Origin: Oscillospiraceae bacterium
GTDB lineage: Bacteria > Bacillota > Clostridia > Oscillospirales > Oscillospiraceae
NCBI GenBank assembly: GCA_021770845.1
Contig: JAETQF010000002.1
Span: 62,001-126,000 of the forward strand
DNA: 64,000 nucleotides
Direction: 5' to 3'
Shown: positions 1 through 64,000 of the stretch, in pieces
How the letters are laid out: each line of letters starts with the position of its first letter
Position numbering within the stretch: position 1 is the first letter of the stretch
Notes under the pieces: generated by a model
Database searches by the model: none
Seen by the model: only the letters and a program-made list of their open reading frames with translations
Told to the model about the DNA's origin: nothing
Program-made: the position numbers and the translations under genes

Positions 1-853
1 GCTGGTGGCCGCCGACTCCAACCCCGGCGTGGTGCGCATGAGCCTGGGGGGCGTGGGCCGGAACATCGCCCACAACATGGCCCTGCTGGGGCTGGACGCA
101 CGGATGCTCACCGCCTTCGGGGACGACCTGTACGCCCAGCGCATCGCCGCCTCCTGCGGGGAGCTGGGCATTGACATCAGCCGCTCCCTCCAGGTGCCGG
201 GGGGGCGCACGTCCACCTACCTGTTCATCGCCGACGAGGGGGGCGAGATGCGGCTGGCCCTGTCCGACATGGAGATCTACCGGCACATCACCCCGGCCTT
301 CCTGGCCTCTCGGGCCCAGCTGCTGCAAAACGCCCAGCTGGTGATCGTGGATACCAACATCCCTGCCGACGCCATCCGCTGGATCGCTGAGCACGTCACC
401 CCGCCCATCTTCGCCGACCCGGTGTCCACCGCCAAGGCGGAGCGCCTGGGGCCGGTGCTGGGGAAGCTCCACACGCTGAAGCCCAACCGCCTGGAGGCGG
501 AGCTGTTGTCCGGCGTGGCCATCACCGACGAGGCCAGCCTGAACCGGGCGGCGGACGTTTTGCTGGACACCGGCCTGCGGCGGGTGTTTGTCTCCCTGGG
601 GGGAGAGGGGGTGCTGGCGGCGGATCACAGCGGCCGGGTGCGGCTGCCCTGCCTGCCGGGGAAGCGGGTGAACACCACCGGCTGCGGGGACGCCTTCATG
701 GCGGCGCTGGCCTGGGCCTACCTGGAGGGCACCGATCTGGAGGGCACCGCCCTGGCGGGCTCGGCGGCGGCGTCCCTCGCCATGGAGAGCGCCGAGACCA
801 TCAACGAGGCCATGAGCGTGGAGGCCCTGACGGCGCGGATGGCGGCGGGATGA
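1..853 (+). CDS. psuK: Pseudouridine kinase, PfkB family (5' end outside window)
   Basis: This is the C-terminal part, about 283 residues, of a PfkB/ribokinase-family sugar kinase; the first codons lie before the window. Family signs are the SLGGVGRNIAHN stretch near the visible start, typical of pseudouridine kinases, and the C-terminal NTTGCGDAFMAAL motif, which carries the catalytic Asp and anion hole (GCGD instead of the more usual GAGD). The next gene on the same strand is pseudouridine-5'-phosphate glycosidase, which fixes the substrate. The kinase would phosphorylate pseudouridine and the glycosidase would split the product into uracil and ribose 5-phosphate. The enzyme is cytoplasmic. 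The stop at 851-853 is followed by a REP-like palindrome, so the two genes are 152 bp apart. The alternative, a generic ribokinase, is less likely given the neighbour. Confidence 0.9.
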   Translation, partial: LVAADSNPGVVRMSLGGVGRNIAHNMALLGLDARMLTAFGDDLYAQRIAASCGELGIDISRSLQVPGGRTSTYLFIADEGGEMRLALSDMEIYRHITPAFLASRAQLLQNAQLVIVDTNIPADAIRWIAEHVTPPIFADPVSTAKAERLGPVLGKLHTLKPNRLEAELLSGVAITDEASLNRAADVLLDTGLRRVFVSLGGEGVLAADHSGRVRLPCLPGKRVNTTGCGDAFMAALAWAYLEGTDLEGTALAGSAAASLAMESAETINEAMSVEALTARMAAG

Positions 854-882
854 GAACATACCCGCGCCATAAAAAATGTATG

Positions 883-960
883 TGTAGGGGAGGGGCTTGC
901 CCCTCCCGGGGCAAGGGTTTTTGACCCTTCAAGGCGGGAGGGGCAAGCCCCTCCCCTACA
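883..960. repeat. REP-like palindromic repeat, copy 1
   Basis: A 78-bp imperfect palindrome has arms that read TGTAGGGGAGGGGCTTGCCC and the reverse complement, around a central part with its own small stem (AAGGGTTTTTGACCCTT). Three more copies with nearly identical arms and variable centres lie at 42173-42248, 59324-59402 and 61630-61704. Here it sits between psuK and psuG. It is not coding. Confidence 0.9.
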
Positions 961-1005
961 GACAAATAATAGAACCAATACCAATATAATCAGGAGGTTT
1001 TACCC

Positions 1006-1923
1006 ATGGCATTGAACAAGTATCTGGACGTTTCCCCCGAGGTGGCCCAGGCCCTGGCCAACCACAAGCCCGTGGTGGCTCTGGAGTCCACCATCATCTC
1101 CCACGGAATGCCCTACCCCCAGAACGTGGAGACCGCCCTGGCGGTGGAGAACATCATCCGGGAGAACGGCGCCGTCCCCGCCACCATCGCCGTCATCGGC
1201 GGGCGGCTGAAGGCGGGCTGCACCAAGGAGGAGATCGAGTACCTGGGCAAGGCGGGCACCAAGGTCACCAAGGCCAGCCGCCGGGATCTGGCGGTGCTGT
1301 GCGCCCGGGGGCAGGACGGGGCCACCACCGTCACCACCACCATGATCATCGCCCACATGGCGGGCATCAAGGTATTCGCCACCGGCGGCATCGGCGGCGT
1401 CCACCGGGGGGCGGAGACCACCATGGACATCTCCGCCGACCTGGAGGAGCTGGCCCATACCCCCGTCATGGTGGTGTGCGCCGGGGCCAAGTCCATCCTG
1501 GATCTGGGCCTCACCCTGGAGTATCTGGAGACCCACGGCGTGCCCGTGCTGGGCTTCGGCACGGAGGAGCTGCCCGCCTTCTACACCCGGCACAGCGGCT
1601 TTCAGGTGGACTACCGGGTGGACACCCCCCAGGAGCTGGCGGCGGCCTTCCGGGCCAGCCTGGAGCTGGGCTTTGAGGGCGGTATGCTGGTGACCAACCC
1701 CATCCCGGAGGAGTACTCCATGGATCCGGCGGTGATCAACGCCGCCATCGACGAGGCCCTGCGGCAGGCCAAGGGGAACGGCATCCACGGCAAGGAGACC
1801 ACCCCCTTCCTGCTGGCCAAGGTGAAGGAGCTCACCGGCGGGGACAGCCTGGACTCCAACATCCAGCTGGTGTTCAACAACGCGCGGGTGGCGGCCCAGA
1901 CCGCCGCCTGTCTGGCAGAGTAA
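1006..1923 (+). CDS. psuG: Pseudouridine-5'-phosphate glycosidase
   Basis: This 305-residue protein matches the family over its full length and usual size. It reversibly cleaves the C-C glycosidic bond of pseudouridine 5'-phosphate to uracil and ribose 5-phosphate, completing pseudouridine salvage started by the kinase upstream. Visible family segments are VALESTIISHGMPYPQN near the N-terminus, the FATGGIGGVHRGAE stretch, and VFGFGTEELPAFYTR-like sequence around residue 185. The ATG at 1006 follows an AGGAGG ribosome site (from 991). A terminator hairpin follows the stop, and the last codons plus terminator are repeated in degraded form downstream (1967-2036). Confidence 0.96.
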   Translation: MALNKYLDVSPEVAQALANHKPVVALESTIISHGMPYPQNVETALAVENIIRENGAVPATIAVIGGRLKAGCTKEEIEYLGKAGTKVTKASRRDLAVLCARGQDGATTVTTTMIIAHMAGIKVFATGGIGGVHRGAETTMDISADLEELAHTPVMVVCAGAKSILDLGLTLEYLETHGVPVLGFGTEELPAFYTRHSGFQVDYRVDTPQELAAAFRASLELGFEGGMLVTNPIPEEYSMDPAVINAAIDEALRQAKGNGIHGKETTPFLLAKVKELTGGDSLDSNIQLVFNNARVAAQTAACLAE

Positions 1924-2036
1924 AAGGGCAGCCCCCGCCGGCGGCGGGGGCTGTGCTGTCGCCAATGTGCGGGTGGCGGCCCCGCGGCCTGTCTGGCGAA
2001 GTAAGAGAGCGGCCCCCCGCCGAACGGCGGGGGGCC
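1882..2036 (+). repeat. Echo of the psuG 3' end (two tandem imperfect units)
   Basis: Unit 1 (1882-1951) is the last codons of psuG, its stop and its terminator. Unit 2 (1967-2036) repeats GCGGGTGGCGGCCC, CCTGTCTGGC and the stop region with a small deletion and ends in a second terminator-like hairpin. The similarity is visible by eye; the second unit is out of frame and non-coding. Confidence 0.75.
1929..1953 (+). terminator. Hairpin after psuG
   Basis: An 11-bp perfect GC stem (CAGCCCCCGCC with its complement) and a 3-nt loop begin 5 bp after the psuG stop. There is no good T-run, so a stronger terminator is probably the next hairpin. Confidence 0.6.
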
Positions 2037-2046
2037 GGGTTTTATA
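2011..2046 (+). terminator. Second terminator after psuG
   Basis: The stem GGCCCCCCGCC pairs perfectly with its complement across a GAAC loop and is followed by GGGTTTTATA. It could stop psuG transcripts. It also abuts the convergent gene ending at 2042. Confidence 0.7.
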
Positions 2047-2353
2047 TTCCGGGCGCGCTGATTGGATAGGCCCAGCCCAGGATCCGATCCCTGGGAAAGT
2101 CCAGCCAGGTGCCGTCCCCGTTGGGGTGGGAGTAGACGCCGTTTTCATAGGAGAAGAAGTCAAAGGCGATCTCGTCCAGGACGGGATCGTAAAACTTGAG
2201 CAGGACATAGCGGGCGCCCTGGGGCGGCGTGTCGGGGGAGCGCCACGGGATAATGGTGACCTCGTCCATGCTCTGTATCCCCAAAATATCCATCAGCTCC
2301 CGCTCCCGGCCTGCGTCGTATAAAAGCTGTTCCGTGCCGTTCCAGATCCGCAT
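2042..2353 (-). CDS. Hypothetical protein, cargo of XRE module 1
   Basis: This is a 103-residue protein that I do not recognise. It is acidic and rich in aromatic residues (IPWRSPDTPPQG, FDFFSYENGVYSHPNGDG, WLDFPRDRILGW), has no signal peptide or membrane segment, and looks like a small compact cytoplasmic domain. I chose the ATG at 2353 rather than one at 2374 because GGTGGAG lies 5 bp upstream of it. It is divergent from the XRE gene at 2462; the two share a 108-bp AT-rich spacer. The same layout (unknown small gene on minus, small XRE on plus, structured repeat alongside) recurs at 17.4-18.0 and 21.1-21.6 kb, so it may be cargo of a small mobile island. Confidence 0.65.
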   Translation of the reverse strand: MRIWNGTEQLLYDAGRERELMDILGIQSMDEVTIIPWRSPDTPPQGARYVLLKFYDPVLDEIAFDFFSYENGVYSHPNGDGTWLDFPRDRILGWAYPISAPGI

Positions 2354-2461
2354 GATCACTCCACCTCGAGACAATTGTAAATCATTTTGAGCTACAAGTC
2401 AATAGAGCAAAATGCTTTATCTATACTTTGTGTATGCTTTCGCTTTGAAAGGAGTACACAA

Positions 2462-2695
2462 ATGGTGTATAGAAGGATTCGAGATTTGAGGGAAGATTCG
2501 GATTTGAAGCAGATAACCCTTGCAAAATATTTGAATTGTTCCCAAGTTGGCTATTCGCAGTATGAGCTTGGAAAGCGGCATATCCCCGCAGAGGTTTTGA
2601 TCAAGCTGGCCGACTATTACGGGACAAGCATCGACTATCTTTTGGGCCGCACGGACGTTAAGACGCCTTACCCCGGTACGAACGGCAAAACGTAG
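2462..2695 (+). CDS. Small Cro/CI-type (XRE) transcriptional regulator
   Basis: This 77-residue protein is essentially one helix-turn-helix domain: RIRDLREDSDLKQITLAKYL, then NCSQVGYSQYELGKRHIP as recognition region, and the tail DYYGTSIDYLLGRTDVK that ends many phage-type repressors. It should bind DNA as a dimer. The start is ATG 2462, 9 bp after AAAGGAG. It is strikingly AT-rich compared with its neighbours, which suggests a foreign origin. It is paralogous to the regulator at 21397 (shared RIRDLRED, SQ-GYSKYE and YLLG motifs). A hairpin at 2701-2719 and then a structured repeat follow. Its target is probably the divergent promoter region it shares with the gene at 2042-2353. Confidence 0.9.
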   Translation: MVYRRIRDLREDSDLKQITLAKYLNCSQVGYSQYELGKRHIPAEVLIKLADYYGTSIDYLLGRTDVKTPYPGTNGKT

Positions 2696-2757
2696 CCAAT
2701 AACCGGAAGGGTTCCGGTTACGCGCCCAACACGCCCCCGTGGGGCACCACCCGGCAC

Positions 2758-3020
2758 CCAGGCGCACAGAATATGGATCCCACCCACGTCTCAGTACCGA
2801 CCCACTCAGCGGCAGCGGCGACAGGGGCCCCCGCGTCCGTATTCCCACCGCGCCGGAAGGGTCACCACCCACCCTCCGATCTGACGGCCCCCGTAAAAGG
2901 GGGATTCTTAAGGGGGAGACCGCCTGAGCGCGAAGCGCGATCCGGCGGTCTCCCCCTTAAGCGTGTCTTTCGGTTCCTTTCTGCACGAGCAGAAAGGAAT
3001 GCCCCCGGCAGGGCCCCCAG
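2758..3020 (+). repeat. Composite structured repeat, copy D
   Basis: The first 130 bp are nearly the same as 17997-18130 (both start CCAGGCGCACAGAATATGG). Two hairpins follow: an 18-bp perfect stem (2907-2924 with 2944-2961) holding an inner GCGC-GAA-GCGC hairpin, and an 11-bp perfect stem with ACGA loop (2974-2999). Relative to the other subfamily (16971-17410 and 20841-21055) it is inverted. It lies just downstream of an XRE gene and runs up to the rpoN stop. Confidence 0.85.
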
Positions 3021-3027
3021 GGCACTT

Positions 3028-4374
3028 TTACCGGGCCCGCCGCCCGGAGGCCCCGGGTATGCTCAGCTCGTCCCGGTATTTCGCCACCGTCCGCCGGGAG
3101 ATGGGGCAGCCCTCCGCCGCCAGCGCCTCGCACAGCTTCTGGTCGGACAGGGGATGGGCCTTGTCCTCCCCGTCGATGAGGCGGCGCAGAAGCGCTTTGG
3201 CCGCCGCGCCCCCCATATCCCCCCCGGCGCCCCCCCGGGAGAAGAAGTACCCCAGGGGATACACCCCCCGCTGGCACTGCAAATACTTCTCCCGCACGGC
3301 CCGGCTGACGGTGGACTCGTGGACGCCCACCGCGTCCGCCACGTCCGCCATCCGCAGGGGGCGCAGGGCCTGCTCCCCCAGGCGGAAGAAGTCCTCCTGC
3401 CGATCCACAATGGCCTGGGCGCAGCGCAGCAGGGTGTCCTGCCGCTGGGCGATGGCGCCCAGCACGTCCTGGGCGGCCTGCACCTTTTTGCGCAGGTAGT
3501 CCTTCACCTCCGGCTGGCCGGAATTGGCCAGCAGCTCCTTATAGTAGCCGTTGATCTGGAAGGCGGGGCGCTCCCCCGCCCGGGTGCGGGCGGTGAAATG
3601 GCCGTCCTTCTCCTCCACGAACACGTCGGGGTAGACGTAGGGGGTCTGTCCCGGCTGGTCGAACACCGCCCCGGGCCGGGGATCCAGCTCCCGGATGGTT
3701 TTCAGGGCGGAGAGCACCTCGTCCACCGAAACGCCCAGCCTGTCCGCGATGAAGCGGTAGCGGCACCGGGCCAGGGGCTCCAGGTGCTCCCGGACGATGG
3801 CCAGGGCGGGGCCGTCCACCCCCGCCCGCTCCAGCTGGAGGGCCAGGCACTGGGACAGGCTGTCCGCCCCCACCCCGGCGGGCTCCAGGGTGCGCAGCAC
3901 CGCCAGCCCCTCCTTCAACAGGGGCAGGGGGATGCCGCTGTCCCGGGCCAGCTCGTTTAGGGGCGGGCGCAGATAGCCGTCCCCGTCCAGGCAGGAGGCC
4001 AGGAACTCCACCGTCCGGGCGGTGTCCCCGTCCAGCCGCAGCCTGTCCAGCTGCCGGGACAGGAACTGGGGCAGGGTTTCCTCCAGCCCGCCGCTGACGC
4101 CGATCCGGGCGATGGGGTCGTCCTCATACTCCCACAGGCCCTGGTAATAGCGGTTCTGCCGGTCGGTGTCCGCCAGCCAGCGCAGGTGCTGGAGGCGGGG
4201 ATCCTCCCGGGCGTCCTCCGCCGGGGCCGGGGGGTCGTTCAGATCCACCACCGGGTTTTCCTGGGAGAGCTCCTGCAGATAGTCCCGCAGCTCCAGGGCG
4301 CTCATTTGCAGCAGCTCCAGCCGCTGGATCTGCCGCTGATCCAGCTGCTGTACCTGTTTTTGAAGCAGCTCCAT
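3028..4374 (-). CDS. rpoN: RNA polymerase sigma-54 factor
   Basis: This 448-residue protein has the full family layout. The N-terminal glutamine/leucine-rich activator-interacting region (QLDQRQIQRLELLQMSALEL) is followed by a core-binding region from about residue 75, a helix-turn-helix (ADVADAVGVHESTVSRAVREK), and the C-terminal RpoN box SRRTVAKYRDEL that reads the -24 element. It directs polymerase to -24/-12 promoters and needs an AAA+ enhancer-binding protein; none is encoded here. ATG 4374 follows GGGAGG. It starts 39 bp after the stop of the Sel1-repeat gene on the same strand, so the two are probably co-transcribed. Confidence 0.97.
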   Translation of the reverse strand: MELLQKQVQQLDQRQIQRLELLQMSALELRDYLQELSQENPVVDLNDPPAPAEDAREDPRLQHLRWLADTDRQNRYYQGLWEYEDDPIARIGVSGGLEETLPQFLSRQLDRLRLDGDTARTVEFLASCLDGDGYLRPPLNELARDSGIPLPLLKEGLAVLRTLEPAGVGADSLSQCLALQLERAGVDGPALAIVREHLEPLARCRYRFIADRLGVSVDEVLSALKTIRELDPRPGAVFDQPGQTPYVYPDVFVEEKDGHFTARTRAGERPAFQINGYYKELLANSGQPEVKDYLRKKVQAAQDVLGAIAQRQDTLLRCAQAIVDRQEDFFRLGEQALRPLRMADVADAVGVHESTVSRAVREKYLQCQRGVYPLGYFFSRGGAGGDMGGAAAKALLRRLIDGEDKAHPLSDQKLCEALAAEGCPISRRTVAKYRDELSIPGASGRRAR

Positions 4375-4413
4375 GGCCCTGTTCCTCCCTTCCGGCCCGG
4401 AAATCCCCGCGGT

Positions 4414-7400
4414 TTATTTTTTGCCGAAGGGCCACCAGCCCTTGCGATCCTTCTTCTGCTCCGGTTTTTGGGGGGCGGGGGCGGAGGCTGGGGCCTTGTC
4501 CGCCGCCATGCGCTTTAGGGCCTCCTTGGCCTTCTTGCTGCCCTTGTCCGCCGCCTGCTGGTAGAGCTCCCGGGCCTTCTTCAGATCCCGCTTCACGCCG
4601 GCGCCCTTTTCATGGCATTCGCCCAGCAGGCACATGGCCCGCGTGTTGCCCTTGTCCGCCGCCTTCTGAAAGAGCTGGACGGCGTGGGCCTCGTCCTTCT
4701 CCGCGCCCAGGCCCTGGAGGAAGCACTCCCCCAGGGAGCAGGTGCCGTCCGAATGCCCGCCCTGGTCGGACAGAATGTACAGCCGCACCGCCTCGCCGGG
4801 ATCCCGCTCCACGCCGTAGCCGTTCTCATAGCACTCCCCCAGCAGGAACTGCGCCCGGGGATAGCCCTGGTCGGCGGCCCGCCTGAACCACTGGGCGGCC
4901 TGGTGGTCGTCCTCCTTCACGGTGATGCCGTGGTAGTAGAAGAAGCCCAGATTGCACTGGGCCCGGGCGTTGCCCCGCTTGGCGGCCTCCTCGTAGAGCT
5001 CCCGGGCCCTCTCCTTGTCCTCGGCCACCCCCCGGCCCAGCTCGTAGCACAGGCCCAGGGAGCAGGTGGAGGCGGCGTAGCCCCCCTTGTGGCCGATCTC
5101 GTAGAGCCGGACGGCCTCGTCGATATCCTTGTCCACGCCGTAGCCATACTCGTGGCACTCGCCCAGCAGGAAGTGGGCCCGGGCGCTGCCCTGCCTGGCC
5201 GCCTCCCGGAACCATTTGACGGCCTCGTTGTCGTCCATCTCCACGCCGATGCCCTGGTACAGGCAGAAGCCGTAGTTGCACTGGCCCCAGGAGCTGCCGG
5301 CCTCCGCCGCCTCCTTGTAGAGGGCGGCGGCCCGGGCCTTGTCCTGGGCCACCCCCTTGCCGAACTCATAGCAGGTGCCCAGGGCGCAGGTGGCGGTGGC
5401 GTAGTGCTGCTCATGGGACTTCTGGTACAGCTCCACCGCCTTTTCCAGATCGGCCTCCACCCCGTACCCGTTTTCGTAGCACTCGCCCAGCAGCTGCTGG
5501 GCCCGGGCCTGGCCCGCCTCGGCGGCCTTGGTAAACCACTTGACGGCCTCCACGTTGTCCTCCGGCACGCCGATGCCCTGGTAGTAGCAGAAGCCCAGGT
5601 TGCACTGGGCCCGGACATAGCCCGCCTCCGCCGCCTGCCGGTAGAGCTCCACCGCCCGGGATCGATCCATCTCCACCCCGGTGCCCAGCTCATAGCACAG
5701 GCCCAGGGAGCAGGTGCCCGCCGGGAAGCCCGCCTCGTGGGACTTCCGGAACAGCTCCGCCGCCTTGCTCTCGTCCTTGTCCACGCCGTAGCCGTTGTCG
5801 TAGCACTCGCCCAGCAGCTGGAGGGCCCGGGGATAGTCCTGGTCGGCGGCGGCCTGGAACCACCGGACGGCCTCCTTGTCGTCCACCGCCGTGCCGATGC
5901 CCTGGTAGTAGCAGAAGCCCAGGTTGCACTGGGCCCGGGCCTCCCCCGCCTGGGCGGATTTCAGGTACAGCTCCACGGCCCTGGCCTTGTCCATCTCCAC
6001 GCCGGTGCCCAGCTCGTAGCACAGCCCCAGGGCGCAGGTGCCCGCCGGGAAGCCCTTCTCGTCGGCCTGTATGTACAGCTCCACCGCCTTGGCGGGATCC
6101 TGAACCACGCCGAAGCCCGCCTCATAGCACTGGCCCAGCAGGTACAGCGCCCTGCCGTGGCCCTGCTGGGCGGACTTGTCAAACCAGTAGGCGGCCTGAT
6201 CGTTGTCCTCCGCCACCCCGATGCCCCGGTAGTAGCAGAAGCCCAGGTTGCACTGGGCCCGGGCGTCCCCGGCGTCCGCCGCCTGCTGGTAGAGCTCCAC
6301 CGCCCGGTTCAGATCCTGCTCCACCCCCCGGCCCAGCTCGTAGCACAGGCCCAGGGAGCAGATGCTGGGGGGATAGCCCCCGTCGCTGGCCGCCTGGTAG
6401 AGCCGCAGGGCCTTGTCCTGGTCGGCCTCCACGCCGTAGCCGAAGTCGTAGCAGTCGCCCAAGAGGCCCAGGGCCCGGGGGTAGCCCTCCTCCGCCGCCA
6501 GCTGGAACCAGTGGACGGCCTCCTTGTCGTCCACCTCGGTGCCGATGCCCCGGTAGCAGCAGAAGCCCAGATTACACTGGGCGGGGACGTAGCCCCGTTC
6601 CGCCGCCTGCCGGTACAGCTCCACCGCCCGGGGCTGATCCTGCTCCACGCCGGAGCCCAGCTCGTAGCACAGGCCCAGGGCGCAGATGGCGGGGGGATAG
6701 TCGTCCTCCCCGTCCCCGCTGGCCTTCTGATAGAGCTGGGCGGCGCGTGCCTCGTCCTTTTCCACCCCGGTGCCGTACTCGTAGCACTGGCCCAGCAGGA
6801 AGGTGCCCCGGAGGAAGCCCTCCTCGTCGGCCCGGCGGTAGAGCTCCACCGCCTTTTCCTCGTCCTTCTCCACGCCGATGCCCCGGTCGTAGCACACGCC
6901 CAGGGAGCAGGTGCCCGCGTCGTACCCCTGCTCATGGGCGGCGCGGTAGAGCTCCACGGCCTTCTCCTCGTCCTTTTCCACCCCCAGGCCGTTCTCAAAG
7001 CACTCGCCCAGGAGGGTCTGGGCCCGGGGGTACTCCTGCTGGGCGGCCTTGGCGAACCAGTTCACCGCCTCGGCGTAGTCCTTTTCCACGCCGATGCCCC
7101 GGTAGTAGAAGAAGCCCAGGTTGCACTGGGCGGGGGCGTAGTCCGCCTCCCCCGCCTCCCGGTACAGCTCCGCCGCCCGCAGTTTGTCCATCTCCGCGCC
7201 GTTGCCCAGCTCGCAGCACAGCCCCAGCTCGCACTGGGCGGGGGGATAGCCCTGATCCGCCGCCACGGTGAGCTCCCGCACGCCCTTTTCCGGATCCTTT
7301 TCCACGCCAATGCCCCGCAGCCAGCACAGGCCCAGGCTGTACTGAGCGGAGATGTGATCCCCCTCCGCCGCCCGGGTGAACCACTGGAAGGCCAGCTTCC

Positions 7401-7620
7401 CGTCCCGGGGGGCGCCGCCGGTGCCGTTGCAGTAGTTCATGGCCACCTTGTACTGGGCGTCCAGATCCCCCTCCTCGGCGGCCTCCAGCAGCTCCCGGAA
7501 GGACTGCTCCTTTTTGGCCGACACGTCGGCCAGGCTCTGGATGACCTCCGGGTTGATATATACCATCATGGTGTCCTGCTCCTGCCCGCCGGGCAGGCCG
7601 CTGTTCTTTTCCTCCGCCAT
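4414..7620 (-). CDS. Giant Sel1-like repeat (SLR) protein
   Basis: This 1068-residue protein is almost entirely Sel1/TPR-like repeats of 36 residues, with consensus AVELYRQAAEAGYxxAQCNLGFCYYxGIGVExD. Over most of the length three variants alternate (GLCYELG, GFCYYQG, GECYENG types), giving a 108-residue super-repeat that shows in DNA as a 324-bp period. Each repeat keeps one or two Cys. No signal peptide is seen; the C-terminus is a Pro/Ala/Lys linker ending in KKDRKGWWPFGKK. SLR proteins act as protein-binding scaffolds, but the partner here is unknown. ATG 7620 is preferred over 7641 because GAAAGGAAG precedes it at good spacing. The next gene is rpoN, 39 bp downstream. Confidence 0.93.
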   Translation of the reverse strand: MAEEKNSGLPGGQEQDTMMVYINPEVIQSLADVSAKKEQSFRELLEAAEEGDLDAQYKVAMNYCNGTGGAPRDGKLAFQWFTRAAEGDHISAQYSLGLCWLRGIGVEKDPEKGVRELTVAADQGYPPAQCELGLCCELGNGAEMDKLRAAELYREAGEADYAPAQCNLGFFYYRGIGVEKDYAEAVNWFAKAAQQEYPRAQTLLGECFENGLGVEKDEEKAVELYRAAHEQGYDAGTCSLGVCYDRGIGVEKDEEKAVELYRRADEEGFLRGTFLLGQCYEYGTGVEKDEARAAQLYQKASGDGEDDYPPAICALGLCYELGSGVEQDQPRAVELYRQAAERGYVPAQCNLGFCCYRGIGTEVDDKEAVHWFQLAAEEGYPRALGLLGDCYDFGYGVEADQDKALRLYQAASDGGYPPSICSLGLCYELGRGVEQDLNRAVELYQQAADAGDARAQCNLGFCYYRGIGVAEDNDQAAYWFDKSAQQGHGRALYLLGQCYEAGFGVVQDPAKAVELYIQADEKGFPAGTCALGLCYELGTGVEMDKARAVELYLKSAQAGEARAQCNLGFCYYQGIGTAVDDKEAVRWFQAAADQDYPRALQLLGECYDNGYGVDKDESKAAELFRKSHEAGFPAGTCSLGLCYELGTGVEMDRSRAVELYRQAAEAGYVRAQCNLGFCYYQGIGVPEDNVEAVKWFTKAAEAGQARAQQLLGECYENGYGVEADLEKAVELYQKSHEQHYATATCALGTCYEFGKGVAQDKARAAALYKEAAEAGSSWGQCNYGFCLYQGIGVEMDDNEAVKWFREAARQGSARAHFLLGECHEYGYGVDKDIDEAVRLYEIGHKGGYAASTCSLGLCYELGRGVAEDKERARELYEEAAKRGNARAQCNLGFFYYHGITVKEDDHQAAQWFRRAADQGYPRAQFLLGECYENGYGVERDPGEAVRLYILSDQGGHSDGTCSLGECFLQGLGAEKDEAHAVQLFQKAADKGNTRAMCLLGECHEKGAGVKRDLKKARELYQQAADKGSKKAKEALKRMAADKAPASAPAPQKPEQKKDRKGWWPFGKK

Positions 7621-7671
7621 GGCGTCCGCTTCCTTTCCCATACCCGCCGCGTCCCGGGGCGATTTTTTGAT

Positions 7672-7700
7672 ATTATATCAAAGGGGCCGCGGTTTTACAA
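7672..7700 (-). promoter_or_regulatory. Promoter of the Sel1-rpoN operon
   Basis: On the minus strand TTGTAA (7700-7695) is followed after 17 bp by a perfect TATAAT (7677-7672). The -10 lies inside the palindrome TTGATATTATATCAA. Confidence 0.75.
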
Positions 7701-7768
7701 GAGCGCGGGCGGGTGTGTACGGCTCCAATTTTTCGGGTTTCCGCGGCGGGCGTACACACTTATGGGCA

Positions 7769-7799
7769 AAAAAGAAAACCCGGAAGGTTCCGGGTTTTC
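7769..7799 (-). terminator. Terminator of perR-rubrerythrin
   Basis: On the minus strand the stem AAAACCCGGAA pairs with TTCCGGGTTTT across a short loop, and TTTTTT follows. It lies 19 bp after the rubrerythrin stop. Confidence 0.8.
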
Positions 7800-7817
7800 T
7801 TCATTCTTGGCTTTTTC

Positions 7818-8405
7818 TTACTTGAAGTACCGCTCCAGCAGGCCCTTCAGAGCCTTGCCGTGGCGGGCCTCGTCCCGGGCCATCTCATGGACGGTGTCGT
7901 GGATGGCGTCCAGGCCGTTCTTCTTGGCGCAGGCGGCCAGGTCGAACTTGCCCTGGGTGGCGCCGAACTCGCAGTCCACCCGCCAGGCCAGGTTCTTCTT
8001 GGTGTTGGCCTTCATGTTGGGCTCCAGCTCCTCGCCCAGCAGCTCGGCAAACTTGGCGGCGTGCTCGGCCTCCTCATAGGCGGCCTTCTCCCAGTACAGG
8101 CCGATCTCGGGGTAGCCCTCGCGGTGGGCGATGCGGGCCATGCACAGATACATACCCACCTCGGAGCACTCGCCGTTGAAGTTGGCCATCAGCTGCTCCA
8201 GGATGTACTTCTTGTCCTCGTCGCTGATGTCGGTGTTGTTCTTCACGGTCTTGGCGTAGATGCCGTACTCATGCTCGGCGGCCAGCTTCATCTCGCCCTC
8301 CTGCAGGGTGAACTTGGAGCCGGCAACATGGCACACGGGGCACTCGGCGGGGGGGTTCTCGCCCTCATAGACATAGCCGCACACGGGGCAGATCCATTTT
8401 TTCAT
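7818..8405 (-). CDS. rbr: Reverse rubrerythrin (peroxide reductase)
   Basis: The protein has 195 residues in the reversed domain order. An N-terminal rubredoxin-type FeCys4 site (CPVCGY and CPVCH, residues 6-26) precedes a ferritin-like four-helix diiron domain with the iron ligands in [26 protein letters not shown] and the C-terminal DEARHGKAL. Such proteins reduce hydrogen peroxide and oxygen with NAD(P)H-derived electrons in strict anaerobes. ATG 8405 follows GGAGG. It starts 18 bp after the perR-like gene, so it is in the same operon and should be induced by peroxide. A terminator follows. Confidence 0.94.
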
Positions 8406-8423
8406 GATAGTTTTCCTCCAATG

Positions 8424-8813
8424 TTAAAAATCTTCGCAGCCCTTGCACAGGCCGCGGATGACGAACTCACAGCGTTCCGCCGTGAATCCGTATTGCACGC
8501 CCAGCCGCTCCACGCAGCCCTCCCCCGGCGAGAGCCGGGGCAGATCCGCGACGCGGCCGCAGCGGTTGCAAATAAAGTGGGAATGGGGACGGGTGTGCCC
8601 GTCGTACCGCTCCTGGCCGTTCACCGTCCCCACCCGCAGCGCCAGACCCTGCTCGCACAGCTGGGCCAGATTGCGGTAGACGGTGGCCAGACTCAGGTCG
8701 GGATAGTCCGGCTTTAGGGCGCGGTATACCTGCTCCGCCGAGGGGTGCTGGTCGGTACCCCGGAGCAGGGCGAGCATGGCGTCCCGTTTTTTGCTCTGTC
8801 GGACAATCGCCAT
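8424..8813 (-). CDS. perR: Peroxide-responsive Fur-family repressor, PerR-like
   Basis: This 129-residue Fur-family protein has an N-terminal winged helix (HPSAEQVYRALKPDYPDLSLATVYRNL) and a C-terminal dimerisation domain. The regulatory metal ligands expected for PerR are all present: His in HPSAEQ, Asp in RYDG, HSH, and the Asp of RVADL that separates PerR from Fur (which has Glu). Structural zinc CxxC pairs are CNRC and CKGC. Oxidation of the regulatory-site His by iron and peroxide would release DNA. The start is ATG 8813; the open frame upstream is only read-through of GC-rich DNA antisense to nothing conserved. Autoregulation is indicated by the operator at 8844-8868. Confidence 0.93.
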   Translation of the reverse strand: MAIVRQSKKRDAMLALLRGTDQHPSAEQVYRALKPDYPDLSLATVYRNLAQLCEQGLALRVGTVNGQERYDGHTRPHSHFICNRCGRVADLPRLSPGEGCVERLGVQYGFTAERCEFVIRGLCKGCEDF

Positions 8814-8843
8814 AAAAACAAATCCTTGTGGTTTTGGTGAGAG

Positions 8844-8868
8844 CTTAATAGGAATCATTCCTGTTAAG
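8844..8868. promoter_or_regulatory. PerR/Fur box
   Basis: A 25-bp palindrome has arms CTTAATAGGAAT and ATTCCTGTTAAG around a central C, with one mismatch between arms. It starts 31 bp upstream of perR and immediately after the -10 element, so bound repressor would block initiation. Confidence 0.88.
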
Positions 8869-8869
8869 G

Positions 8870-8898
8870 ATAGTACCACAAGCCGGGGCGTTTGTAAA
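8870..8898 (-). promoter_or_regulatory. Promoter of perR-rbr
   Basis: On the minus strand TTTACA (8898-8893) and TACTAT (8875-8870) are separated by 17 bp. The -10 abuts the PerR box. Confidence 0.8.
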
Positions 8899-8953
8899 GC
8901 CTTTTTTTCAAAAAAATAGAAAAAATTTTGCCTCCCAAGGGAATCCGTGCCGC

Positions 8954-9850
8954 TCACTCCAGCAGCATCACCAGATCGTCCAGGCTGAGGGAGGGATTCA
9001 GCGCCAGGCTCACCGCGTAGCCCAGCACCTTTCCCATGTCGGCCACCCGCTGATCCACCTCCCGGGGGGTGACGAAGAACTCCTCCCCGCCCGGCAGATC
9101 CCCCCGATCCGTCCCGGTGTGCCCCGCCCGCTCCAGCAGATCCAGGGCCAGGGTGGCCCCGTCCACCACCGTGGGCACCCCCACCGTCAGCACCGGCACC
9201 CCCAGGGTCTCCCGGTTCAGGGGCCGGCGGTGGTTGCCCACGCCGGAGCCGGGGATCACCCCGGTGTCCGACAACTGCACCGTCCGGCACAGCCGATCCA
9301 GCGAGCGGGAGGCCAGGGCGTCCACCGCCACCACGCAGGCGGGCCGCAGCTCCCCCGCCAGCGCCTGGGCGATGAGACTGCTCTCCAGCCCGGTGGAGGC
9401 CAGCACCCCCGGGGCCGCCGCCGCCACCGGCCGCAGGTGGCCGAAGTGCTCCGGGATGTTCTCCACCAGGTGCCGGGTCACCAGCAGGTGATCCACTGCG
9501 AAAGGGCCGATGAGGTCGGGGGTCACCGTCCGGCTGCCCAGGCCCATCACCAGGGCGGGGCCGGAGGGGGGCAGCAGGGGCCGCAGCTCCGCCGCCACCG
9601 CCCCCACCGCCCGGGCGAAGGCCCCCTCCTCCCGGCGGAGCAGCCCGTCCAGCTCGATGGTGATATACATACCCTCCGGCTTGCCCAGGGCCTGGGCCCC
9701 CTCCGGGCTCTCGATGGAGACGGCGCTGACCTGGAAGCCGTCCCGCTCCCGCTCCTCCCCCCGGACGCCGGACAGGGCGGCGGCGTCCTTGGCCCCCTCC
9801 TGCCAGAGCTGGTGGGCCTCCACCGCCAGATCGGTGCGGCGCTGTGTCAT
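8954..9850 (-). CDS. gpr: Spore germination protease
   Basis: This 298-residue protein is the GPR endopeptidase, made in the forespore as a zymogen and activated to degrade small acid-soluble spore proteins at germination. Family features are the N-terminal TDLAVEA sequence, which resembles the SASP-like self-cleavage site, the GLGSRTVTPDLIGP loop and the VVAVDALASRS loop. The last two carry the two conserved aspartates of this HybD-like aspartic fold. VIPGSGVGNHRRPLN is also typical. Length is a little short of the Bacillus enzyme (about 370) but usual for this group of Clostridia. It shows that the organism sporulates. It is divergent from rpsT, as in many Firmicutes. Confidence 0.96.
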   Translation of the reverse strand: MTQRRTDLAVEAHQLWQEGAKDAAALSGVRGEERERDGFQVSAVSIESPEGAQALGKPEGMYITIELDGLLRREEGAFARAVGAVAAELRPLLPPSGPALVMGLGSRTVTPDLIGPFAVDHLLVTRHLVENIPEHFGHLRPVAAAAPGVLASTGLESSLIAQALAGELRPACVVAVDALASRSLDRLCRTVQLSDTGVIPGSGVGNHRRPLNRETLGVPVLTVGVPTVVDGATLALDLLERAGHTGTDRGDLPGGEEFFVTPREVDQRVADMGKVLGYAVSLALNPSLSLDDLVMLLE

Positions 9851-9950
9851 AAAAACTCCCCCTTCGACCCAATATCTTGTGGCATTCTGCGGCTTATGGG
9901 GCTATTTTCTGCGGCGGCAAACTTTCTATGCGAAAAAGTGAAAAAAGGTG

Positions 9951-9979
9951 TTGCAATTTTTTTCTCTTAATGTTAAAAT
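9951..9979 (+). promoter_or_regulatory. rpsT promoter
   Basis: TTGCAA (9951-9956) and TAAAAT (9974-9979) are spaced by 17 bp in an AT-rich patch upstream of rpsT. Confidence 0.75.
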
Positions 9980-10039
9980 ACATATCTGCGGCGGCAAACC
10001 GCCGTAATCATGATGAAAAAATCGGAGGAGGTGTTTGGT

Positions 10040-10303
10040 TTGCCCAATATCAAGTCTGCCAAGAAGCGCGTCCTGGTGAACGCCACCAAGGCCGCCCAGA
10101 ACAAGGCGCAGAAGTCCGCCCTCAAGACCCAGCTGAAGAAGTTTGAGGCCGCGGTGGCCGGCGGCAACCGCAGCGAGGCCGATGCCGCGTATAAGGTGGC
10201 CGTCAAGGCTGTGGATCAGGCTGCCGCTAAGGGCCTGCTGCACAGCAACAACGCTGCCAACAAAAAGAGCGCCATGACCCTGAAGCTGAACAAGCTGGCC
10301 TGA
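10040..10303 (+). CDS. rpsT: 30S ribosomal protein S20
   Basis: This 87-residue basic protein matches S20 over its full length (PNIKSAKKRVLVNATKAAQNK at the start and LLHSNNAANKKSAMT at the end). I place the start at TTG 10040: it yields the conserved MPNIKSAKKRV N-terminus and lies 9 bp after GGAGGAGG, whereas the ATGs at 10010/10013 would lie upstream of that ribosome site and add ten non-conserved residues. S20 is an early-assembling protein that binds 16S rRNA. Confidence 0.96.
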   Translation: MPNIKSAKKRVLVNATKAAQNKAQKSALKTQLKKFEAAVAGGNRSEADAAYKVAVKAVDQAAAKGLLHSNNAANKKSAMTLKLNKLA

Positions 10304-10326
10304 AGCGCGCGCTTCTCAAGCAAATG

Positions 10327-10361
10327 AAAAAGCCGTCTGCCATCCGGCAGACGGCTTTTTT
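10327..10361 (+). terminator. rpsT terminator
   Basis: GCCGTCTGCC pairs with GGCAGACGGC across ATCC and is followed by TTTTTT, 24 bp after the rpsT stop. Confidence 0.92.
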
Positions 10362-10376
10362 GCCCCCCGGCCAAAA

Positions 10377-10400
10377 GCGCCCCCGCGGCGGCGGGGGCGC
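10377..10400 (-). terminator. pta terminator
   Basis: On the minus strand a 10-bp stem (GCGCCCCCGC) is followed by TTTT, 30 bp after the pta stop. Confidence 0.7.
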
Positions 10401-10429
10401 AAAGAGCGCAGAGGCTATGTACGGCCCGT

Positions 10430-11407
10430 TTATTCCGCCAGGGCGGCGGTGATGATGGCCATGGAGTAGACCTCCAGGGCGTTGCAGCCCCGGGACAGGT
10501 CGTTGATGGGGGCGTTCAGGCCCAGCAGGATGGGGCCGTAGGCGTCGAAGTTGCCCATGCGCTGGGCGATCTTGTAGCCGATGTTGCCGGAGGTGATCTC
10601 CGGGAAGATGAAGGTGTTGGCGTAGCCCGCCACCGGGGAGCCGGGGAACTTCAGCTGGCCCACCGAGGGGCTGACGGCGGCGTCGAACTGGATCTCGCCG
10701 TCCACGGGGAAGTCCAGCATCATATCCTGGAGCCGCTTGGTGGCGTTGCGCATCTTGTCCACCACGGGGCCCTTGCCGGAGCCGTTGGTGGAGTAGCTGA
10801 GCATGGCCACCTTGGGATCCACGCCGAAGATGCGGGCGCACTTGGCCACCTCCTGGGTGATCTCGATGAGCTCGTCCTCGCTGGGGTCAATGTTGATGGC
10901 GCAGTCGCCCATGGCCAGCACCTGGTTGCCGCCGGTGGCGAAGGGCCGCACCAAAATAAAGCAGGAGGACACGATCTTGTTGCCCGGCTTGGTCTTGACA
11001 AGCTGGAGGGCGGGGCGCACGGTGTCGGCGGTGGAGTAGGTGGCGCCGCCCAGCAGGCAGTCCGCCTTGCCCATGGCCACCAGCATGGTGCCGAAGTAGT
11101 TGGCGCGGCTCAGGGCCTCCCGGCACTCGTCGGCGGTCATCTTGCCACGGCGCAGCTCCACCATCTTCTCCACCATCTCGTCCATGCCCTCATAGGTGGC
11201 GGGATCCAGCACCTGGACGTTCTGCACGTTGAGGCACTCCCGCTCGGCGGCGGCCAGAACCTCCTCCTTGTTGCCGATGAGGATGGGGGTGAGGAAGGTG
11301 CCGGACAGCAGGCGGGCGGACGCCTCCAGAATGCGGGGATCGGAGCCCTCGGTGAACACGATGGTCTTGGGGTTGTGCTTCAGCTTTTGAATCAGTTTTC
11401 GGAACAT
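10430..11407 (-). CDS. pta: Phosphate acetyltransferase
   Basis: This 325-residue protein is the short, single-domain form usual in Firmicutes. It converts acetyl-CoA and phosphate to acetyl phosphate and CoA; with acetate kinase (not in this window) it makes ATP and acetate. Recognisable segments are KTIVFTEGSDPRILEASARL near the start, LLGGATYSTADTVRPALQ, VLAMGDCAINIDPSEDEL and the C-terminal PGSPVAGYANTFIFPEI and GPILLGLNAPINDLSRG. I chose ATG 11407, preceded by GGGAGG, over an upstream in-frame codon at 11491 that would add 28 unrelated residues. It appears monocistronic. Confidence 0.96.
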   Translation of the reverse strand: MFRKLIQKLKHNPKTIVFTEGSDPRILEASARLLSGTFLTPILIGNKEEVLAAAERECLNVQNVQVLDPATYEGMDEMVEKMVELRRGKMTADECREALSRANYFGTMLVAMGKADCLLGGATYSTADTVRPALQLVKTKPGNKIVSSCFILVRPFATGGNQVLAMGDCAINIDPSEDELIEITQEVAKCARIFGVDPKVAMLSYSTNGSGKGPVVDKMRNATKRLQDMMLDFPVDGEIQFDAAVSPSVGQLKFPGSPVAGYANTFIFPEITSGNIGYKIAQRMGNFDAYGPILLGLNAPINDLSRGCNALEVYSMAIITAALAE

Positions 11408-11462
11408 AGTTGTTACCTCCCAGTCAGGTTTGCCGGCGCGGCGTAAAAACCGCTTTGAACAT

Positions 11463-11491
11463 AATGTATCACCGTTCCCCCCATTTTTCAA
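11463..11491 (-). promoter_or_regulatory. Putative pta promoter
   Basis: On the minus strand TTGAAA and TACATT are separated by 17 bp, 56 bp upstream of the pta start. Confidence 0.5.
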
Positions 11492-11589
11492 GGGGGAGCA
11501 CGGAGATTTTCACAGATACCGTGCTCAGGGGCGGGCGCCCCGGCCGCCGCCGCAAAAAAGTTTTGACGGGGCAAGATGGCAAAACACCC

Positions 11590-11618
11590 TTTACAAACCG
11601 TTTTTTCGTGGGTATACT
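11590..11618 (+). promoter_or_regulatory. Promoter of the XRE-MBOAT operon
   Basis: TTTACA and TATACT are separated by exactly 17 bp. The leader to the XRE start is about 155 nt and shows no strong structure. The rest of 11408-11778 holds only the two divergent promoters. Confidence 0.7.
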
Positions 11619-11778
11619 ATACCTGCTGTACTTGGGCGGCCTGTGCCCTGCCGACCCATTCTGACGCCGCCCGGTTCCGCCGGACGGACCCTATGATGAG
11701 GAATCGCTGGAACGTCCCACGCGCACGGATCTGTCCCGCCCTTCCTCGATGAGATTTACAAGAGGGGGAACGAAAGAC

Positions 11779-12483
11779 ATGACAAATCCGGATTTTGCGC
11801 GCACCCTTTCCCTGCTGCGGCAGGAGAAGGGCATCTCCCAGCGGCAGGCCGCCAAGGCCCTGGGCATCTCCCAGGCCCTGCTGTCCCACTACGAGAACGG
11901 GGCCCGGGAGCCCGGCCTGGTCTTTGTGGGCAAGGCCTGTGACTTCTATAATGTGTCCGCCGACTTCCTGCTGGGCCGCACCCTCAGCCGGGACGGCACC
12001 ACCATCCTGGACGCGGACACCCTCTACGACGTGTCCGACGAGCGGGACAACGTGCTGCGGGGCTCGGTGCTGGCCACCCTGTCCAAGAAGCTGGTGGTGA
12101 ACTCGGTGGGCCTGCTGTTCGACCTGCTCAGCCGGCTGGGCAACAAGAACGCCATCCGGGCGGCGGCCAACTACCTGTCCACCACCGTCTACATCCTGTT
12201 CCGGCATCTCCACCGGGCGGGGCCCAACGGGGAGGAGGACATCTTCTCCGTGCCCGACGCCTGGTTTGTGGCGGGGCTGCCCCGGTCGGACATGATCATG
12301 AGCGAGGCCCAGTACGCCCAGGCCCTGAGCAGCCCCGGCAAGGGGGCCCAGTTCCCGCCCATGGATCACGCCTCCATGAAGGAGGCCTACCCGGGCACCT
12401 ACCAGTCCCTGCTCCAGATCGTCCACACCTGCGGGGAGCGGCTCAACGGGGAGATGTCCGATCATCTGGAAAACGTCAAGTAG
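11779..12483 (+). CDS. XRE-family transcriptional regulator with C-terminal domain
   Basis: This 234-residue protein begins with a Cro/CI helix-turn-helix (FARTLSLLRQEKGISQRQAAKALGISQALLSHYENGAREPG, residues 5-45, then SADFLLGRT). A C-terminal region of about 160 residues of unknown fold follows, predicted helical with an NAIRAAANYLSTTVYILFRHL stretch. It has no membrane segment. ATG 11779 follows GAGGGGG. The gene is 42 bp upstream of an MBOAT acyltransferase and probably regulates or is co-expressed with that cell-surface acylation operon. Unlike the three small XRE genes elsewhere in the window it has host-like GC content and a second domain. Confidence 0.85.
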   Translation: MTNPDFARTLSLLRQEKGISQRQAAKALGISQALLSHYENGAREPGLVFVGKACDFYNVSADFLLGRTLSRDGTTILDADTLYDVSDERDNVLRGSVLATLSKKLVVNSVGLLFDLLSRLGNKNAIRAAANYLSTTVYILFRHLHRAGPNGEEDIFSVPDAWFVAGLPRSDMIMSEAQYAQALSSPGKGAQFPPMDHASMKEAYPGTYQSLLQIVHTCGERLNGEMSDHLENVK

Positions 12484-12525
12484 GGTGCGCGCCCGCAGCG
12501 GAACCCCAAAGAGGGAGGCGGATCG

Positions 12526-13974
12526 GTGAACGTCCAGAGCCATCTGTTTGTGCTGGTCTACCTGCCCGCCCTGCTCCTCCTGTGGCGGGCGGTCAACGCC
12601 CGGGCGGGGAACCGGTGGGCCCGGGTGTGCCTGCTGGGCGGGGGCGTGCTGTTCTGCGGCTGGGGCGCCCCCCTGTCCCTGCTGGTGCTGGCGGGGGAAG
12701 GGGCGGTGAGCTGGCTGCTGGGCCGCCGGATCGCCCGGGGCGATCCCCATAAAAAGGCCCTGCTGTGGGCGGGGGCCGCGCTGCCGCTCTCGGTGCTGGC
12801 CTTCTTCAAATACACCGGCTTCGCCCTGTCCCTCACCCCGCTGGAGGGGCTGTTCACGCCCCCGGCGGGGCTGATGCCCCTGGGGCTGTCCTTCCTCACC
12901 TTCCAGCAGATCCTCTGGCTGCGGGACTGCTATGACGGGCAGATCCCGGAGGAGGTCACCCCTCTGGACTACGCCTGCTGCCTCACCTTCTTCGCCACCG
13001 CCACCTGCGGGCCCATCACCCGGATCGGGGAGCTGGCCCCCCAGCTGCGCAGGCCCGCCCCCTTCTCCTGGGACGGGCTGTCGGCGGGGCTGTACTGCTT
13101 CGCCCTGGGGCTGGGCAAGAAGGTGCTCCTGGCGGCCATGTTCGCCAACGGGGCGGACTACGGCTACGCCAACCTGGGCACGCTCTCCCCGGCGGACTGC
13201 GCGCTGACCATCTTGTGCTATACCCTGCAAATCTATTTCGACTTCTCCGGCTACTGCGACATGGCCCACGGCATGGCCAAGATGATGGGCATCGCCCTGC
13301 CGGTGAACTTCAACAGCCCCTACCAGGCCCTGTCGCCGCGGGACTTCTGGGGCCGGTGGCACATCACCCTGTCCCGGTTCTTCCGCCGGTGCGTGTACAT
13401 CCCCCTGGGGGGGAGCCGGAGGGGGATGGCCGTCACCTGCCGGAACCTCCTGATCGTGTTCCTGCTGTCCGGCCTGTGGCACGGGGCGGGGTGGGGCTTC
13501 CTGATCTGGGGGGCCCTCCACGGCCTGGCCATGGTGCTCCAGCGGCTGCTCAAGGGCAGGGTGACCCTGCCCCGGCCGGTGGCGTGGCTGCTCACCTTCC
13601 TGTTTGTCAATCTGGCCTGGGTGTTTTTCCGGGCGGGGACGGTGGGGCAGGCCCTGGCCCTTCTGGGCGGGCTGTTTGGCCCCGGCTGGGCCCTGCCGTC
13701 GCCGGAGCTTGCCGCCGCCCTGCCCCTGACGGCGGCGGGGGAAGCCCTGGCCTTCCTCCAGCGGGTGATCGCCCCGGGGGGAAGGCTGTTCCGCTGCTGG
13801 ATCCCGCTGCTGCTCCTGCCGGTGGGGCTGGCGCTGCTGGCCTGCCCCAACCCCACGGCTCAGGCGGAAAACTTCCGGCCCACGGCAGGGCGGGCGGCGT
13901 TGTGCGCGGCCTGTCTGGCGGCGTCGGTGCTGTTTCTGTCCGGGGTGGATACCTTTATCTATGCTAACTTTTAG
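12526..13974 (+). CDS. MBOAT-family membrane O-acyltransferase
   Basis: This 482-residue protein has about ten membrane segments and resembles AlgI/DltB-type O-acyltransferases. These pass acyl groups (usually acetyl) across the membrane to extracellular polysaccharide or teichoic acid. The DFWGRWHITLSRFFRRCVYIPLGGSRRG segment and LLSGLWHGAGWGFLIWGALHGLAM, with the catalytic His of the family, are clear. The start is GTG 12526 after GGGAGGCGG. It is in an operon between an XRE regulator and an SGNH-like protein (14012). The polysaccharide substrate cannot be told from the sequence. Confidence 0.93.
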   Translation: MNVQSHLFVLVYLPALLLLWRAVNARAGNRWARVCLLGGGVLFCGWGAPLSLLVLAGEGAVSWLLGRRIARGDPHKKALLWAGAALPLSVLAFFKYTGFALSLTPLEGLFTPPAGLMPLGLSFLTFQQILWLRDCYDGQIPEEVTPLDYACCLTFFATATCGPITRIGELAPQLRRPAPFSWDGLSAGLYCFALGLGKKVLLAAMFANGADYGYANLGTLSPADCALTILCYTLQIYFDFSGYCDMAHGMAKMMGIALPVNFNSPYQALSPRDFWGRWHITLSRFFRRCVYIPLGGSRRGMAVTCRNLLIVFLLSGLWHGAGWGFLIWGALHGLAMVLQRLLKGRVTLPRPVAWLLTFLFVNLAWVFFRAGTVGQALALLGGLFGPGWALPSPELAAALPLTAAGEALAFLQRVIAPGGRLFRCWIPLLLLPVGLALLACPNPTAQAENFRPTAGRAALCAACLAASVLFLSGVDTFIYANF

Positions 13975-14011
13975 GAAGTACCTTGTCAGGACAACGGGAA
14001 AGGGGGCGCCC

Positions 14012-15043
14012 GTGAAGGCGAAACGGTTTTTCATCGGGGCGCTGCTGGCGGCGGGGACGGTGCTGGCCGCCTGCGCCGGGCTGGTGGCCTGGACGGATCC
14101 CCTGCTGTCCGCCGGGACGCTGGAGGAGGGGGACACGGCCCTCTTTGTCAACGAGCGGTACGAGGCGGCGGGGCTGATCCGCCGGCAGGACTACCGCAAC
14201 CTGGTGATGGGCACGTCGCTGGCGGCCAACTTCCGGGCCTCCTGGTTCACCCAGGGGCTGGGCGGCGGGACGCTGAAGGTCACCTTCCCCGACGGGCGGC
14301 TCAGCGAGTTTGACACGGCGCTGGAGCTGGCCTGCCGCACCCACGGCGACCCCGAGCGGGTCTACTTCGGCCTGGATCCCAATATCCTGATCCGGGCGGA
14401 TCAGAGCTCGGAGCTGCCGGACTACCTCTACAACGACAACCCGCTGGACGACATCCAGCTCTACCTCAACGCCGAGAGCCTGGCCCTGGCGGTGAAATCC
14501 CTGCTGCGGGGGGAGGAGGCCAAGACCACCCTGGACGAGGCCTACACCTGGGACAAAACCCACTATTTTGCCCGGGAGACCGCCCTGGCGGGCTACCCCA
14601 GGCCGGAGCCCACGGGGCAGCTCCTGCCCGCGGACGCCTTTCTGGACGCCGCCCGGGCCAACGTGGCGGTGATCCGGGGCTGGGCGGAGGCCCACCCGGA
14701 CACGCAATTCATCGTGTGGTTCCCGCCCTACAGCGTGCTGTACTGGGATCAGATGGAGCGGCTGGGCCGTACGGAGGCGGTGCTGTCCGCCGTGGAATAC
14801 GCCTGGGAGGAGCTGCTGAAGTGCCCCAACATCCAAGTGGCCAGCTTCCTCAACGCCCAGACGTACACCACCAACCTGGACAACTACGCCGACCACATCC
14901 ACTGCTCCTCCGCCGTCACCCGTTGGATGGCCGGGGAGATGATGGCGGGCCGGTGGCGGATCTGGCCCGGCTCCTGCCACAGCCAGATGGACGAGCTGCG
15001 GCAGTTCGTGACCGGGTACGACTATGACGCCATTTTTGAGTAG
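14012..15043 (+). CDS. SGNH/DltD-like membrane-anchored acyltransfer partner of the MBOAT protein
   Basis: The protein has 343 residues with one N-terminal membrane anchor (RFFIGALLAAGTVLAACAGLVAW) and an extracytoplasmic domain. NLVMGTSLAANF resembles the nucleophile loop of AlgX/DltD-like SGNH proteins, and DNYADHIHCSSAV near the C-terminus resembles the D-x-x-H motif. Such proteins accept the acyl group from an MBOAT partner or load it on the polymer. GTG 14012 is chosen because AAAGGGGG precedes it and it starts directly at the anchor. An ATG at 13961 overlapping the MBOAT gene is the alternative. The proposed catalytic residues are inferred from motif positions, not from alignment. Confidence 0.8.
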   Translation: MKAKRFFIGALLAAGTVLAACAGLVAWTDPLLSAGTLEEGDTALFVNERYEAAGLIRRQDYRNLVMGTSLAANFRASWFTQGLGGGTLKVTFPDGRLSEFDTALELACRTHGDPERVYFGLDPNILIRADQSSELPDYLYNDNPLDDIQLYLNAESLALAVKSLLRGEEAKTTLDEAYTWDKTHYFARETALAGYPRPEPTGQLLPADAFLDAARANVAVIRGWAEAHPDTQFIVWFPPYSVLYWDQMERLGRTEAVLSAVEYAWEELLKCPNIQVASFLNAQTYTTNLDNYADHIHCSSAVTRWMAGEMMAGRWRIWPGSCHSQMDELRQFVTGYDYDAIFE

Positions 15044-15079
15044 GGCGGCGGGGATGGAGTTCCCCATGGAGGTTTCTTT

Positions 15080-16891
15080 ATGACTGAGCAATCAAAAATC
15101 CGGAACTTTTCTATTATTGCCCACATTGATCACGGCAAATCCACCCTGTCCGACCGGATGATTGAGATCTGCGGCGCGGTGGAGCAGCGGCAGATGGCCT
15201 CCCAGCTGCTGGACAACATGGATCTGGAGCGGGAGCGGGGCATCACCATCAAGGCCCGGGCCGTCCGCATGGACTACAAGGCCCAGGACGGGGAGACCTA
15301 CTGCCTCAACCTCATTGACACCCCGGGCCATGTGGACTTCAACTACGAGGTGAGCCGCTCCCTGGCGGCCTGCGAGGGGGCGGTGCTGGTGGTGGACGCC
15401 GCCCAGGGGGTGGAGGCCCAGACCCTGGCCAACACCTATCTGGCCCTGGAGCACGACCTGGAGATCCGGCCGGTGCTCAACAAGATCGACCTGCCCGCCG
15501 CCGACCCCCAGCGGGTGAAGCACGAGATCGAGGACATCATCGGCCTGCCCGCCCTGGACGCGCCGGAGATCTCCGCCAAGCAGGGGATCAACATCCCGGC
15601 GGTGCTGGAGGACATCGTACACAACATCCCCGCCCCCGCCGGCGACCCGTCCGCGCCCCTGAAGGCTCTCATCTTCGACAGCCAGTACGACCCCTATCTG
15701 GGGGTCATCGTCTACTTCCGCATCATGGAGGGCGCCCTGCGCCCGGGGATGCAGGTACGCCTCATGGCCTCCGGGGCCCAGTACACCGTGCTGGACTGCG
15801 GCTACCTGCGCCCACTGGGCATGGACAGCGCCCCCAAGCTGTCCGCCGGGGAGGTGGGCTGGTTCACCGCCTCCATCAAAAACGTGAAGGACACCCGGGT
15901 GGGCGACACCATCACCGAGGCCGCACGGCCCACCGCCGAACCCCTCCCCGGCTACCGCCCCGCCCAGCCCATGGTGTACTGCGGCGTGTACACCGAGGAC
16001 GGCAGCAAATACCCCGACCTGCGGGACGCGCTGGAGAAGCTGCAGCTCAACGACGCCTCTTTGTCCTTTGAGCCCGAGTCCTCCGTGGCCCTGGGCTTCG
16101 GCTTCCGGTGCGGCTTTTTGGGGATGCTCCACATGGAGATCATCCAGGAGCGGCTGGAGCGGGAATTCGATCTCGACCTCATCACCACATTACCCTCCGT
16201 TATCTACGAGGTGACGAAAACGGACGGGACTGTGGTGCGGGTGGACAACCCCCACAACTACCCCGACCCCGGCTCCATCAAGCAGGCCATGGAGCCCTAC
16301 GCCGCCGTGTCCATCATCACCCCGCCGGACTATGTGGGGGCCATCATGCCCCTGTGCCAGGATCGCCGGGGGGAGTACAAGGATATGCAGTATCTGGACA
16401 CCAACCTGGTGGAGATCCGGTATCTCATGCCGCTGAACGAGATCATCTACGACTTTTTCGACACGCTGAAGGCCAAAACCCGGGGCTACGCCTCCCTGGA
16501 CTATGAGCTGGACGAATACCGGCCGTCGGATCTGGTGAAAGTAGATCTGCTGCTCAACGGCGACCAGGTGGACGCGCTGTCCTTCATCGCCCACCGGGAG
16601 AAGGCGTACAAGCGGGCGCGGCGGATCTGCGAGAAGCTGAAGCAAAACATCCCCCGCCAGATGTTCGAGGTGCCGATACAGGCGGCCATCGGCGGCAAGG
16701 TCATCGCCCGGGAGACGCTGAAGGCCCTGCGCAAGGACGTGCTGGCCAAGTGCTACGGCGGCGACATAACCCGAAAGAAAAAACTGCTGGAGAAGCAGAA
16801 GGAAGGCAAAAAGAAAATGCGCTCCCTGGGCACGGTGCAGATGCCTACCGAGGCATTTATGGCCGTCCTCAAGATTGACGACGAGGGGTGA
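15080..16891 (+). CDS. lepA: Elongation factor 4 (back-translocating GTPase)
   Basis: This 603-residue protein is full-length LepA. GTPase motifs are AHIDHGKST (G1), DTPGHVDF (G3) and NKIDLP (G4), followed by EF-G-like domains and the LepA-specific C-terminal domain ([39 protein letters not shown]). It binds ribosomes and can reverse translocation under stress. The start is ATG 15080 after GGAGG, 36 bp behind the SGNH-like gene. It is followed by the repeat-rich accessory region. Confidence 0.98.
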
Positions 16892-16970
16892 ACCCCTCAT
16901 GCACCCCCGCCCCTGCGGGGGCCCCTGGCAAGGGGGGTTCCCCTTCCTGGATCCCGGGTGGCCCCGGGGG

Positions 16971-17410
16971 GCGCCGCTCCGCGGGGGGTTACTTTCTCTC
17001 GCGCGAGAGAAAGTAACCAAAGAGCGCGCTTAGGGGGACGCCTCCGAGTGGAGACGGCCCAAAGGGCGGGCCATCTCCACAGTCGGCTTTCCCCCTAAGA
17101 ACCCCCTTTTAAGGTCAAGGGCACGCCGATTTTGGGTGGCGGGGGAGTGACCGGCGCTTGCCCTCTGGACTGGTGTCATCCCCATTGGTGCTGCCGCCCG
17201 TGTGTGGGGACTGCCCCTGGGTGGTTCCCTCGGTTGGCGCCTGAGTGGTGCGGCGGACGTTCGGGGCGGTGGGAAGGGCACCGTCGATTTCGAGTGGCGG
17301 GAGAGTGACCGGCGTTTGCCCTCTGGACTGGTGTCATCCTCATTGGTGCTGCCGCCCGTGTGTGGGGACTGCCCCTGGGTGGTTCCCTCGGTTGGCGCCT
17401 GAGTTGTGCG
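16971..17410 (-). repeat. Composite structured repeat, copy A (left arm of island 2)
   Basis: In the minus orientation this has the same order as copies B and D: conserved tail, a long CTTAGGGGG/CCCCCTAAG hairpin with a variable inner stem (17029-17099), then a perfect 32-bp palindrome at 16987-17018 (arm GGTTACTTTCTCTCGC). Its outer 55 bp closely match the reverse complement of the outer end of copy B. It includes a tandem duplication of the tail (17118-17410). It fills the 524-bp gap after lepA. Confidence 0.85.
17118..17410. repeat. Tandem direct repeat within copy A
   Basis: Two units of about 133 bp (17118-17250 and 17275-17410) start with AGGGCAC and share a nearly identical core from GAGTGACCGGCG to GGTTGGCGCCTGAGT. 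A third, diverged core is at 20953-21055 in copy C. Confidence 0.88.
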
Positions 17411-17415
17411 GGGGT

Positions 17416-17670
17416 TTAGCGGGTCAGTTCCAGGGCGAGACGGAAGCCGGCGCGGAAATAGGCGGCTTCCCGCAGCTCGCCGATGGCGAGTTGTTCCACC
17501 AGCAGGTTGTCTATCAGCGACGCGGTGTCATGGTTAAAGGAGCCAAGCAGACGCTTGACCTCGTCGTCCTGATGGCTTGTGCGGACAAGGTATTCGCCGT
17601 CCTCGCACAGGATATCCTCTACAAGTGTTTGGCCGACGCTGGTATAAAAGCTATCCATCAAGTTGTTCAT
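17416..17670 (-). CDS. Small hypothetical protein, cargo of XRE module 2
   Basis: This 84-residue acidic, helical protein (MNNLMDSFYTSV at the start, YFRAGFRLALELTR at the end) has the general shape of short uncharacterised Firmicute proteins ending in a GFRLxxxL helix, but I cannot name a family with confidence. ATG 17670 follows AAGGAG. It is divergent from the XRE gene at 17760, with a 41-bp palindrome between them, and both are bracketed by inverted copies of the structured repeat. Codon use is less GC-rich than in lepA. Confidence 0.75.
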   Translation of the reverse strand: MNNLMDSFYTSVGQTLVEDILCEDGEYLVRTSHQDDEVKRLLGSFNHDTASLIDNLLVEQLAIGELREAAYFRAGFRLALELTR

Positions 17671-17699
17671 AATGCAACTCCTTCGTTCTACTAAATTTT

Positions 17700-17740
17700 A
17701 CGCACGCTATGGGCGTATTATATACGCCCATAGCGTGCGT
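17700..17740. promoter_or_regulatory. 41-bp palindromic operator between divergent genes
   Basis: Arms ACGCACGCTATGGGCGTAT and the exact complement meet around a short AT centre (TTAT-like) that could hold a -10 element. It lies between the starts of the 84-residue gene and the XRE gene, so it is the expected autoregulatory operator. Confidence 0.85.
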
Positions 17741-17759
17741 GTCAAGGGGTTTGAGAAAA

Positions 17760-17972
17760 ATGGTTCCATTTACTGAACATTTGAAAGAAGCCCGCAAACG
17801 AAAAAAATTGAAACAGCGCGAGATGGCGGAGCATCTGCAAATTGGTATGCGTACCTATCAAAATTATGAAGGTGGCCAGCGCCGTCCTGATTATGAGACC
17901 CTGGTTGCCATAGCTGATTACCTTGAGGTGAGCCTTGACTATCTGCTGGGCCGGACGGACGAGCCCAAATAG
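17760..17972 (+). CDS. Small Cro/CI-type (XRE) regulator
   Basis: This 70-residue single-domain helix-turn-helix protein reads HLKEARKRKKLKQREMAEHL, then QIGMRTYQNYEGGQRRPDYE, and ends EVSLDYLLGRTDEPK. The real start is ATG 17760, 9 bp after AAGGGG. An upstream in-frame ATG at 17709 lies inside the operator palindrome and is rejected. The gene is AT-rich in a GC-rich setting. It should repress its own promoter and that of the 84-residue gene through the palindrome. A structured repeat starts 24 bp after its stop. Confidence 0.92.
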   Translation: MVPFTEHLKEARKRKKLKQREMAEHLQIGMRTYQNYEGGQRRPDYETLVAIADYLEVSLDYLLGRTDEPK

Positions 17973-17996
17973 CACCTGCACCGCACCCCCGCACAT

Positions 17997-18262
17997 CCAG
18001 GCGCACAGAATATGGATCCCACCCACTTCTCAGTACCCACATACTCAGCGGCAGCGGCGACAGGGGGATCCGCGTCCGTATCCCCACCGCGCCGGAAGGG
18101 TAACCACCCACCCCCCGATCTGACAGCCCCCGTAAAAAGGGGGTTCTTAGGGGGTGGCCGACTAAGGACGCGAAGCGTCCGCCGGAGGCCACCCCCTAAG
18201 CGTGTCTTTGGTTACTTTCTGCACGAGCAGAAAGTAACGCCCCCCGCAGGGGCCCCTGCGGA
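17997..18262 (+). repeat. Composite structured repeat, copy B (right arm of island 2)
   Basis: The first 130 bp nearly match copy D. The long hairpin has a 14-bp perfect stem (18146-18159 with 18187-18200) and an inner GGACGC-GAA-GCGTCC stem. The second hairpin, 18211-18238, has a 12-bp perfect stem with ACGA loop. The end, GCAGGGGCCCCTGC, is itself palindromic. It is inverted relative to copy A. Confidence 0.87.
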
Positions 18263-18281
18263 ACTGAAAGGAGAATTTTGA

Positions 18282-20216
18282 ATGCCAAGCGCCGAAGCGT
18301 TGCAATATTATGCCGCGGCCCTGAAGCAGGGCCAGCGGGAATACAAGAACTGCGTCCACCGGGGACGCTACCCCTATATCCAGTCCCTCCAGCAGGTGCG
18401 CCAGAAGCCCCTGTCCCAGGTGGCTCTGGGGGCCATGGAGATCCCCATCTATTTGATCGTGGGCTCCACCCAGGACGCCCGGTGCAACTCCTTCTCCCCC
18501 AGCTTCTTCCCCCTGCTGGACTCGGAGACGGAGTTCGCCCTGAAATGGATCAACCTGTGTTCCGCCCAGCTCAGCGAGGGCATTCACGACCCCATCAAGT
18601 GCTATGAGTACCTGGGCCGGTTCTATGTGGAGGAGGGCAACAAGCGGGTCAGCGTGCTCAAATCCCTGGGCTCCGCCACCATCCGGGCGGAGGTGATCCG
18701 CCTCATGCCCGAGCAGACGGACGACGTCACCGTCAAGATCTATATGGAGTTCCTGGACTTCTTCCGCTGCTCCAAGTGCTGGGGCGTCCACTTCACCGAG
18801 CCGGGGGGCTACGCCGCCCTCCAGGCCGCCTTCGGCCTCCGGAAGGACGAGCCGTGGCCCGAGGAGTTCCAGCGCAAGTTCAAGCGGCACTACTTCTCCT
18901 TCCGGGACTGCTTCTACCGTTTAGGCGGCGGCGGACTGGGGCTCACCGCCGGGGACGCCCTGCTGCGCTGGCTCAGTTTCCACTCCGGGGCGGAGTTTTT
19001 GGAGATGGAGGCGGAGGACTACCGCCAGACCCTGTCCGCCGTGTGGAAGGAGCTGTGCGTCTACACCGACGAGCAGCCCATCGCCGTCAGCCTGGCCCCC
19101 ATGGGGGAGGAGAAAAAGGCCGCTTCCAGCCTGCTGTCCTTTGGGCGCAAAACCCTGCGCTGCGCCTTCCTGTTCCAGAAAAACCCCCAGACCAGCGCCT
19201 GGACGGCCTCCCATGACAGGGGCCGGGAGTATCTGGAGGAGACGCTGGGAGACAGTGTTTCCGTCTCCTGCTATTACGACGTAGATCCCCAGGGTGCGGA
19301 GACGGTGGTGGAGGAGGCGGTGGCCGCCGGGGCGGAGCTCATCTTCACCACCTCCGTCAGCCTCATTGACGCCACCCTGCGGGTGGCGGTGAAGTACCCC
19401 AAGGTGCGCTTTTTGAACTGCTCCATCGACCAGCCCTATGTGAACGTGAAGGCCTACTACTGCCGGGTGTACGAGGCCAAGTTCATCACTGGGGCCATCG
19501 CCGGGGCGCTGTGCAAGAACGGCCGGATCGGCTACGTGGGCAGCTACCCCATCCTGGGCGTGCCCGCCAGCATCAACGCCTTCGCCCTGGGGGCCTCCCT
19601 CACCAATCCGGACGCCCGGATCGCCCTGCGCTGGCACTGCCTGCCCGGGGACTATATGGAGGACTTCCGGCGGCAGGGCATCCGGCTGGTGAGCGACCGG
19701 GATCACATCGCGGAGCAGCCCGAGGGGGCCCAGGGGCTGGCCCGCCTGGGCGACGACGGCAAGCTGAAGCTGCTGGCCTCCCCCAGCTGGCTGTGGGGGG
19801 AGTTTTACGTGCGCATGGTGCGGGAATTCCTCCAGGATCCCCGGCGGATCCCCCTGGCGGGGGACAGTGAGCGGGCCCTCAACTTCTGGTGGGGGATGAA
19901 CAGCGGCGTGGTGGATCTGCGGTACAGCGACGATCTGCCCGACGGCGTCCGGGAGCTGGCCCGCATCCTCCAGACCGGCATCCAGGCCGGGGCCATCCAG
20001 CCCTTCCAGCGGCGGATCACCGCCCAGGACGGGCAGCTCATCAACGACGGAAGCCACCCGCTGTCCATGGAGGAGATCCTGAAGATGGACTGGCTGTGCG
20101 ACCGGGTGGACGGCGCCCTGCCCGCCTATGAGGAGCTGCTCCCCGTGGCCCAGCCCACCGTCCGCCGCCTGGGCGTCCACCGGGAGCAGATCCCGCCGGA
20201 GGAGGCGAGCCTTTGA
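18282..20216 (+). CDS. Cytoplasmic ParB-like/BMP-domain fusion protein
   Basis: This 644-residue protein has no signal peptide or lipobox, although its C-terminal half (about 290-560) is a BMP/PnrA-like periplasmic-binding-protein fold (VKYPKVRFLNCSIDQPYVNVKAYYCRVYEAKFITGAIAGAL, then GYVGSYPILG). The N-terminal part (about 45-145) looks ParB-like, with GRFYVEEGNKRVSVLKSLGSA. BMP domains bind nucleosides or similar small ligands, so a cytosolic ligand sensor is one reading; no ABC permease or ATPase lies nearby. ATG 18282 follows AAAGGAG. The stop overlaps the start of the metallophosphoesterase by 4 bp, indicating translational coupling. The function is inferred only. Confidence 0.8.
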   Translation: MPSAEALQYYAAALKQGQREYKNCVHRGRYPYIQSLQQVRQKPLSQVALGAMEIPIYLIVGSTQDARCNSFSPSFFPLLDSETEFALKWINLCSAQLSEGIHDPIKCYEYLGRFYVEEGNKRVSVLKSLGSATIRAEVIRLMPEQTDDVTVKIYMEFLDFFRCSKCWGVHFTEPGGYAALQAAFGLRKDEPWPEEFQRKFKRHYFSFRDCFYRLGGGGLGLTAGDALLRWLSFHSGAEFLEMEAEDYRQTLSAVWKELCVYTDEQPIAVSLAPMGEEKKAASSLLSFGRKTLRCAFLFQKNPQTSAWTASHDRGREYLEETLGDSVSVSCYYDVDPQGAETVVEEAVAAGAELIFTTSVSLIDATLRVAVKYPKVRFLNCSIDQPYVNVKAYYCRVYEAKFITGAIAGALCKNGRIGYVGSYPILGVPASINAFALGASLTNPDARIALRWHCLPGDYMEDFRRQGIRLVSDRDHIAEQPEGAQGLARLGDDGKLKLLASPSWLWGEFYVRMVREFLQDPRRIPLAGDSERALNFWWGMNSGVVDLRYSDDLPDGVRELARILQTGIQAGAIQPFQRRITAQDGQLINDGSHPLSMEEILKMDWLCDRVDGALPAYEELLPVAQPTVRRLGVHREQIPPEEASL

Positions 20217-20887
20217 AGCTACTGGTGATCTCGGACGCCGCCGATCCCGGCCTCTGGGACTATTTTTCCAAGGACAAGCTGGGCGGGGCGGACGCCATTT
20301 TATCCTGCGGGGATCTGCCCGCCAGCTATCTCAGCTTTCTGGTGACCATGGGCAACATCCCCCTGTTCTACGTCCACGGCAACCATGACGTGAAATACGA
20401 TCAAAACCCGCCGGAGGGCTGCGACTGCATCGACGGGGAGATTGTCACCTTCCGGGGCTACCGGATTCTGGGCCTGGGGGGCAGCATCGAGTATAGCCGG
20501 GGCCCCCACCAGTACACGGAGTGGGGGATGAAACGGCGGATTGCCCGGCTGGGGGCCGATCTGCGCCGGGGCGGGGTGGACATCCTGCTCACCCACGCCC
20601 CCGCCCAGGGGCTGGGGGACATGGAGGATCATTGCCACCGGGGGTTTGCCTGCTTCCGGGAGCTGCTGGATCGCTACCATCCCCTGTACCACTGCTACGG
20701 GCACGTACATTTACAGTACGTCCCCACACAGCCGCGGCTGCGGCAGTATGGGGACACCAAGGTGGTGAACGCCTTCGGCAAGTACCTCATTGAGCTGCCG
20801 GATCGGGAGGAGGCCCCCCAGCCCTGGTGGAAGCGCCTGGGGCGCCGCTCCGCGGGGGGTTACTTTCTCTCACGCGAGAGAAAGTAA
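20213..20887 (+). CDS. Calcineurin-like metallophosphoesterase with repeat-derived C-terminus
   Basis: This 224-residue cytoplasmic protein has the metal-site motifs GDLPASY, GNHD, THAPA and GHVH. The first motif is SDAADP, so the usual DxH His is absent, as in some members of this family. It starts at TTG 20213, overlapping the BMP-fusion stop by 4 bp; the pair probably works together on a nucleotide-type ligand (inference). The last 15 or so residues (RRSAGGYFLSRERK) and the stop codon are supplied by copy C of the structured repeat, so the original C-terminus has been replaced or extended. The substrate is unknown. Confidence 0.85.
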   Translation: MKLLVISDAADPGLWDYFSKDKLGGADAILSCGDLPASYLSFLVTMGNIPLFYVHGNHDVKYDQNPPEGCDCIDGEIVTFRGYRILGLGGSIEYSRGPHQYTEWGMKRRIARLGADLRRGGVDILLTHAPAQGLGDMEDHCHRGFACFRELLDRYHPLYHCYGHVHLQYVPTQPRLRQYGDTKVVNAFGKYLIELPDREEAPQPWWKRLGRRSAGGYFLSRERK

Positions 20888-21055
20888 CCAAAGAGCGCGC
20901 ATAGGGGCTGTGCCCCTATGTACCCCCTTTCTCCCTTGGAAAACGTTGTGGGAGAGTGACCGGCGCGCGGGGGCTGGACTGGTGTGCTCCCCATTGGTGC
21001 TGCCGCCCGTGTGTGGGGACAGCCCCCAGGCAGTTCCCACGGTTGGCGCCTGAGT
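20841..21055 (-). repeat. Composite structured repeat, copy C
   Basis: It begins GGCGCCGCTCCGCGGGGGG like copy A, has a 32-bp palindrome at 20858-20889 with one mismatch, a shortened CATAGGGG/CCCCTATG hairpin (20900-20919) and the conserved tail at 20953-21055. It has the same orientation as copy A. The stop of the metallophosphoesterase gene is inside it. Confidence 0.85.
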
Positions 21056-21139
21056 TTCTCTTGTAGACAACCAACGCGCAGGGAGGCGGTTCCCTGCGCG
21101 TTGGTGTTTTATTGGCATTGAAAGTGTGGCAGACCCGGC

Positions 21140-21301
21140 TTACGGCTTACGGAGCCGAGCCATGTATTGCAGATGCGCCTTCAACACCTGTCGGAGATAT
21201 GCCGACAATGACCAGGAGGATTCTGCCGCCAGTGCTTGTAATTCTTGATATAGCTCCTCCGGGAGAAGGATGGAAACTGTTTTCTTTGGCCCGCTTATCA
21301 T
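21140..21301 (-). CDS. Short ribbon-helix-helix-like protein, cargo of XRE module 3
   Basis: A 53-residue protein begins MISGPKKTVSILLPEELYQE and continues LQALAAESSWSLSAYLRQVL, which fits the CopG/Arc pattern: a beta strand (KTVSILLP), helix one, a turn with S, and helix two. ATG 21301 lies 9 bp after GGGGTG; stop TAA is at 21142-21140. It is divergent from the XRE gene at 21397 and separated from it by two tandem 17-bp palindromes. Such proteins are often antitoxins or autorepressors, but no toxin gene is seen, and the XRE partner carries no toxin domain. Confidence 0.75.
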   Translation of the reverse strand: MISGPKKTVSILLPEELYQELQALAAESSWSLSAYLRQVLKAHLQYMARLRKP

Positions 21302-21326
21302 AATGCATATCACCCCACCCTCATTA

Positions 21327-21343
21327 TAACCTATTACAGGTTA
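21327..21343. promoter_or_regulatory. Operator-like 17-bp palindrome 1
   Basis: TAACCTATTACAGGTTA lies between the divergent RHH and XRE genes and resembles the second site at 21352-21368 in length and outline. It is next to a minus-strand TATAAT-like sequence. Confidence 0.75.
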
Positions 21344-21351
21344 AAAGTAAA

Positions 21352-21368
21352 TACCCTGTTTCAGGGTA
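21352..21368. promoter_or_regulatory. Operator-like 17-bp palindrome 2
   Basis: TACCCTGTTTCAGGGTA is a perfect 7-bp-arm palindrome, 25 bp centre to centre from site 1. Tandem sites of this size fit dimers of a small XRE repressor. Confidence 0.78.
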
Positions 21369-21396
21369 AGATATAGTTTGGGGTGAGGTGATTGCT

Positions 21397-21618
21397 ATGT
21401 ATCCAAGAATCCGCGATTTGCGCGAGGATACCGGATTGTCCCAAACAAAGTTTGCCAAGTTGTTCGATATGTCACAGACCGGCTATTCCAAATATGAAAC
21501 CGGTGAAAATGATGTACCCACAGCAATTCTGATTGCTCTGGCCCGCTACCATAACACCAGCGTGGACTACCTGTTGGGCCTGACCAACGAAAAGAATCCC
21601 TATCCCAGGGCAAAATGA
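21397..21618 (+). CDS. Small Cro/CI-type (XRE) regulator
   Basis: This 73-residue helix-turn-helix protein reads MYPRIRDLREDTGLSQTKFA, then MSQTGYSKYETGENDVP, and ends NTSVDYLLGLTNEKNPYPRAK. It is a clear paralogue of the regulator at 2462 (RIRDLRED near the start and PYP near the end). I use ATG 21397 after GAGGTG; a GTG at 21388 would add three residues. It is AT-rich relative to pnp and to the host average. It probably binds the two palindromes upstream and controls itself and the divergent RHH-like gene. Confidence 0.92.
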   Translation: MYPRIRDLREDTGLSQTKFAKLFDMSQTGYSKYETGENDVPTAILIALARYHNTSVDYLLGLTNEKNPYPRAK

Positions 21619-21620
21619 CA

Positions 21621-21650
21621 GGGGGGCGGCAGATGCCGCCCCCCTTGTTT
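21621..21650 (+). terminator. Terminator after the third XRE gene
   Basis: GGGGGGCGGC pairs perfectly with GCCGCCCCCC across AGAT and is followed by TTGTTT. It may also serve the convergent pnp. Confidence 0.75.
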
Positions 21651-21661
21651 ACAGCTTGCCT

Positions 21662-23812
21662 TTACTTCACAATCTCGCCCCGGGCCTTCTTCTCCTCGAT
21701 CTCCCGGAGGGCGTCCTTGTAGGACAGATTCACCCGGCCCTTCTCGTCGATGTCGGTGACCTTCACCCAGATCATGTCGCCGATGTTGATCACGTCCTCC
21801 ACCTTGGCCACCCGGTGGTTGGCCAGCTTGGAGATGTGCACCATGCCGTCCTTGCCGGGGGCCAGCTCCACAAACGCGCCGAACTGGAGGATGCGAACCA
21901 CCTTGCCGTAGTACAGCGAACCCACCTCGGGCACGAACACGATGGTGTCGATCATCTTCTTGGCGATCTCACAGGCCTCGGCGTTGGGGGAGGCGATGTG
22001 GATGGTGCCGTCGTCCTCGATGTCGATCTGGGCGCCGGACTCGGCGGTGATCTTCTGGATCACGGAGCCGCCCTTGCCGATGACCTCCCGGATCTTGTCC
22101 GGGTCGATCTTCACGGTGATCATCTTGGGGGCGTACTTGCTCACCTCGGGCCGGGGCGCGGCGATGCAGGGCAGCATGATCTCGTCCAGGATGGCGTAGC
22201 GGGCGTCACGGGTGATCTCCAGCGCCTCCTTGATGATGGCGTGGGACAGGCCGTCGTTCTTCAGATCCATCTGGATGGCGGTGATGCCCTTCTTGGTGCC
22301 CGCCACCTTGAAGTCCATCTCGCCGTGGAAGTCCTCGACACCCTGTATGTCGATAAAGGTGGTGAAGGAGCCGTCGTCGTCCTGGATGAGGCCGCAGGAG
22401 ATGCCCGCCACCGGGGCCTTGATGGGCACGCCCGCGTCCATCAGCGCCAGGGTGGAGCCGCAGATGGAGCCCTGGGAGGTGGAGCCGTTGGAGCTGAGCA
22501 CCTCGGACACCACCCGGATGGCGTAGGGGAACTCCTCCTCAGAGGGGATCACCGGCTCCAGGGCGCGCTCGGCCAGGGCGCCGTGGCCCTTCTCCCGGCG
22601 GTTGACGGAGCGGGCCCCCCGGGCCTCGCCCACGGAGAAGCCGGGGAAGTTGTAGTGGTGCATATACCGCTTCTCGGTCTCCTCCCAGATGGTGTCCAGC
22701 TTCTGGGCGGCGGACAGGGTGTTCAGGGTGCAGACAGACAGCACCTGGGTCTGGCCGCGGGTGAACAGGCCGGAGCCGTGCACCCGGGGCAGCACGCCCA
22801 CCTCGGCGGCCAGGGGCCGGATCTCGTTCTTGGCGCGGCCGTCCACCCGGTGGCCCTCCAGCAGCCAGGCCTTGACGATCTTCTTCTGGAACTTGTAGGT
22901 GAACTCCTCCAGGTACTTGTCCATGTCGGGGTACTGCTCCAGGTACTTGTCGTGCCAGTGGTCGATCATGGCGTTCCAGCGCTGCTCGCGGACGTTCTTG
23001 TCGTCGGTGTCCATGGCGGCCTTGGCCTCGTCCAGGAAGTTGGCCACGATGTCGTCGAACAGCTCCTGGTTGAAGTCGGCGTGCTCGTACTCGAACTTGG
23101 GCTTGCCGATCTCGGCCACGATCTGGTTGATGAAGGCCACCTGCTTTTTGATCTCCTCGTGGGCCTCCACGATGCCCTGGTACATGATGTCGTCGGGGAT
23201 CTCCTTGGCCCCCGCCTCGATCATCACCACCTTGCCCATGGTGGCCGCCACGGTCACGTCCATTTGGGAGGTTTTCTTCTGCTCCTGGTTGGGGTTCATG
23301 ACGATCTTCCCGTCGCAGTAGCCCACCTCCATGCAGCCGATGGGGCCGGCCCAGGGGATGTCGGAGTAGGACAGGCAGGCGGACACGCCGATCATGGCGG
23401 TGACCTCGGGGGAGCAGTCATAGTCCACGCTCATGACGGTGCAGGTCACCACCACGTCGTTGCGCAGGTCGGAGGGGAACAGGGGCCGGATGGGCCGGTC
23501 GATGAGGCGGCTGGCCAGCACGGCGGGCAGAGAGGGCTGGCCCTCCCGGCGCATGAAGCTGCCGGGGATGCGGCCCACGGCGTACAGCTTCTCCTCGAAG
23601 TCCACGGACAGGGGGAAGAAGTCGATGCCGTCCCGGGGGCGGGCGGAGGCGGTGACGGCCACCAGCACGGTGGTGTCGCCGTACTTCACCAGGGCGGAGG
23701 CGTTGGCCAGCTCCGCCACCTTGCCCACCTCGATGGACAGGGGACGGCCCGCCACGGTGGTCTCGTACACCTTGTGGTTGACGAACTGCTTGTGCTTGAT
23801 CACGGTTGACAT
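21662..23812 (-). CDS. pnp: Polyribonucleotide nucleotidyltransferase (PNPase)
   Basis: This 716-residue protein has the full domain order: RNase PH domain 1, linker helices, RNase PH domain 2 (GICGSTLALMDAGVPI), KH domain (IREVIGKGGSVIQKITAESG) and S1 domain (GSLYYGKVVRILQFGAFVELAPGKDGMVHISKL). It degrades RNA 3' to 5' with phosphate and takes part in mRNA decay. ATG 23812 after AAAGGAG is chosen; the frame upstream to 23857 is not conserved. It follows rpsO as in most bacteria, and the spacer contains a long hairpin (23863-23917) that could be an RNase III target for autoregulation. Confidence 0.98.
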   Translation of the reverse strand: MSTVIKHKQFVNHKVYETTVAGRPLSIEVGKVAELANASALVKYGDTTVLVAVTASARPRDGIDFFPLSVDFEEKLYAVGRIPGSFMRREGQPSLPAVLASRLIDRPIRPLFPSDLRNDVVVTCTVMSVDYDCSPEVTAMIGVSACLSYSDIPWAGPIGCMEVGYCDGKIVMNPNQEQKKTSQMDVTVAATMGKVVMIEAGAKEIPDDIMYQGIVEAHEEIKKQVAFINQIVAEIGKPKFEYEHADFNQELFDDIVANFLDEAKAAMDTDDKNVREQRWNAMIDHWHDKYLEQYPDMDKYLEEFTYKFQKKIVKAWLLEGHRVDGRAKNEIRPLAAEVGVLPRVHGSGLFTRGQTQVLSVCTLNTLSAAQKLDTIWEETEKRYMHHYNFPGFSVGEARGARSVNRREKGHGALAERALEPVIPSEEEFPYAIRVVSEVLSSNGSTSQGSICGSTLALMDAGVPIKAPVAGISCGLIQDDDGSFTTFIDIQGVEDFHGEMDFKVAGTKKGITAIQMDLKNDGLSHAIIKEALEITRDARYAILDEIMLPCIAAPRPEVSKYAPKMITVKIDPDKIREVIGKGGSVIQKITAESGAQIDIEDDGTIHIASPNAEACEIAKKMIDTIVFVPEVGSLYYGKVVRILQFGAFVELAPGKDGMVHISKLANHRVAKVEDVINIGDMIWVKVTDIDEKGRVNLSYKDALREIEEKKARGEIVK

Positions 23813-23862
23813 TGGGTGTTTGCTCCTTTCGTATGTTAAAATTTCCCGGGGAGCCACCCTTT

Positions 23863-23917
23863 AGCACTTGAACACAGGCCCAGCCTATTGGCAAGACCCA
23901 TGTTCAACTGCTAAAAG
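23863..23917 (-). promoter_or_regulatory. Long hairpin in the rpsO-pnp spacer
   Basis: About 17 bp of imperfect stem pair TAGCAGTTGAACATGGG with a near complement. It lies 50 nt upstream of the pnp start in the mRNA. In E. coli a comparable leader hairpin is cut by RNase III and then used by PNPase for autocontrol; the same role here is inference. Confidence 0.6.
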
Positions 23918-23989
23918 CATCGCCCCCGCGGGGGTGGGAAATGCTGACAGGGACGGCCCGGTGATCCGCGCCGCCCCTGCTGTAAGACT

Positions 23990-24256
23990 TTACTTACGGA
24001 TACCCAGCTTCGCGATGATGGCGCGGTAGCGCTCGATGTCCTTCTTGGCCAGGTAGTCCAGCAGCTTGCGGCGCTTACCGATCATCTTGTACAGGCCGCG
24101 GCGGCTGTGGTTGTCGTGGATGTGCACCCGCAGGTGCTCGGTGAGCTCCTGGATGCGGGCGGTGAGAATGGCGATCTGCACCTCGGGGGAGCCGGTGTCG
24201 GTCTCGTGGGTGCGGTTGGCCTCGATGACGGAGGTCTTCTGATCTTTGCGGATCAT
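23990..24256 (-). CDS. rpsO: 30S ribosomal protein S15
   Basis: The protein has 88 residues, the standard length. It includes [22 protein letters not shown] and [23 protein letters not shown], the 16S rRNA-binding region. I chose ATG 24256, preceded by AAAGGTGG, over an ORF start at 24301. S15 nucleates the platform of the 30S subunit. It has its own promoter and lies upstream of pnp on the same strand. Confidence 0.97.
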
Positions 24257-24380
24257 GGGAGGTTCCACCTTTCTGTTTTGATTGCCCTGCCGCTGGGTCA
24301 TGGGTGGGTGAAATGCCGCGGTTCGCGGCGTTGTCCCAGGACTAAGCCGGCGGGCGCCCCATTACGGGGCGTACTTTGGA

Positions 24381-24409
24381 AGCATATCATATTTATTCCC
24401 ATTTGTAAA
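24381..24409 (-). promoter_or_regulatory. rpsO promoter
   Basis: On the minus strand TTTACA and TATGCT have a 17-bp spacer. The leader of about 115 nt has a CGCCCC/GGGGCG hairpin and a CCGCG/CGCGG hairpin that could be the S15 autoregulatory target. Confidence 0.6.
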
Positions 24410-24439
24410 GCGGAAATTACCCATACCTCCCCTTTTTAT

Positions 24440-24481
24440 CGCAAAAAACGAAAGCGGGCCGGTTTCCCGCCCCGCTTTCCG
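24440..24481 (-). terminator. Terminator of the small membrane protein gene
   Basis: On the minus strand GGAAAGCGGGGCGGG pairs with the CCGGCCCGCTTTC side, followed by TTTTTT, right after the gene at 24494. Confidence 0.8.
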
Positions 24482-24493
24482 TCTATATTCCGT

Positions 24494-24862
24494 TCAGAAC
24501 ACCAGCACCCGGAGAACCAGGGCCACCATGACCCCCGCCGCCGACAGGGTGGCGGCCAGCTCCCCCAGGGCCAGGGCCGCCCGGTGCTTCTCCCGGGGGC
24601 GGCGGCGCAGCTCCCGGCCCTCGTAGGACGCCAGGCCGCTCTCCGGCTCCTCCCAGCCGTCCTCGGGCTGCTCCGGCTCGTCCAGCTCCACCAGGTTCTC
24701 CGCCTTCCACGCGGCCAGATCCACCACCTTGCCCGCCGGGGCCGCCGTCTCCCACCAGCAGGGGGCCGCGCCGCCCTCTCCGCCGGACGCCCGCTCCAGG
24801 CGCCGCCCGGCGGCCTCGCCCTGCCACAGACTCTGTTGGGTCAGATAGATGGTTTGTTTCAT
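24494..24862 (-). CDS. Small tail-anchored membrane protein, unknown function
   Basis: The protein has 122 residues. The N-terminal part is soluble and acidic (VDLAAWKAENLVELDEPEQPEDG), a basic RRRPREKHR patch follows, and the last 30 residues (ALGELAATLSAAGVMVALVLRVLVF) form one membrane helix at the very C-terminus. It would sit in the membrane with the N-terminus inside. ATG 24862 follows GAGGAGG. It is monocistronic with its own terminator. I do not recognise the family. Confidence 0.75.
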   Translation of the reverse strand: MKQTIYLTQQSLWQGEAAGRRLERASGGEGGAAPCWWETAAPAGKVVDLAAWKAENLVELDEPEQPEDGWEEPESGLASYEGRELRRRPREKHRAALALGELAATLSAAGVMVALVLRVLVF

Positions 24863-25070
24863 TGCTAAAGCCTCCTCGTTCTATTTGGCCTGAGCATACC
24901 GTATTTGCAGTCCCATAAATCGGGATGTTTGGAAGGGAGTGTGCACTATTTTTTCTTCTCGTCCCAAATAATAATATGGTTGTTCGAGTTTGTCAAGGGG
25001 GTTTCGGAAATTTGTTCGATTATTTTTTGAAAAATTTCCACAGCTCCCCTCCGGATTGTGGAAGCTGTGG

Positions 25071-25104
25071 AAAAAAACCCGCCCCCGGCAGCTCCGGGGG
25101 CGGG
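25071..25104 (-). terminator. Terminator of the LysM/M23 gene
   Basis: CCCGCCCCCGG pairs with CCGGGGGCGGG across a 5-nt loop and TTTTTTT follows on the minus strand. A second small hairpin (25039-25070) and AT-rich DNA fill the rest of 24863-25070. Confidence 0.9.
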
Positions 25105-25112
25105 ACGATGGG

Positions 25113-26834
25113 TTACAGGTAGTTGCGGGGGTTGACGCTGGTGCCGTTCACACGCACCTCGAAGTGGCAGTGGTTGCCGGTGGAGTTGCCGGTGGAGCCG
25201 GCCCGGGCGATGATCTGGCCCTGGTACACCTTCTGGCCCACGCTCACCAGCAGGGAGGAGTTGTGGCCGTAGTAGGTGACGATGCCGTTGTCGTGGCGGA
25301 TGGCCACCAGGTTGCCGTAGCTGCCGTGCCAGCCCGCCTTGATCACCGTGCCGCCGTCGGCGGCCTTGATGCCGGTGCCGTAGGGGACGGCGATGTCGAT
25401 GCCCAGGTGGAAGTCGTAGCTCCCCCACAGGGTGCGCCCGCCGAAGTTGGAGGTGATGGTGCCCCGCACCGGCCAGATGAAGTAGCCGTTGGAGGCGGTG
25501 ACGGGCCGGGGGGTGGTGCCGGTGTAGGTGTAGGTGGTGGTGGCCTCCTTGGTGATGGTGGAGCTGAGGATCTCCCGATCCATCTCCACGTTGTTCACGT
25601 AGGTGACCTGGGCGTTCACCACGGCCATGCCGTCCTCGCCCTGCTCCTTCACCTTGGTGTCGCCCACGTACAGCTCGGCGGTCTCGATATACTCCACCGG
25701 GCTGGGGATCACCTGGTCATAGGTCTCGTTGGTCACCACCCGGACGGACAGCCGGGGCACCGCCTGCTGGATGATGAGCTCCTGGCCCACCCACAGCTTG
25801 TTGACGATGACGTCCGGGTTGAGCACGGACAGCTCGTTGGGCATCATGTCCAGGGAGTAGGCGATGGCGTTGAAGGTGTCCCCCTTCTTCACCTCATAGG
25901 TGGCCTGCTCCACCCGCAGGGAGCTGAGCTCCGCCCGGATGGGCTCCAGGTCGAACTTGGTGTTGGCGGGCAGCTCCACGGGGTAGATCTGCACGTCCTC
26001 CACAAACTCATAGCGGACGGCGTCGGCGGGAATATAGGGCTGGGCGATCTCGTCCAGCATCCGGTGCAGCTCCCCGCTGTCGGCGGCGGTGCCGATCTCC
26101 ACCCCGTCCACCGAGATGGCGTAGGCGGTCATATAGGCCCCCACGTCCTGGAACAGGGTCTCCTCCACCTCCCCGGCGTCGCTCAGGGCGGCGGGGGCGG
26201 CGTAGGCCGGGGTAAAGGTGACCTGGGGCTCGTAGTCGTAGTCCTCGCCCAGCACGCTGGCGGCCCGGGTCTCCACGTTGGACACGATGGCCTTGCCCTC
26301 GTCCTCGTTGGTGACGAGGCCCACCTCCTGGCCGTCCACCTCCATGACGTAGGCCCGGACGTAGTTGCCCTTAAAGGCAGTCCAGCAGATGACCGCCGCC
26401 GCCACGGTGGCGTACAGCAGAGGGGACACCGGGTGCCGGGCCACCATATCCCGGATCCTGCCCGCGCCCCGGCTCACCCGCTTCAGGCCCCCGCCGGCGG
26501 TTCCGTTCACCTTGTCCCAGCCCTCCCCGGCGGCGTGGAGGGCGGATTTCCCCGCCTCCTCCGCTTTCCGGCGGAGCTTGGCCCAGGCGGCCAGGGCCGC
26601 CTCCTTTCCGCCGGGGCCTGTCTGCCGCTCCGTTTTGGACGGGATGGGCTCCGGCTCCGGCTTTGCCTGCCCATGGACGGGCATGGCCTGGTCGATATAC
26701 TGCTTCCAAGACTGGGGCGCGGAGGAGGTCTCCTTCCCGCCCCCCAGGGTTTCTTTGGTGTCGCTCTCGCCTCTCACGTCAGGTCTCTCTGTGGCCGCGT
26801 CCTTGGGTTCGCGGCTGTCGTGTGTGCGCTTCAC
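25113..26834 (-). CDS. LysM-G5-M23 membrane-anchored peptidoglycan endopeptidase
   Basis: This 573-residue protein starts with a charged cytoplasmic region of about 135 residues and one membrane helix (VSPLLYATVAAAVICWTAF). A largely unannotated stretch follows, then LysM (YEVKKGDTFNAIAYSLDMMP, about 310-355), a G5 domain (about 360-440) and an M23 peptidase at the C-terminus with zinc ligands in HLGIDIAVPYG and GNHCHFEV. It should cut peptide cross-links of peptidoglycan outside the cell. The start is GTG 26834 after AGGAGGG. The long cytoplasmic tail is unusual for this architecture and may take signals from inside. A WalR-like box lies by its promoter. Confidence 0.92.
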   Translation of the reverse strand: MKRTHDSREPKDAATERPDVRGESDTKETLGGGKETSSAPQSWKQYIDQAMPVHGQAKPEPEPIPSKTERQTGPGGKEAALAAWAKLRRKAEEAGKSALHAAGEGWDKVNGTAGGGLKRVSRGAGRIRDMVARHPVSPLLYATVAAAVICWTAFKGNYVRAYVMEVDGQEVGLVTNEDEGKAIVSNVETRAASVLGEDYDYEPQVTFTPAYAAPAALSDAGEVEETLFQDVGAYMTAYAISVDGVEIGTAADSGELHRMLDEIAQPYIPADAVRYEFVEDVQIYPVELPANTKFDLEPIRAELSSLRVEQATYEVKKGDTFNAIAYSLDMMPNELSVLNPDVIVNKLWVGQELIIQQAVPRLSVRVVTNETYDQVIPSPVEYIETAELYVGDTKVKEQGEDGMAVVNAQVTYVNNVEMDREILSSTITKEATTTYTYTGTTPRPVTASNGYFIWPVRGTITSNFGGRTLWGSYDFHLGIDIAVPYGTGIKAADGGTVIKAGWHGSYGNLVAIRHDNGIVTYYGHNSSLLVSVGQKVYQGQIIARAGSTGNSTGNHCHFEVRVNGTSVNPRNYL

Positions 26835-26901
26835 GGCTGTCCCTCCTGTTGAGATTGGGGTATCCGCCCATCCTGCATCCAGTTACAAAAGAAACGTAAG
26901 A

Positions 26902-26918
26902 GTTACAAAATGGTTACA
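26902..26918 (-). promoter_or_regulatory. WalR-like box
   Basis: On the minus strand TGTAACCATTTTGTAAC is two TGTAAC half-sites 5 bp apart, which matches the WalR (YycF) consensus TGTWAH-N5-TGTWAH of Firmicutes. A third TGTAAC lies at 26887-26882. The box is just downstream of the proposed -10, a position that favours repression. Confidence 0.7.
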
Positions 26919-26923
26919 GTGCT

Positions 26924-26952
26924 ATCCTACACCTATTTGTCCCGTCCGTCAA
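26924..26952 (-). promoter_or_regulatory. Promoter of the LysM/M23 gene
   Basis: On the minus strand TTGACG and TAGGAT have a 17-bp spacer. Between this promoter and the thiT promoter (26953-27223) I see no gene or strong structure. Confidence 0.6.
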
Positions 26953-27223
26953 GCCCCGATTTTCCGGCCGCTGGACAAACCGCCAAATCTTTGAGGCATA
27001 TCTTGTTGTCCTTTGGCGGATCTGGGGGGAGTGAGGCACATTTTCTGGTGTACTTGGCAAAACCCCCAAAAATTACCCCGGATTTTCGCCCTTTTGCCAA
27101 GGCGTGCGGCAAGGGCCGGTGTCCCCACCGGCCTGCGGTTATTCCCACCGATCCGTGGTTGTCCCCGCCGGCCCGCCCCGCATTTCGCGCGGGAAATACG
27201 CAAAATCAATTTCCGTCGAATGA

Positions 27224-27252
27224 TTGACATTGCCCCCCGCTTCCGCTACAAT
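27224..27252 (+). promoter_or_regulatory. thiT promoter
   Basis: A perfect TTGACA and TACAAT are separated by 17 bp, 27 bp upstream of the TPP riboswitch. Confidence 0.88.
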
Positions 27253-27278
27253 AGGGACAACCGCATAGTGAATGGAAT

Positions 27279-27379
27279 ATCACAGGGGCGCTGGGGGTCA
27301 TCCCCGGCTGTGATGCGAGACAAAGCGCAGTCTCCGGTCCCTCGTACCTGATCCGGGTAATGCCGGCGTAGGAAGTGAA
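27279..27379 (+). ncRNA. TPP riboswitch (THI element)
   Basis: The conserved blocks are in order: ACAGGGGCGC, GGCTGTGATGCGAGA in the pyrimidine-sensor arm (the usual form is CTGAGA), GGTCCCTCGTACCTGATC, and CCGGGTAATGCCGGCGTAGG. P1 is formed by TCAC and GTGA. A weaker hairpin (27413-27441) follows but has no T-run, so control may act at translation. It sits in the thiT leader. Confidence 0.95.
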
Positions 27380-27464
27380 TTCGACAAACCGGGCCGTTGT
27401 CGTCTCTCCCGCTACCGCATTGCACCGTTTGCATTGCGGTATACTTATTTCAGGAGGAATGACA

Positions 27465-28028
27465 ATGAACAAGCAACACAATGTGATCCGCGCCCTGTCC
27501 GAGGGGGCCATCATGATCGCCGCCGGCGAGGTGCTGGGGGCGCTGAAGTTTGGGCACCTGCCCAATGGCGGCTCTGTCTCCCTGATGATGCTCCCCATCA
27601 TCGTGTACGCTCTGCGCTGGGGCGTGGCGGACGGCCTGCTGGCGGGCCTTGTGATGGGGGTGCTGGACTTCATGCTGTCCGGCGAGGTCGTAGGCTGGCA
27701 GTCTATCTTTGGCGACTATATCCTGGCCATCGCTCTCATTGGCCTTGCCGGACTCGGCCACAAGAAAGGAATGCCCGGCGTTGTGGTGGGCTCCATCGTG
27801 GGCTGCCTGGGCCGCTTTGCCTGTGTGTTAGTCACCGGGGCCACCATCTGGGGCGAATATATGCCCGAGACCTTCCTGGGCCTCACCATGACCAATGAGT
27901 GGTTTTACTCCTTCCTCTATAACGGCATCACTGTGGGCGTTTCCGGCATCTTGACGGTGATCGTCTGCATCGCGCTCTATAACTTGGATTCTACGCGCAA
28001 ATACATTCTGGGCGAGGATATCGCCTAA
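27465..28028 (+). CDS. thiT: Thiamine-specific ECF transporter S component
   Basis: This 187-residue protein has about six membrane helices and the ThiT pattern (MIAAGEVLGALKF, LRWGVADGLLAGLVMGVLDFMLSG, and the NEWFYSFLYNG stretch that lines the thiamine site). It binds thiamine and needs a shared ECF energising module (EcfT, EcfA and EcfA'), not encoded here. ATG 27465 follows AGGAGG at 8 bp; another ATG at 27459 is too close to it. The TPP riboswitch upstream confirms the ligand. The last codons (GEDIA) are echoed 70 bp downstream. Confidence 0.95.
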   Translation: MNKQHNVIRALSEGAIMIAAGEVLGALKFGHLPNGGSVSLMMLPIIVYALRWGVADGLLAGLVMGVLDFMLSGEVVGWQSIFGDYILAIALIGLAGLGHKKGMPGVVVGSIVGCLGRFACVLVTGATIWGEYMPETFLGLTMTNEWFYSFLYNGITVGVSGILTVIVCIALYNLDSTRKYILGEDIA

Positions 28029-28096
28029 AGAATATGCGTCTCCCCCCGCCGAAGGCGGGGGGAGACGGCCAATCAGCTCGGGCGAGGATATCGCCT
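28010..28096 (+). repeat. Echo of the thiT 3' end
   Basis: GGGCGAGGATATCGCCT occurs at 28010-28026, including the last codons of thiT, and exactly again at 28080-28096. Between the copies is a perfect 14-bp GC hairpin (28037-28067, CGTCTCCCCCCGCC arm), probably the thiT terminator although it lacks a T-run. Confidence 0.85.
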
Positions 28097-28119
28097 GACA
28101 AAAGAAAGGCGGCGATCCT

Positions 28120-28944
28120 GTGGGCAAATTCAGCGGCGTGCTGTTCTACTCCGACTACGACGACACCTTATATAATACCGCCCACACCGTCTCCCCGGAA
28201 AACCGCGCCGCCATCCACTACTTCGTCCAGAACGGCGGCCGCTTCTCCATCGCCACCGGCCGGGCCCACCGCACCTTCACCCCCCAGATCGAGCGGGAAC
28301 AGCTGGAGCTCAACGCCCCGGTGGTGCTGTCCAACGGTGCCATGCTGTACGACTATCAGGCGGATCGCTGTCTGGTGGAAACCCACCTGGACGGGGAGGC
28401 CCCGGCCCGTCTGGCCCAGCTGTGCCGGGTGTTCCCCGATCTGGCGGTGGAGGCCTACCACGGGGAGGAGATCTACGTCCACAACCCCAACGCCGTCACC
28501 ACCGCCCATCTGAACAAGGTGGGGGGGATCCAGATCCCCTGCCCCATCGGGGAGATGCCCACCCCCTGGGTGAAGGTGCTGCTGGAGCAGGAGCACGCCT
28601 ATCTGCTGGCGGTGCAGGCCCATCTGCTGCGGTGCTGGGGGGACAGCTTCGAGGCCATCTTCTCCAACCCCTACCTGCTGGAGCTCACCGCCAAGGGCTG
28701 CCACAAGGGCTCCATGGCGGCCCGGGCGGCCGGGCTGCTCCACATCGATCCGAAGCATTTCTACTGCATGGGGGACAACCAGAACGACATCCCCATGCTG
28801 GCGCTGTCCGCCATCCCCTTCGCCCCGGCCAACTGCGCGCCGGAGGTGAAGGACTGGATGGCGGAGCGGGGCGCCTCCCTCCTGGGCCGCTGCGACCAGC
28901 ACGCCGTGGCCCAGGCCATTGAGATTCTGGACTCCATTTATTAG
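28120..28944 (+). CDS. Cof-type HAD-IIB phosphatase
   Basis: This 274-residue cytoplasmic HAD hydrolase has motif I SDYDDTLYN (nucleophile Asp and general acid Asp), SNGAMLYD (motif II), a lysine region at GCHKGSMAARAAG (motif III), and GDNQNDIPML (motif IV). A type IIB cap lies between motifs II and III. Substrates of this family are sugar phosphates or cofactors such as pyridoxal phosphate or FMN, and here it is unknown. The start is GTG 28120 after AAAGGCGG. Being just after thiT hints at, but does not prove, a vitamin-phosphate role. Confidence 0.9.
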   Translation: MGKFSGVLFYSDYDDTLYNTAHTVSPENRAAIHYFVQNGGRFSIATGRAHRTFTPQIEREQLELNAPVVLSNGAMLYDYQADRCLVETHLDGEAPARLAQLCRVFPDLAVEAYHGEEIYVHNPNAVTTAHLNKVGGIQIPCPIGEMPTPWVKVLLEQEHAYLLAVQAHLLRCWGDSFEAIFSNPYLLELTAKGCHKGSMAARAAGLLHIDPKHFYCMGDNQNDIPMLALSAIPFAPANCAPEVKDWMAERGASLLGRCDQHAVAQAIEILDSIY

Positions 28945-28951
28945 ACAGGAA

Positions 28952-28980
28952 GGGCCCCCGTTTTGCGGCGGGGGCCCTTT
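28952..28980 (+). terminator. Terminator after the HAD gene
   Basis: GGGCCCCCG pairs with CGGGGGCCC and TTT follows, 7 bp after the stop. Confidence 0.7.
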
Positions 28981-29141
28981 GCCGACCGGACAAAAAATGT
29001 CCCCAAGGGCTGCCGCCAGGACATATAAAAAACGGGGTGCGCTTATCCCTCCCCGTTTCCCGCCGATACATAAGCGGGCGCCGGAACCCGCCGGACAGCG
29101 CCCCCGGATCACACCATCTGTAAAAGGAGCGAGAAAATCAT

Positions 29142-29777
29142 ATGAATCTGATCAAGCGCGCAACCCTGCTGGCCCTGGCCCTGATCATGGCCCTGGGCCT
29201 GACCGCCTGTGACAGCGTCGGCAAGCCCGATATGCCCATGGAGATCACCATCGACGACCACACCATCGAGCTGGGCCAGACCTCGGTCAACGACCTGGCC
29301 GGCTGGGGCTGGGAGGTGAACTTCACCGGCACCCAGAACGAGATCCGGGAGGACGCCAAATACGTGGCCTGCTACTTCACCATCCGCAAGAGCGAGAAGG
29401 GCTCCGGCGACCAGTTCTCCGTGTCCGTGTGGGTGCCCTTCCAGAAGAACTTCGAGGGCGACCGGCACGTGGATTTCTCCGAGGAGGAGAAGATGGCCAA
29501 GGAAGGGGGCGTGGTGTGCCGGGTGGACGTGCGCAAGGACGCCGCCGAGAACTTCAAGGTTGTCTACAACGGCAAGGACTACCAGGAGCTCACCTGGGAC
29601 GATGTGAAGGAGATGGGCGCCACCGAGACGGAGCAGTCCAACGAGTACTCCCCCATCTACAAGCTGGAGGTGGCCCAGGGCAGCCTGAACTTCAAGAAGG
29701 GCTACACCGGCAAGGACGAGCCGGGTGAGTTCGGCCTCGGCATGAACAGCGGGGCGTTCTCCAAGCTCCAGAAATAA
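29142..29777 (+). CDS. Secreted lipoprotein, unknown function
   Basis: The protein has 211 residues with a lipoprotein signal peptide (MNLIKRATLLALALIMALGL, then TACDS lipobox; Cys about 23). The mature part is a beta-rich acidic domain (MEITIDDHTIELGQTSVNDL, GWGWEVNFTGTQ) of no family I recognise. It would be anchored to the outer face of the membrane. ATG 29142 follows AAAAGGAG. It is flanked by terminators on both sides, so it is monocistronic. Confidence 0.88.
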   Translation: MNLIKRATLLALALIMALGLTACDSVGKPDMPMEITIDDHTIELGQTSVNDLAGWGWEVNFTGTQNEIREDAKYVACYFTIRKSEKGSGDQFSVSVWVPFQKNFEGDRHVDFSEEEKMAKEGGVVCRVDVRKDAAENFKVVYNGKDYQELTWDDVKEMGATETEQSNEYSPIYKLEVAQGSLNFKKGYTGKDEPGEFGLGMNSGAFSKLQK

Positions 29778-29783
29778 TCGCAA

Positions 29784-29812
29784 GCCCCGCCGCGTTCGCG
29801 GCGGGGCCTTTC
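29784..29812 (+). terminator. Terminator after the lipoprotein gene
   Basis: An 11-bp perfect stem (GCCCCGCCGCG) with a 2-nt loop is followed by CTTTCT. Confidence 0.8.
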
Positions 29813-29833
29813 TCGTTTCCCCTCCAGGGAGCG

Positions 29834-29909
29834 GGACGCCTCCATATCCGCTGAGACGGAGGCTGTAGTCAATTCTTTTCCAGGAAGTAGGACGCCTCCA
29901 TGTCCGCCG
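29834..29909 (-). repeat. Echo of the HD-hydrolase 3' end
   Basis: On the plus strand GGACGCCTCCATATCCGCTG (29834-29853) repeats GGACGCCTCCATGTCCGCCG (29890-29909), the last codons of the minus-strand HD gene, 56 bp further downstream with three mismatches in 20. In the gene frame the echo reads SADMEAS against TADMEAS. Confidence 0.7.
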
Positions 29910-30450
29910 TGGCCAGGGCGAAGGCCAGGGGGTACTGCTGGAGGGCCTGCCCCACCATCCGGTCGTCCTCCGGGCCGGAGAAGCCCATGTGCCAGCGGAT
30001 GGCCATGGCCTCGTCCCGGGTGAGGCGCATGAAGCCCGAGATAATGTACACCGACTTCTCCCCGTGGCCGTAGGGCAGCTTGTCCTCGTAGCTGTAGGAG
30101 GGCACCCGCTCCCACTTGCCGGTGGCGTCGTCCTTCACGTTGCGGAACCCCGGCTTATACAGGCCCACCTTGCACACATCATGGAGCAGGGCGGCGATGG
30201 CGGCGGACTCCATGGGGTAATCCACCCCGTAGACCTCCTTCACCCGCTCCCGGGCCAGGTAGGCCTCCAGGCAGCGGAACACGTTGACACTGTGCTGGCA
30301 CAGACCGCCGGCGCAGGCGCCGTGGAATCGGGCGGAGGCGGGGGCGGTGAAAAAGTCGCTCTTGTTCTCCAGGTAGTCCAGCAGCTCGGCGCTGCCCTCC
30401 CGGTGGATGTGCTCCTGATAGATCTGGATGAATTCCTCTTTTCCCGGCAT
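29869..30450 (-). CDS. HD-domain phosphohydrolase
   Basis: This 193-residue soluble protein has the HD metal motif: LCQHSVNVFRCLEAYL gives the first His, and ALLHDVCKVGLYKPG the HD pair, followed by YGHGEKSVYIISGFM and AIRWHMGF with further ligands. Such enzymes hydrolyse nucleotide or other phosphate esters; the substrate is unknown. ATG 30450 follows AGGAGG. An extended -10 (TGCTATAAT) lies at 30526-30521 and a 28-bp palindrome sits between it and the gene. Confidence 0.88.
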   Translation of the reverse strand: MPGKEEFIQIYQEHIHREGSAELLDYLENKSDFFTAPASARFHGACAGGLCQHSVNVFRCLEAYLARERVKEVYGVDYPMESAAIAALLHDVCKVGLYKPGFRNVKDDATGKWERVPSYSYEDKLPYGHGEKSVYIISGFMRLTRDEAMAIRWHMGFSGPEDDRMVGQALQQYPLAFALATADMEASYFLEKN

Positions 30451-30481
30451 GGCGCGGCCTCCTAATCATAGCGGAATATTT

Positions 30482-30509
30482 GTTCTCCCCGCCCCGGGGC
30501 GGAGAGAAC
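30482..30509. promoter_or_regulatory. 28-bp palindrome downstream of a -10 element
   Basis: The arms GTTCTCCCCGCCCC and GGGGCGGAGAGAAC are complementary except for one base pair. It begins about 12 bp after the minus-strand TATAAT of the HD-hydrolase gene, a position suiting either an operator or a 5' mRNA hairpin. Confidence 0.6.
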
Positions 30510-30528
30510 CTCTTACTTTTATTATAGC

Positions 30529-30559
30529 AAAAAAAGGCGCCGGGGGCAACCCCGGCGCC
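30529..30559 (-). terminator. Terminator of the 48-residue gene
   Basis: GGCGCCGGGG and its complement form a 10-bp stem followed on the minus strand by TTTTTTT, right after the stop at 30564. Confidence 0.9.
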
Positions 30560-30563
30560 TCGT

Positions 30564-30710
30564 TTAGTCCTCCAGCGTCTTTTGCAGGTTTTCCATGATC
30601 TCCGCCATCTTGGCTTCCTTCTTTTCCGGATCGGTTTCCTGGACGGCATCCTTCAGGCTGCCCAGCAGGAAGCGCACCCAGCTTTGGAATTGTTTATCTG
30701 TCATGCCCAT
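30564..30710 (-). CDS. Short hypothetical protein (48 aa)
   Basis: A 48-residue acidic helical peptide begins MGMTDKQFQSWVRFLLGSLK and ends MENLQKTLED. ATG 30710 follows AGGAGGTG at 6 bp, and a strong terminator follows the stop, so this is a good small gene. There is no signal peptide or membrane segment. The charged pattern suggests one amphipathic helix pair. The family is unknown. Its ribosome site AGGAGGTGCT is the same as that of the short gene at 63044. Confidence 0.78.
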   Translation of the reverse strand: MGMTDKQFQSWVRFLLGSLKDAVQETDPEKKEAKMAEIMENLQKTLED

Positions 30711-30772
30711 GGAAAGCACCTCCTTCTGGCTCCATTATAGCACAGCCGAAGGGGAAGCGCAAGGAGTTTCCG

Positions 30773-32671
30773 TCACCCCGCCTCGGTGGCCGGGAAGCCG
30801 TCCATCCAGCCCCCCTGCCCGTCCCCCTCGATGCGATCCGCCATTCCCTCCAGCGCCGCCCGGGTGCTGGAGGCCGTGTCCTGGAGGGCGATCTGCACGG
30901 TGTAATACCCGCCCTCCGGCGCGTCGCCGGAGCAGAATTCCAGCGAGTCCTCCTCCGGCCCGCCGTGCCAGCGCGCCTCGTCGTCCACCCGGCGCACGCC
31001 GATGCGGCCCGCGAAGAAGTCCTCCTTCACCGCCGCCAGCAGCGCCCGGGCGTCCCCGGCGTAGAGGTAGCCGTCCGTCTTCATCCCGGTCTCCTCGTCG
31101 TAGCGGTGCAGCTCCACGCGATCCAGCCGCACACCGCCCGCCATGGCCTCCTCCAGCTGGGCGAAGCCGTAGACCTCCCAGTACAGCTCATGGTTGTCGT
31201 AGAATTGCTGGATGGCCCAGGCCGCGGTGCCCTCCTGATCCGCCTCGTCCGGGTTGATCCACAGGCTGTACCGCCGGGACAGGGTGCCGCCCCCCTTCAG
31301 GTGGTAGTCCAGCATCAGCTGGGTGCTGACGCCGCCCAGCTGAGCCTGGGTCTGCCGCTCCTCGTCCCGCTGGGCCACCGCCTCCTTGTGGAGGAGGTTC
31401 ACCAGCTTGAGCAGCTCCGGGTCGTCCAGCTCCTGCCCGAAGCTGTCCCCGCTGTCCCCCAGGTACACCGCGTGGAAGCCGTAGACCTCCACGCTGGCCA
31501 CGCTGTCCGGGCCGGGGACGCGGGTCTCAAACCCGGTGAGGTCGAAGCCCACCACCAGGAACAGGGCCGCGAACACCGCCGCCACCGCCACCGCGCCCTT
31601 CCACTTGCCGAACACCTTAAAGGATTTGTCCAGCAGCATCTGGGCGGCGAAGTACCCGATGAGCCCCCACACCACGATGGCGATCATGAGCATGATCTCC
31701 CCGCCGCCGGTGAACATCACGGTGGCCATGCCGAAGGCCAGCCCGGCGCACAGGGCCACGCCGTACTTGAACACCGGCCGCATGGGCCGCACCGACACCA
31801 CATCCCCGGCGCTCTCCAGCCGCCGGGCCCGGTAGAGGAAAAACGCGCCCACTGTCAGCGCCAGGGCCGCGGCGGCGTACACGCCCACCGTCCCCAGGCC
31901 CTGGAGCTCCAGCACCCGCTCGCCGCCGGACACCTGGGCGGCCTCGTCCACCCAGTGCCAGAAGGCGGACACCTTCTCCTCCAGCTGCACCACCGGCGTG
32001 AGCCACTTGACCACCATGCCGGCCCCCTCCGTAAAGCCGCTGAAGCCGTAGTAGAATGCGTGGAACACCACCTCCATCAGAGTAAACACCGCCGCCACCA
32101 GGGCGTTGACGATCCCATAAAAGACAGGCAGGGCCAGAATGTGCCCGGTGAACATGGCGCAGAACACCGCCAGGGAGTAGAAGAAGAACGATTCGCCGCA
32201 GGTCACCGCCAGCCAGAACAGCAGCCCCGGCCAGAACACCGCTGCCCCCGCCGCCTCCACCAGCAGGGTGAGCAGGAAGATCACCACGTTGGGCACGAGG
32301 AGGAAGGACAGCCCCGCCAGGTAGTGGGTGAGGAACAGCCCCTCCCGCCGGACGGGCAGGGCGCCGAAGAAGTTGGCCGGCCGGGCGTTGTACAGGTGGC
32401 TGAACACCGCCATGGCGCACAGCACGCCGAACACCACCGCCATGGTCAGGCCGAACTCCTCCGCTGTCTGGGGCACCCGGTTGTAGGCGAAGTCCCGCAC
32501 ATACCCGCCGCTGTAGCCGTTCAGGTCGTAGGCGTCCATCCGCAGCAGCATCACCCCGTTCAGCGGCAGGGCGATGAGCCAGATGACCAGATACGCCCCC
32601 CACAGGGGCCAGAACCGCAGGATGGTTTTCTTGAAAATGGTTTTGTCAAAGAACGATGTCCCGGACCGCAT
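30773..32671 (-). CDS. ABC transporter permease, ABC-2-like
   Basis: The protein has 632 residues with about seven or eight membrane helices in the first 380 and a C-terminal soluble region (from TGFETRVPGPDSVASVEVYG on). It is the membrane partner of the ATPase encoded upstream, which overlaps it by 26 bp. ATG 32671 is chosen because GGGAGGTGAGG precedes it. With the GntR repressor it forms a three-gene operon of the YtrABC/BcrAB type, often linked to cell-wall antibiotic stress; the substrate cannot be read from sequence. Confidence 0.88.
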   Translation of the reverse strand: MRSGTSFFDKTIFKKTILRFWPLWGAYLVIWLIALPLNGVMLLRMDAYDLNGYSGGYVRDFAYNRVPQTAEEFGLTMAVVFGVLCAMAVFSHLYNARPANFFGALPVRREGLFLTHYLAGLSFLLVPNVVIFLLTLLVEAAGAAVFWPGLLFWLAVTCGESFFFYSLAVFCAMFTGHILALPVFYGIVNALVAAVFTLMEVVFHAFYYGFSGFTEGAGMVVKWLTPVVQLEEKVSAFWHWVDEAAQVSGGERVLELQGLGTVGVYAAAALALTVGAFFLYRARRLESAGDVVSVRPMRPVFKYGVALCAGLAFGMATVMFTGGGEIMLMIAIVVWGLIGYFAAQMLLDKSFKVFGKWKGAVAVAAVFAALFLVVGFDLTGFETRVPGPDSVASVEVYGFHAVYLGDSGDSFGQELDDPELLKLVNLLHKEAVAQRDEERQTQAQLGGVSTQLMLDYHLKGGGTLSRRYSLWINPDEADQEGTAAWAIQQFYDNHELYWEVYGFAQLEEAMAGGVRLDRVELHRYDEETGMKTDGYLYAGDARALLAAVKEDFFAGRIGVRRVDDEARWHGGPEEDSLEFCSGDAPEGGYYTVQIALQDTASSTRAALEGMADRIEGDGQGGWMDGFPATEAG

Positions 32672-33548
32672 AGTCCTCACCTCCCAGTTCATAGATAAAG
32701 ATCTCCTCCAGCGTCAGGGGCAGAGCCTCCAGAAACAGCGGGTTCAGGGGCTTGAAGCGGGCCTCCACCTCCTCCGAGCCTCCCCGGACGATGTAGGTGT
32801 ACACCCGCCCCGTGTGATCGGTGTGGAGCACCTGCACCCCCTCGGGCAGGGCGGGGGGATCGTCCGTGGGGAAGGCGATCTGGAGCTTCACCGTGCCCCC
32901 CTGCAGCTCGGACAGGGATCGCTCCAGCGCCACCCTGCCGTGGTTCAGGATGCCCACGTGATCGCACACATCCTCCAGCTCCCGCAGGTTGTGGGAGGAC
33001 ACCACCACCGTGGTGCCCCGCTCCGCCACGTCCCCCATGAGCAGCGACCACACCTGCCGCCGCATCACCGGATCCAGCCCGTCCACCGGCTCGTCCAGCA
33101 GCAGGTAGTCCGGCCTGCAGCTCAGGGCCAGCCAGAAGGCGGCCTGCTTCTGCATCCCCTTGGACAGGCGGCGGATGGGCCGCTTCTCGTCCACCTCGGG
33201 GAAGGCCGCCTTCAGCTTTTCGTACCGCTCCCCGTCGAAGGAGGGGTACATACCCCGGTAAAACTTCATCATGTCCCGGGTGGAGGCGGAGTTGAAGTAG
33301 TACAGCTCGTCCGGGATGCCCGCCATGCGCCGCTTCACGGCGGGGTTTTCGTAGATGGGCGCCCCCTCCAGCAGGATCTCGCCGGAATCCTGCCGGTAGG
33401 CCCCGCACAGGTGGCGCAGGATGGTGGACTTGCCCGCCCCGTTGGGGCCCACCAGACCGTAGATGGCCCCCTTGGGCACCGTCATGGTGAGCCCGTCCAG
33501 GGCGTGGAAGCCGTCAAAGCTCTTGACCACGTTTTTCACTTCAATCAT
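32646..33548 (-). CDS. ABC transporter ATP-binding protein
   Basis: This 300-residue ATPase has Walker A GPNGAGKST, signature LSKGMQKQ, Walker B YLLLDEPVDGLDP and the switch His in VVVSSHNLRELE. About 80 C-terminal residues follow the ATPase domain. It belongs to the drug or bacitracin-type single-NBD group that pairs with ABC-2-like permeases. ATG 33548 overlaps the gntR-like stop by 4 bp; its own stop lies 26 bp inside the permease gene, so translation of the operon is tightly coupled. Confidence 0.94.
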   Translation of the reverse strand: MIEVKNVVKSFDGFHALDGLTMTVPKGAIYGLVGPNGAGKSTILRHLCGAYRQDSGEILLEGAPIYENPAVKRRMAGIPDELYYFNSASTRDMMKFYRGMYPSFDGERYEKLKAAFPEVDEKRPIRRLSKGMQKQAAFWLALSCRPDYLLLDEPVDGLDPVMRRQVWSLLMGDVAERGTTVVVSSHNLRELEDVCDHVGILNHGRVALERSLSELQGGTVKLQIAFPTDDPPALPEGVQVLHTDHTGRVYTYIVRGGSEEVEARFKPLNPLFLEALPLTLEEIFIYELGGEDYAVRDIVL

Positions 33549-33916
33549 TGCGGTTCCTCCTCTCCCCGCCCGGCGCAGCGGCGGGCCACGTCCTCCCGGC
33601 TCATCCCCAGGTAGTCCAGCTCCTGCACGATGGCGTCCAGCTTTTCCAGCAGCTCCTCCCGGCGCTTGTCGGTGACATCCCGGGGCAGGGCGGCGAAGCT
33701 CCCCTTCCCCGGCACCGAGTAGGCGTAGCCCTCCTGCTCCAGGGACTCATAGGCCCGCTGGATGGTGTTGGGGTTGATGGCCAGCTGGCCCGCCATGGCC
33801 CGCACCGAGGGCAGCTTATCCCCCGGCGGGATGGCCCCCGTGATGATGAGACGGCGCAGCCCGTCCCGCACCTGTTCGTAGATGGGGCGGCTGTCCCGGT
33901 AGTTCAGGCTGAGCAT
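33545..33916 (-). CDS. GntR-family repressor, YtrA subfamily
   Basis: This 123-residue protein has an N-terminal winged helix (RPIYEQVRDGLRRLIITGAI, PSVRAMAGQLAINPNTIQRAYESLEQEGYAYSVPGKGSF) and only a short C-terminal helical tail, the layout of YtrA-type regulators that control ABC transporters. ATG 33916 after GGGAGG is chosen; an ORF start at 34009 would run through the promoter. The palindrome next to its -10 is the likely operator, so it should repress its own operon until an envelope-stress signal appears. Confidence 0.93.
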   Translation of the reverse strand: MLSLNYRDSRPIYEQVRDGLRRLIITGAIPPGDKLPSVRAMAGQLAINPNTIQRAYESLEQEGYAYSVPGKGSFAALPRDVTDKRREELLEKLDAIVQELDYLGMSREDVARRCAGRGEEEPQ

Positions 33917-33945
33917 GGCCCCGCCTCCCTTCCATAGTGTCCTAT

Positions 33946-33959
33946 CTGTATTAGTACAG
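33946..33959. promoter_or_regulatory. GntR/YtrA-type operator
   Basis: CTGTATTAGTACAG is a near-perfect palindrome located just downstream of the -10 of the gntR promoter. Confidence 0.75.
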
Positions 33960-33961
33960 TT

Positions 33962-33990
33962 ATCATACCATAGGAGCACTGACCTGTCAA
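33962..33990 (-). promoter_or_regulatory. Promoter of the gntR-ABC operon
   Basis: On the minus strand TTGACA and TATGAT have a 17-bp spacer. Confidence 0.88.
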
Positions 33991-34039
33991 GGGAGGAAAT
34001 TTTCGTCAAAAATTCCTTTTAAAACATGGGAAAAGACTG

Positions 34040-34068
34040 CTGACAAAACGGATCCGGCCTGCTATAAT
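34040..34068 (+). promoter_or_regulatory. Promoter of the HD gene at 34178
   Basis: CTGACA and TATAAT (extended, TGCTATAAT) have a 17-bp spacer. Confidence 0.82.
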
Positions 34069-34177
34069 GTCAATGTACGGCCTGACAGACGCGGGCCAAG
34101 TGTCAAGATACAGATGCGACCTCTCCCCTTTCCATAGGGAAGTCTTTTCGCGATACCAATTAAAGGAGTTTTTCTCT

Positions 34178-34675
34178 ATGTCCAAACACGATTTGAATAC
34201 CGCCGCCTTTCTGGAGTGCGTGGCCCCCCTGCTGGACACCCGGGAGGTGGCCTCCATGAAGCAGTGGCAGCGGCACTACTCCACCACCTGCTTTGACCAT
34301 TGCCTGTTTGTGTCCTATGTGGCCTTCCGACTGGCCCGGTACTTCGGCTGGGATTACCGGGCCGCCGCCCGGGCGGGCCTGCTCCACGACCTGTACCTCT
34401 ACGACCCCGCCGACCGCTCCGCCCACCCGGGGAACCAGTGCCTGGATCACCCGGAGTTCGCCCTGCGCAACGCCGCCGCCCTGTGCCCCGATCTGAGCGA
34501 GAAGGAGAAAAACGCCATCGTGTCCCATATGTTCCCCCTGGCGGTGCACCTGCCCCGCTCCCAGGTGGCGGTGGCGGTGAATCTGGCGGACAAGTTCTGC
34601 GCCACCCTGGAGGTAGTGCACCTCCACCGGATGCGTCGCATCCAGCGGTGGCTGCCCGCCGCCGCCCGGGGCTGA
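34178..34675 (+). CDS. HD-domain protein
   Basis: This 165-residue protein has an HD domain: QWQRHYSTTCFDHCLFVSYV with the first His, AGLLHDLYLYDP with HD, NQCLDHPEFALRNA and AIVSHMFPLAVHLP with further metal ligands, and NLADKFCATLEV. It should hydrolyse a phosphate ester of unknown identity. ATG 34178 follows AAAGGAG; the frame upstream runs across the promoter and is not coding. It is monocistronic, upstream of prs. Confidence 0.88.
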   Translation: MSKHDLNTAAFLECVAPLLDTREVASMKQWQRHYSTTCFDHCLFVSYVAFRLARYFGWDYRAAARAGLLHDLYLYDPADRSAHPGNQCLDHPEFALRNAAALCPDLSEKEKNAIVSHMFPLAVHLPRSQVAVAVNLADKFCATLEVVHLHRMRRIQRWLPAAARG

Positions 34676-34742
34676 TCCCCGGAATCTCGACATTTTCACC
34701 GCTTCCTCCCCTTTTTTCGGCAGGATTTTGGTGAAATGGGAC

Positions 34743-34756
34743 ATTTTGGCCAAAAT
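34743..34756. promoter_or_regulatory. 14-bp palindrome upstream of prs
   Basis: ATTTTGGCCAAAAT is perfectly palindromic and lies about 12 bp upstream of the prs -35 element, so it could bind a regulator. It does not resemble the Bacillus PurR box. Confidence 0.4.
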
Positions 34757-34767
34757 CTGAAAAAACC

Positions 34768-34796
34768 TTTCAAAACTTCTGGATATCTGATATAAT
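34768..34796 (+). promoter_or_regulatory. prs promoter
   Basis: TATAAT at 34791-34796 is preceded by TGA (extended -10) and, after 17 bp, by a weak TTTCAA. Confidence 0.7.
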
Positions 34797-34899
34797 GCTT
34801 CCGACGGCACCCAACCTTCTTTTGTGCTGAAATCCGGCTTGGATTGACAATATTCCCACTCAACAAAGACGACTGATTTAAGAGAGGAAGTTGCGAAGC

Positions 34900-35865
34900 A
34901 TGATCTCACACGGCAAGGATTTGAAAATTTTTTCCGGCAGCTCCAACAAGGCTCTGGCCCAGGGCATCTGCAAGGAGCTCAGCATCCCCCTGGGCAACGC
35001 CGAGACCGGCGCGTTCTCCGACGGAGAAAATTTTGTCTCCATCTTTGAGACGGTTCGGGGCTCCGACGTGTTCGTGGTGCAGTCCACCAGCACCCCGGTG
35101 AACGACAACCTGATGGAGCTGCTGATCATGATAGACGCCCTCCGGCGGGCCAGCGCCGGCCGGATCACCGCCGTGGTGCCCTACTTCGGCTACGCCCGGC
35201 AGGATCGCAAGACCAAGCCCCGGGATCCCATCTCCGCCAAGCTGGTGGCCAACCTGATCACCCGGGCGGGGGCGGATCGGGTGCTGACCATGGACTTGCA
35301 CGCCAACCAGATCCAGGGCTTCTTCGACATCCCGGTGGACAACCTGATGGGCTCCCCCGTGTTTGTGGATCACTTCTTCCGCCGCTTCGCCCCGGTGCAC
35401 GAGCAGACCATGGTGGTGTCCCCCGACGTGGGCAGCGTGGCCCGGGCCCGCTCCTTCGCCCAGAAGCTGGATATGCCCATGGCCATCGTGGACAAGCGCC
35501 GCCAGAAGGCCAACTCCTCCGAGGTGATGAACATCATCGGCGACGTGACGGGCAAGAACGTCATCCTGCTGGACGACATGGTGGACACCGGCGGCTCCCT
35601 GTGCCACGCGGCCAAGGCCCTGGTGGAGATCGGCCACGCCCAGTCCGTCACCGCCTGCGCCAGCCACGGCGTGCTGTCCGGCCCCGCCATCCAGCGCATC
35701 AACGACTCCGTGCTGGACGAGGTGGTGTTCCTGGACACCATCCAGCCCAAGGAGAACATCGCGGAGCTGTGCCCCAAGATCAAGTACCTGTCCGTGGCCC
35801 ACCTGTTCGCCGAGGCCATCGAGCGGATCTATGAGGAGCGCTCCGTGTCCAAGCTGTGGTGCTGA
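34900..35865 (+). CDS. prs: Ribose-phosphate pyrophosphokinase
   Basis: This 321-residue protein transfers pyrophosphate from ATP to ribose 5-phosphate to make PRPP for nucleotide, His and Trp synthesis. Motifs include [22 protein letters not shown] (catalytic flexible loop), the [18 protein letters not shown] signature, [15 protein letters not shown], and the PRPP-binding loop [17 protein letters not shown] 34900 after GAGAGGAAG is chosen; TTG 34891 would add three residues. It is followed by pth and mfd, a common Firmicute order (prs-pth-mfd). Confidence 0.98.
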
Positions 35866-35957
35866 CGCTCCGTCCGGCTCCAACCCATATAGAGAGAAAA
35901 CCCGCTCCGGGGCGCAAGCCCCGGAGCGGTTGTGCCCTTTTCAGGAGGTTGATTCCC

Positions 35958-36545
35958 ATGCTGTTTCAAAAAAAGCGCCCGGTGTCCTGGCTCATTGTGG
36001 GCCTGGGCAACCCGGGGGACAAGTATGACGGCACCCGCCACAACGCGGGCTTTCTGGCCGTGGACGCCCTGGCGGACAAGGGACAGTTCCGGATCAGCCG
36101 GGTGAAGTTCAAGGCCCTCACCGCCCAGGCGGAGGTGGGGGGCCAGGGGGCGCTGGTGATGAAGCCCGCCACCTATATGAACCTGTCCGGCGAGGCGGTG
36201 GGCGAGGCCGCCCGGTTCTACCACATCCCCCCGGCCCAGGTGCTGGTGATCTCGGACGACGTGGATCTGCCCCTGGGCAAGCTGCGCCTCCGGACGGGGG
36301 GCTCCGCCGGAGGGCACAACGGCCTGAAAAGCGTCATCCAGCACCTGGGCACGGATCAGTTCCCCCGGATCAAGATCGGCGTGGGGGGCAAGCCCCATCC
36401 GGACTACGACATGGCGGACTGGGTGCTGGGCAGGCTCCAGGGGGAGGATCGGAGGGTGCTGGACGAGGCGGCGGAGCGGGCGGCGGAGGCCGCGGCCTGC
36501 CTGCTGAAGGACGGCCCCCAGAAGGCCATGAACCGGTTTAATTGA
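35958..36545 (+). CDS. pth: Peptidyl-tRNA hydrolase
   Basis: This 195-residue enzyme recycles peptidyl-tRNA dropped by ribosomes. VGLGNPGDKYDGTRHNAGF contains the catalytic His, KPATYMNLSGEAV the substrate-binding Asn, and SDDVDLPLGKLRLR the Asp pair; GGSAGGHNGLKSVI is also diagnostic. ATG 35958 follows AGGAGG. It lies 10 bp before mfd and 92 bp after prs. Confidence 0.98.
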   Translation: MLFQKKRPVSWLIVGLGNPGDKYDGTRHNAGFLAVDALADKGQFRISRVKFKALTAQAEVGGQGALVMKPATYMNLSGEAVGEAARFYHIPPAQVLVISDDVDLPLGKLRLRTGGSAGGHNGLKSVIQHLGTDQFPRIKIGVGGKPHPDYDMADWVLGRLQGEDRRVLDEAAERAAEAAACLLKDGPQKAMNRFN

Positions 36546-36555
36546 GGTCGCCTCC

Positions 36556-39500
36556 ATGAAAGAGCTTCTGAAAATTTTAGAGACGGTGCCGGAATACCAG
36601 CGGCTGGAGGCCGCCCTGGAGGGCGGGCGCTCGCCGGTGGAGGTGTCCGGCCTGTCCCCCGTTCACCGGGCCCACTTCGCCGCCGGGCTGCTCACCCGGC
36701 TGGGAGCGCCCGTGGTGCTGGTGTGCGCCGACGAGGGGGAATGCCAGCGTCTCGCCGCCGACGTGACGGCGCTGACCGGCGTGCCCGCCACGTTGATCTG
36801 CGCCCGGGAGTTTTTGTTCCACGAGGGGGCGGTGGCCTCCCGCCAGTGGGAGCACCAGCGCATCGCCGCCTTCCGGGCCATGGCCCGGGGGAAGGCCCCC
36901 CTCATCGCCGCCACGGTGGAGGGGCTGCTCCAGCGCACCCTGCCCCCCGGGGAGCTGGCCGCCCATGTGGTGGAGATCGACGTGTCCGCCAGCTACGACC
37001 CGGAGGAGCTGGCCGACCGGCTGGCGGCCCTGGGCTATACCCGGTGCCAGCAGGTGGAGGGCCCCGGCCAGTTCGCCCTGCGGGGGGGCATTTTAGACGT
37101 GTTTTCCCCCGGCCTGGACAGCCCGGTGCGGGTGGAGTTCTGGGATCGGGACGTGGACTCCATGGGCCTGTTCGACGTGTCCACCCAGCGGCGGACGGGC
37201 AGGCTGGACAAAGCGGAGTTCCTGCCGGTCAGCGAGCTGCTCCCCGTGAAGGACGAAAACGGACAGTGGCAGCGGCTGGGGGACAGCCGCCTCCCCGCCC
37301 GGTACAAGGCCCTGGCCACCGCCGCCCACCACCTGCCCACGGACGCCATCGTGTGCCTGTCCGAGTCCAGCCGGGTGGCGGAGCGGGGCAAAAACTGGCT
37401 GTGGCAGCTCAACGAGGACGTGAAAACCCTGCTGGAGAGCGGGAAGGTGGAGGGGAAGCACGCCGTCTTTGCCGCCGGCATGGACGATCTGATGGCCCAG
37501 CTGTCCGAGCACGCCCTGTGCTTCCTGGACTCCTTCACCACCTCCGCCACCCCCCTGCCCCCCAAGGCGGTGCTCACCGCCCAGGGGCGGCAGCTCCCCT
37601 CCTTCGGGGCCAGCCTGGACGCGGCGTGTGCCGACCTCACCCAGCTCCAGTCCGCCAACACCGGCGCGGTGGTGCTGGTGGGCAGCGAGCAGCGGGCGCT
37701 GAATTTGCAGGCCCTCCTCCGGGAGCGGAAGATCCGCTCCGCCGTGGACTTCCAGCTCCACGCCCTGCCCCAGCCGGGAGGGATCACCATCGCCGTGGGG
37801 GGGCTGTCCGCCGGGTTTGACTACATCGGCTGCCCCTACGCCGTGCTCACCGAGGGGGGGAACGAGCCCCGGCGGAAGGGCAGGCGGCTGAAGCACGCCG
37901 CGGATCGGCGGAAGGTGGACTCCTTCACCGACCTCACCCCCGGGGATCTGGTGGTGCACGAGCACCACGGCATCGGCCGCTTTGTGGGCATGGTGAAGAT
38001 GCAGGTGGACGGGGTGGACAAGGACTACGTCAAGCTGGCCTACGCCGGCACGGACACCCTCTACGTCCCCGCCACCCAGCTGGACGCCATCTCCAAATAC
38101 ATCGGCGGCGGGGACGACCCGGAAAAGAAAAAGCTGTCCAAGCTGGGGGGCACCGACTGGGAGAAGGCCAAGGCCCGCACCCGGAAGGCGGTGAAGGATC
38201 TGGCCAAGGGGCTGATCCAGCTCTACGCCCAGCGGCAGCGGCAGCCGGGGTACGCCTTCGCCCCCGACTCCCCCTGGCAGAAGGAGTTCGAGGACGACTT
38301 CCCCTACGATGAGACGGAGGATCAGCTCCGCTCCGTGGGCGAGATCAAGCGGGACATGGAGGCCCCCCGGCCCATGGATCGGCTGCTGTGCGGCGACGTG
38401 GGCTACGGCAAGACGGAGGTGGCCCTCCGGGCCGTCATGAAGTGCGTGCTGGACGGCAAGCAGGCCGCCATTCTGGTGCCCACTACCGTGCTGGCCCGGC
38501 AGCACTACCTCACCGCCCGGGGCCGGTTCGCCAAGTACCCGGTGGAGATCGACCTGGTGAGCCGCTTCCGCACCCCCGCCCAGATCAAAAAGACCCTGGC
38601 CGGGGTGGAGGACGGCTCGGTGGACGTGCTCATCGGCACCCACCGGCTGCTGCAAAAGGACGTGCGGTTCAAGGATCTGGGCCTGCTGGTGGTGGACGAG
38701 GAGCAGCGCTTCGGCGTCACCCACAAGGAGCGGCTGAAGGAGATCTCCCGGCAGGTGGACGTGCTCACCCTGTCCGCCACCCCCATCCCCCGGACGCTGA
38801 ACATGGCGCTGTCCGGCATCCGGGATATGTCCGCCATCGAGGAGCCCCCCGCCAGCCGCCAGCCGGTGCAGACCTACGTGCTGGAGCACGACTGGTCGGT
38901 GCTGTGCGACGCCATGCGCCGGGAGCTGGAGCGGGGCGGGCAGGTGTACTACCTCCACAACCGGGTGGACACCATCGGCCGCACCGCCGCCCGCATCAAG
39001 GAGATGCTGGGAGGCGATGTGGAGATCGCCGTGGGCCACGGCAAGATGAGCCAGGAGGAGCTCAACGACGTGATGACCCGGGTGTCCGACGGCGAGGTGG
39101 ACATTTTAGTGTGCACCACCATCATCGAGACGGGCATCGACATCGCCAACGTGAACACCCTCATCATCGAGGACGCGGACAAGATGGGGCTGGCCCAGCT
39201 CCACCAGATCCGGGGGAGGGTGGGCCGCTCCCCCCGGCGGGCCTACGCCTATATGACCTACCGGGCGGGCAAGGTGCTCACCGAGGTGGCGGCCAAGCGT
39301 TTGAGCGCCATCCGGGAGTACGCCGAGTTCGGCTCCGGCTTCAAGATCGCCATGCGGGATCTGGAGATCCGGGGGGCGGGCAACCTGCTGGGCCCGGAGC
39401 AGTCCGGCTTCCTCATGAGCGTGGGCTACGACCTGTACCTCAAGCTGCTGGAGGAGGCGGTGCTGGAGGAGAAGGGGGAGGCCCCCGCCCACCGGGCGGA

Positions 39501-39945
39501 GTGCGCGGTGGATCTGACGGTGGCGGCCTCCATCCCGGACAAATACGTGCCCTCCCCGGAGCAGCGCATGGATCTCTATCGCCGCATCGCCCGCATCCGC
39601 ACCCCGGAGGACGCGGACGACATGACCGACGAGCTCATCGACCGCTTCGGCGACCCGCCCCGGCAGGTGAACAACCTGATCTCCGTGGCCCTGCTCCGGG
39701 GGCAGGCGGCGGCGTGCGCCATCACCGAGATCACCCAGAAGGCGGGGGCGCTGTCCTTCCTGCTGGACAGCTTCGACCTGAAGGCCATCGCCGCCCTGGC
39801 GGGGCAGTACCCCGGGCGGATGGTGTTCGTCCCGGAGGAGAAGCCCGCCCTCAGCCTGAAGCTGAAGAAGGGGGAGGATCCCCTGCGGGTGGCCGCCCAG
39901 GCGGTGGAGCGGTACGCAGCCCTGCTGGCCGCCGCTGAGCCCTGA
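36556..39945 (+). CDS. mfd: Transcription-repair coupling factor
   Basis: This 1129-residue protein has a UvrB-like N-terminal part, a CarD-like polymerase-interaction domain (GDLVVHEHHGIGRFVGMVKM, about 465-540) and a RecG-like translocase. The translocase motifs are GDVGYGKTEVALRA (Walker A), VVDEEQRFGVTHKE (DEEQ box), LSATPIPRTLNMALSGIRDM and QIRGRVGRSPRRAYAY. The C-terminal TRCF domain follows. It pushes stalled RNA polymerase off damaged DNA and recruits UvrA. It is the third gene of the prs-pth-mfd run. Confidence 0.98.
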   Translation: MKELLKILETVPEYQRLEAALEGGRSPVEVSGLSPVHRAHFAAGLLTRLGAPVVLVCADEGECQRLAADVTALTGVPATLICAREFLFHEGAVASRQWEHQRIAAFRAMARGKAPLIAATVEGLLQRTLPPGELAAHVVEIDVSASYDPEELADRLAALGYTRCQQVEGPGQFALRGGILDVFSPGLDSPVRVEFWDRDVDSMGLFDVSTQRRTGRLDKAEFLPVSELLPVKDENGQWQRLGDSRLPARYKALATAAHHLPTDAIVCLSESSRVAERGKNWLWQLNEDVKTLLESGKVEGKHAVFAAGMDDLMAQLSEHALCFLDSFTTSATPLPPKAVLTAQGRQLPSFGASLDAACADLTQLQSANTGAVVLVGSEQRALNLQALLRERKIRSAVDFQLHALPQPGGITIAVGGLSAGFDYIGCPYAVLTEGGNEPRRKGRRLKHAADRRKVDSFTDLTPGDLVVHEHHGIGRFVGMVKMQVDGVDKDYVKLAYAGTDTLYVPATQLDAISKYIGGGDDPEKKKLSKLGGTDWEKAKARTRKAVKDLAKGLIQLYAQRQRQPGYAFAPDSPWQKEFEDDFPYDETEDQLRSVGEIKRDMEAPRPMDRLLCGDVGYGKTEVALRAVMKCVLDGKQAAILVPTTVLARQHYLTARGRFAKYPVEIDLVSRFRTPAQIKKTLAGVEDGSVDVLIGTHRLLQKDVRFKDLGLLVVDEEQRFGVTHKERLKEISRQVDVLTLSATPIPRTLNMALSGIRDMSAIEEPPASRQPVQTYVLEHDWSVLCDAMRRELERGGQVYYLHNRVDTIGRTAARIKEMLGGDVEIAVGHGKMSQEELNDVMTRVSDGEVDILVCTTIIETGIDIANVNTLIIEDADKMGLAQLHQIRGRVGRSPRRAYAYMTYRAGKVLTEVAAKRLSAIREYAEFGSGFKIAMRDLEIRGAGNLLGPEQSGFLMSVGYDLYLKLLEEAVLEEKGEAPAHRAECAVDLTVAASIPDKYVPSPEQRMDLYRRIARIRTPEDADDMTDELIDRFGDPPRQVNNLISVALLRGQAAACAITEITQKAGALSFLLDSFDLKAIAALAGQYPGRMVFVPEEKPALSLKLKKGEDPLRVAAQAVERYAALLAAAEP

Positions 39946-39946
39946 G

Positions 39947-39975
39947 TTGCAGTTTCCGGCCCGGTGGTGTATAAT
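39947..39975 (+). promoter_or_regulatory. Promoter of the PpiC lipoprotein gene
   Basis: TTGCAG and TATAAT have a 17-bp spacer, starting at the mfd stop. Confidence 0.82.
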
Positions 39976-40028
39976 TGCTGTGTCCGCTGACACCTGACAA
40001 ATCTATGATCTCACGATTGGAGTATGAA

Positions 40029-41231
40029 ATGAAAAACTGGAAACGTCTCGCGGCCCTGGCTCTGTCCGGGGCTCTGGCCCTGTCCCTGTGCGCCTGCGAT
40101 CTGTCCGGCAAGCCCACGGGCGGCGACCCCGCCGGCTCCCCCGGCCTGCCCTCCGCCCAGCCCTCGGGGGATCCCTCCCCCACCCCCACCATTGAGGTGG
40201 ATCTGTCCCAGGACGCGCTGGCCTTCTCCGCCGGACTGTCCGGCTCGGACACCCTGCTCACCATCAACGGCACCCAGCTGCCCGCGGATCTGGTTTTGTA
40301 CTGGCTGGGCATGAGCTGCGGCAACTTCATGTCCCAGTACGGAATGTTCGGCCTCCAGCTCACCGACAAGCCCGACCCCAACGGGGAGGACACCTTCGCG
40401 GATCTCATGGTCAACAGCGCCGCCAATATCGCCGCCTACTACACCGTCCTGCGGCAGCGGGCGGCGGAGCTGGGCTGCCTGCCCACCGACGCCCAGGTGC
40501 AGGCCGCCAGGGACGCCATGAAGCAGGACGGCGAGGACAACTACCAGCTGCTGAAGGACGCTTTCGGCCTGTCCGACGAATCGCTGGAGTACCTGTTCCT
40601 CACCGGCGCCTACTATGACAACGTGGAGGAGGCCCTCATACCCGCCGCCAGCGACGAGATGCTGAACAACTACGTCTACCAGGTGAAGCACATCCTGTTC
40701 AAGACGGTGGACGACAACCGCCAGCCCCTGCCCGCGGAGCAGGTGGCGGAGAAAAAGAAGCAGGCGGAGGAGATCCTGGCCCAGCTCCAGGGGGCGGACG
40801 ACCTGGCCGCTGAGTTTGACCGGCTGATGAACGAGCTCAGCGAGGACGGCCGGGACGAGAGCGGCGCCCTGGGCGCCCCCGACGGGTACACCGCCGTCCC
40901 CGGCGATATGGTGCCCGAGTTTGAGAAGGCGTCCTTTGCCCTGAAGCCCGGGGAGATGTCCGGGCTGGTGGAGTCCAGCTACGGCTACCACATCATCCTC
41001 CGGGGGGAGGTGGCGGATCTCCAGAGCTACGCCGACGAGTGCCGCCAGTACCTGCTGGATCAGGAACTGGCCCCCCTGGCGGAGGGGGCGGAGCTCACCT
41101 GGGCCCCCGCCATGGACGGGCTGGACGTGGCGGACTTCTACACCAAATACTCCGCCTACCAGAGCGCGCTGGCGGTTCAGCGCCAGCCCCAGCCCACCCC
41201 CGGCCCCGTGGAGAGCGGCGGGGTGGGGTAA
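40029..41231 (+). CDS. PpiC-type peptidyl-prolyl isomerase lipoprotein (PrsA-like)
   Basis: This 400-residue protein starts with a lipoprotein signal (KRLAALALSGALALSLCACD) and a Gly/Pro-rich spacer. SurA/PrsA-like N-terminal helices follow (about 75-215), then a parvulin domain (YQVKHILFKTVDD, FEKASFALKPGEMSGLVESSYGYHIILRGE, about 220-350). It should help fold secreted proteins at the membrane's outer face. ATG 40029 follows TTGGAG; a longer ORF start at 39975 is inside the promoter. The Pro-rich C-terminus is unusual but short. Confidence 0.92.
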   Translation: MKNWKRLAALALSGALALSLCACDLSGKPTGGDPAGSPGLPSAQPSGDPSPTPTIEVDLSQDALAFSAGLSGSDTLLTINGTQLPADLVLYWLGMSCGNFMSQYGMFGLQLTDKPDPNGEDTFADLMVNSAANIAAYYTVLRQRAAELGCLPTDAQVQAARDAMKQDGEDNYQLLKDAFGLSDESLEYLFLTGAYYDNVEEALIPAASDEMLNNYVYQVKHILFKTVDDNRQPLPAEQVAEKKKQAEEILAQLQGADDLAAEFDRLMNELSEDGRDESGALGAPDGYTAVPGDMVPEFEKASFALKPGEMSGLVESSYGYHIILRGEVADLQSYADECRQYLLDQELAPLAEGAELTWAPAMDGLDVADFYTKYSAYQSALAVQRQPQPTPGPVESGGVG

Positions 41232-41349
41232 GGCCCCATCCAGTCCGCGCCCCTTTTTGCGGGGGCGCGCCCTCCTTCGATGGAATCCGCCTCCCTGCGG
41301 GCGGTATGATGGGGACAAGCCCACATACTAAAGCAGGGAGGCGGTTTTT

Positions 41350-42141
41350 ATGTCCCTCTTTCCCAAGATGTCCAAGCGGCAGGTGCTGGATCTGCCGGTG
41401 GGGGCCATCCGGCCCAATCCGGGTCAGCCCCGGCGGGAGTTCCAGCCCGACGAGCTGGCGGAGCTGGCCCAGTCCATCCAGCAGGTGGGGGTGCTCCAGC
41501 CCCTGTCTGTCCGGCGCACCCCCACCGGCTGGGAGCTGGTGGCGGGAGAGCGCCGCCTGCGGGCGGCCAAGCTGGCAGGCCTGCCGGCGGTGCCCTGCCT
41601 GCCGGTGGAGGCGGACGGGGAGATGTCGGCGCTGCTGGCCCTGGTGGAAAACCTCCAGCGGAAGGATCTGGACGTGTGGGAGGAGGCCGCCGCCCTGCGC
41701 CGCCTCATGGAGCAGGGCGGGCTCACCCAGGAGGAGGCAGCCCGGCGGGTGGGCAAGAGCCAGTCGGCGGTGGCCAACAAGCTGCGGCTGCTCAAGCTGC
41801 CCCAGGACGTCATCGACACCCTCCGCTCCCACCACCTCACTGAGCGCCACGCCCGGGCGCTGCTCCGGCTGGACAGCCCGGAGCGGCAGCGTCTGGCGGT
41901 GGAGTACATCCTGAAGCACCAGCTCAACGTGGCCAAGACGGAGGAGTACATCGACCGGCTTTGCGGCGGGCGGAAGCTGCCGAAAAAGGCCACGCCGGTG
42001 TATAAGATCCGGGACGTGCGGCTGTTCCTGAACACGGTGAACCGGGGGCTGGCGGTGATGAAGTCCGCCGGGGTGGACGCGAAATGCGGCCGGGAGGAGA
42101 CGGACAGCGAGATCACTTTGACCATCCATATCCCCAAATGA
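41350..42141 (+). CDS. noc: ParB-family nucleoid occlusion protein, Noc-like
   Basis: The protein has 263 residues. The ParB N-domain has the CTP-binding loop AGERRLRAAK (about 60-69) and ALVENLQRKDLDVWEEA. The helix-turn-helix (LTQEEAARRVGKSQSAVANKL) and HLTERHARALLRL follow, with a shorter C-terminal domain. The absence of an adjacent parA favours Noc, which protects the nucleoid from division, over Spo0J. ATG 41350 follows GGGAGGCGG. Spo0J itself cannot be excluded without the parS preference. Confidence 0.85.
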   Translation: MSLFPKMSKRQVLDLPVGAIRPNPGQPRREFQPDELAELAQSIQQVGVLQPLSVRRTPTGWELVAGERRLRAAKLAGLPAVPCLPVEADGEMSALLALVENLQRKDLDVWEEAAALRRLMEQGGLTQEEAARRVGKSQSAVANKLRLLKLPQDVIDTLRSHHLTERHARALLRLDSPERQRLAVEYILKHQLNVAKTEEYIDRLCGGRKLPKKATPVYKIRDVRLFLNTVNRGLAVMKSAGVDAKCGREETDSEITLTIHIPK

Positions 42142-42172
42142 CAACGCACTCGGCGCCGTAACCGGCCGCACG

Positions 42173-42248
42173 GTAGGGGAGGGGCTTGCCCCTCCCGTCT
42201 TGAAGGGTCAGAAACCCTTTTCCCGGGAGGGGCAAGCCCCTCCCCTAC
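42173..42248. repeat. REP-like palindromic repeat, copy 2
   Basis: The arms GTAGGGGAGGGGCTTGCCC and complement enclose a centre with AAGGGTCAGAAACCCTT. It lies 31 bp after noc and before the terminator of the convergent CoA-transferase operon. Confidence 0.9.
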
Positions 42249-42289
42249 ACCCGTGGAACGACCCCGCGGATTGTCGACCTCTACACAAG

Positions 42290-42318
42290 AAGAACCCCCG
42301 CCGATGGCGGGGGTTCTT
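42290..42318 (-). terminator. Terminator of the thl-ctfAB operon
   Basis: AAGAACCCCCGCC and GGCGGGGGTTCTT form a 13-bp perfect stem with a GAT loop, 20 bp after the ctfB stop; a T-rich tail (TTCTTCTTG) follows on the minus strand. Confidence 0.85.
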
Positions 42319-42337
42319 ACGGTTTCAGAAAAATGCT

Positions 42338-42991
42338 TTAATCAACCATGCTCTTGGGCTCACCCTTGACGATGAGGGTGGCCTCGGTGGCGGCCTGCAC
42401 CTGCTCCACGGTGAACTCGGGGTTGATCTCCACCAGCTCCAGGCCCTCGGGGGTGACGTCAATCACGCACATCTCGGTGATGATCTTGGTGACGCAGGTC
42501 TGGGTGGTCAGAGGCAGGGTGCACTCCTTCAGGATCTTGGGGGCGCCCTTCTGGGTGTGCTCCATGGTGACGATGACCTTCTTGGCGCCGGCGCACAGAT
42601 CCATGGCGCCGCCCATGCCGGGCACCATCTTGCCGGGGATGATCCAGTTGGCCAGGTTGCCCTTCTCGTCCACCTGGAGGGCGCCCAGCACGGTGGCGTT
42701 GACGTGGCCGCCGCGGATCAGGCCGAAGGAGGTGGCGGAGTCGATGAAGGCGCCGCCCACGGCCACGGAGGAGGAGGATCCGCCCGCATCGCACACGTTG
42801 AAGTCGTTGATCTCGGGCTTGGTGCCCGCGCCGGCCATGCCCAGCTCGGCCTCCAGGATCACGTGGACGTCGTCAGGCAAATAAGAGGGGATCATGGTGG
42901 GCAGGCCGATGCCCAGGTTGACGAAATCGCCGTCCTTGAACTCCTTGGCGGCCCGCTTGGCGATAAAGCCCTTAATCATTCCCTTTTCCAT
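42338..42991 (-). CDS. ctfB: CoA-transferase subunit B (acetoacetate/butyrate type)
   Basis: This 217-residue family I CoA-transferase beta subunit pairs with the alpha subunit upstream. VHVILEAELGMAGAG holds the catalytic Glu that forms the glutamyl-CoA thioester (E-L-G instead of the common E-N-G). VNLGIGLPTMIPSYL and SSSSVAVGGAFIDSATSFGLIRGGHV are also family-typical. Its ATG shares one base with the ctfA stop. Gene order with thiolase suggests exchange of CoA between acetoacetyl-CoA or butyryl-CoA and acetate/acetoacetate; the exact acceptor is not certain. Confidence 0.93.
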   Translation of the reverse strand: MEKGMIKGFIAKRAAKEFKDGDFVNLGIGLPTMIPSYLPDDVHVILEAELGMAGAGTKPEINDFNVCDAGGSSSSVAVGGAFIDSATSFGLIRGGHVNATVLGALQVDEKGNLANWIIPGKMVPGMGGAMDLCAGAKKVIVTMEHTQKGAPKILKECTLPLTTQTCVTKIITEMCVIDVTPEGLELVEINPEFTVEQVQAATEATLIVKGEPKSMVD

Positions 42992-43674
42992 TAGTTCTTA
43001 CCTCCCACAATATAGTCCACCAGGACGCCCTGGATCAGAACCTCGTCGGGATCGATCATCTCGACAACCTCGTCGGCCTGGCAGATGACGGTGTCGGCGG
43101 CGGCGGCCATCACGGTGTTGAAGTTGCGGGCGGTGCCGTGGATCTTCACGTTGCCGTACTTGTCGGCCACGGAGCCGTAGATGCAGGCCACATCGGCGCG
43201 GATGGGCCGCTCCAGCAGGTACTCCTTGCCGTCGATGGTGATGGCTTCCTTGGTGCCGGTGCCGGAGGCATCCTCAGCGCCCACGCCCACGGGAGTGCCC
43301 AGGCCGGTGGGGGTGAGCACGCCGCCCAGGCCGTAGCCGCCGGCGCGGATCTTCTCCGCCAGGGAGCCCTGGGGCACCAGGGTGACCTTCATGGTGCCCT
43401 CGTTCATCATCTGGCCCACTTCCTTGTTCATGCCGATGTGGGTGGCGATGAGGTGCTTGACCTGGCCGTTGTGGATCAGCTCCTGCACGCCCAGCAGGCG
43501 CCCGCCGGGCAGGCCGCCGTCGTTGCAGATGACGGTGAGATCCTTCACGCCGGACAGGGCCAGAGCGTGCATCAGCTTGTCCGGGCCGCCGCAGCCCAAA
43601 AAGCCGCCCACCATAACGGTCATACCGTCCTTGATCAGGGCAGCGGCTTCGGTGATAGATGTAATTTTAGCCAT
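42991..43674 (-). CDS. ctfA: CoA-transferase subunit A (acetoacetate/butyrate type)
   Basis: This 227-residue alpha subunit has MVGGFLGCGGPDKLMHAL (the conserved GGF-x-x-G-x-P region) and FNTVMAAAADTVICQADEVVEMIDPDEV. It forms the heteromeric transferase with CtfB. ATG 43674 follows GGGAGG. It is separated by 72 bp from a 47-residue gene upstream and overlaps ctfB by one base, so it belongs to the thl operon. Confidence 0.93.
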   Translation of the reverse strand: MAKITSITEAAALIKDGMTVMVGGFLGCGGPDKLMHALALSGVKDLTVICNDGGLPGGRLLGVQELIHNGQVKHLIATHIGMNKEVGQMMNEGTMKVTLVPQGSLAEKIRAGGYGLGGVLTPTGLGTPVGVGAEDASGTGTKEAITIDGKEYLLERPIRADVACIYGSVADKYGNVKIHGTARNFNTVMAAAADTVICQADEVVEMIDPDEVLIQGVLVDYIVGGKN

Positions 43675-43746
43675 GATTGAAACTTACCTCCCAAAATATA
43701 TTTTATTGCGGCCTGGGCGGGCCTGCGCCCGCCCAGGCTGAAGGGA

Positions 43747-43890
43747 CTACTTTTTCACAACCGCAATCTGGTCGAGGAGCTGCAAAAGCTCCTCCTTGGT
43801 ATAGTCCGTCTTGTCGCTTTCGGAAATGGTCAGGCGGAGCTCATACAGGGTGGCCAGCTCAATCTTTTTCATTTCGTTCTCAGAGGGCAT
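43747..43890 (-). CDS. Short hypothetical protein in the thiolase operon (47 aa)
   Basis: A 47-residue peptide begins MPSENEMKKIELATLYELRL and continues TISESDKTDYTKEELLQLLD, a charged two-helix protein with no membrane segment. ATG 43890 follows AAAGGAG at 8 bp, and its position between thl (44 bp) and ctfA makes co-translation with the CoA enzymes likely. Its role is unknown: a small subunit or regulator of the enzymes is possible, but nothing in the sequence shows it. Confidence 0.8.
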   Translation of the reverse strand: MPSENEMKKIELATLYELRLTISESDKTDYTKEELLQLLDQIAVVKK

Positions 43891-43934
43891 TTTACAGTCT
43901 CCTTTCTGTGGCGGATTGGTCGGTCGGTGTGGGA

Positions 43935-45194
43935 TTACACCTTCTCGAAGATGGTGGCGACGCCCATGCCGCCGCCGATGCACAGGGTGGCCAGGCCCCG
44001 CTTGGCCTCGGGCCGCTTCTGCATCTCGTGGAGCAGGGTGACGATGATCCGCGCGCCGGACGCGCCCACGGGATGGCCCAGAGAGATGGCGCCGCCGTTC
44101 ACGTTGACCTTGGACATATCGAAGTGCAGCTCCCGGGCCACGGCGATGGACTGGGCGGCAAAGGCCTCGTTGGCCTCCACCAGGTCGATGTCGTCGATGG
44201 TCAGGCCGGCCTTCTTCATGGCCTCGCGGGAGGCGGGCACCGGGCCCACGCCCATGATCTTGGGATCCACGCCGCCCTGGCCCCAGCTCACCAGCTTGGC
44301 CATGGGCTTCAGGCCGTACTTCTCCACCGCTTCGCCGGAGCACAGCACGATGGCGGCGGCGCCGTCGTTGATGCCGGAGGCGTTGGCGGCGGTGACCCGC
44401 TGGACGTGCTTGTGGGCGTCGGCCTCATGGACGCCGGTGAGCTCGAAGGTGTGGACGACCTCGTCCTCCACGCCGTCGGGGCCCACGGGGAAGGCGCCCC
44501 GGAGCTTGGACACGGACTCCTTGGTGACGCCCGCCTTGGGGTACTCGTCCACCTTGAACTCCACCATTTCCTTCTTCTTCTTCACCATCACGGGGACGAT
44601 CTCGTCCACGAACTTGCCGGCGGCCTGGGCGGCCTCGGTCTTCTGCTGGGAGGAAGCGGCGAACTCGTCCAGCTCCTCCCGGGTGATGCCCCAGATGTCG
44701 CAGATGTTCTCGGCGGTGGTGCCCATGTGGTAGTTGTTATAGGCGTCCCACAGGCCGTCGTTCACCATGGTGTCCACCATCTTGGTGTTGCCCATGCGGG
44801 CGCCCATGCGGGCGGCGGGGACGGAATAGGGGGCCATGGTCATGTTCTCGGTGCCGCCGCAGACGATGACGTCCGCGTCCCCGGCCAGGATGGCCCGGGC
44901 GCCCTCGATGACAGACTTCATGCCGGAGCCGCACACCATGCCCACGGTGTAGGCGGGCACGGAGAAGGGCAGGCCGGCCTTCACGCCCACCTGACGGGCG
45001 GGATTCTGGCCCTGGCCGGCGGTGAGGATGCAGCCGAACATCAGCTCGTCCACCTGCTCGGGCTTGAGCCCCGCGCGCTCCAAAGCGGCCTTCACCACCA
45101 CGGCGCCCAGATCGGACGCGGGGGTGTTGGCCAGGGAGCCCTGGAAGGAGCCCACCGCCGTGCGGCAGCAGCTTACGACGTATAAATCTTTCAT
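43935..45194 (-). CDS. thl: Acetyl-CoA acetyltransferase (thiolase)
   Basis: This 419-residue thiolase condenses two acetyl-CoA to acetoacetyl-CoA, the first step to butyrate. The nucleophile is in VGMVCGSGMKSVIEGA, the second catalytic set in NGGAISLGHPVGASGARI and CIGGGMGVATIF. It is about 20-25 residues longer than usual (392-400) because of an insertion, VEDEVVHTFELTGVHEADAH, before ANASGINDGAAA. ATG 45194 follows GGAGG. It is the first gene of the thl, small ORF, ctfA, ctfB operon, read from the promoter at 45249-45277. Confidence 0.96.
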   Translation of the reverse strand: MKDLYVVSCCRTAVGSFQGSLANTPASDLGAVVVKAALERAGLKPEQVDELMFGCILTAGQGQNPARQVGVKAGLPFSVPAYTVGMVCGSGMKSVIEGARAILAGDADVIVCGGTENMTMAPYSVPAARMGARMGNTKMVDTMVNDGLWDAYNNYHMGTTAENICDIWGITREELDEFAASSQQKTEAAQAAGKFVDEIVPVMVKKKKEMVEFKVDEYPKAGVTKESVSKLRGAFPVGPDGVEDEVVHTFELTGVHEADAHKHVQRVTAANASGINDGAAAIVLCSGEAVEKYGLKPMAKLVSWGQGGVDPKIMGVGPVPASREAMKKAGLTIDDIDLVEANEAFAAQSIAVARELHFDMSKVNVNGGAISLGHPVGASGARIIVTLLHEMQKRPEAKRGLATLCIGGGMGVATIFEKV

Positions 45195-45248
45195 GAACGT
45201 TGACCTCCAAACAGAAATGTAAATTAGGGATGGAAAGAACCATACAAA

Positions 45249-45277
45249 AGTATATACTCATCCGCCCAAAAAATCAA
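45249..45277 (-). promoter_or_regulatory. thl operon promoter
   Basis: On the minus strand TTGATT and TATACT have a 17-bp spacer; the leader is about 50 nt. Confidence 0.8.
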
Positions 45278-45455
45278 CAGGAAAACGGATGCTTTTGTGA
45301 AAAAAACCCATCCGGAGGAGGCGGGTCGGAAAAAACTTCTTGTATCCGCCGATTTGATAAAGTATAATAATGGCAGCAGGCGCCCGCCGCCGCGTCCATG
45401 GACGCGGCGATGGGGGTCGAGACCCTGACTGTTGTATGGGAAAGAGGAGAGGAGC

Positions 45456-47711
45456 ATGAAAAAACGGATTCTGGCATTTTTTCTGGCGTTCAGCCTGTGC
45501 CTCGGCCTGAGCGGGCAGGTTTTTGCCGCTCAGGGGCCCCGGGGAGAGCTGCTGGAGGAGTATGGCGGCATAGACTGCGTGGATCGGGAGGACAGCACAG
45601 CCTATTCCGGCGGAAAGCTGAGCGCCGCGGAGCGGGGCCTTTACAACCTGCTGAAGGAGAAATTCCGCCAGGTGGCCGACGGGCAGCTGGACAGTTCGGT
45701 ATTTACCCTCGATGTCAGCGGCCTGGGCATCTACCGCACAGGGCCCAGCCGGATCTCCATCAATACCGAGGCCATCCTGCTGGCCCTGCTGCTGGAGTGC
45801 CCCTATGAGCAGTACTGGTTTGAAAAGACAAAGGGCTGGGCCAGCAGCTACCGGTATAACAGCAGCGGCAGGCTGAGCGAGATGACCTTCCAGTGCCACA
45901 CCACCGAGGACTATGCCCAGGAAGGCAGCAGCCCCAACACCTACCGCCCCAATTCCCCCGACACCAACAAGACGAGGGCCGCCGCCGCCGTCATGGGCAA
46001 CGCCCGGGCTCTGGTGGCGCAGAACAGCGGGAAATCCGACTACGAGAAGCTGGCGGCCTACCGGGATTACATCTGCGCCCAGGTGGAGTACGACCACAAC
46101 GCCGCCAGATCCAGCAGCTATTACGGCGCGCCCTGGCAGCTGATCAACGTGTTCGACAACAATCCCCGGACCAACGTCGTCTGCGAGGGCTATTCTAAGG
46201 CGTTCCAGTACCTGTGCGACCTGTCCTCCTTCTCGAATGATATTGAGTGCTATCAGGCCACCGGCCGCACCACCGGCGATCATATGTGGAACACCGTCCG
46301 GGTCAACGGCCAAAGCTACATGGTGGATCTGACCGCCTGCGACAGCGAGCGGGGCCAGTCGGGGGACTGGTTCCTGGCCGGATCGCCCAACGCCACGGGG
46401 AACGGCTTCACCATCTACGCCCCGCGGTACAATTTGCCCAACGGGTGGTACTATAATGCCACCACCGACGCCTACACCTATGACAGCGACACCAAATCCG
46501 CCTATGACAGCGGTATCCTCACCCTGGCCCCCACCGGGCTGAAGCCCGCCGACCTGTCCGGGCCCGCGCCCACCCCCACCCCGGAGCCGACGCCCGCCCC
46601 CACCCCTGCGCCCACCCCCACTCCGACGCCTACCCCGACCCCGGAGCCGACGCCCACCCCCGCCCCGGCTTCCGGTCTGAACACCGACTTTGCCAACCTG
46701 ACCGTCCACGAGCTGGCCCCCAGCGGCTACAGCTTTGACGACCGGGAATACACCCTGGGCGCCACCGAGGCGGACGTGTCGGTACTGGTGCTGGGCAGCG
46801 TGGGCTGCGGCATCACCCTTCGCACACTCAAGGCCGCCCGGACGGAGATGGCGGATCTGGGCGTGCGGGACGGCAGGATCTATCTGATGGAGATCAAGCT
46901 GGACGGGACGGCTGGGGTCAATCAGGTGCGGGAGTATGTCTCAGCCAACCCCTCCTACGTCCATGTGGCGGCCACCGCCACCAGCGCCAGCCAGAACCCC
47001 TATAACCTGGCCTTCTGGGACATCACCTACGCCTGCGACGGGCGGAACGGTCAGAGTTCCGCCACCATGCCCGCCGTGGTGGTGCTGGACAAAAACTGCC
47101 GGCCCATCTACTATGCCTCCTACCATACCTTTGACCAGAACAGGCTCCGCGCCGCCCTGTCCGGCTATGCCGGGAGCTTTTCCGATGTGGACGCCGGGGC
47201 GTTCTATGAGGAGGCGGTGAACTGGGCGGTGTCCGGCAATATCACCACCGGCACCTCCGACACCCAGTTCTCCCCCACCCGGAGCTGCACCCATGCCCAG
47301 ATCCTCACCTTCCTGTGGCGGGCCATGGGGGAGCCGAAGAATTCCCAGTATGTGCCCCCCGCCTGGGTGGGCGTTCAGCCCGGGAACTTCGCCTATGACG
47401 CGCTGGGCTGGGCCTACGCCAAGGGGATGCTCACCAACCTGAGCGCCAACGGCGGCCCCGACGGGTTCTGCACCCGGGCTCAGGCCATGGACTACATCTG
47501 GGCGGCCTTCGGCAGGCCTCAGGGGGGTAGCGCCGGCTTCTCCGACATTCCCGCCAGTATGTACTACGCCAACGCGGTGTCCTGGGCGGTGGATCTGGGG
47601 ATCACCAACGGCACCGGCGGCGGCAAATTCAGCCCCGACACGGTTTGCAACCGGGGCACTATCGTCACCTTCCTCCACCGGGCCTTCGTGGAGGAGGCCC
47701 GCGTGAAGTGA
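45456..47711 (+). CDS. Secreted S-layer-type protein with transglutaminase-like and thioredoxin-like domains
   Basis: This 751-residue protein begins with a signal peptide (KKRILAFFLAFSLCLGLSGQVFA). A transglutaminase-like domain has the likely triad Cys243 (VVCEGYSKAFQ), His276 (GDHMWNTVRV) and Asp291 (YMVDLTACD). A Pro/Thr-rich linker of PTP repeats (about 371-405) leads to a thioredoxin-like domain (about 410-575) and SLH repeats (575-748, FSDVDAGAFYEEAVNWAV and so on) that tether it to the cell wall. ATG 45456 follows GAGGAG. A role in surface protein cross-linking or degradation is inferred. The thioredoxin-like part has no CxxC. Confidence 0.88.
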   Translation: MKKRILAFFLAFSLCLGLSGQVFAAQGPRGELLEEYGGIDCVDREDSTAYSGGKLSAAERGLYNLLKEKFRQVADGQLDSSVFTLDVSGLGIYRTGPSRISINTEAILLALLLECPYEQYWFEKTKGWASSYRYNSSGRLSEMTFQCHTTEDYAQEGSSPNTYRPNSPDTNKTRAAAAVMGNARALVAQNSGKSDYEKLAAYRDYICAQVEYDHNAARSSSYYGAPWQLINVFDNNPRTNVVCEGYSKAFQYLCDLSSFSNDIECYQATGRTTGDHMWNTVRVNGQSYMVDLTACDSERGQSGDWFLAGSPNATGNGFTIYAPRYNLPNGWYYNATTDAYTYDSDTKSAYDSGILTLAPTGLKPADLSGPAPTPTPEPTPAPTPAPTPTPTPTPTPEPTPTPAPASGLNTDFANLTVHELAPSGYSFDDREYTLGATEADVSVLVLGSVGCGITLRTLKAARTEMADLGVRDGRIYLMEIKLDGTAGVNQVREYVSANPSYVHVAATATSASQNPYNLAFWDITYACDGRNGQSSATMPAVVVLDKNCRPIYYASYHTFDQNRLRAALSGYAGSFSDVDAGAFYEEAVNWAVSGNITTGTSDTQFSPTRSCTHAQILTFLWRAMGEPKNSQYVPPAWVGVQPGNFAYDALGWAYAKGMLTNLSANGGPDGFCTRAQAMDYIWAAFGRPQGGSAGFSDIPASMYYANAVSWAVDLGITNGTGGGKFSPDTVCNRGTIVTFLHRAFVEEARVK

Positions 47712-47733
47712 CCGGGAGGGCCTGAATACAACC

Positions 47734-47769
47734 AAAGCGGCGGGAGGAAGCATTCCTCCCGCCGCTTTT
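47734..47769. terminator. Bidirectional terminator between the S-layer and ATPase genes
   Basis: A 16-bp perfect stem (AAAGCGGCGGGAGGAA) has a 3-nt loop and ends in TTTT on the plus strand and TTT on the minus strand. Confidence 0.85.
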
Positions 47770-47855
47770 GCGTGCGGCTGCGGCTGCAGGGTGGGACGGT
47801 CTGGCCGACGAGGCACACACCGCCCCGGCCCGCCGCCGTTTGGAACCCGGACGGC

Positions 47856-50474
47856 TTATCCGCGGGCGCGGGCCCGCCGGACGGCCTTCTCGATCTCGCA
47901 GATCGCCAGCGGCACCAGGGACAGGCCCAGCACCACCAGCCACTCCACCCCGGTGAGGGAACACACCCGGAAGATGGCCTGGAAGGGCGGAACCAGCAGC
48001 ACGATAAGCTGCAAGCCCATGCCCACCAGGAACGCCTTGTTCATGGCCGGGTTGGACAGCAGGCCCAGGTGGGCGATGGACTGGGTCTCGCTTCGCACGT
48101 CGAAGGCGTGGAACAGCTGGCAGAAGGTCAGCGTGGCGAAGGCCATGGTGTTGGCGGTGGCGTCCGCCAGGTTGGGGTCGCTGAGCACGTACTCCCCCAG
48201 CCAGTAGGCTGCCAGGGTGAGCAGGCCCACCATCACCCCCTGCCACGCCAGCCGGAAGGAGAACGCCCTGTCAAACAGGGGCTGGGAGGCCGGGCGGGGC
48301 TTTTCCTCCATGACGGTGGACTCCACCGGCTCCATGCCCAGGGCCAGGGCGGGCAGGGAGTCGGTCACCAGGTTGAGCCACAGCAGCTGCACAGCCACCA
48401 GGGGCTGCTGGTGGAAGTTGAACAGGGTGGCCAGGAACAGGGTGATGATCTCCCCGATGTTGCAGGACAGCAGGTAGTGGATGGCCTTCTTGATGTTGGA
48501 GTAGATGCCCCGGCCCTGCTCCACGGCGCTGACGATGGTGGCGAAGTTGTCGTCGGTGAGGATCATGTCCGCCGCGCCCTTGGCCACGTCGGTGCCGGTG
48601 ATGCCCATGGCGCAGCCGATGTCGGCGGCCTTCAGGGCGGGGGCGTCGTTCACCCCGTCCCCGGTCATGGCCACCACCATGCCCTTCTTCTGCCACGCCT
48701 TGACAATCCGCATCTTGTGCTCCGGGGACACCCGGGCGTAGACGGAGAATTTGTCCACGTCCTGCTCCAGCAGCTCCTGGGGCATGAAGTCCAGATCCTC
48801 CCCGGTGATGGCCAGGTCGCCGTCCCGGAAGATGTCCAGCTCCCTGGCGATGGCCACGGCAGTTAGCTTGTGATCCCCGGTGATCATCACCGGGCGGATA
48901 CCCGCCCCGTAGCACTGGGCCACCGCGTCCTTGACTTCCATGCGGGGCGGGTCGATCATGCCCACCAGCCCCACGAAGGTGAGATCCGTCTCCAGCGTCT
49001 CCGAGGTCAGCGCCCCGGGCAGCGCGTCCATATCCTTGTAGGCTACGCCCAGCACCCGCAGGGCGTGCTCGGCCATGTCGGCGTTGGCGGCGGCGGCGTC
49101 CCGGGCCAGGGCCGCGTTCAGGGGCGCCTCCCCCCCGGACAGCGCCCGGGTGCACCGGGACAGCAGCACGTCGGGGGCGCCCTTCACCATCACCCGGTAC
49201 TTCCCGTTCAGAGGGTGAACCGTGCTCATCAGCTTCCGGTCGGAGTCAAAGGGCAGCTCCGCCACCCGGGGCAGCTCCCGCTCCAGGGCGTTTTTGTCCA
49301 GCCCCTCCGCCAGGGCCGCGTCCACAAAGGCGGTCTCGGTGGGGTCGCCGGCGGTCTTGCCGTCGGGGGAGAGCACCGTGTCGTTGCACAGCGCCCCGAT
49401 GGTGAGCGCGTCCCGGCGGTATTTGTCCCCGGGGGTCCACACCCGCTGGACGGTCATGCGGTTCTGGGTCAGGGTGCCCGTCTTGTCCGAGCAGATCACC
49501 CCGGCGCAGCCCAGGGTCTCCACGGCGGGCAGCTTCTTCACGATGGCGTTGTGTTTCACCATCCGCTGCACGCCCAGGGCCAGCACGATGGTGACGATGG
49601 CGGGCAGCCCCTCCGGAATGGCGGCCACCGCCAGGGAGACGGCGGCCATCAGCATCTCCAGGATGGGCCGGTGGTAGAGCAGGCCCACCCCGAACATCAC
49701 GGCGCACACCGCCAGGCACACGAAGGACAGGGTTTTGGAGATCTCCGCCATCTTCCGCTGGAGGGGGGTGTCCCCGTCCTTCTCCCCCAGCAGCATTCCG
49801 GCGATGCGCCCCACCTCGGTGTTCATGCCGGTGTCCGTCACCACGCAGACGGCCCGGCCGTTGGTGATCACCGTGGACGAGATCACCATGTTCACCCGAT
49901 CCCCCAGCACCGTCTCCTCCGGCAGGGCGTCCGCCGCCTGCTTGTTCACCGGCACGGACTCGCCGGTCATGGCGGACTCGTCCGCCTTCAGGTTGGCGCA
50001 CTCCAGGATGCGGGCGTCGGCGGGCACCAGATCCCCCGCCTCCAGCACGATGATATCCCCGGGTACCAGGGCGTCCGTCTCCAGCCGGATCTGCTCCCCG
50101 CCCCGGATGACCTTGGCCAGGGGGGCGGACATCTTTTGCAGGGCCTCCAGCGCCTTTTCCGCGCTGTTCTCCTGGGAGATGGAGATGACGGCGTTCACCA
50201 GCACGATGACCAGGATGATCACGGCCTCCACCCAGTCCTCCCCGCCGGAGGAGATCAGGGACAGCACCGCCGCCGCCAGCAGCACCAGGATCATGGGATC
50301 CCGGAGCTGGTTGAGGAAGCGGAGCCAGAGGGGCTCCTTTTTGGCCCCGGACAGCTTGTTGGGGCCGTACCGCTCCAGCCGCTCCTGGGCCTGCCGGGGG
50401 GACAGGCCGGACTGGCGGTTGGTGTCCAGCTCGGACAGCACCTGCCGGTCGGACTTGGCGTACCATTGGCTCAT
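47856..50474 (-). CDS. P2-type cation-transporting ATPase, probably Mn2+ (or Ca2+) exporter
   Basis: This 872-residue pump has ten predicted membrane helices, the TGES loop (170-173), M4 PEGLP (287-291), phosphorylation motif DKTGTLT with Asp330, KGAPD in the nucleotide domain, and TGDGVNDAPALK in the hinge. The M5-M6 region (NIGEIITLFLATLF, LWLNLVTDSLPALALG) has the Asn/Asp pattern of P2A pumps such as SERCA and PMR1. ATG 50474 follows AAAAGGAG; the longer frame to 50543 is rejected. The Mn2+ riboswitch in its leader makes Mn2+ the best-supported cargo, with Ca2+ a possible second one. Confidence 0.95.
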   Translation of the reverse strand: MSQWYAKSDRQVLSELDTNRQSGLSPRQAQERLERYGPNKLSGAKKEPLWLRFLNQLRDPMILVLLAAAVLSLISSGGEDWVEAVIILVIVLVNAVISISQENSAEKALEALQKMSAPLAKVIRGGEQIRLETDALVPGDIIVLEAGDLVPADARILECANLKADESAMTGESVPVNKQAADALPEETVLGDRVNMVISSTVITNGRAVCVVTDTGMNTEVGRIAGMLLGEKDGDTPLQRKMAEISKTLSFVCLAVCAVMFGVGLLYHRPILEMLMAAVSLAVAAIPEGLPAIVTIVLALGVQRMVKHNAIVKKLPAVETLGCAGVICSDKTGTLTQNRMTVQRVWTPGDKYRRDALTIGALCNDTVLSPDGKTAGDPTETAFVDAALAEGLDKNALERELPRVAELPFDSDRKLMSTVHPLNGKYRVMVKGAPDVLLSRCTRALSGGEAPLNAALARDAAAANADMAEHALRVLGVAYKDMDALPGALTSETLETDLTFVGLVGMIDPPRMEVKDAVAQCYGAGIRPVMITGDHKLTAVAIARELDIFRDGDLAITGEDLDFMPQELLEQDVDKFSVYARVSPEHKMRIVKAWQKKGMVVAMTGDGVNDAPALKAADIGCAMGITGTDVAKGAADMILTDDNFATIVSAVEQGRGIYSNIKKAIHYLLSCNIGEIITLFLATLFNFHQQPLVAVQLLWLNLVTDSLPALALGMEPVESTVMEEKPRPASQPLFDRAFSFRLAWQGVMVGLLTLAAYWLGEYVLSDPNLADATANTMAFATLTFCQLFHAFDVRSETQSIAHLGLLSNPAMNKAFLVGMGLQLIVLLVPPFQAIFRVCSLTGVEWLVVLGLSLVPLAICEIEKAVRRARARG

Positions 50475-50552
50475 GTGGGCAACACTCCTTTTGATCCATC
50501 TAATGATACCAAAGAACCGGGTCGAATGATCGGGAAGGGACAAGCGATAAAG

Positions 50553-50592
50553 AAAAAAGACCTACCCGCAGCCTTAAACTGCGGATAAGTCT
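50553..50592 (-). terminator. Riboswitch-controlled terminator
   Basis: On the minus strand GACTTATCCGCAG pairs with CTGCGGGTAGGTC with a TTTAAGG loop, then TTTTTT. Its 5' arm contains the 3' strand of riboswitch stem P1, so Mn2+-stabilised P1 and the terminator exclude each other. Confidence 0.85.
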
Positions 50593-50677
50593 CATCATTT
50601 CATACCAGGCCAGGCGGAATGCCGCCATGCTGTTGGCGCAGGTAACGGGGAAGCCCCGCTGATTACTCCCTTATCGC
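50583..50677 (-). ncRNA. yybP-ykoY (Mn2+) riboswitch
   Basis: On the minus strand stem P1 is GATAAG...CTTATC. The conserved pieces AAGGGAGTAA, the CAACA loop (GCCAACAGCATGG) and TGATGAGACTTATCC are in place, with stems between. It lies between the promoter (50685-50713) and the ATPase. Ligand binding should allow read-through, so ATPase expression would rise with Mn2+. Confidence 0.88.
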
Positions 50678-50684
50678 AGAAAGG

Positions 50685-50713
50685 ATCATACCAGAAACTG
50701 GGGCGGCTGTCAA
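50685..50713 (-). promoter_or_regulatory. Promoter of the riboswitch-ATPase transcript
   Basis: On the minus strand TTGACA and TATGAT have a 17-bp spacer. Confidence 0.88.
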
Positions 50714-50754
50714 GGGGGGCGGGCTGACAGTTTCGGAGGAAGTGACAAAGGGAC

Positions 50755-50785
50755 AAAAAATCCCCCGCCCAGATGGGCGGGGGAT
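50755..50785 (-). terminator. tuf/str operon terminator
   Basis: TCCCCCGCCC pairs with GGGCGGGGGA across AGAT, and TTTTTT follows on the minus strand, 21 bp after the tuf stop. Confidence 0.92.
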
Positions 50786-50806
50786 TGGTTTGCGCTGTGC
50801 GTCAGA

Positions 50807-52009
<1,203 letters not shown>

Positions 52010-52073
52010 TTTGGGTTTCCTCCTTAATCTGGTTAAAGTTTGGAATTGTGAAAGAAAAAACTATGATGGGATT

Positions 52074-52102
52074 ATTCTATCCCATAGCGGGGGAAATTGC
52101 AA
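52074..52102 (-). promoter_or_regulatory. Internal tuf promoter
   Basis: On the minus strand TTGCAA and TAGAAT have a 17-bp spacer in the 136-bp fusA-tuf gap, so tuf can be made apart from the str operon. Confidence 0.8.
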
Positions 52103-52145
52103 CTACTATTTTACGCAATGCGTGACGCCGACAAACGCGGCGTGA

Positions 52146-54251
52146 TTAGTCCTCTTTCCGCCCGCGCTGGGCGATGATCTTTTCCGCGATGCTCTTGGGG
52201 ATCTCCACGTAGCTGTGGGGCTCCATGGTGTACTGACCGCGGCCCTGAGTGCGGGAGCGCAGGTCGGTGGCGTAGCCGAACATCTCGGACAGGGGAACCA
52301 GCGCGTCCACCTGGGTGGCGCCGGGCCGGGCCTCCTGGCCCTGGATCTGGCCGCGGCGGCTGGTGAGGTCGCCGATGACGTTGCCCAGGTACTCGTCGGG
52401 GGCGATGACGGACACCTTCATGATGGGCTCCAGCAGGCAGGCCCCGGCCTTGCGGCAGGCCTCCTTGAAGGCCATGGAGCCGGCGATCTTGAACGCCATC
52501 TCGGAGGAGTCCACCTCGTGGTAGGAGCCGAACACCAGGTGAACCTTCACGTCCACCACCGGGTAGCCGGCCAGCACGCCGGCCTGCATGGCCCCCTGGA
52601 TGCCCGCGTCCACGGCGGGGATAAACTCCTTGGGAATCACGCCGCCGGTGATCTCGTTGAGGAACTCGTAGCCCTTGCCGGGCTCGTTGGGCTCCACCTC
52701 CAGGACGACGTGGCCGTACTGGCCCTTGCCGCCGGACTGACGGGCGTATTTGGTGTCCTGCTTGACGGCGGACTTGATGGTCTCCTTGTAGGCCACCTGG
52801 GGGGCGCCCACGTTGGCCTCCACCTTGTACTCGCGGAGCAGGCGATCCACGATGATCTCCAGGTGGAGCTCGCCCATGCCGGCGATGATGGTCTGGCCGG
52901 TCTCCTCGTCGGTGTAGGTCTTGAAGGTGGGATCCTCCTCGGCCAGCTTCATCAGGGCGATGCCCATCTTCTCCTGGCCGGCCTTGGTCTTGGGCTCGAT
53001 GGCCACCCGGATCACGGGCTCGGGGAACTCCATGGACTCCAGGATCACCGGGTGCTTCTCGTCGCACAGCGTGTCGCCGGTGGTGGAATTCTTCAGGCCG
53101 ATGACGGCGGCGATGTCGCCGGCGTACACGGTCTCGATGTCCTCCCGGTGGTTGGCGTGCATCTGAAGAATGCGGCCGATGCGCTCCTTCTGTTTCTTGG
53201 TGGAGTTGAGCACCTGGGTGCCGGTGTTCAGCGTGCCGGAATAGACCCGGATGAAGGACAGACGGCCCACAAACGGGTCGGTGGCGATCTTGAAGGCCAG
53301 GGCGGAGAAGGGCTCGTCGTCGGAGGACGGGCGATCCTCCTCCTCCTCGGTGTCCGGGTTCACGCCCTTGATGGGCGGGATGTCGGTGGGAGCGGGCATG
53401 AAGTCCACAATCGCGTCCAGCAGCTTCTGCACGCCCTTGTTGCGGTAAGAGGTGCCGCAGGTGACGGGCACCAGCAGGTTGTCGATGGTGCCGCGGCGCA
53501 GGGCCTTCCGGAGCAGCTCGGTGGGGATGGGCTTCTCGTCCAGGGCCAGCTCCATGATCTCCTCGTCGATGTCGGCGCAGGCGTCCACCAGCTTGGTGCG
53601 GTACTCCTGGGCCAGCTCCATCATGTCGGCGGGGATCTCCTCCACACGCATATCCTTGCCCATCTCGTCATAGTAGACGTCGGCGTCCATCTCCACCAGG
53701 TCGATGATCCCCTTGAAGGTCTCCTCCTTGCCGATGGGGAGCTGGATGGGCACGGCGTTGGCCTTGAGCCGGTCGTGGATCATGTGCAGCACGTTGTAGA
53801 AGTCGGCGCCCATGATGTCCATCTTGTTGACGTAGATCATGCGGGGCACCTTGTAGTGATCCGCCTGGCGCCACACGGTCTCGGACTGGGGCTCCACGCC
53901 GCCCTTGGCGCACATGACGGTGACAGAGCCGTCCAGCACCCGCAGGGAGCGCTCCACCTCCACGGTGAAGTCCACGTGGCCCGGGGTGTCGATGATGTTG
54001 ATCCGGGTCTGGGGGAACTGATCCTTGGTGCCCTTCCAGTAGCAGGTGGTGGCGGCGGAGGTGATGGTGATGCCCCGCTCCTGCTCCTGGGCCATCCAGT
54101 CCATGGTGGCGGTGCCGTCATGGGTCTCGCCGATCTTGTAGTTCACGCCGGTGTAGTACAAAATACGCTCCGTCGTGGTGGTCTTGCCGGCGTCGATGTG
54201 GGCCATGATGCCGATATTTCTGGTATTTTCCAGAGAAACTTTTCTTGCCAT
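52146..54251 (-). CDS. fusA: Elongation factor G
   Basis: This 701-residue translocase has G motifs AHIDAGKTT (G1), DTPGHVDF (G3), NKMD (G4), and domains II-V ending in the EF-G C-terminal domain ([22 protein letters not shown]). It catalyses ribosome translocation and, with RRF, recycling. It starts 21 bp after rpsG. Confidence 0.99.
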
Positions 54252-54272
54252 GTTGGTCTGTGTCCTCCGTCC

Positions 54273-54743
54273 TTACCAGCGGTAATGGGCGAACGCCTTG
54301 TTGGCCTCGGCCATCTTGTGGGTATCCTCGCGCTTCTTCACGGCGGAGCCGGTGTTGTTGGCCGCGTCCATGATCTCGCCGGCGAGGCGCTCCTTCATGG
54401 TTTTCTCGCCGCGGTTGCGGGAGTAGGTGGTCAGCCACCGCAGGCCCAGGGTCTGCCGGCGCTCGGGCCGAACCTCCATGGGAACCTGGTAGGTGGAGCC
54501 GCCCACACGGCGGGACTTGGTCTCCAGAGACGGCATGATGTTCTCAATGGCGGTGGTGAACACCTCCAGAGGCTCTTTGCCGGTCTTATCCTTGATGATG
54601 TCAAAGGCACCGTAGACGACCTTCTGGGCCACGCCCTTCTTGCCGTCCAGCATGATGCTGTTGACGAGCTTAGTGACTAAGACGGAATTATACAGCGGGT
54701 CGGGCAGAACCTCCCGCTTGGGTACGTTACCACGTCTGGGCAC
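54273..54743 (-). CDS. rpsG: 30S ribosomal protein S7
   Basis: This 156-residue protein of standard length ([19 protein letters not shown] start; [25 protein letters not shown]) nucleates the 30S head and is the translational autoregulator of the str operon in E. coli. The start is GTG 54743 after AAGGAGG. An unusually long 268-bp spacer separates it from rpsL. Confidence 0.98.
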
Positions 54744-55011
54744 TTCGCTTCCCTCCTTCTATATAGAATTAGAATTCACAGGTACTCGAAGTTTTTCAAG
54801 CGGCGCGCGGTGCGCGGGCTCAAAAACATCTCCGTACAATGCCTGTCCGAGGTCTACCCATATTATATGGAATAAACGCCCGGCAAGGCTTTCGGCCTTG
54901 CGCGTGTGCGCAAAACTCGTTGTGGGTCGGGCCGGCACAGCATCCGCGCGGCCTGACGGCAGGCGGGCCGATGGGGACATCGGCCCCTGCGGAAATAATT
55001 TTCTTTGAAAA
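54744..55011 (-). other. Structured rpsL-rpsG spacer
   Basis: This 268-bp spacer holds no ORF with a ribosome site. On the minus strand there is a perfect AATAATTTTC/GAAAATTATT hairpin (54995-55017), GGCCGATG/CATCGGCC, CAAGGC/GCCTTG with GAAA-type loop and a TATAAT at about 54865, without a matching -35. It may be the S7 target or an internal start. Confidence 0.5.
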
Positions 55012-55437
55012 TTATTTCTTCTTGGCCGCCTTGGGCCGCTTGGCGCCGTACTTGGAGCGGGCCTGCATCCGGCCGTTGACGCCCTGGGTATCCAGAGTGC
55101 CGCGGATGATGTGGTAACGCACGCCGGGCAGATCCTTCACACGGCCGCCGCGGATCATCACCACGGAGTGCTCCTGCAGGTTGTGGCCCACGCCGGGGAT
55201 ATAGGCGGTGACCTCGTAGCCGTTGGTCAGGCGCACACGGGCGATCTTACGCAGCGCGGAGTTGGGTTTCTTCGGGGTGGAAGTACGAACGGCGGTGCAC
55301 ACGCCCCGCTTCTGGGGAGAGGGCAGATCGGTCTCCTTGTTCTTCAGGGTGTTCAGACCGTGCTGCATGGCGGGGGAGTTGGACTTGTAGGTGGCCTTCT
55401 CCCGGCCCTTGCGAACCAGCTGGTTAAAAGTAGGCAT
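55012..55437 (-). CDS. rpsL: 30S ribosomal protein S12
   Basis: This 141-residue protein has [20 protein letters not shown] and [16 protein letters not shown], the decoding-centre loops, with the lysines whose changes give streptomycin resistance intact (wild-type). ATG 55437 follows AGGAGG. Confidence 0.99.
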
Positions 55438-55518
55438 GATGTTCCTCCTTTCAATAGATATATATTTTAACGAATGATCCGAGGATTATTCGCTAAAACC
55501 GGAAAAAGTTGGCGCGCT

Positions 55519-55758
55519 TCAAAGCTCAGCCGCGGCTGCCGCGCCCACGGCGATGCCGCAGTCCCGGCCCAGCTCCCGCATGGAGCCGAGCCAGACCGTC
55601 TCCACGCCCTGGCGGCCGGCCTGCTCCTCCAGGGCCCGGGTGAGGTGGGGGTCGGCGTCCCGGGCCAGGTACAGCCGCCGGGCTGTGCCGTTGGCCAGAG
55701 CCCGGCGAACCTGCTTGACGCCCACGACCTTGGACGGATGCTCCAAATCGTTCCGCAT
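55519..55758 (-). CDS. L7Ae/YbxF-like ribosomal RNA-binding protein
   Basis: This 79-residue protein is of the L7Ae/L30e/S12e/Gadd45 fold (VGVKQVRRALANGTARRLYLARDADPHLTRAL, then RDCGIAVGAAAAAEL) and binds kink-turn RNA. A YbxF-like gene commonly lies between rpoC and rpsL in Firmicutes, and here it is the first gene of the str operon. ATG 55758 follows AAAGGGGG; the upstream frame to 55935 crosses the promoter. Confidence 0.9.
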   Translation of the reverse strand: MRNDLEHPSKVVGVKQVRRALANGTARRLYLARDADPHLTRALEEQAGRQGVETVWLGSMRELGRDCGIAVGAAAAAEL

Positions 55759-55795
55759 CAAAACGGCCCCCTTTCGCATACCAACGCAATGTTGA

Positions 55796-55824
55796 ATTAT
55801 ACCATAGCAAAATCGGGCCGTCAA
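55796..55824 (-). promoter_or_regulatory. Promoter of the str operon
   Basis: On the minus strand TTGACG and a perfect TATAAT have a 17-bp spacer, giving a 40-nt leader. Confidence 0.9.
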
Positions 55825-55858
55825 GGGCGAACTTCCCGATAAAATGCTTTTTTCAGAG

Positions 55859-55884
55859 AAAAAACCGCCTCCGGCGGAGGCCGG
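55859..55884 (-). terminator. Terminator after the trmO-like gene
   Basis: GCCTCC/GGAGGC with a 3-nt loop is followed by TTTTTT on the minus strand. Confidence 0.65.
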
Positions 55885-55931
55885 AGACGGCAGAATGACC
55901 GAACAGGGGCGAAAACGGGGCGCGGATCCCC

Positions 55932-56621
55932 TCACCGGGCGGCGGGCTCCACCCCCACCACCGTCAGCACCCCGTCCCCGGCGGTAAAACGCACCTCCAG
56001 CCCGGCGAAGCCGAAGCCGTACACACGCCGCGGATCCCGCTGGTAGGGCGGCCGGGGATCCTGGGCCAGCACCGCCAGCAGCGCCTCCCGCTCCCCCTGG
56101 GGCACCCGCTCCAGCAGGGCGGGCGGGAAGTCCACCCGCAGGGGCTCCGGGGCCTGACCGGCGAAGCCGCCCACCGCCTCCGGGCGGCAGTCGGCATAGG
56201 GCAGGTAGGGCTTGATATCCAGGATGGGGGTGCCGTCCACCAGATCCGCCCCGGAGACGTGAAGCACCGGGCCGTCCGGGGTGGACAGCTCCACCTGTTC
56301 CAGCTTGACGCAGGACAGGCCGATGGGGTTGGGCCGGAAGGGGGAGCGGGTGGCGAACACCCCCACCCGCTGGTTCCCCCCCAGCCGGGGCGGCCGCACC
56401 GTGGGCGACCAGCCCGCCTCCTTATTCTCGGAAAACTCCCAGATCAGCCACAGGTGGGAGAAGCCCTCGATCCCCCGCAGAGCCTCCGGGGCGCGGAAGG
56501 GCGGCTCGAACACCACCCGCCCCCGCAGTTCCGGCACCAGCCCCGCCTGCCGGGGTACGCCGAATTTCCCGGGAAACTCCGTCCGGATGTGGGCGACGGG
56601 TTCCATCGCGGATGGCTCCAT
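55932..56621 (-). CDS. trmO: TsaA/TrmO-family tRNA t6A N6-methyltransferase
   Basis: The protein has 229 residues. The TrmO core carries PVAHIRTEFPGKFGVPRQAGLV, LWLIWEF, VGVFATRSPFRPNPIGLSCVKLE and DLVDGTPILDIKPYLPYAD, and a C-terminal extension of about 70 residues follows. It would methylate t6A37 in tRNA-Thr using SAM. ATG 56621 follows the HD gene stop within 2 bp; an ATG at 56606 with its own GGAG is an alternative. It is co-transcribed with the HD gene. Confidence 0.9.
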   Translation of the reverse strand: MEPSAMEPVAHIRTEFPGKFGVPRQAGLVPELRGRVVFEPPFRAPEALRGIEGFSHLWLIWEFSENKEAGWSPTVRPPRLGGNQRVGVFATRSPFRPNPIGLSCVKLEQVELSTPDGPVLHVSGADLVDGTPILDIKPYLPYADCRPEAVGGFAGQAPEPLRVDFPPALLERVPQGEREALLAVLAQDPRPPYQRDPRRVYGFGFAGLEVRFTAGDGVLTVVGVEPAAR

Positions 56622-56622
56622 C

Positions 56623-57180
56623 TCAGTCCACGTTGGGGCTGGCCCGCATGGCCTGGAGGGTGCGATCCATCAGGTCGTCCAGCTCCCAGCCCAGCAGCTC
56701 CGCGCCCTTCTGGATCACGTCCCGGGAGCAGCCCGCCGCGAATTTTTTGTCCTTGAACTTCTTCTTCAGCGACTTGAGCTCCATGTCGTCCACGCTTTTG
56801 GAGGGGCGCATCATGGCCGCCGCCCCGATAAGGCCCGTCAGCTCGTCCACGGCAAAGAGCACCTTTTCCATCTCCAGCTGGGGCTCGATGTCCACGCAGT
56901 CGGGCCAGCCGTGGCAGGCCACCGCCCGGATCAGGGACTCGTCGATGCCCTTCTCCTGCATCAGCTCCTGGCACTTGACACAGTGCTGGTCGGGCCACTG
57001 TTCAAAGTCCAGGTCGTGGAGAATGCCCACGGCCTCCCAGTAGTCGGCCTCGTCCCCGTGGCCCAGCTCCACGGCGTACCAGCGCAGCACGTCCCCCACC
57101 GTGCGGGCGTGCTTGCGGTGGAAGTCCCCCTCGTTGTAGTCGCACAAAAGCTCCCAGGCCTGTTCCGGAGTGGGTATCAT
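56623..57180 (-). CDS. HD-domain protein
   Basis: This 185-residue soluble protein has the HD motif in AVGILHDLDFEQWPD and a further His in RAVACHGWPD. The C-terminus is helical and basic (LKSLKKKFKDKKFAAG). Members of this group are uncharacterised hydrolases. ATG 57180 follows AAAGGAGAG. It starts the operon with the trmO-like gene. Confidence 0.85.
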   Translation of the reverse strand: MIPTPEQAWELLCDYNEGDFHRKHARTVGDVLRWYAVELGHGDEADYWEAVGILHDLDFEQWPDQHCVKCQELMQEKGIDESLIRAVACHGWPDCVDIEPQLEMEKVLFAVDELTGLIGAAAMMRPSKSVDDMELKSLKKKFKDKKFAAGCSRDVIQKGAELLGWELDDLMDRTLQAMRASPNVD

Positions 57181-57244
57181 GGCGGATCTCTCCTTTTTAT
57201 GATGATAGAAGGATCATACTACCCGCCCCGGCCCTTGTCAAGGC

Positions 57245-58297
57245 TTACGCCGCCCCGTCCAGTCGGAGCATACGGCCCACGTAGATGCCGTAGCCGCTGG
57301 TGGGGTCGTCCACCATCACGTGGGTCACCGCCCCCACAATTTTCCCGTTTTGCAGGATGGGGCTGCCGCTCATGCCCTGGACGATGCCGCCGGTGGCGTC
57401 CAGCAGCCGCTGGTCGGTCACCTTGATCAGGTAGTCCCGGCAGTCGCCCTCCCGCTCGGCGAACACCTTGGCGATCTCCACCTGGAATTTGTCCACCCGG
57501 TCGCCGGAGATGTTGCAGAGGATCTGGGCGGGGCCGGGGGAAACCTCGTCCCGGGCCGCCACCTCCACCGCCGCGCCATCCACCCAGCGGCCGTCGGTGA
57601 GGGTGCCGAACACGCCGCCGGCGGTATTGGCCCGGAGCAGGCCCAGGGTGGACGCGGTGTCAAACACGCCCTTGAGCTGCCCCGGCGCGCCGCTTCTGCC
57701 CTTCTCCACCCCGGCCACGGTGGCCGGCAGGATGGAGCCGCTCTCCAGGGGCATGAGCAGGGCGGTGTCCGTGTCGTTGATGCCGTGGCCCAGGGCGCCG
57801 AAGGCGCCGGTGGCCGGGTCGTAGAAGGTCACCGTGCCGATGCCCGCCATGGAGTCCCGGATCCAGGCCCCCAGCTTATAGGCCCCGTCGGCGGGGCACA
57901 GCACCGGCGTGGCGGTGAGCTGCACCTGCTTCTCGTCCCGGATGGCCCGGATGCTCATGGTCTGGCCCTCCAGCTCCTGGAGGAGGGCGGATACCTCCTC
58001 AATGGTGTCCACTTCGGTGGAGTTGATGTGGGTGATGATGTCCCCCTCCCGCAGGCCGCAGTCCTTGGCCGGGTTCACGTTGCCGCCCTCCGACGCCACC
58101 TCGGAGGTGCCCACCACTACCACGCCGTCGGAAAAGAGCTTGATGCCCACCGCCCGGCCCACGGGCACCACAATAGCTGGGCTGGCCCAGGCCGTGGCCA
58201 CGGTGGGCCACAGGGTCAGCACCGCCGCCAGCAGCAGCGCCGCGCCCCGCAGCGCCGCCGCCCCCACAAATGGTCTTGCTTCTTCATTCAAATCCAT
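57245..58297 (-). CDS. spoIVB: SpoIVB peptidase (S55), sporulation signal protease
   Basis: The protein has 350 residues. After an N-terminal membrane segment comes a PDZ domain (GLREGDIITHINSTEVDTIEEV), then the chymotrypsin-like S55 domain with GALGHGIND (catalytic His) and GGIVQGMSGSPIL (nucleophile Ser). In B. subtilis it is secreted from the forespore and signals SpoIVFA to start sigma-K processing. ATG 58297 lies close after AAGGCGG. It supports a full sporulation programme. The usual neighbour spo0A is not in the next gene positions. Confidence 0.95.
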   Translation of the reverse strand: MDLNEEARPFVGAAALRGAALLLAAVLTLWPTVATAWASPAIVVPVGRAVGIKLFSDGVVVVGTSEVASEGGNVNPAKDCGLREGDIITHINSTEVDTIEEVSALLQELEGQTMSIRAIRDEKQVQLTATPVLCPADGAYKLGAWIRDSMAGIGTVTFYDPATGAFGALGHGINDTDTALLMPLESGSILPATVAGVEKGRSGAPGQLKGVFDTASTLGLLRANTAGGVFGTLTDGRWVDGAAVEVAARDEVSPGPAQILCNISGDRVDKFQVEIAKVFAEREGDCRDYLIKVTDQRLLDATGGIVQGMSGSPILQNGKIVGAVTHVMVDDPTSGYGIYVGRMLRLDGAA

Positions 58298-58797
58298 TCA
58301 CCGCCTTTTTTTCGTGCGCGGTATTGGCTGATATTCCCGCCCCTGCCGGGGCTGGAATACGCTTGACCGCGCGTTTTTGAAACCGGCGGGCGGAGGGACA
58401 GCGGCGGAAAAAAGAACCGCCGCCGTCTCAGCGCCCGCCCTTTTAATATGGCGGCGGAGCAGGATTTTCACCGTGGCAAAGTAAGGCGGCTTTGACAAGG
58501 GCGGCGGAACCAATGCCCCAACGGGGCGGATTTTCGGGGCCCGCGCTGGGGGAGGATGGGAATTTGCCCCGGATTTGGACAGGGCGCCTGTTCGTTCCAA
58601 ATTTGAAATACATGATCTTCACAGGCGTTCGGTTGTGTAGGGGCGGGCATTGCCCGCCCGCCGGGCGGATTCCTTGCGCGTTTGCGGGGCGCACCGTTCC
58701 CCTTTTGCATAAACGGGATTTCCCGCATTTTTTAAGTTGGACAAACATAGTTTGCCCTATCCTGGGCATATCTTTAGTATCAAAGCGAGGTGTGGTC
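58298..58797. other. 500-bp intergenic region
   Basis: I see no gene here. It holds several GC hairpins, including GCGGCGG/CCGCCGC pairs at 58390-58460, and a half-length relative of the REP-like palindrome near 58637-58660 (GTAGGGGCGGGCATTGCCC with GGGC arm). The last 60 bp, with TTGGACAAACATAG, look like the promoter region of the next gene, though no good -10 is spaced at 17. Confidence 0.5.
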
Positions 58798-59319
58798 ATG
58801 GAAAAAACAACCAAAAAATTGCTGCTGGCCTACGCCCTGGCCGCCGTGGCCGGGGTGCTGCTCCACTTCCTGTACCAGTGGCTGCCCAACCCGGTGTTCG
58901 CCCTCATCTCCCCGGTGCGGGAGAGCGTGTGGGAGCACGTGAAGCTGATCTATTTCCCTCTGCTGGCCGTCTCCCTGATCCTGGGCCGGGGCAAGGGGCT
59001 GGGGCTGCCCGCCTGGCTGTTGTCCACGGTGGTGGCCTGCGCGGTGATGCTGGGGGCGGGCTACCTGTACCACGTGGTGTTCCGGGGGGAGTCCATGATC
59101 GTGGATCTGATCCTGTTTTTCCTGCCTCTGGCCCTGGGGTTCCTGCTGCCCCGGACGCTGTGGCTGCTGTGCGAGTGGCCGGGAACCTCCACGGCGGCGT
59201 GGATCCTGACGGGTCTGCTGGGGGCGCTCATCGTGTGGTTCACCTTCTTCCCGCCGGACGCGGCGCTGTTCGCCGATCTCAGCCAGGGGCTGCGGACGTT
59301 TTTGACCATTCCCGTATAA
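58798..59319 (+). CDS. Small integral membrane protein (DUF6512-like)
   Basis: This 173-residue protein has five predicted membrane helices (KKLLLAYALAAVAGVLLHFLY, IYFPLLAVSLIL, AWLLSTVVACAVMLGAGYLY, IVDLILFFLPLALGFLL, WILTGLLGALIVWF) with PVRESVWEHVKL between helix 1 and 2, a segment I associate with DUF6512 proteins. Its function is unknown. ATG 58798 follows GAGGTG. A REP-like repeat starts 4 bp after its stop. Confidence 0.8.
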   Translation: MEKTTKKLLLAYALAAVAGVLLHFLYQWLPNPVFALISPVRESVWEHVKLIYFPLLAVSLILGRGKGLGLPAWLLSTVVACAVMLGAGYLYHVVFRGESMIVDLILFFLPLALGFLLPRTLWLLCEWPGTSTAAWILTGLLGALIVWFTFFPPDAALFADLSQGLRTFLTIPV

Positions 59320-59323
59320 GAAA

Positions 59324-59402
59324 TGTAGGGGAGGGGCTTGCCCCTCCCGCCTTGGAGAGTCAGAGACCCTTTCCCACGGGAGGGGCAAGCCCCTCCCCTA
59401 CA
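59324..59402. repeat. REP-like palindromic repeat, copy 3
   Basis: The arms are TGTAGGGGAGGGGCTTGCCC and complement, with a different centre (CCTTGGAGAGTCAGAGACCC). It lies between the membrane-protein stop and the convergent proA terminator. Confidence 0.9.
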
Positions 59403-59406
59403 GTGC

Positions 59407-59447
59407 AAAAAAACGCAGACCTGCGGAATTGCCGCGGGTCTGCGTTT
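59407..59447 (-). terminator. proBA terminator
   Basis: A 16-bp stem (AAACGCAGACCTGCGG) is followed by a T-run on the minus strand. It could also stop the plus-strand gene. Confidence 0.88.
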
Positions 59448-59460
59448 TGTGTTTGTTTGG

Positions 59461-60717
59461 TTATCGAACCTGCCCCGTCCCCCGGATCACGTACTTGTAG
59501 CTGCACAGCTCCGCCAGCCCCATGGGGCCCCGGGCGTGGAGCCGCTGGGTGGATATGCCCATCTCGCAGCCCAGGCCGAACTCCCCGCCGTCGGTGAACC
59601 GGGTGGAGGCGTTCCAGTACACCGCCGCCGAGTCCACCAGGGCGGTGAACCGCTTGGCCGTGTCGGCGTTTTCCGTGACGATGGCCTCGCTGTGGCCGGT
59701 GGAGTGGGCGGCGATGTGGGCGCAGGCCCCGTCCACGCCGTCCACCACTTTGACGGCCAAAATGTAGTCCAGAAACTCCGTGTCGAAGTCGTCCGCCCCG
59801 GCGGGTTTGCCGGGGATGAGGGCGGCGGCCTGCTCGTCCAGCCGCAGCTCCACCGGGGGCAGGCCCTTTTCCCTCCGGTTCTCCACCAGCCGCGCCCGCA
59901 GCCGGGGCAGGAAGGCGGCCGCCGCGTCCCGGTGCACCAGGCAAACCTCGGCGGCGTTGCACACGCTGGGCCGGGAGCACTTGGCGTTCTCCACGATGGA
60001 CAGCGCCATGTCCAGATCCGCGTCTTTGTCCACATAGATGTGGCAGACGCCGGTGCCCGTCTCGATGACGGGGACGGTGGCCTGCTCTACACAGGCCCGG
60101 ATCAGCCCCGCGCCCCCCCGGGGGATGAGCAGATCCACCAGCCCGGACGCCTGCATCAGCTCCACAGCGGACTGGCGGGAGATGTCGTCCACCAGCCCCA
60201 GCGCGTCCTGGGGCAGTCCCGCGGCGGACAAGCCCTCCCGCAGGGCGGACACGATGGCGGCGGCGGATCGGTGGGCCTCCTTGCCGCAGCGCAGCACACA
60301 GGCGGAGCCCGCCTTCAGGGCTAAGGCCGCCGCGTCCGACGTGACGTTGGGGCGGCTCTCGTAGATGATGGCGATGACCCCCATGGGGACGGCGGTTTTT
60401 TCAATCACCAGGCCGTTGGGCCGCTCCTCCCGGCGCAGCGCCGCCCCTACCGGGTCGGGGAGGGCGGCCACCTCCCGCATCCCCTGGGCCATGCTCAGGA
60501 TCCGCTCCTCGTTCAGCGCCAGCCGATCCAGCATTACGTTGGACACCGTGCCCTTGGCCTCGATGAGATCCAGGCCGTTGGCGGTGAGGACGGCCTGGGT
60601 GTTGTCCACCAGCGCGTCCGCCATGGCCAGCAGCGCCCGGTTTTTTGTCTGGGTATCCGCCAGGGCCAGGGCGGGCTTGGCCCCCTTGGCCCGCTCCAGC
60701 AGCTCCCGGGTGGTCAT
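59461..60717 (-). CDS. proA: Gamma-glutamyl phosphate reductase
   Basis: This 418-residue ALDH-superfamily enzyme reduces gamma-glutamyl phosphate to the semialdehyde in proline synthesis. [16 protein letters not shown] and [15 protein letters not shown] (catalytic Cys) are typical, as are [19 protein letters not shown]-like and [17 protein letters not shown]. The start is ATG 60717 after GGAGGG; the longer open frame to 61275 is read-through across proB. It overlaps proB by 4 bp (ATGA). Confidence 0.97.
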
Positions 60718-61502
60718 ACGCCCTCCCTCCTTCCAAGAAAGCGGGTGCCCACGGGCAGCCCCGCCGCGATGTCGTACAGCAGCTCCGGACGCCGGCCGTT
60801 GGCGATCACCATGTCGCAGCCGCAGGCCATGGCGATGTCCGCCGCCTTCAGCTTGGTGGCCATCCCCCCGGTGCCCAGGGCGGAGCCGGGATCCCCCGCC
60901 AGTGCCCGCAGCTCCGGCGTGATCTCCCCCACCTCCGGGATGAGGGCGGCGTCCGCGCTCCGGTGGGGGTCGGCGGTATATAGCCCGTCGATGTCGCTGA
61001 GCAGCACCAGCAGATCCGCCCCCACGCACTCCGCCACGATGGCGGCCAGGGTGTCGTTCTCCCCGATGGTGGTGGCCTCCCCCACCTCGTCGGTGGCCAC
61101 CGCGTCGTTCTCGTTGACCACGGGCAGCACGCCCAGATCCAGCAGGCGCTCCATGGCGTTGACAAAGTTCTGCCGCCGGTGGGGGAAGCGCACGTCCTCC
61201 CCGGTGAGCAGCAGCTGGGCCACAGTGTGGTTGTACTCGCCAAACAGCTTGTCGTAGGTGTACATCAGCTCGCACTGGCCCACGGCGGCGGCGGCCTGCT
61301 TGGTGGGCATATCCGCCGGACGGCCGGGGAGGTTGAGCTTGCCCACCCCCATGCCGATGGCCCCGGAGGACACCAAAATGAGCTGTTCCCCCTGGTTTTT
61401 CAGGTCGGACAGCACCTTCACCAGCCCCTCCACCCGGCGGATGTTCAGCCGCCCGGCGGCGTGGGCCAGGGTGGAGGTGCCGATCTTCACCACAATCCTC
61501 AT
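60714..61502 (-). CDS. proB: Glutamate 5-kinase (no PUA domain)
   Basis: This 262-residue amino-acid kinase phosphorylates glutamate, the first and feedback-controlled step of proline synthesis. [35 protein letters not shown]-like sequence, [14 protein letters not shown] and [19 protein letters not shown] are clear. It ends after the kinase fold and lacks the C-terminal PUA domain of the 367-residue E. coli enzyme, a short form common in Clostridia. ATG 61502 follows GAGGG. A TATAAT lies about 40 bp upstream but without a strong -35. Confidence 0.95.
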
Positions 61503-61564
61503 ATGCTTTCCCTCGCTATCCTACGAAAGTGAGGATTAATTATATCACAGGAACTGGAAAAAGG

Positions 61565-61593
61565 GAAGCCCCCGGAGCAAATCCGGGGGCTTC
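61565..61593 (-). terminator. Terminator of the WYL-zinc ribbon gene
   Basis: GAAGCCCCCGGA and complement form a 12-bp stem with GCAAA loop, with TTTTT on the minus strand. Confidence 0.75.
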
Positions 61594-61629
61594 TCTTTCC
61601 TCGTGCGCCGTATCTGCGGTGTACCGGGT

Positions 61630-61704
61630 GTAGGGGAGGGGCTTGCCCCTCCCGCCGTCCCGATGTGCTCTCTGTTCCCCGGGAGGGGCAAGCCCCTCCC
61701 CTAC
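61630..61704. repeat. REP-like palindromic repeat, copy 4
   Basis: The arms GTAGGGGAGGGGCTTGCCC and complement enclose an unrelated centre (GCCGTCCCGATGTGCTCTC). It lies directly next to the stop of the gene at 61706. Confidence 0.9.
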
Positions 61705-61705
61705 G

Positions 61706-61978
61706 TTACCGCTTCCACCGCTTCAGCATGGGGAAGAACTGGTGCATCTGGGCCTTGGCCTGCTCCTGGGTCATGCCGGGGTTGGCCTGGGCCATCATGG
61801 GGGCGCAGAAGTCGATCATCTCGTCCATGGTCATCTCCCCCGCGAACTTCCCGTCCTTGTAACAGTAGGAGCAGTAATCCGCGCTGGGGGAGCCGTCCGC
61901 CTCGGTGCCGTGGGCGGCGTCGGGGCCCAGGGGCATCCCGCAGGACTGGCAGAACTTCATGTCTTTGTATTGTTCCAT
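61706..61978 (-). other. Possible internal start for the zinc-ribbon part (90 aa)
   Basis: AAAGGAGG ends 8 bp before an in-frame ATG at 61978. The 90-residue product (MEQYKDMKFCQSCGMP onwards) would be a complete stand-alone zinc ribbon of the Zn_ribbon type. The frame is the same as that of the large gene, so either the two genes have fused by loss of a stop, or both products are made. Confidence 0.6.
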
Positions 61979-62947
61979 GGCTGGAACCTCCTTTGTTTGG
62001 GATGGTTCCATGGTATCATCCGGAACCTGACAGGGTGTGTCAGGTTCCGAGGCGTGGGCGAAATAAATTTCCCGGCCCAGGGCGGCCAGCCGCCGGCGCA
62101 GCGTGTCCGGCGAGAGCACCTCCACCGCCGCCCCGAAGCTGAGCAGGTAGCCGTACAGCCACTGATCCTCGGGGAACACCGTCTCCACCAGCAGGGAGCC
62201 GTCCGGCTGGACGGACACACAGCCCTGATCGAACTCGTCGTACACCCGGTAGGCCATGCAGCGGGCGAAGCGCAGCCGGACGGACACCCGGAACAGGGGC
62301 GGGATCTCGCCGGAATAGTCCACCTCCGGGGGGTTCAGCGGCTGGTGGAACCCCTCCCCGGTGAGCTCCGGGGACAGGATGCGGGACAGGCGGAAGGTGC
62401 GGTAGCCCTCCCGCTCCGGGTCGTAGGCCTGGAGATACCACCCCTGGCCCTTGAACACCAGCCGGGCGGGCAGCACCCGCCGGGGCCGGGTGGAGCCGTA
62501 GGAGCTGGCGTAGTCAAAGCGGAGCACCCGCCGCTCCAGCACCGCCCGCTTCAGGAGCTGGAACTTCTCGCTGTCCGCCGTCCCCGCCCCCCAGCGGGAC
62601 AGGTTCACCTGGAGCCAGTCCTCCGGCTCCCGGCGGAACAGGGCGGACAGCTTGGTGAGGGCCTGCTCCCCCTCCCCGCCCGGCAGGCTTTGCAGGGCCA
62701 GCAGGAGCTGCCGCTGCTCCTCGTCGGACAGGGCGGCCTTGTCCAGCACGTGGCCGGGGAGGAGGGCCACCCCGCCCCCGGCCCCCTGGGCGGTGTAGAC
62801 GGGCACCCCGGCGGCGGACAGGGCGTCCACGTCCCGCAGCACCGTGCGCTGGGACACCTCCAGCCGCTGGGCCAGCTCGGCGGCGGTCATGCGGCCCCGC
62901 TCCAGCAGCAGGTAGACCATCTGAAATTGACGGCTGACCACGGACAT
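61706..62947 (-). CDS. WYL-domain transcriptional regulator fused to a zinc ribbon
   Basis: The 413-residue protein is a YafY-like regulator: N-terminal helix-turn-helix (MTAAELAQRLEVSQRTVLRDVDAL, about 20-45), a WYL ligand-sensing domain (RFDYASSYGSTRPRRVLPARLVFKGQGWYLQAY) and a WCX-type C-terminal part. After a short linker a treble-clef-like zinc ribbon follows (MKFCQSCGMPLG and DYCSYCYKDG, then an alpha tail FAGEMTMDEMIDFCAPMM). I use ATG 62947 after AAAGGGGG. Within the gene, ATG 61978 has a perfect ribosome site (AAAGGAGG), so the ribbon part may be made alone too. Confidence 0.88.
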   Translation of the reverse strand: MSVVSRQFQMVYLLLERGRMTAAELAQRLEVSQRTVLRDVDALSAAGVPVYTAQGAGGGVALLPGHVLDKAALSDEEQRQLLLALQSLPGGEGEQALTKLSALFRREPEDWLQVNLSRWGAGTADSEKFQLLKRAVLERRVLRFDYASSYGSTRPRRVLPARLVFKGQGWYLQAYDPEREGYRTFRLSRILSPELTGEGFHQPLNPPEVDYSGEIPPLFRVSVRLRFARCMAYRVYDEFDQGCVSVQPDGSLLVETVFPEDQWLYGYLLSFGAAVEVLSPDTLRRRLAALGREIYFAHASEPDTPCQVPDDTMEPSQTKEVPAMEQYKDMKFCQSCGMPLGPDAAHGTEADGSPSADYCSYCYKDGKFAGEMTMDEMIDFCAPMMAQANPGMTQEQAKAQMHQFFPMLKRWKR

Positions 62948-62997
62948 GGGCAAAGCCCCCTTTCCCCGGTTTTTCCCCATTTTACCACATAGTATGA

Positions 62998-63027
62998 AGA
63001 AGGGGAAGCCCCGCGGGGCCTCCCCTT
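62998..63027 (-). terminator. Terminator after the 57-residue gene
   Basis: AAGGGG, GCCCC and complements form a stem with an internal bulge 17 bp after the gene's stop, with TTCTTC as the minus-strand tail. Confidence 0.6.
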
Positions 63028-63043
63028 TTGGCCGGTATTCGGT

Positions 63044-63217
63044 TTAATCCGCTAACGTGATGTCCTCAACATTCACACCCAGGGAAGATAGCTGCGCGAC
63101 GGTCAGTTTCAACGCATAGTCAAGGGCCGCATTTTCGTGTCCGCCGTTTGCCTTCTTGATCCGTTGGAGGTCTCCGTAATGCTGAATTGTAATGGTGACT
63201 AATTCCTTGTCCGACAT
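63044..63217 (-). CDS. Short hypothetical protein (57 aa)
   Basis: A 57-residue peptide begins MSDKELVTITIQHYGDLQRI and ends LGVNVEDITLAD; it has a probable strand, helix, helix layout and no membrane segment. ATG 63217 follows GGAAGGAGGTG, the same type of strong ribosome site as the 48-residue gene at 30564. It has its own terminator. The family is unknown. Confidence 0.78.
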   Translation of the reverse strand: MSDKELVTITIQHYGDLQRIKKANGGHENAALDYALKLTVAQLSSLGVNVEDITLAD

Positions 63218-63309
63218 GGTAGCACCTCCTTCCATCCAAAAATCTGGCTGAACTGTTAAAACCATTATAGCAGAGGCGCCGGCGGATTACAAGACTGATG
63301 AGGCTCCAT

Positions 63310-64000
63310 TCAATCCAATTCAAACTGCCCGGTGTAGAGCTGGTAGTACCGCCCCTGCTCCTCCATGAGCTGGGCGTGGCTGCCCTTCTCCATGATCTCG
63401 CCGTGCTCAATGACCACGATGCAGTCCGCGTTGCGCACGGTGGACAAACGGTGGGCGATGACGAACACCGTCCGCCCCTCCATCAGGGCGTCCATGCCCT
63501 GCTGGATGTGCCGCTCGGTGCGGGTGTCGATGGAGGACGTGGCCTCATCCAGCACCATGATGGGCGGATCCTTCACCGCCGCCCGGGCGATGGACAGCAG
63601 CTGCCGCTGGCCCTGGGACAGGTTGGCCCCGTCCCCGGTGAGCATGGTCTGGTAGCCCTCCGGCAGGCGGCGGATGAAGCCGTCGGCGTTGGCGGTCTTG
63701 GCGGCGGCGACGCACTCCTCGTCGGTGGCGTCCAGCCGGCCGTAGCGGATGTTGTCCAGCACCGTGCCGGTGAACAGGTGGGTGTCCTGGAGCACCGCGC
63801 CCTGGCTCAGCCGCAGGGAGTCCTTCTCGATGTCCTTCACGTCGATGCCGTCGCAGGTGATAAGGCCCCCCTGGATCTCATAGAAGCGGTTGATCAGGTT
63901 GGTGACGGTGGTTTTACCCGCGCCGGTGGAGCCCACGAAGGCGATCTTCTGCCCCGGGTCGGCGTAGACGGACATATCCTTCAGCACCGGCTTGCCCTCC
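63310..64000 (-). CDS. ABC exporter, C-terminal ATPase domain (5' end outside window)
   Basis: The last 230 residues or so of a half-size ABC exporter (MdlB/BmrA-like) are visible: VGSTGAGKTTVTNLINRFYE (Walker A), AVLQDTHLFTGTVLDNIRYG (Q-loop), ANLSQGQRQLLSIARA (signature), PPIMVLDEATSSIDTRTE (Walker B), and VIAHRLSTVRNADCIVVIEHGE (switch His). The membrane domain would be to the right of the window. Such proteins often form heterodimers with a neighbouring homologue. It ends at 63310. Confidence 0.93.
   Translation of the reverse strand, partial: EGKPVLKDMSVYADPGQKIAFVGSTGAGKTTVTNLINRFYEIQGGLITCDGIDVKDIEKDSLRLSQGAVLQDTHLFTGTVLDNIRYGRLDATDEECVAAAKTANADGFIRRLPEGYQTMLTGDGANLSQGQRQLLSIARAAVKDPPIMVLDEATSSIDTRTERHIQQGMDALMEGRTVFVIAHRLSTVRNADCIVVIEHGEIMEKGSHAQLMEEQGRYYQLYTGQFELD

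Follow-up and report, generated by a model that had tools for sequence, protein, structure and literature searches.

The island at positions 16971-18262 of the window, by which we mean the whole 64,000-nucleotide stretch analysed here (G000:C28:62001-126000, from a genome of 2.48 Mb in 48 contigs that is 82% complete), is probably one copy of a multicopy, non-autonomous, MITE-like family of about 0.5-1.4 kb, with folded ends and an optional regulatory passenger. The arms, rather than the gene pair that they enclose here, are the basic unit of this family, because 9 of the 13 two-armed copies in this genome have no room for the cassette. In the mechanism that we propose, each end would consist, in inverted orientation, of a terminal hairpin, a purine flank lying along this hairpin as a third strand, a flank-loop pairing of 3-5 bp and, usually, a second hairpin, and an enzyme supplied in trans may recognise this fold in single-stranded DNA or RNA. 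If the fold is what is recognised, the end sequences can drift, provided that they change together. The centre would serve as an optional slot, which in the window holds a divergent regulator pair, and cassettes may be swapped or disappear in the course of time, perhaps when copies recombine with each other.

Should the folded ends be read by a mobilising enzyme, this would join the bacterial intrastrand triplex repeats, of which neither the origin nor the role is settled, with the transposase-less elements, and would show how small regulator genes are traded within and between gut bacterial genomes with no visible transposase. The covariation of the ends makes direct mutational tests of this proposal possible.

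The window element and its copies in the genome

The preliminary description of this DNA had reported two opposed arms with matching outer ends, exactly two enclosed genes separated by a 41-bp palindrome, and an AT-rich pair in a GC-rich host, and our analysis agrees with all of these (Table 1). Arm A (16971-17410) and arm B (17997-18262) lie in opposite orientation and, read inward from the hairpin feet (16988 and 18238), match over 60 nt at 85% and then again over 35 nt at 86%. Arm A contains two 133-nt tandem copies at a spacing of 158 nt (from 17124 and 17282), and the core sequence of arm B differs from that of arm A. We rejected the possibility that arm B is arm A inverted over its full length, since past about 130 nt the arms of an element match at length only in loci L009 and L151. 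The GC content is 51% in the cassette, 48% in the XRE gene and 44% in the intergenic region, compared with 65% in the window and 65-66% in the arms.

Table 1. Features of the element and its immediate borders, in window positions
Feature	Position	Strand	Basis
GC-rich sequence outside the left edge; together with the T-rich strand of the hairpin it makes a terminator-like site that points inward (stem-loop 16976-16989)	16970-16987	.	terminator-like stem-loop
Left terminal hairpin 1: GTTACTTTCTCTC / loop GCGC / GAGAGAAAGTAAC	16988-17017	+	sequence, inverted repeat
Left inner flank CAAAGAGCGCGC; a third-strand candidate through AAAGAG, the mirror of the purine strand of the stem, and a pseudoknot candidate through GCGC, complementary to the loop	17018-17029	+	
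Left hairpin 2, CTTAGGGGG...CCCCCTAAG	17029-17099	+	inverted repeat
Tandem 133-nt core repeats of arm A (17124-17256, 17282-17414)	17124-17414	+	direct repeat
84-aa DUF6809-like protein	17416-17670	-	Pfam match below cut-off, E 0.0038
41-bp palindrome, probable operator, overlapping the promoter of the DUF6809-like gene	17700-17740	.	inverted repeat
Consensus sigma-70-type promoter TTGACA-17-TATAAT of the DUF6809-like gene	17717-17745	-	promoter consensus
70-aa XRE-family regulator	17760-17972	+	HTH_19, E 2e-15
Arm B core, beginning at or soon after the XRE stop codon	17973-18145	+	own-genome matches
Right hairpin 2	18146-18200	+	inverted repeat
Right inner flank CGTGTCTTTG, inverted; pseudoknot and third-strand candidate	18201-18210	+	
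Right terminal hairpin 1: GTTACTTTCTGC / ACGA / GCAGAAAGTAAC; type unlike the left one	18211-18238	+	inverted repeat
GC-rich sequence outside the right edge; resembles a terminator in the inward reading	18239-18262	.	

The palindrome is perfect, with 19-bp arms that are 100% complementary around a 3-nt centre, and overlaps a promoter that agrees with the consensus at 12 of 12 positions. The XRE protein, whose listed open reading frame begins further upstream (17709, 87 aa), probably represses this strong promoter, and perhaps its own, by way of the palindrome. The DUF6809-like protein of the window scores 18.5 bits against a Pfam cut-off of 27, and a homologue carried by the L111 element, in another genome, reaches 32.7 bits, above the cut-off. 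A type II toxin-antitoxin pair was considered and discarded, as searches of Pfam and NCBIfam gave no toxin family in the cassette proteins, with only regulator-type and DUF6809 matches.

Searches of the genome with arm A and arm B gave 58 and 46 local matches, respectively, many of which form opposed pairs, and 17 regions with such matches were retrieved. In this genome, the end motif was counted 43 times (0 for a reversed control pattern), and 12 of these 43 motifs belong to the solo variant described below. Thirteen two-armed copies were recognised (the window element, L009, L010, L013, L014, L016, L017, L018, L020, the second of L022, L023, L024 and L025), with one hairpin damaged in L010, L013, L016 and L023. 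Nine of them measure 0.55-0.92 kb and are too short for the cassette, its lack being judged by size for eight and by listing of open reading frames for one (L022). The remaining four, of about 1.2-1.4 kb, carry genes: a DUF6809-like and an XRE protein in the window; a DUF6809-like protein that is 69% identical and below the Pfam cut-off, together with another XRE protein, in L009; an RHH-like protein (RHH_1 just below cut-off) with an XRE protein in L013; and, in L020, a protein of 72 aa whose matches to RHH or DUF6364 are no more than weak (E 0.03-0.1). The earlier view of a cassette-carrying unit thus holds for some copies, which do carry a regulator pair with an operator-like palindrome, but the pair is not the core of the element. 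Genome-wide repeats with no link to XRE genes had been named beforehand as what would speak against that view; the repeats do occur throughout the genome, yet in several species some of the elements have small XRE, RHH-like or DUF6809-like genes in or beside them.

Incomplete copies were also found. A half-element at 20841-21056 of the window is followed by a divergent RHH-like/XRE-like gene pair (named by resemblance) that extends to 21618; its right arm is missing, and a related locus, L186, retains one. The open reading frame that precedes this half-element (20213-20887) terminates inside the terminal hairpin. A third, incomplete copy in the window (2450-3018) consists of an XRE-like gene and then a B-type arm alone (2758-3018), and L019, close to a contig end, is a half-element with an L020-like protein. 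Two contigs start with the same element end (G000:C9:1-57 and G000:C28:1-57), which indicates that assemblies break within elements and that the copy count is a minimum.

Inverted matches between the two arms were checked at the ends of 22 elements: the first match spans at least 100 nt in 12 of them and 35-62 nt, counted from the ends, in most others. Only short partial inverted matches were obtained for L055 and L154 and none for L017, and neither L017 nor L055 matches at the very ends. Past the first 20-130 nt, the arms of one element are mostly without a match. Paired ends up to 1.4 kb apart included no autonomous relative, and a large autonomous element between distant ends was discarded as an idea, given that the distant pair of L181 holds ordinary genes.

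A compact solo variant is present in 12 copies in this genome (L195-L204, L017 and L025), with a T5 stem (mostly CTTTTTCTCGAGAGAAAAAG), an A5-A6 flank and a conserved tail of its own; several copies lie directly after a stop codon. Insertion beside stop codons as a general rule was dropped, because crude open reading frames made the signal too noisy. Two other kinds of repeats were observed in the window. One is a family (GTAGGGGAGGGGCTTGCCCCTCCC...), partly inverted, at 884-956, 42173-42245, 59325-59397 and 61630-61702, and the other a long array of 108-bp-periodic repeats at 4573-7270, 61-73% identical to reference copies, which is perhaps a repetitive protein gene.

Covariation within the proposed folded ends

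We collected 284 ends, with overlapping loci counted twice, from the own genome and from same-genus and named-genome loci, which correspond to 137 distinct ends; 9 of the 137 were dropped because their flank began with CGAGG, most of them being the outside reading of a symmetric hairpin, and a few ends were entered twice with two loop definitions. Each end reads, inward, as a hairpin, a T-run, a C(A/G)A-run, a short segment and then usually a second hairpin, the feet of the first being GTTAC, GGTAC, GTTCC, GTTTC, GTGAC or GTCAC. In 168 of 211 distinct ends, another helix, of at least 5 bp, starts 9-15 nt past hairpin 1, a count made without a shuffle control.

Loop and flank are complementary to each other to an extent that reshuffled flanks never reached: among 85 distinct combinations, contiguous complementarity reaches 3 nt or more in 74, 4 or more in 49 and 5 or more in 13, compared with means of 32.0 (sd 4.0), 7.6 and 1.2, respectively, in 5000 reshufflings. 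In 38 of 42 distinct cases, the T-run of the stem is as long as the purine-A run of the flank (mean 19.8 and maximum 30 in 20000 shuffles), a figure to be read with the T3 that the fetch pattern fixed in the named loci and, like the previous ones, with shuffles that ignore relatedness. The left and right ends of one element are often of different types and each flank still fits its own loop, which indicates that the pairing is local. Seven hairpins outside the set, from six genomes, were compared by eye (L226, which is not a hairpin, was left out): T-run and A-run were equal in 7 of 7, from T3 to T6 and including T5/A5 and T6/A6, and loop complementarity was present in 3 of 7, in what is only a partly independent test, as the pattern used required a hairpin-like core and a short A-run.

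Judged from sequence, the mirror relation between stem and flank would carry the signature of an intrastrand triplex, with a purine motif on one strand and a pyrimidine motif on the other, and the relation between loop and flank that of a pseudoknot. The order of a class II purine motif, namely a 5' pyrimidine stem, a purine stem and a mirroring purine third strand on one strand, is present in the sequence, with a strict purine tract that in many copies is only AAAG(A/G), shorter than the 6-15 nt stems considered in PMC4666352. In an AT-rich genome, L163 (4617-5441) contains two tandem elements 24 bp apart, the first seemingly without its left part and the second with ends that are the T2/A2 version of the motif.

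The arms might instead be RNA modules, that is, structured 3' untranslated regions or terminators placed after both cassette genes and insulating them from their neighbours, with copies kept alike by gene conversion and presence or absence explained by deletion. Both cassette genes end within about 10 nt of the arm cores, and the edges of the window element, L025 and L052 are terminator-like for transcription that enters from outside, as this account would have it. The distinct contexts of hairpin 2, read inward, contain 25 A.C and 8 G.T pairs, which makes the helix G.U-tolerant in the outward direction and gives a small hint that the outward-read strand, the one of the cassette mRNA, may be kept foldable; this asymmetry is small, ignores relatedness and is accompanied by 83 other mismatches in the same helices (96 distinct arm pairs). 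Many sites are syntenic, which also suits RNA modules, but one orthologous site cleanly lacks an entire copy (L205, see below), two cassette-less copies that we scanned, L025 and L052, have no promoter-like site, the solo modules of T5 type are turned in the reverse direction with respect to the gene they follow, and the nine short copies have no room for the gene pair that the modules would serve. We consider this explanation unlikely, and continue with that of a non-autonomous mobile family.

Orthologous sites, spread and searches for a mobilising enzyme

The genes that flank the island are, presumably, lepA and a BMP gene, as the preliminary description also had it. A lepA match was obtained in 36 of 41 same-genus genomes. 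Of the 30 lepA loci that we retrieved, only four (in G000, G002, G052 and G017) have the BMP gene within about 1.5 kb of lepA, and all four carry the element there. Its interior differs: measured from foot to foot, the element spans 1251 bp and holds a DUF6809-like and an XRE gene in one species, spans 1048 and 1053 bp and holds an RHH-like and a different XRE gene in two, and spans 629 bp with no cassette in the fourth; the terminal hairpin types also differ among the four species. At this junction, in the four loci with a BMP gene nearby, neither the empty site that was to be looked for in relatives nor a target-site duplication beside the element was seen. In three loci of other species (L089, L090 and L095), a repeat of roughly the last 23 lepA codons stands some 165-180 bp past the stop codon of lepA, as though a further small element had landed at this place and restored the end of the gene.

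An empty site was found elsewhere. The element of L205, in G052, is absent from G000, where its flanks map to C28:19985-20851 and C28:20849-21676, contiguous, with a 3-bp overlap and 89% identity. GCAGGG stands at both edges of the filled site, placed by eye, and once in the empty site; since the outer sequence of the elements itself contains or resembles GCAGGG, insertion with duplication and loss by recombination are indistinguishable at this site. At the site of L014, searched in four genomes, G002 and G043 have other sequence, the element of G052 runs across contig ends and the site is split between contigs in G051, and the solo end module of L143 has no equivalent at about 34.07-34.16 kb of the window, in an alignment of diverged sequence. 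Many further element sites are common to several species, so many copies are old. The idea of a transposase-less mobile unit with terminal inverted repeats therefore gains from the many copies and from their absence at some orthologous sites, but not from the window locus, which offers neither an empty site nor a target duplication.

A search of the relatives, which had been proposed together with that of the genome itself, located the end motif in 34 of 41 same-genus genomes, the own one included (reversed control: 4 of 41, with at most 2 each), with the highest counts in G020 (88), G043 (48), G017 (45) and G000 (43). In a sample of the phylum, the end pattern occurred in 9 of 398 genomes, two of them in the genus, and the reversed control in 13 by manual count; as the control exceeds the motif here, single matches outside the genus mean little, and presence outside it is convincing only for genomes with several matches, G226 (8), G408 (6) and perhaps G326 (3). 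Most named matches fall in uncultured Oscillospiraceae or Clostridia; Pseudoflavonifractor capillosus An827 and Oscillospiraceae B95_20_FP_BP are also represented, and a few matches labelled Saccharibacteria, Bacteroidetes or Deltaproteobacteria may be assembly contamination. The matches inspected in Deltaproteobacteria CSMAG_227 (L117, L140) were left out, as no CAAAG flank follows directly after the hairpin. By coordinates, ten loci of five further genomes (G005, G015, G018, G042 and G047) have a DUF6809 match no more than about 0.7 kb from an element end, and in G043 (L264) such a match lies between two opposed ends. L264 is the only one of 30 fetched DUF6809 loci, the best per genome, with an end motif nearby, which indicates that DUF6809 is common without the motif.

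Our transposase search covered the Y1 family (PF01797), and no mobilising gene was found. PF01797 bears on a REPIN-like origin, in which paired palindromes would be moved as single-stranded hairpins by a Y1 (RAYT) transposase, and which the inverted pairs of intergenic palindromes resemble, as REPINs are presented in PMC3116915. The family occurs in 16 of 41 same-genus genomes, including the motif-rich G052 (one match, with an internal stop) and G020 (one partial match), but has no match in G000, G017, G043, G002, G006 and G051, which contain 21-48 end motifs each and several of which are incomplete (G000 82% and G043 69% complete). Moreover, the units are far longer than REPINs, and the GTAG or CGTC tags that define REP families (PMC3733652) do not appear in the conserved motif, all of which makes this origin very improbable.

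No insertion sequence with these ends was seen in the loci examined, in an analysis whose transposase search was for the Y1 family. This counts against reading the island as an ordinary mobile insertion cassette, derived from a DDE-type insertion sequence in which passengers took the place of the transposase, and moved in trans by a full-length relative, its hairpins being unusual inverted repeats. A transposase-less unit between inverted repeats is what the mic elements look like in PMC3913671, and the possible 6-bp direct repeat at the filled L205 site would suit such an insertion. The terminal repeats vary, however, yet keep the relations of loop to flank and stem to flank, which recognition as a double strand would not need, and most two-armed copies of the genome have no passenger; we regard this reading as improbable.

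The Rfam search returned nothing at gathering score in 3 plus 9 loci, with six weak matches inside the window element far below those scores, and we dropped a known RNA family on these grounds. We likewise dropped a phage or plasmid origin: no DNA match was obtained in phage and plasmid collections, no DUF6809 match in phages and none confirmed in viral contigs, and no match of the end pattern in viral contigs. The literature searched contained no description of these elements and no mention of DUF6809.

Beyond the MITE-like reading that we favour, we advance only tentatively, and rather doubt, that the family represents a new class of prokaryotic mobile element, whose termini would be recognised as a single-stranded pseudoknot-triplex by non-Y1 machinery and whose central slot would trade small regulator cassettes among copies and species, with the module also spreading on its own, in solo form, to positions right behind stop codons and, beyond the genus, into a few genomes with several copies.

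Comparison with known systems

The elements share some defining features of several known systems and lack, or may lack, others, and we do not assign them to any one. They are short, multicopy and non-autonomous, with terminal inverted repeats and no transposase, as are MITEs in general (review PMC10969869), and differ from them in their covarying, foldable ends and central cassette slot. With REPINs and their RAYTs (PMC3116915), they have in common inverted hairpin pairs, intergenic position and lack of autonomy; unlike REPINs, they are much longer, some carry genes, the conserved motif has no GTAG tag, and the partner Y1/RAYT transposase is absent from the six motif-rich genomes searched, some of them incomplete.

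Mobile insertion cassettes such as MIC231 and mic-qnrD (PMC3913671) also have inverted repeats around passengers and no transposase. In contrast to these, passengers are present here in only 4 of 13 two-armed copies and differ between species at one site, the ends are structured and variable, and no parental insertion sequence was recognised among the loci examined.

The ends resemble the triplex motifs named TMECO, which PMC4666352 presents as short G/C-rich motifs, with five E. coli cases in inverted pairs of two types, and for which its authors found no association with mobile elements. In both, an intergenic hairpin precedes a purine third strand, of class II on one strand and class IV on the other, but our elements have an A/T-rich triple part, run lengths that covary between stem and flank, and a loop that is complementary to the flank as well, and the module makes up the two ends of an element of 0.5-1.4 kb. 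The nearest published concept for the ends is thus the bacterial intrastrand triplex motif, and for the whole element the mobile insertion cassettes and the REPINs.
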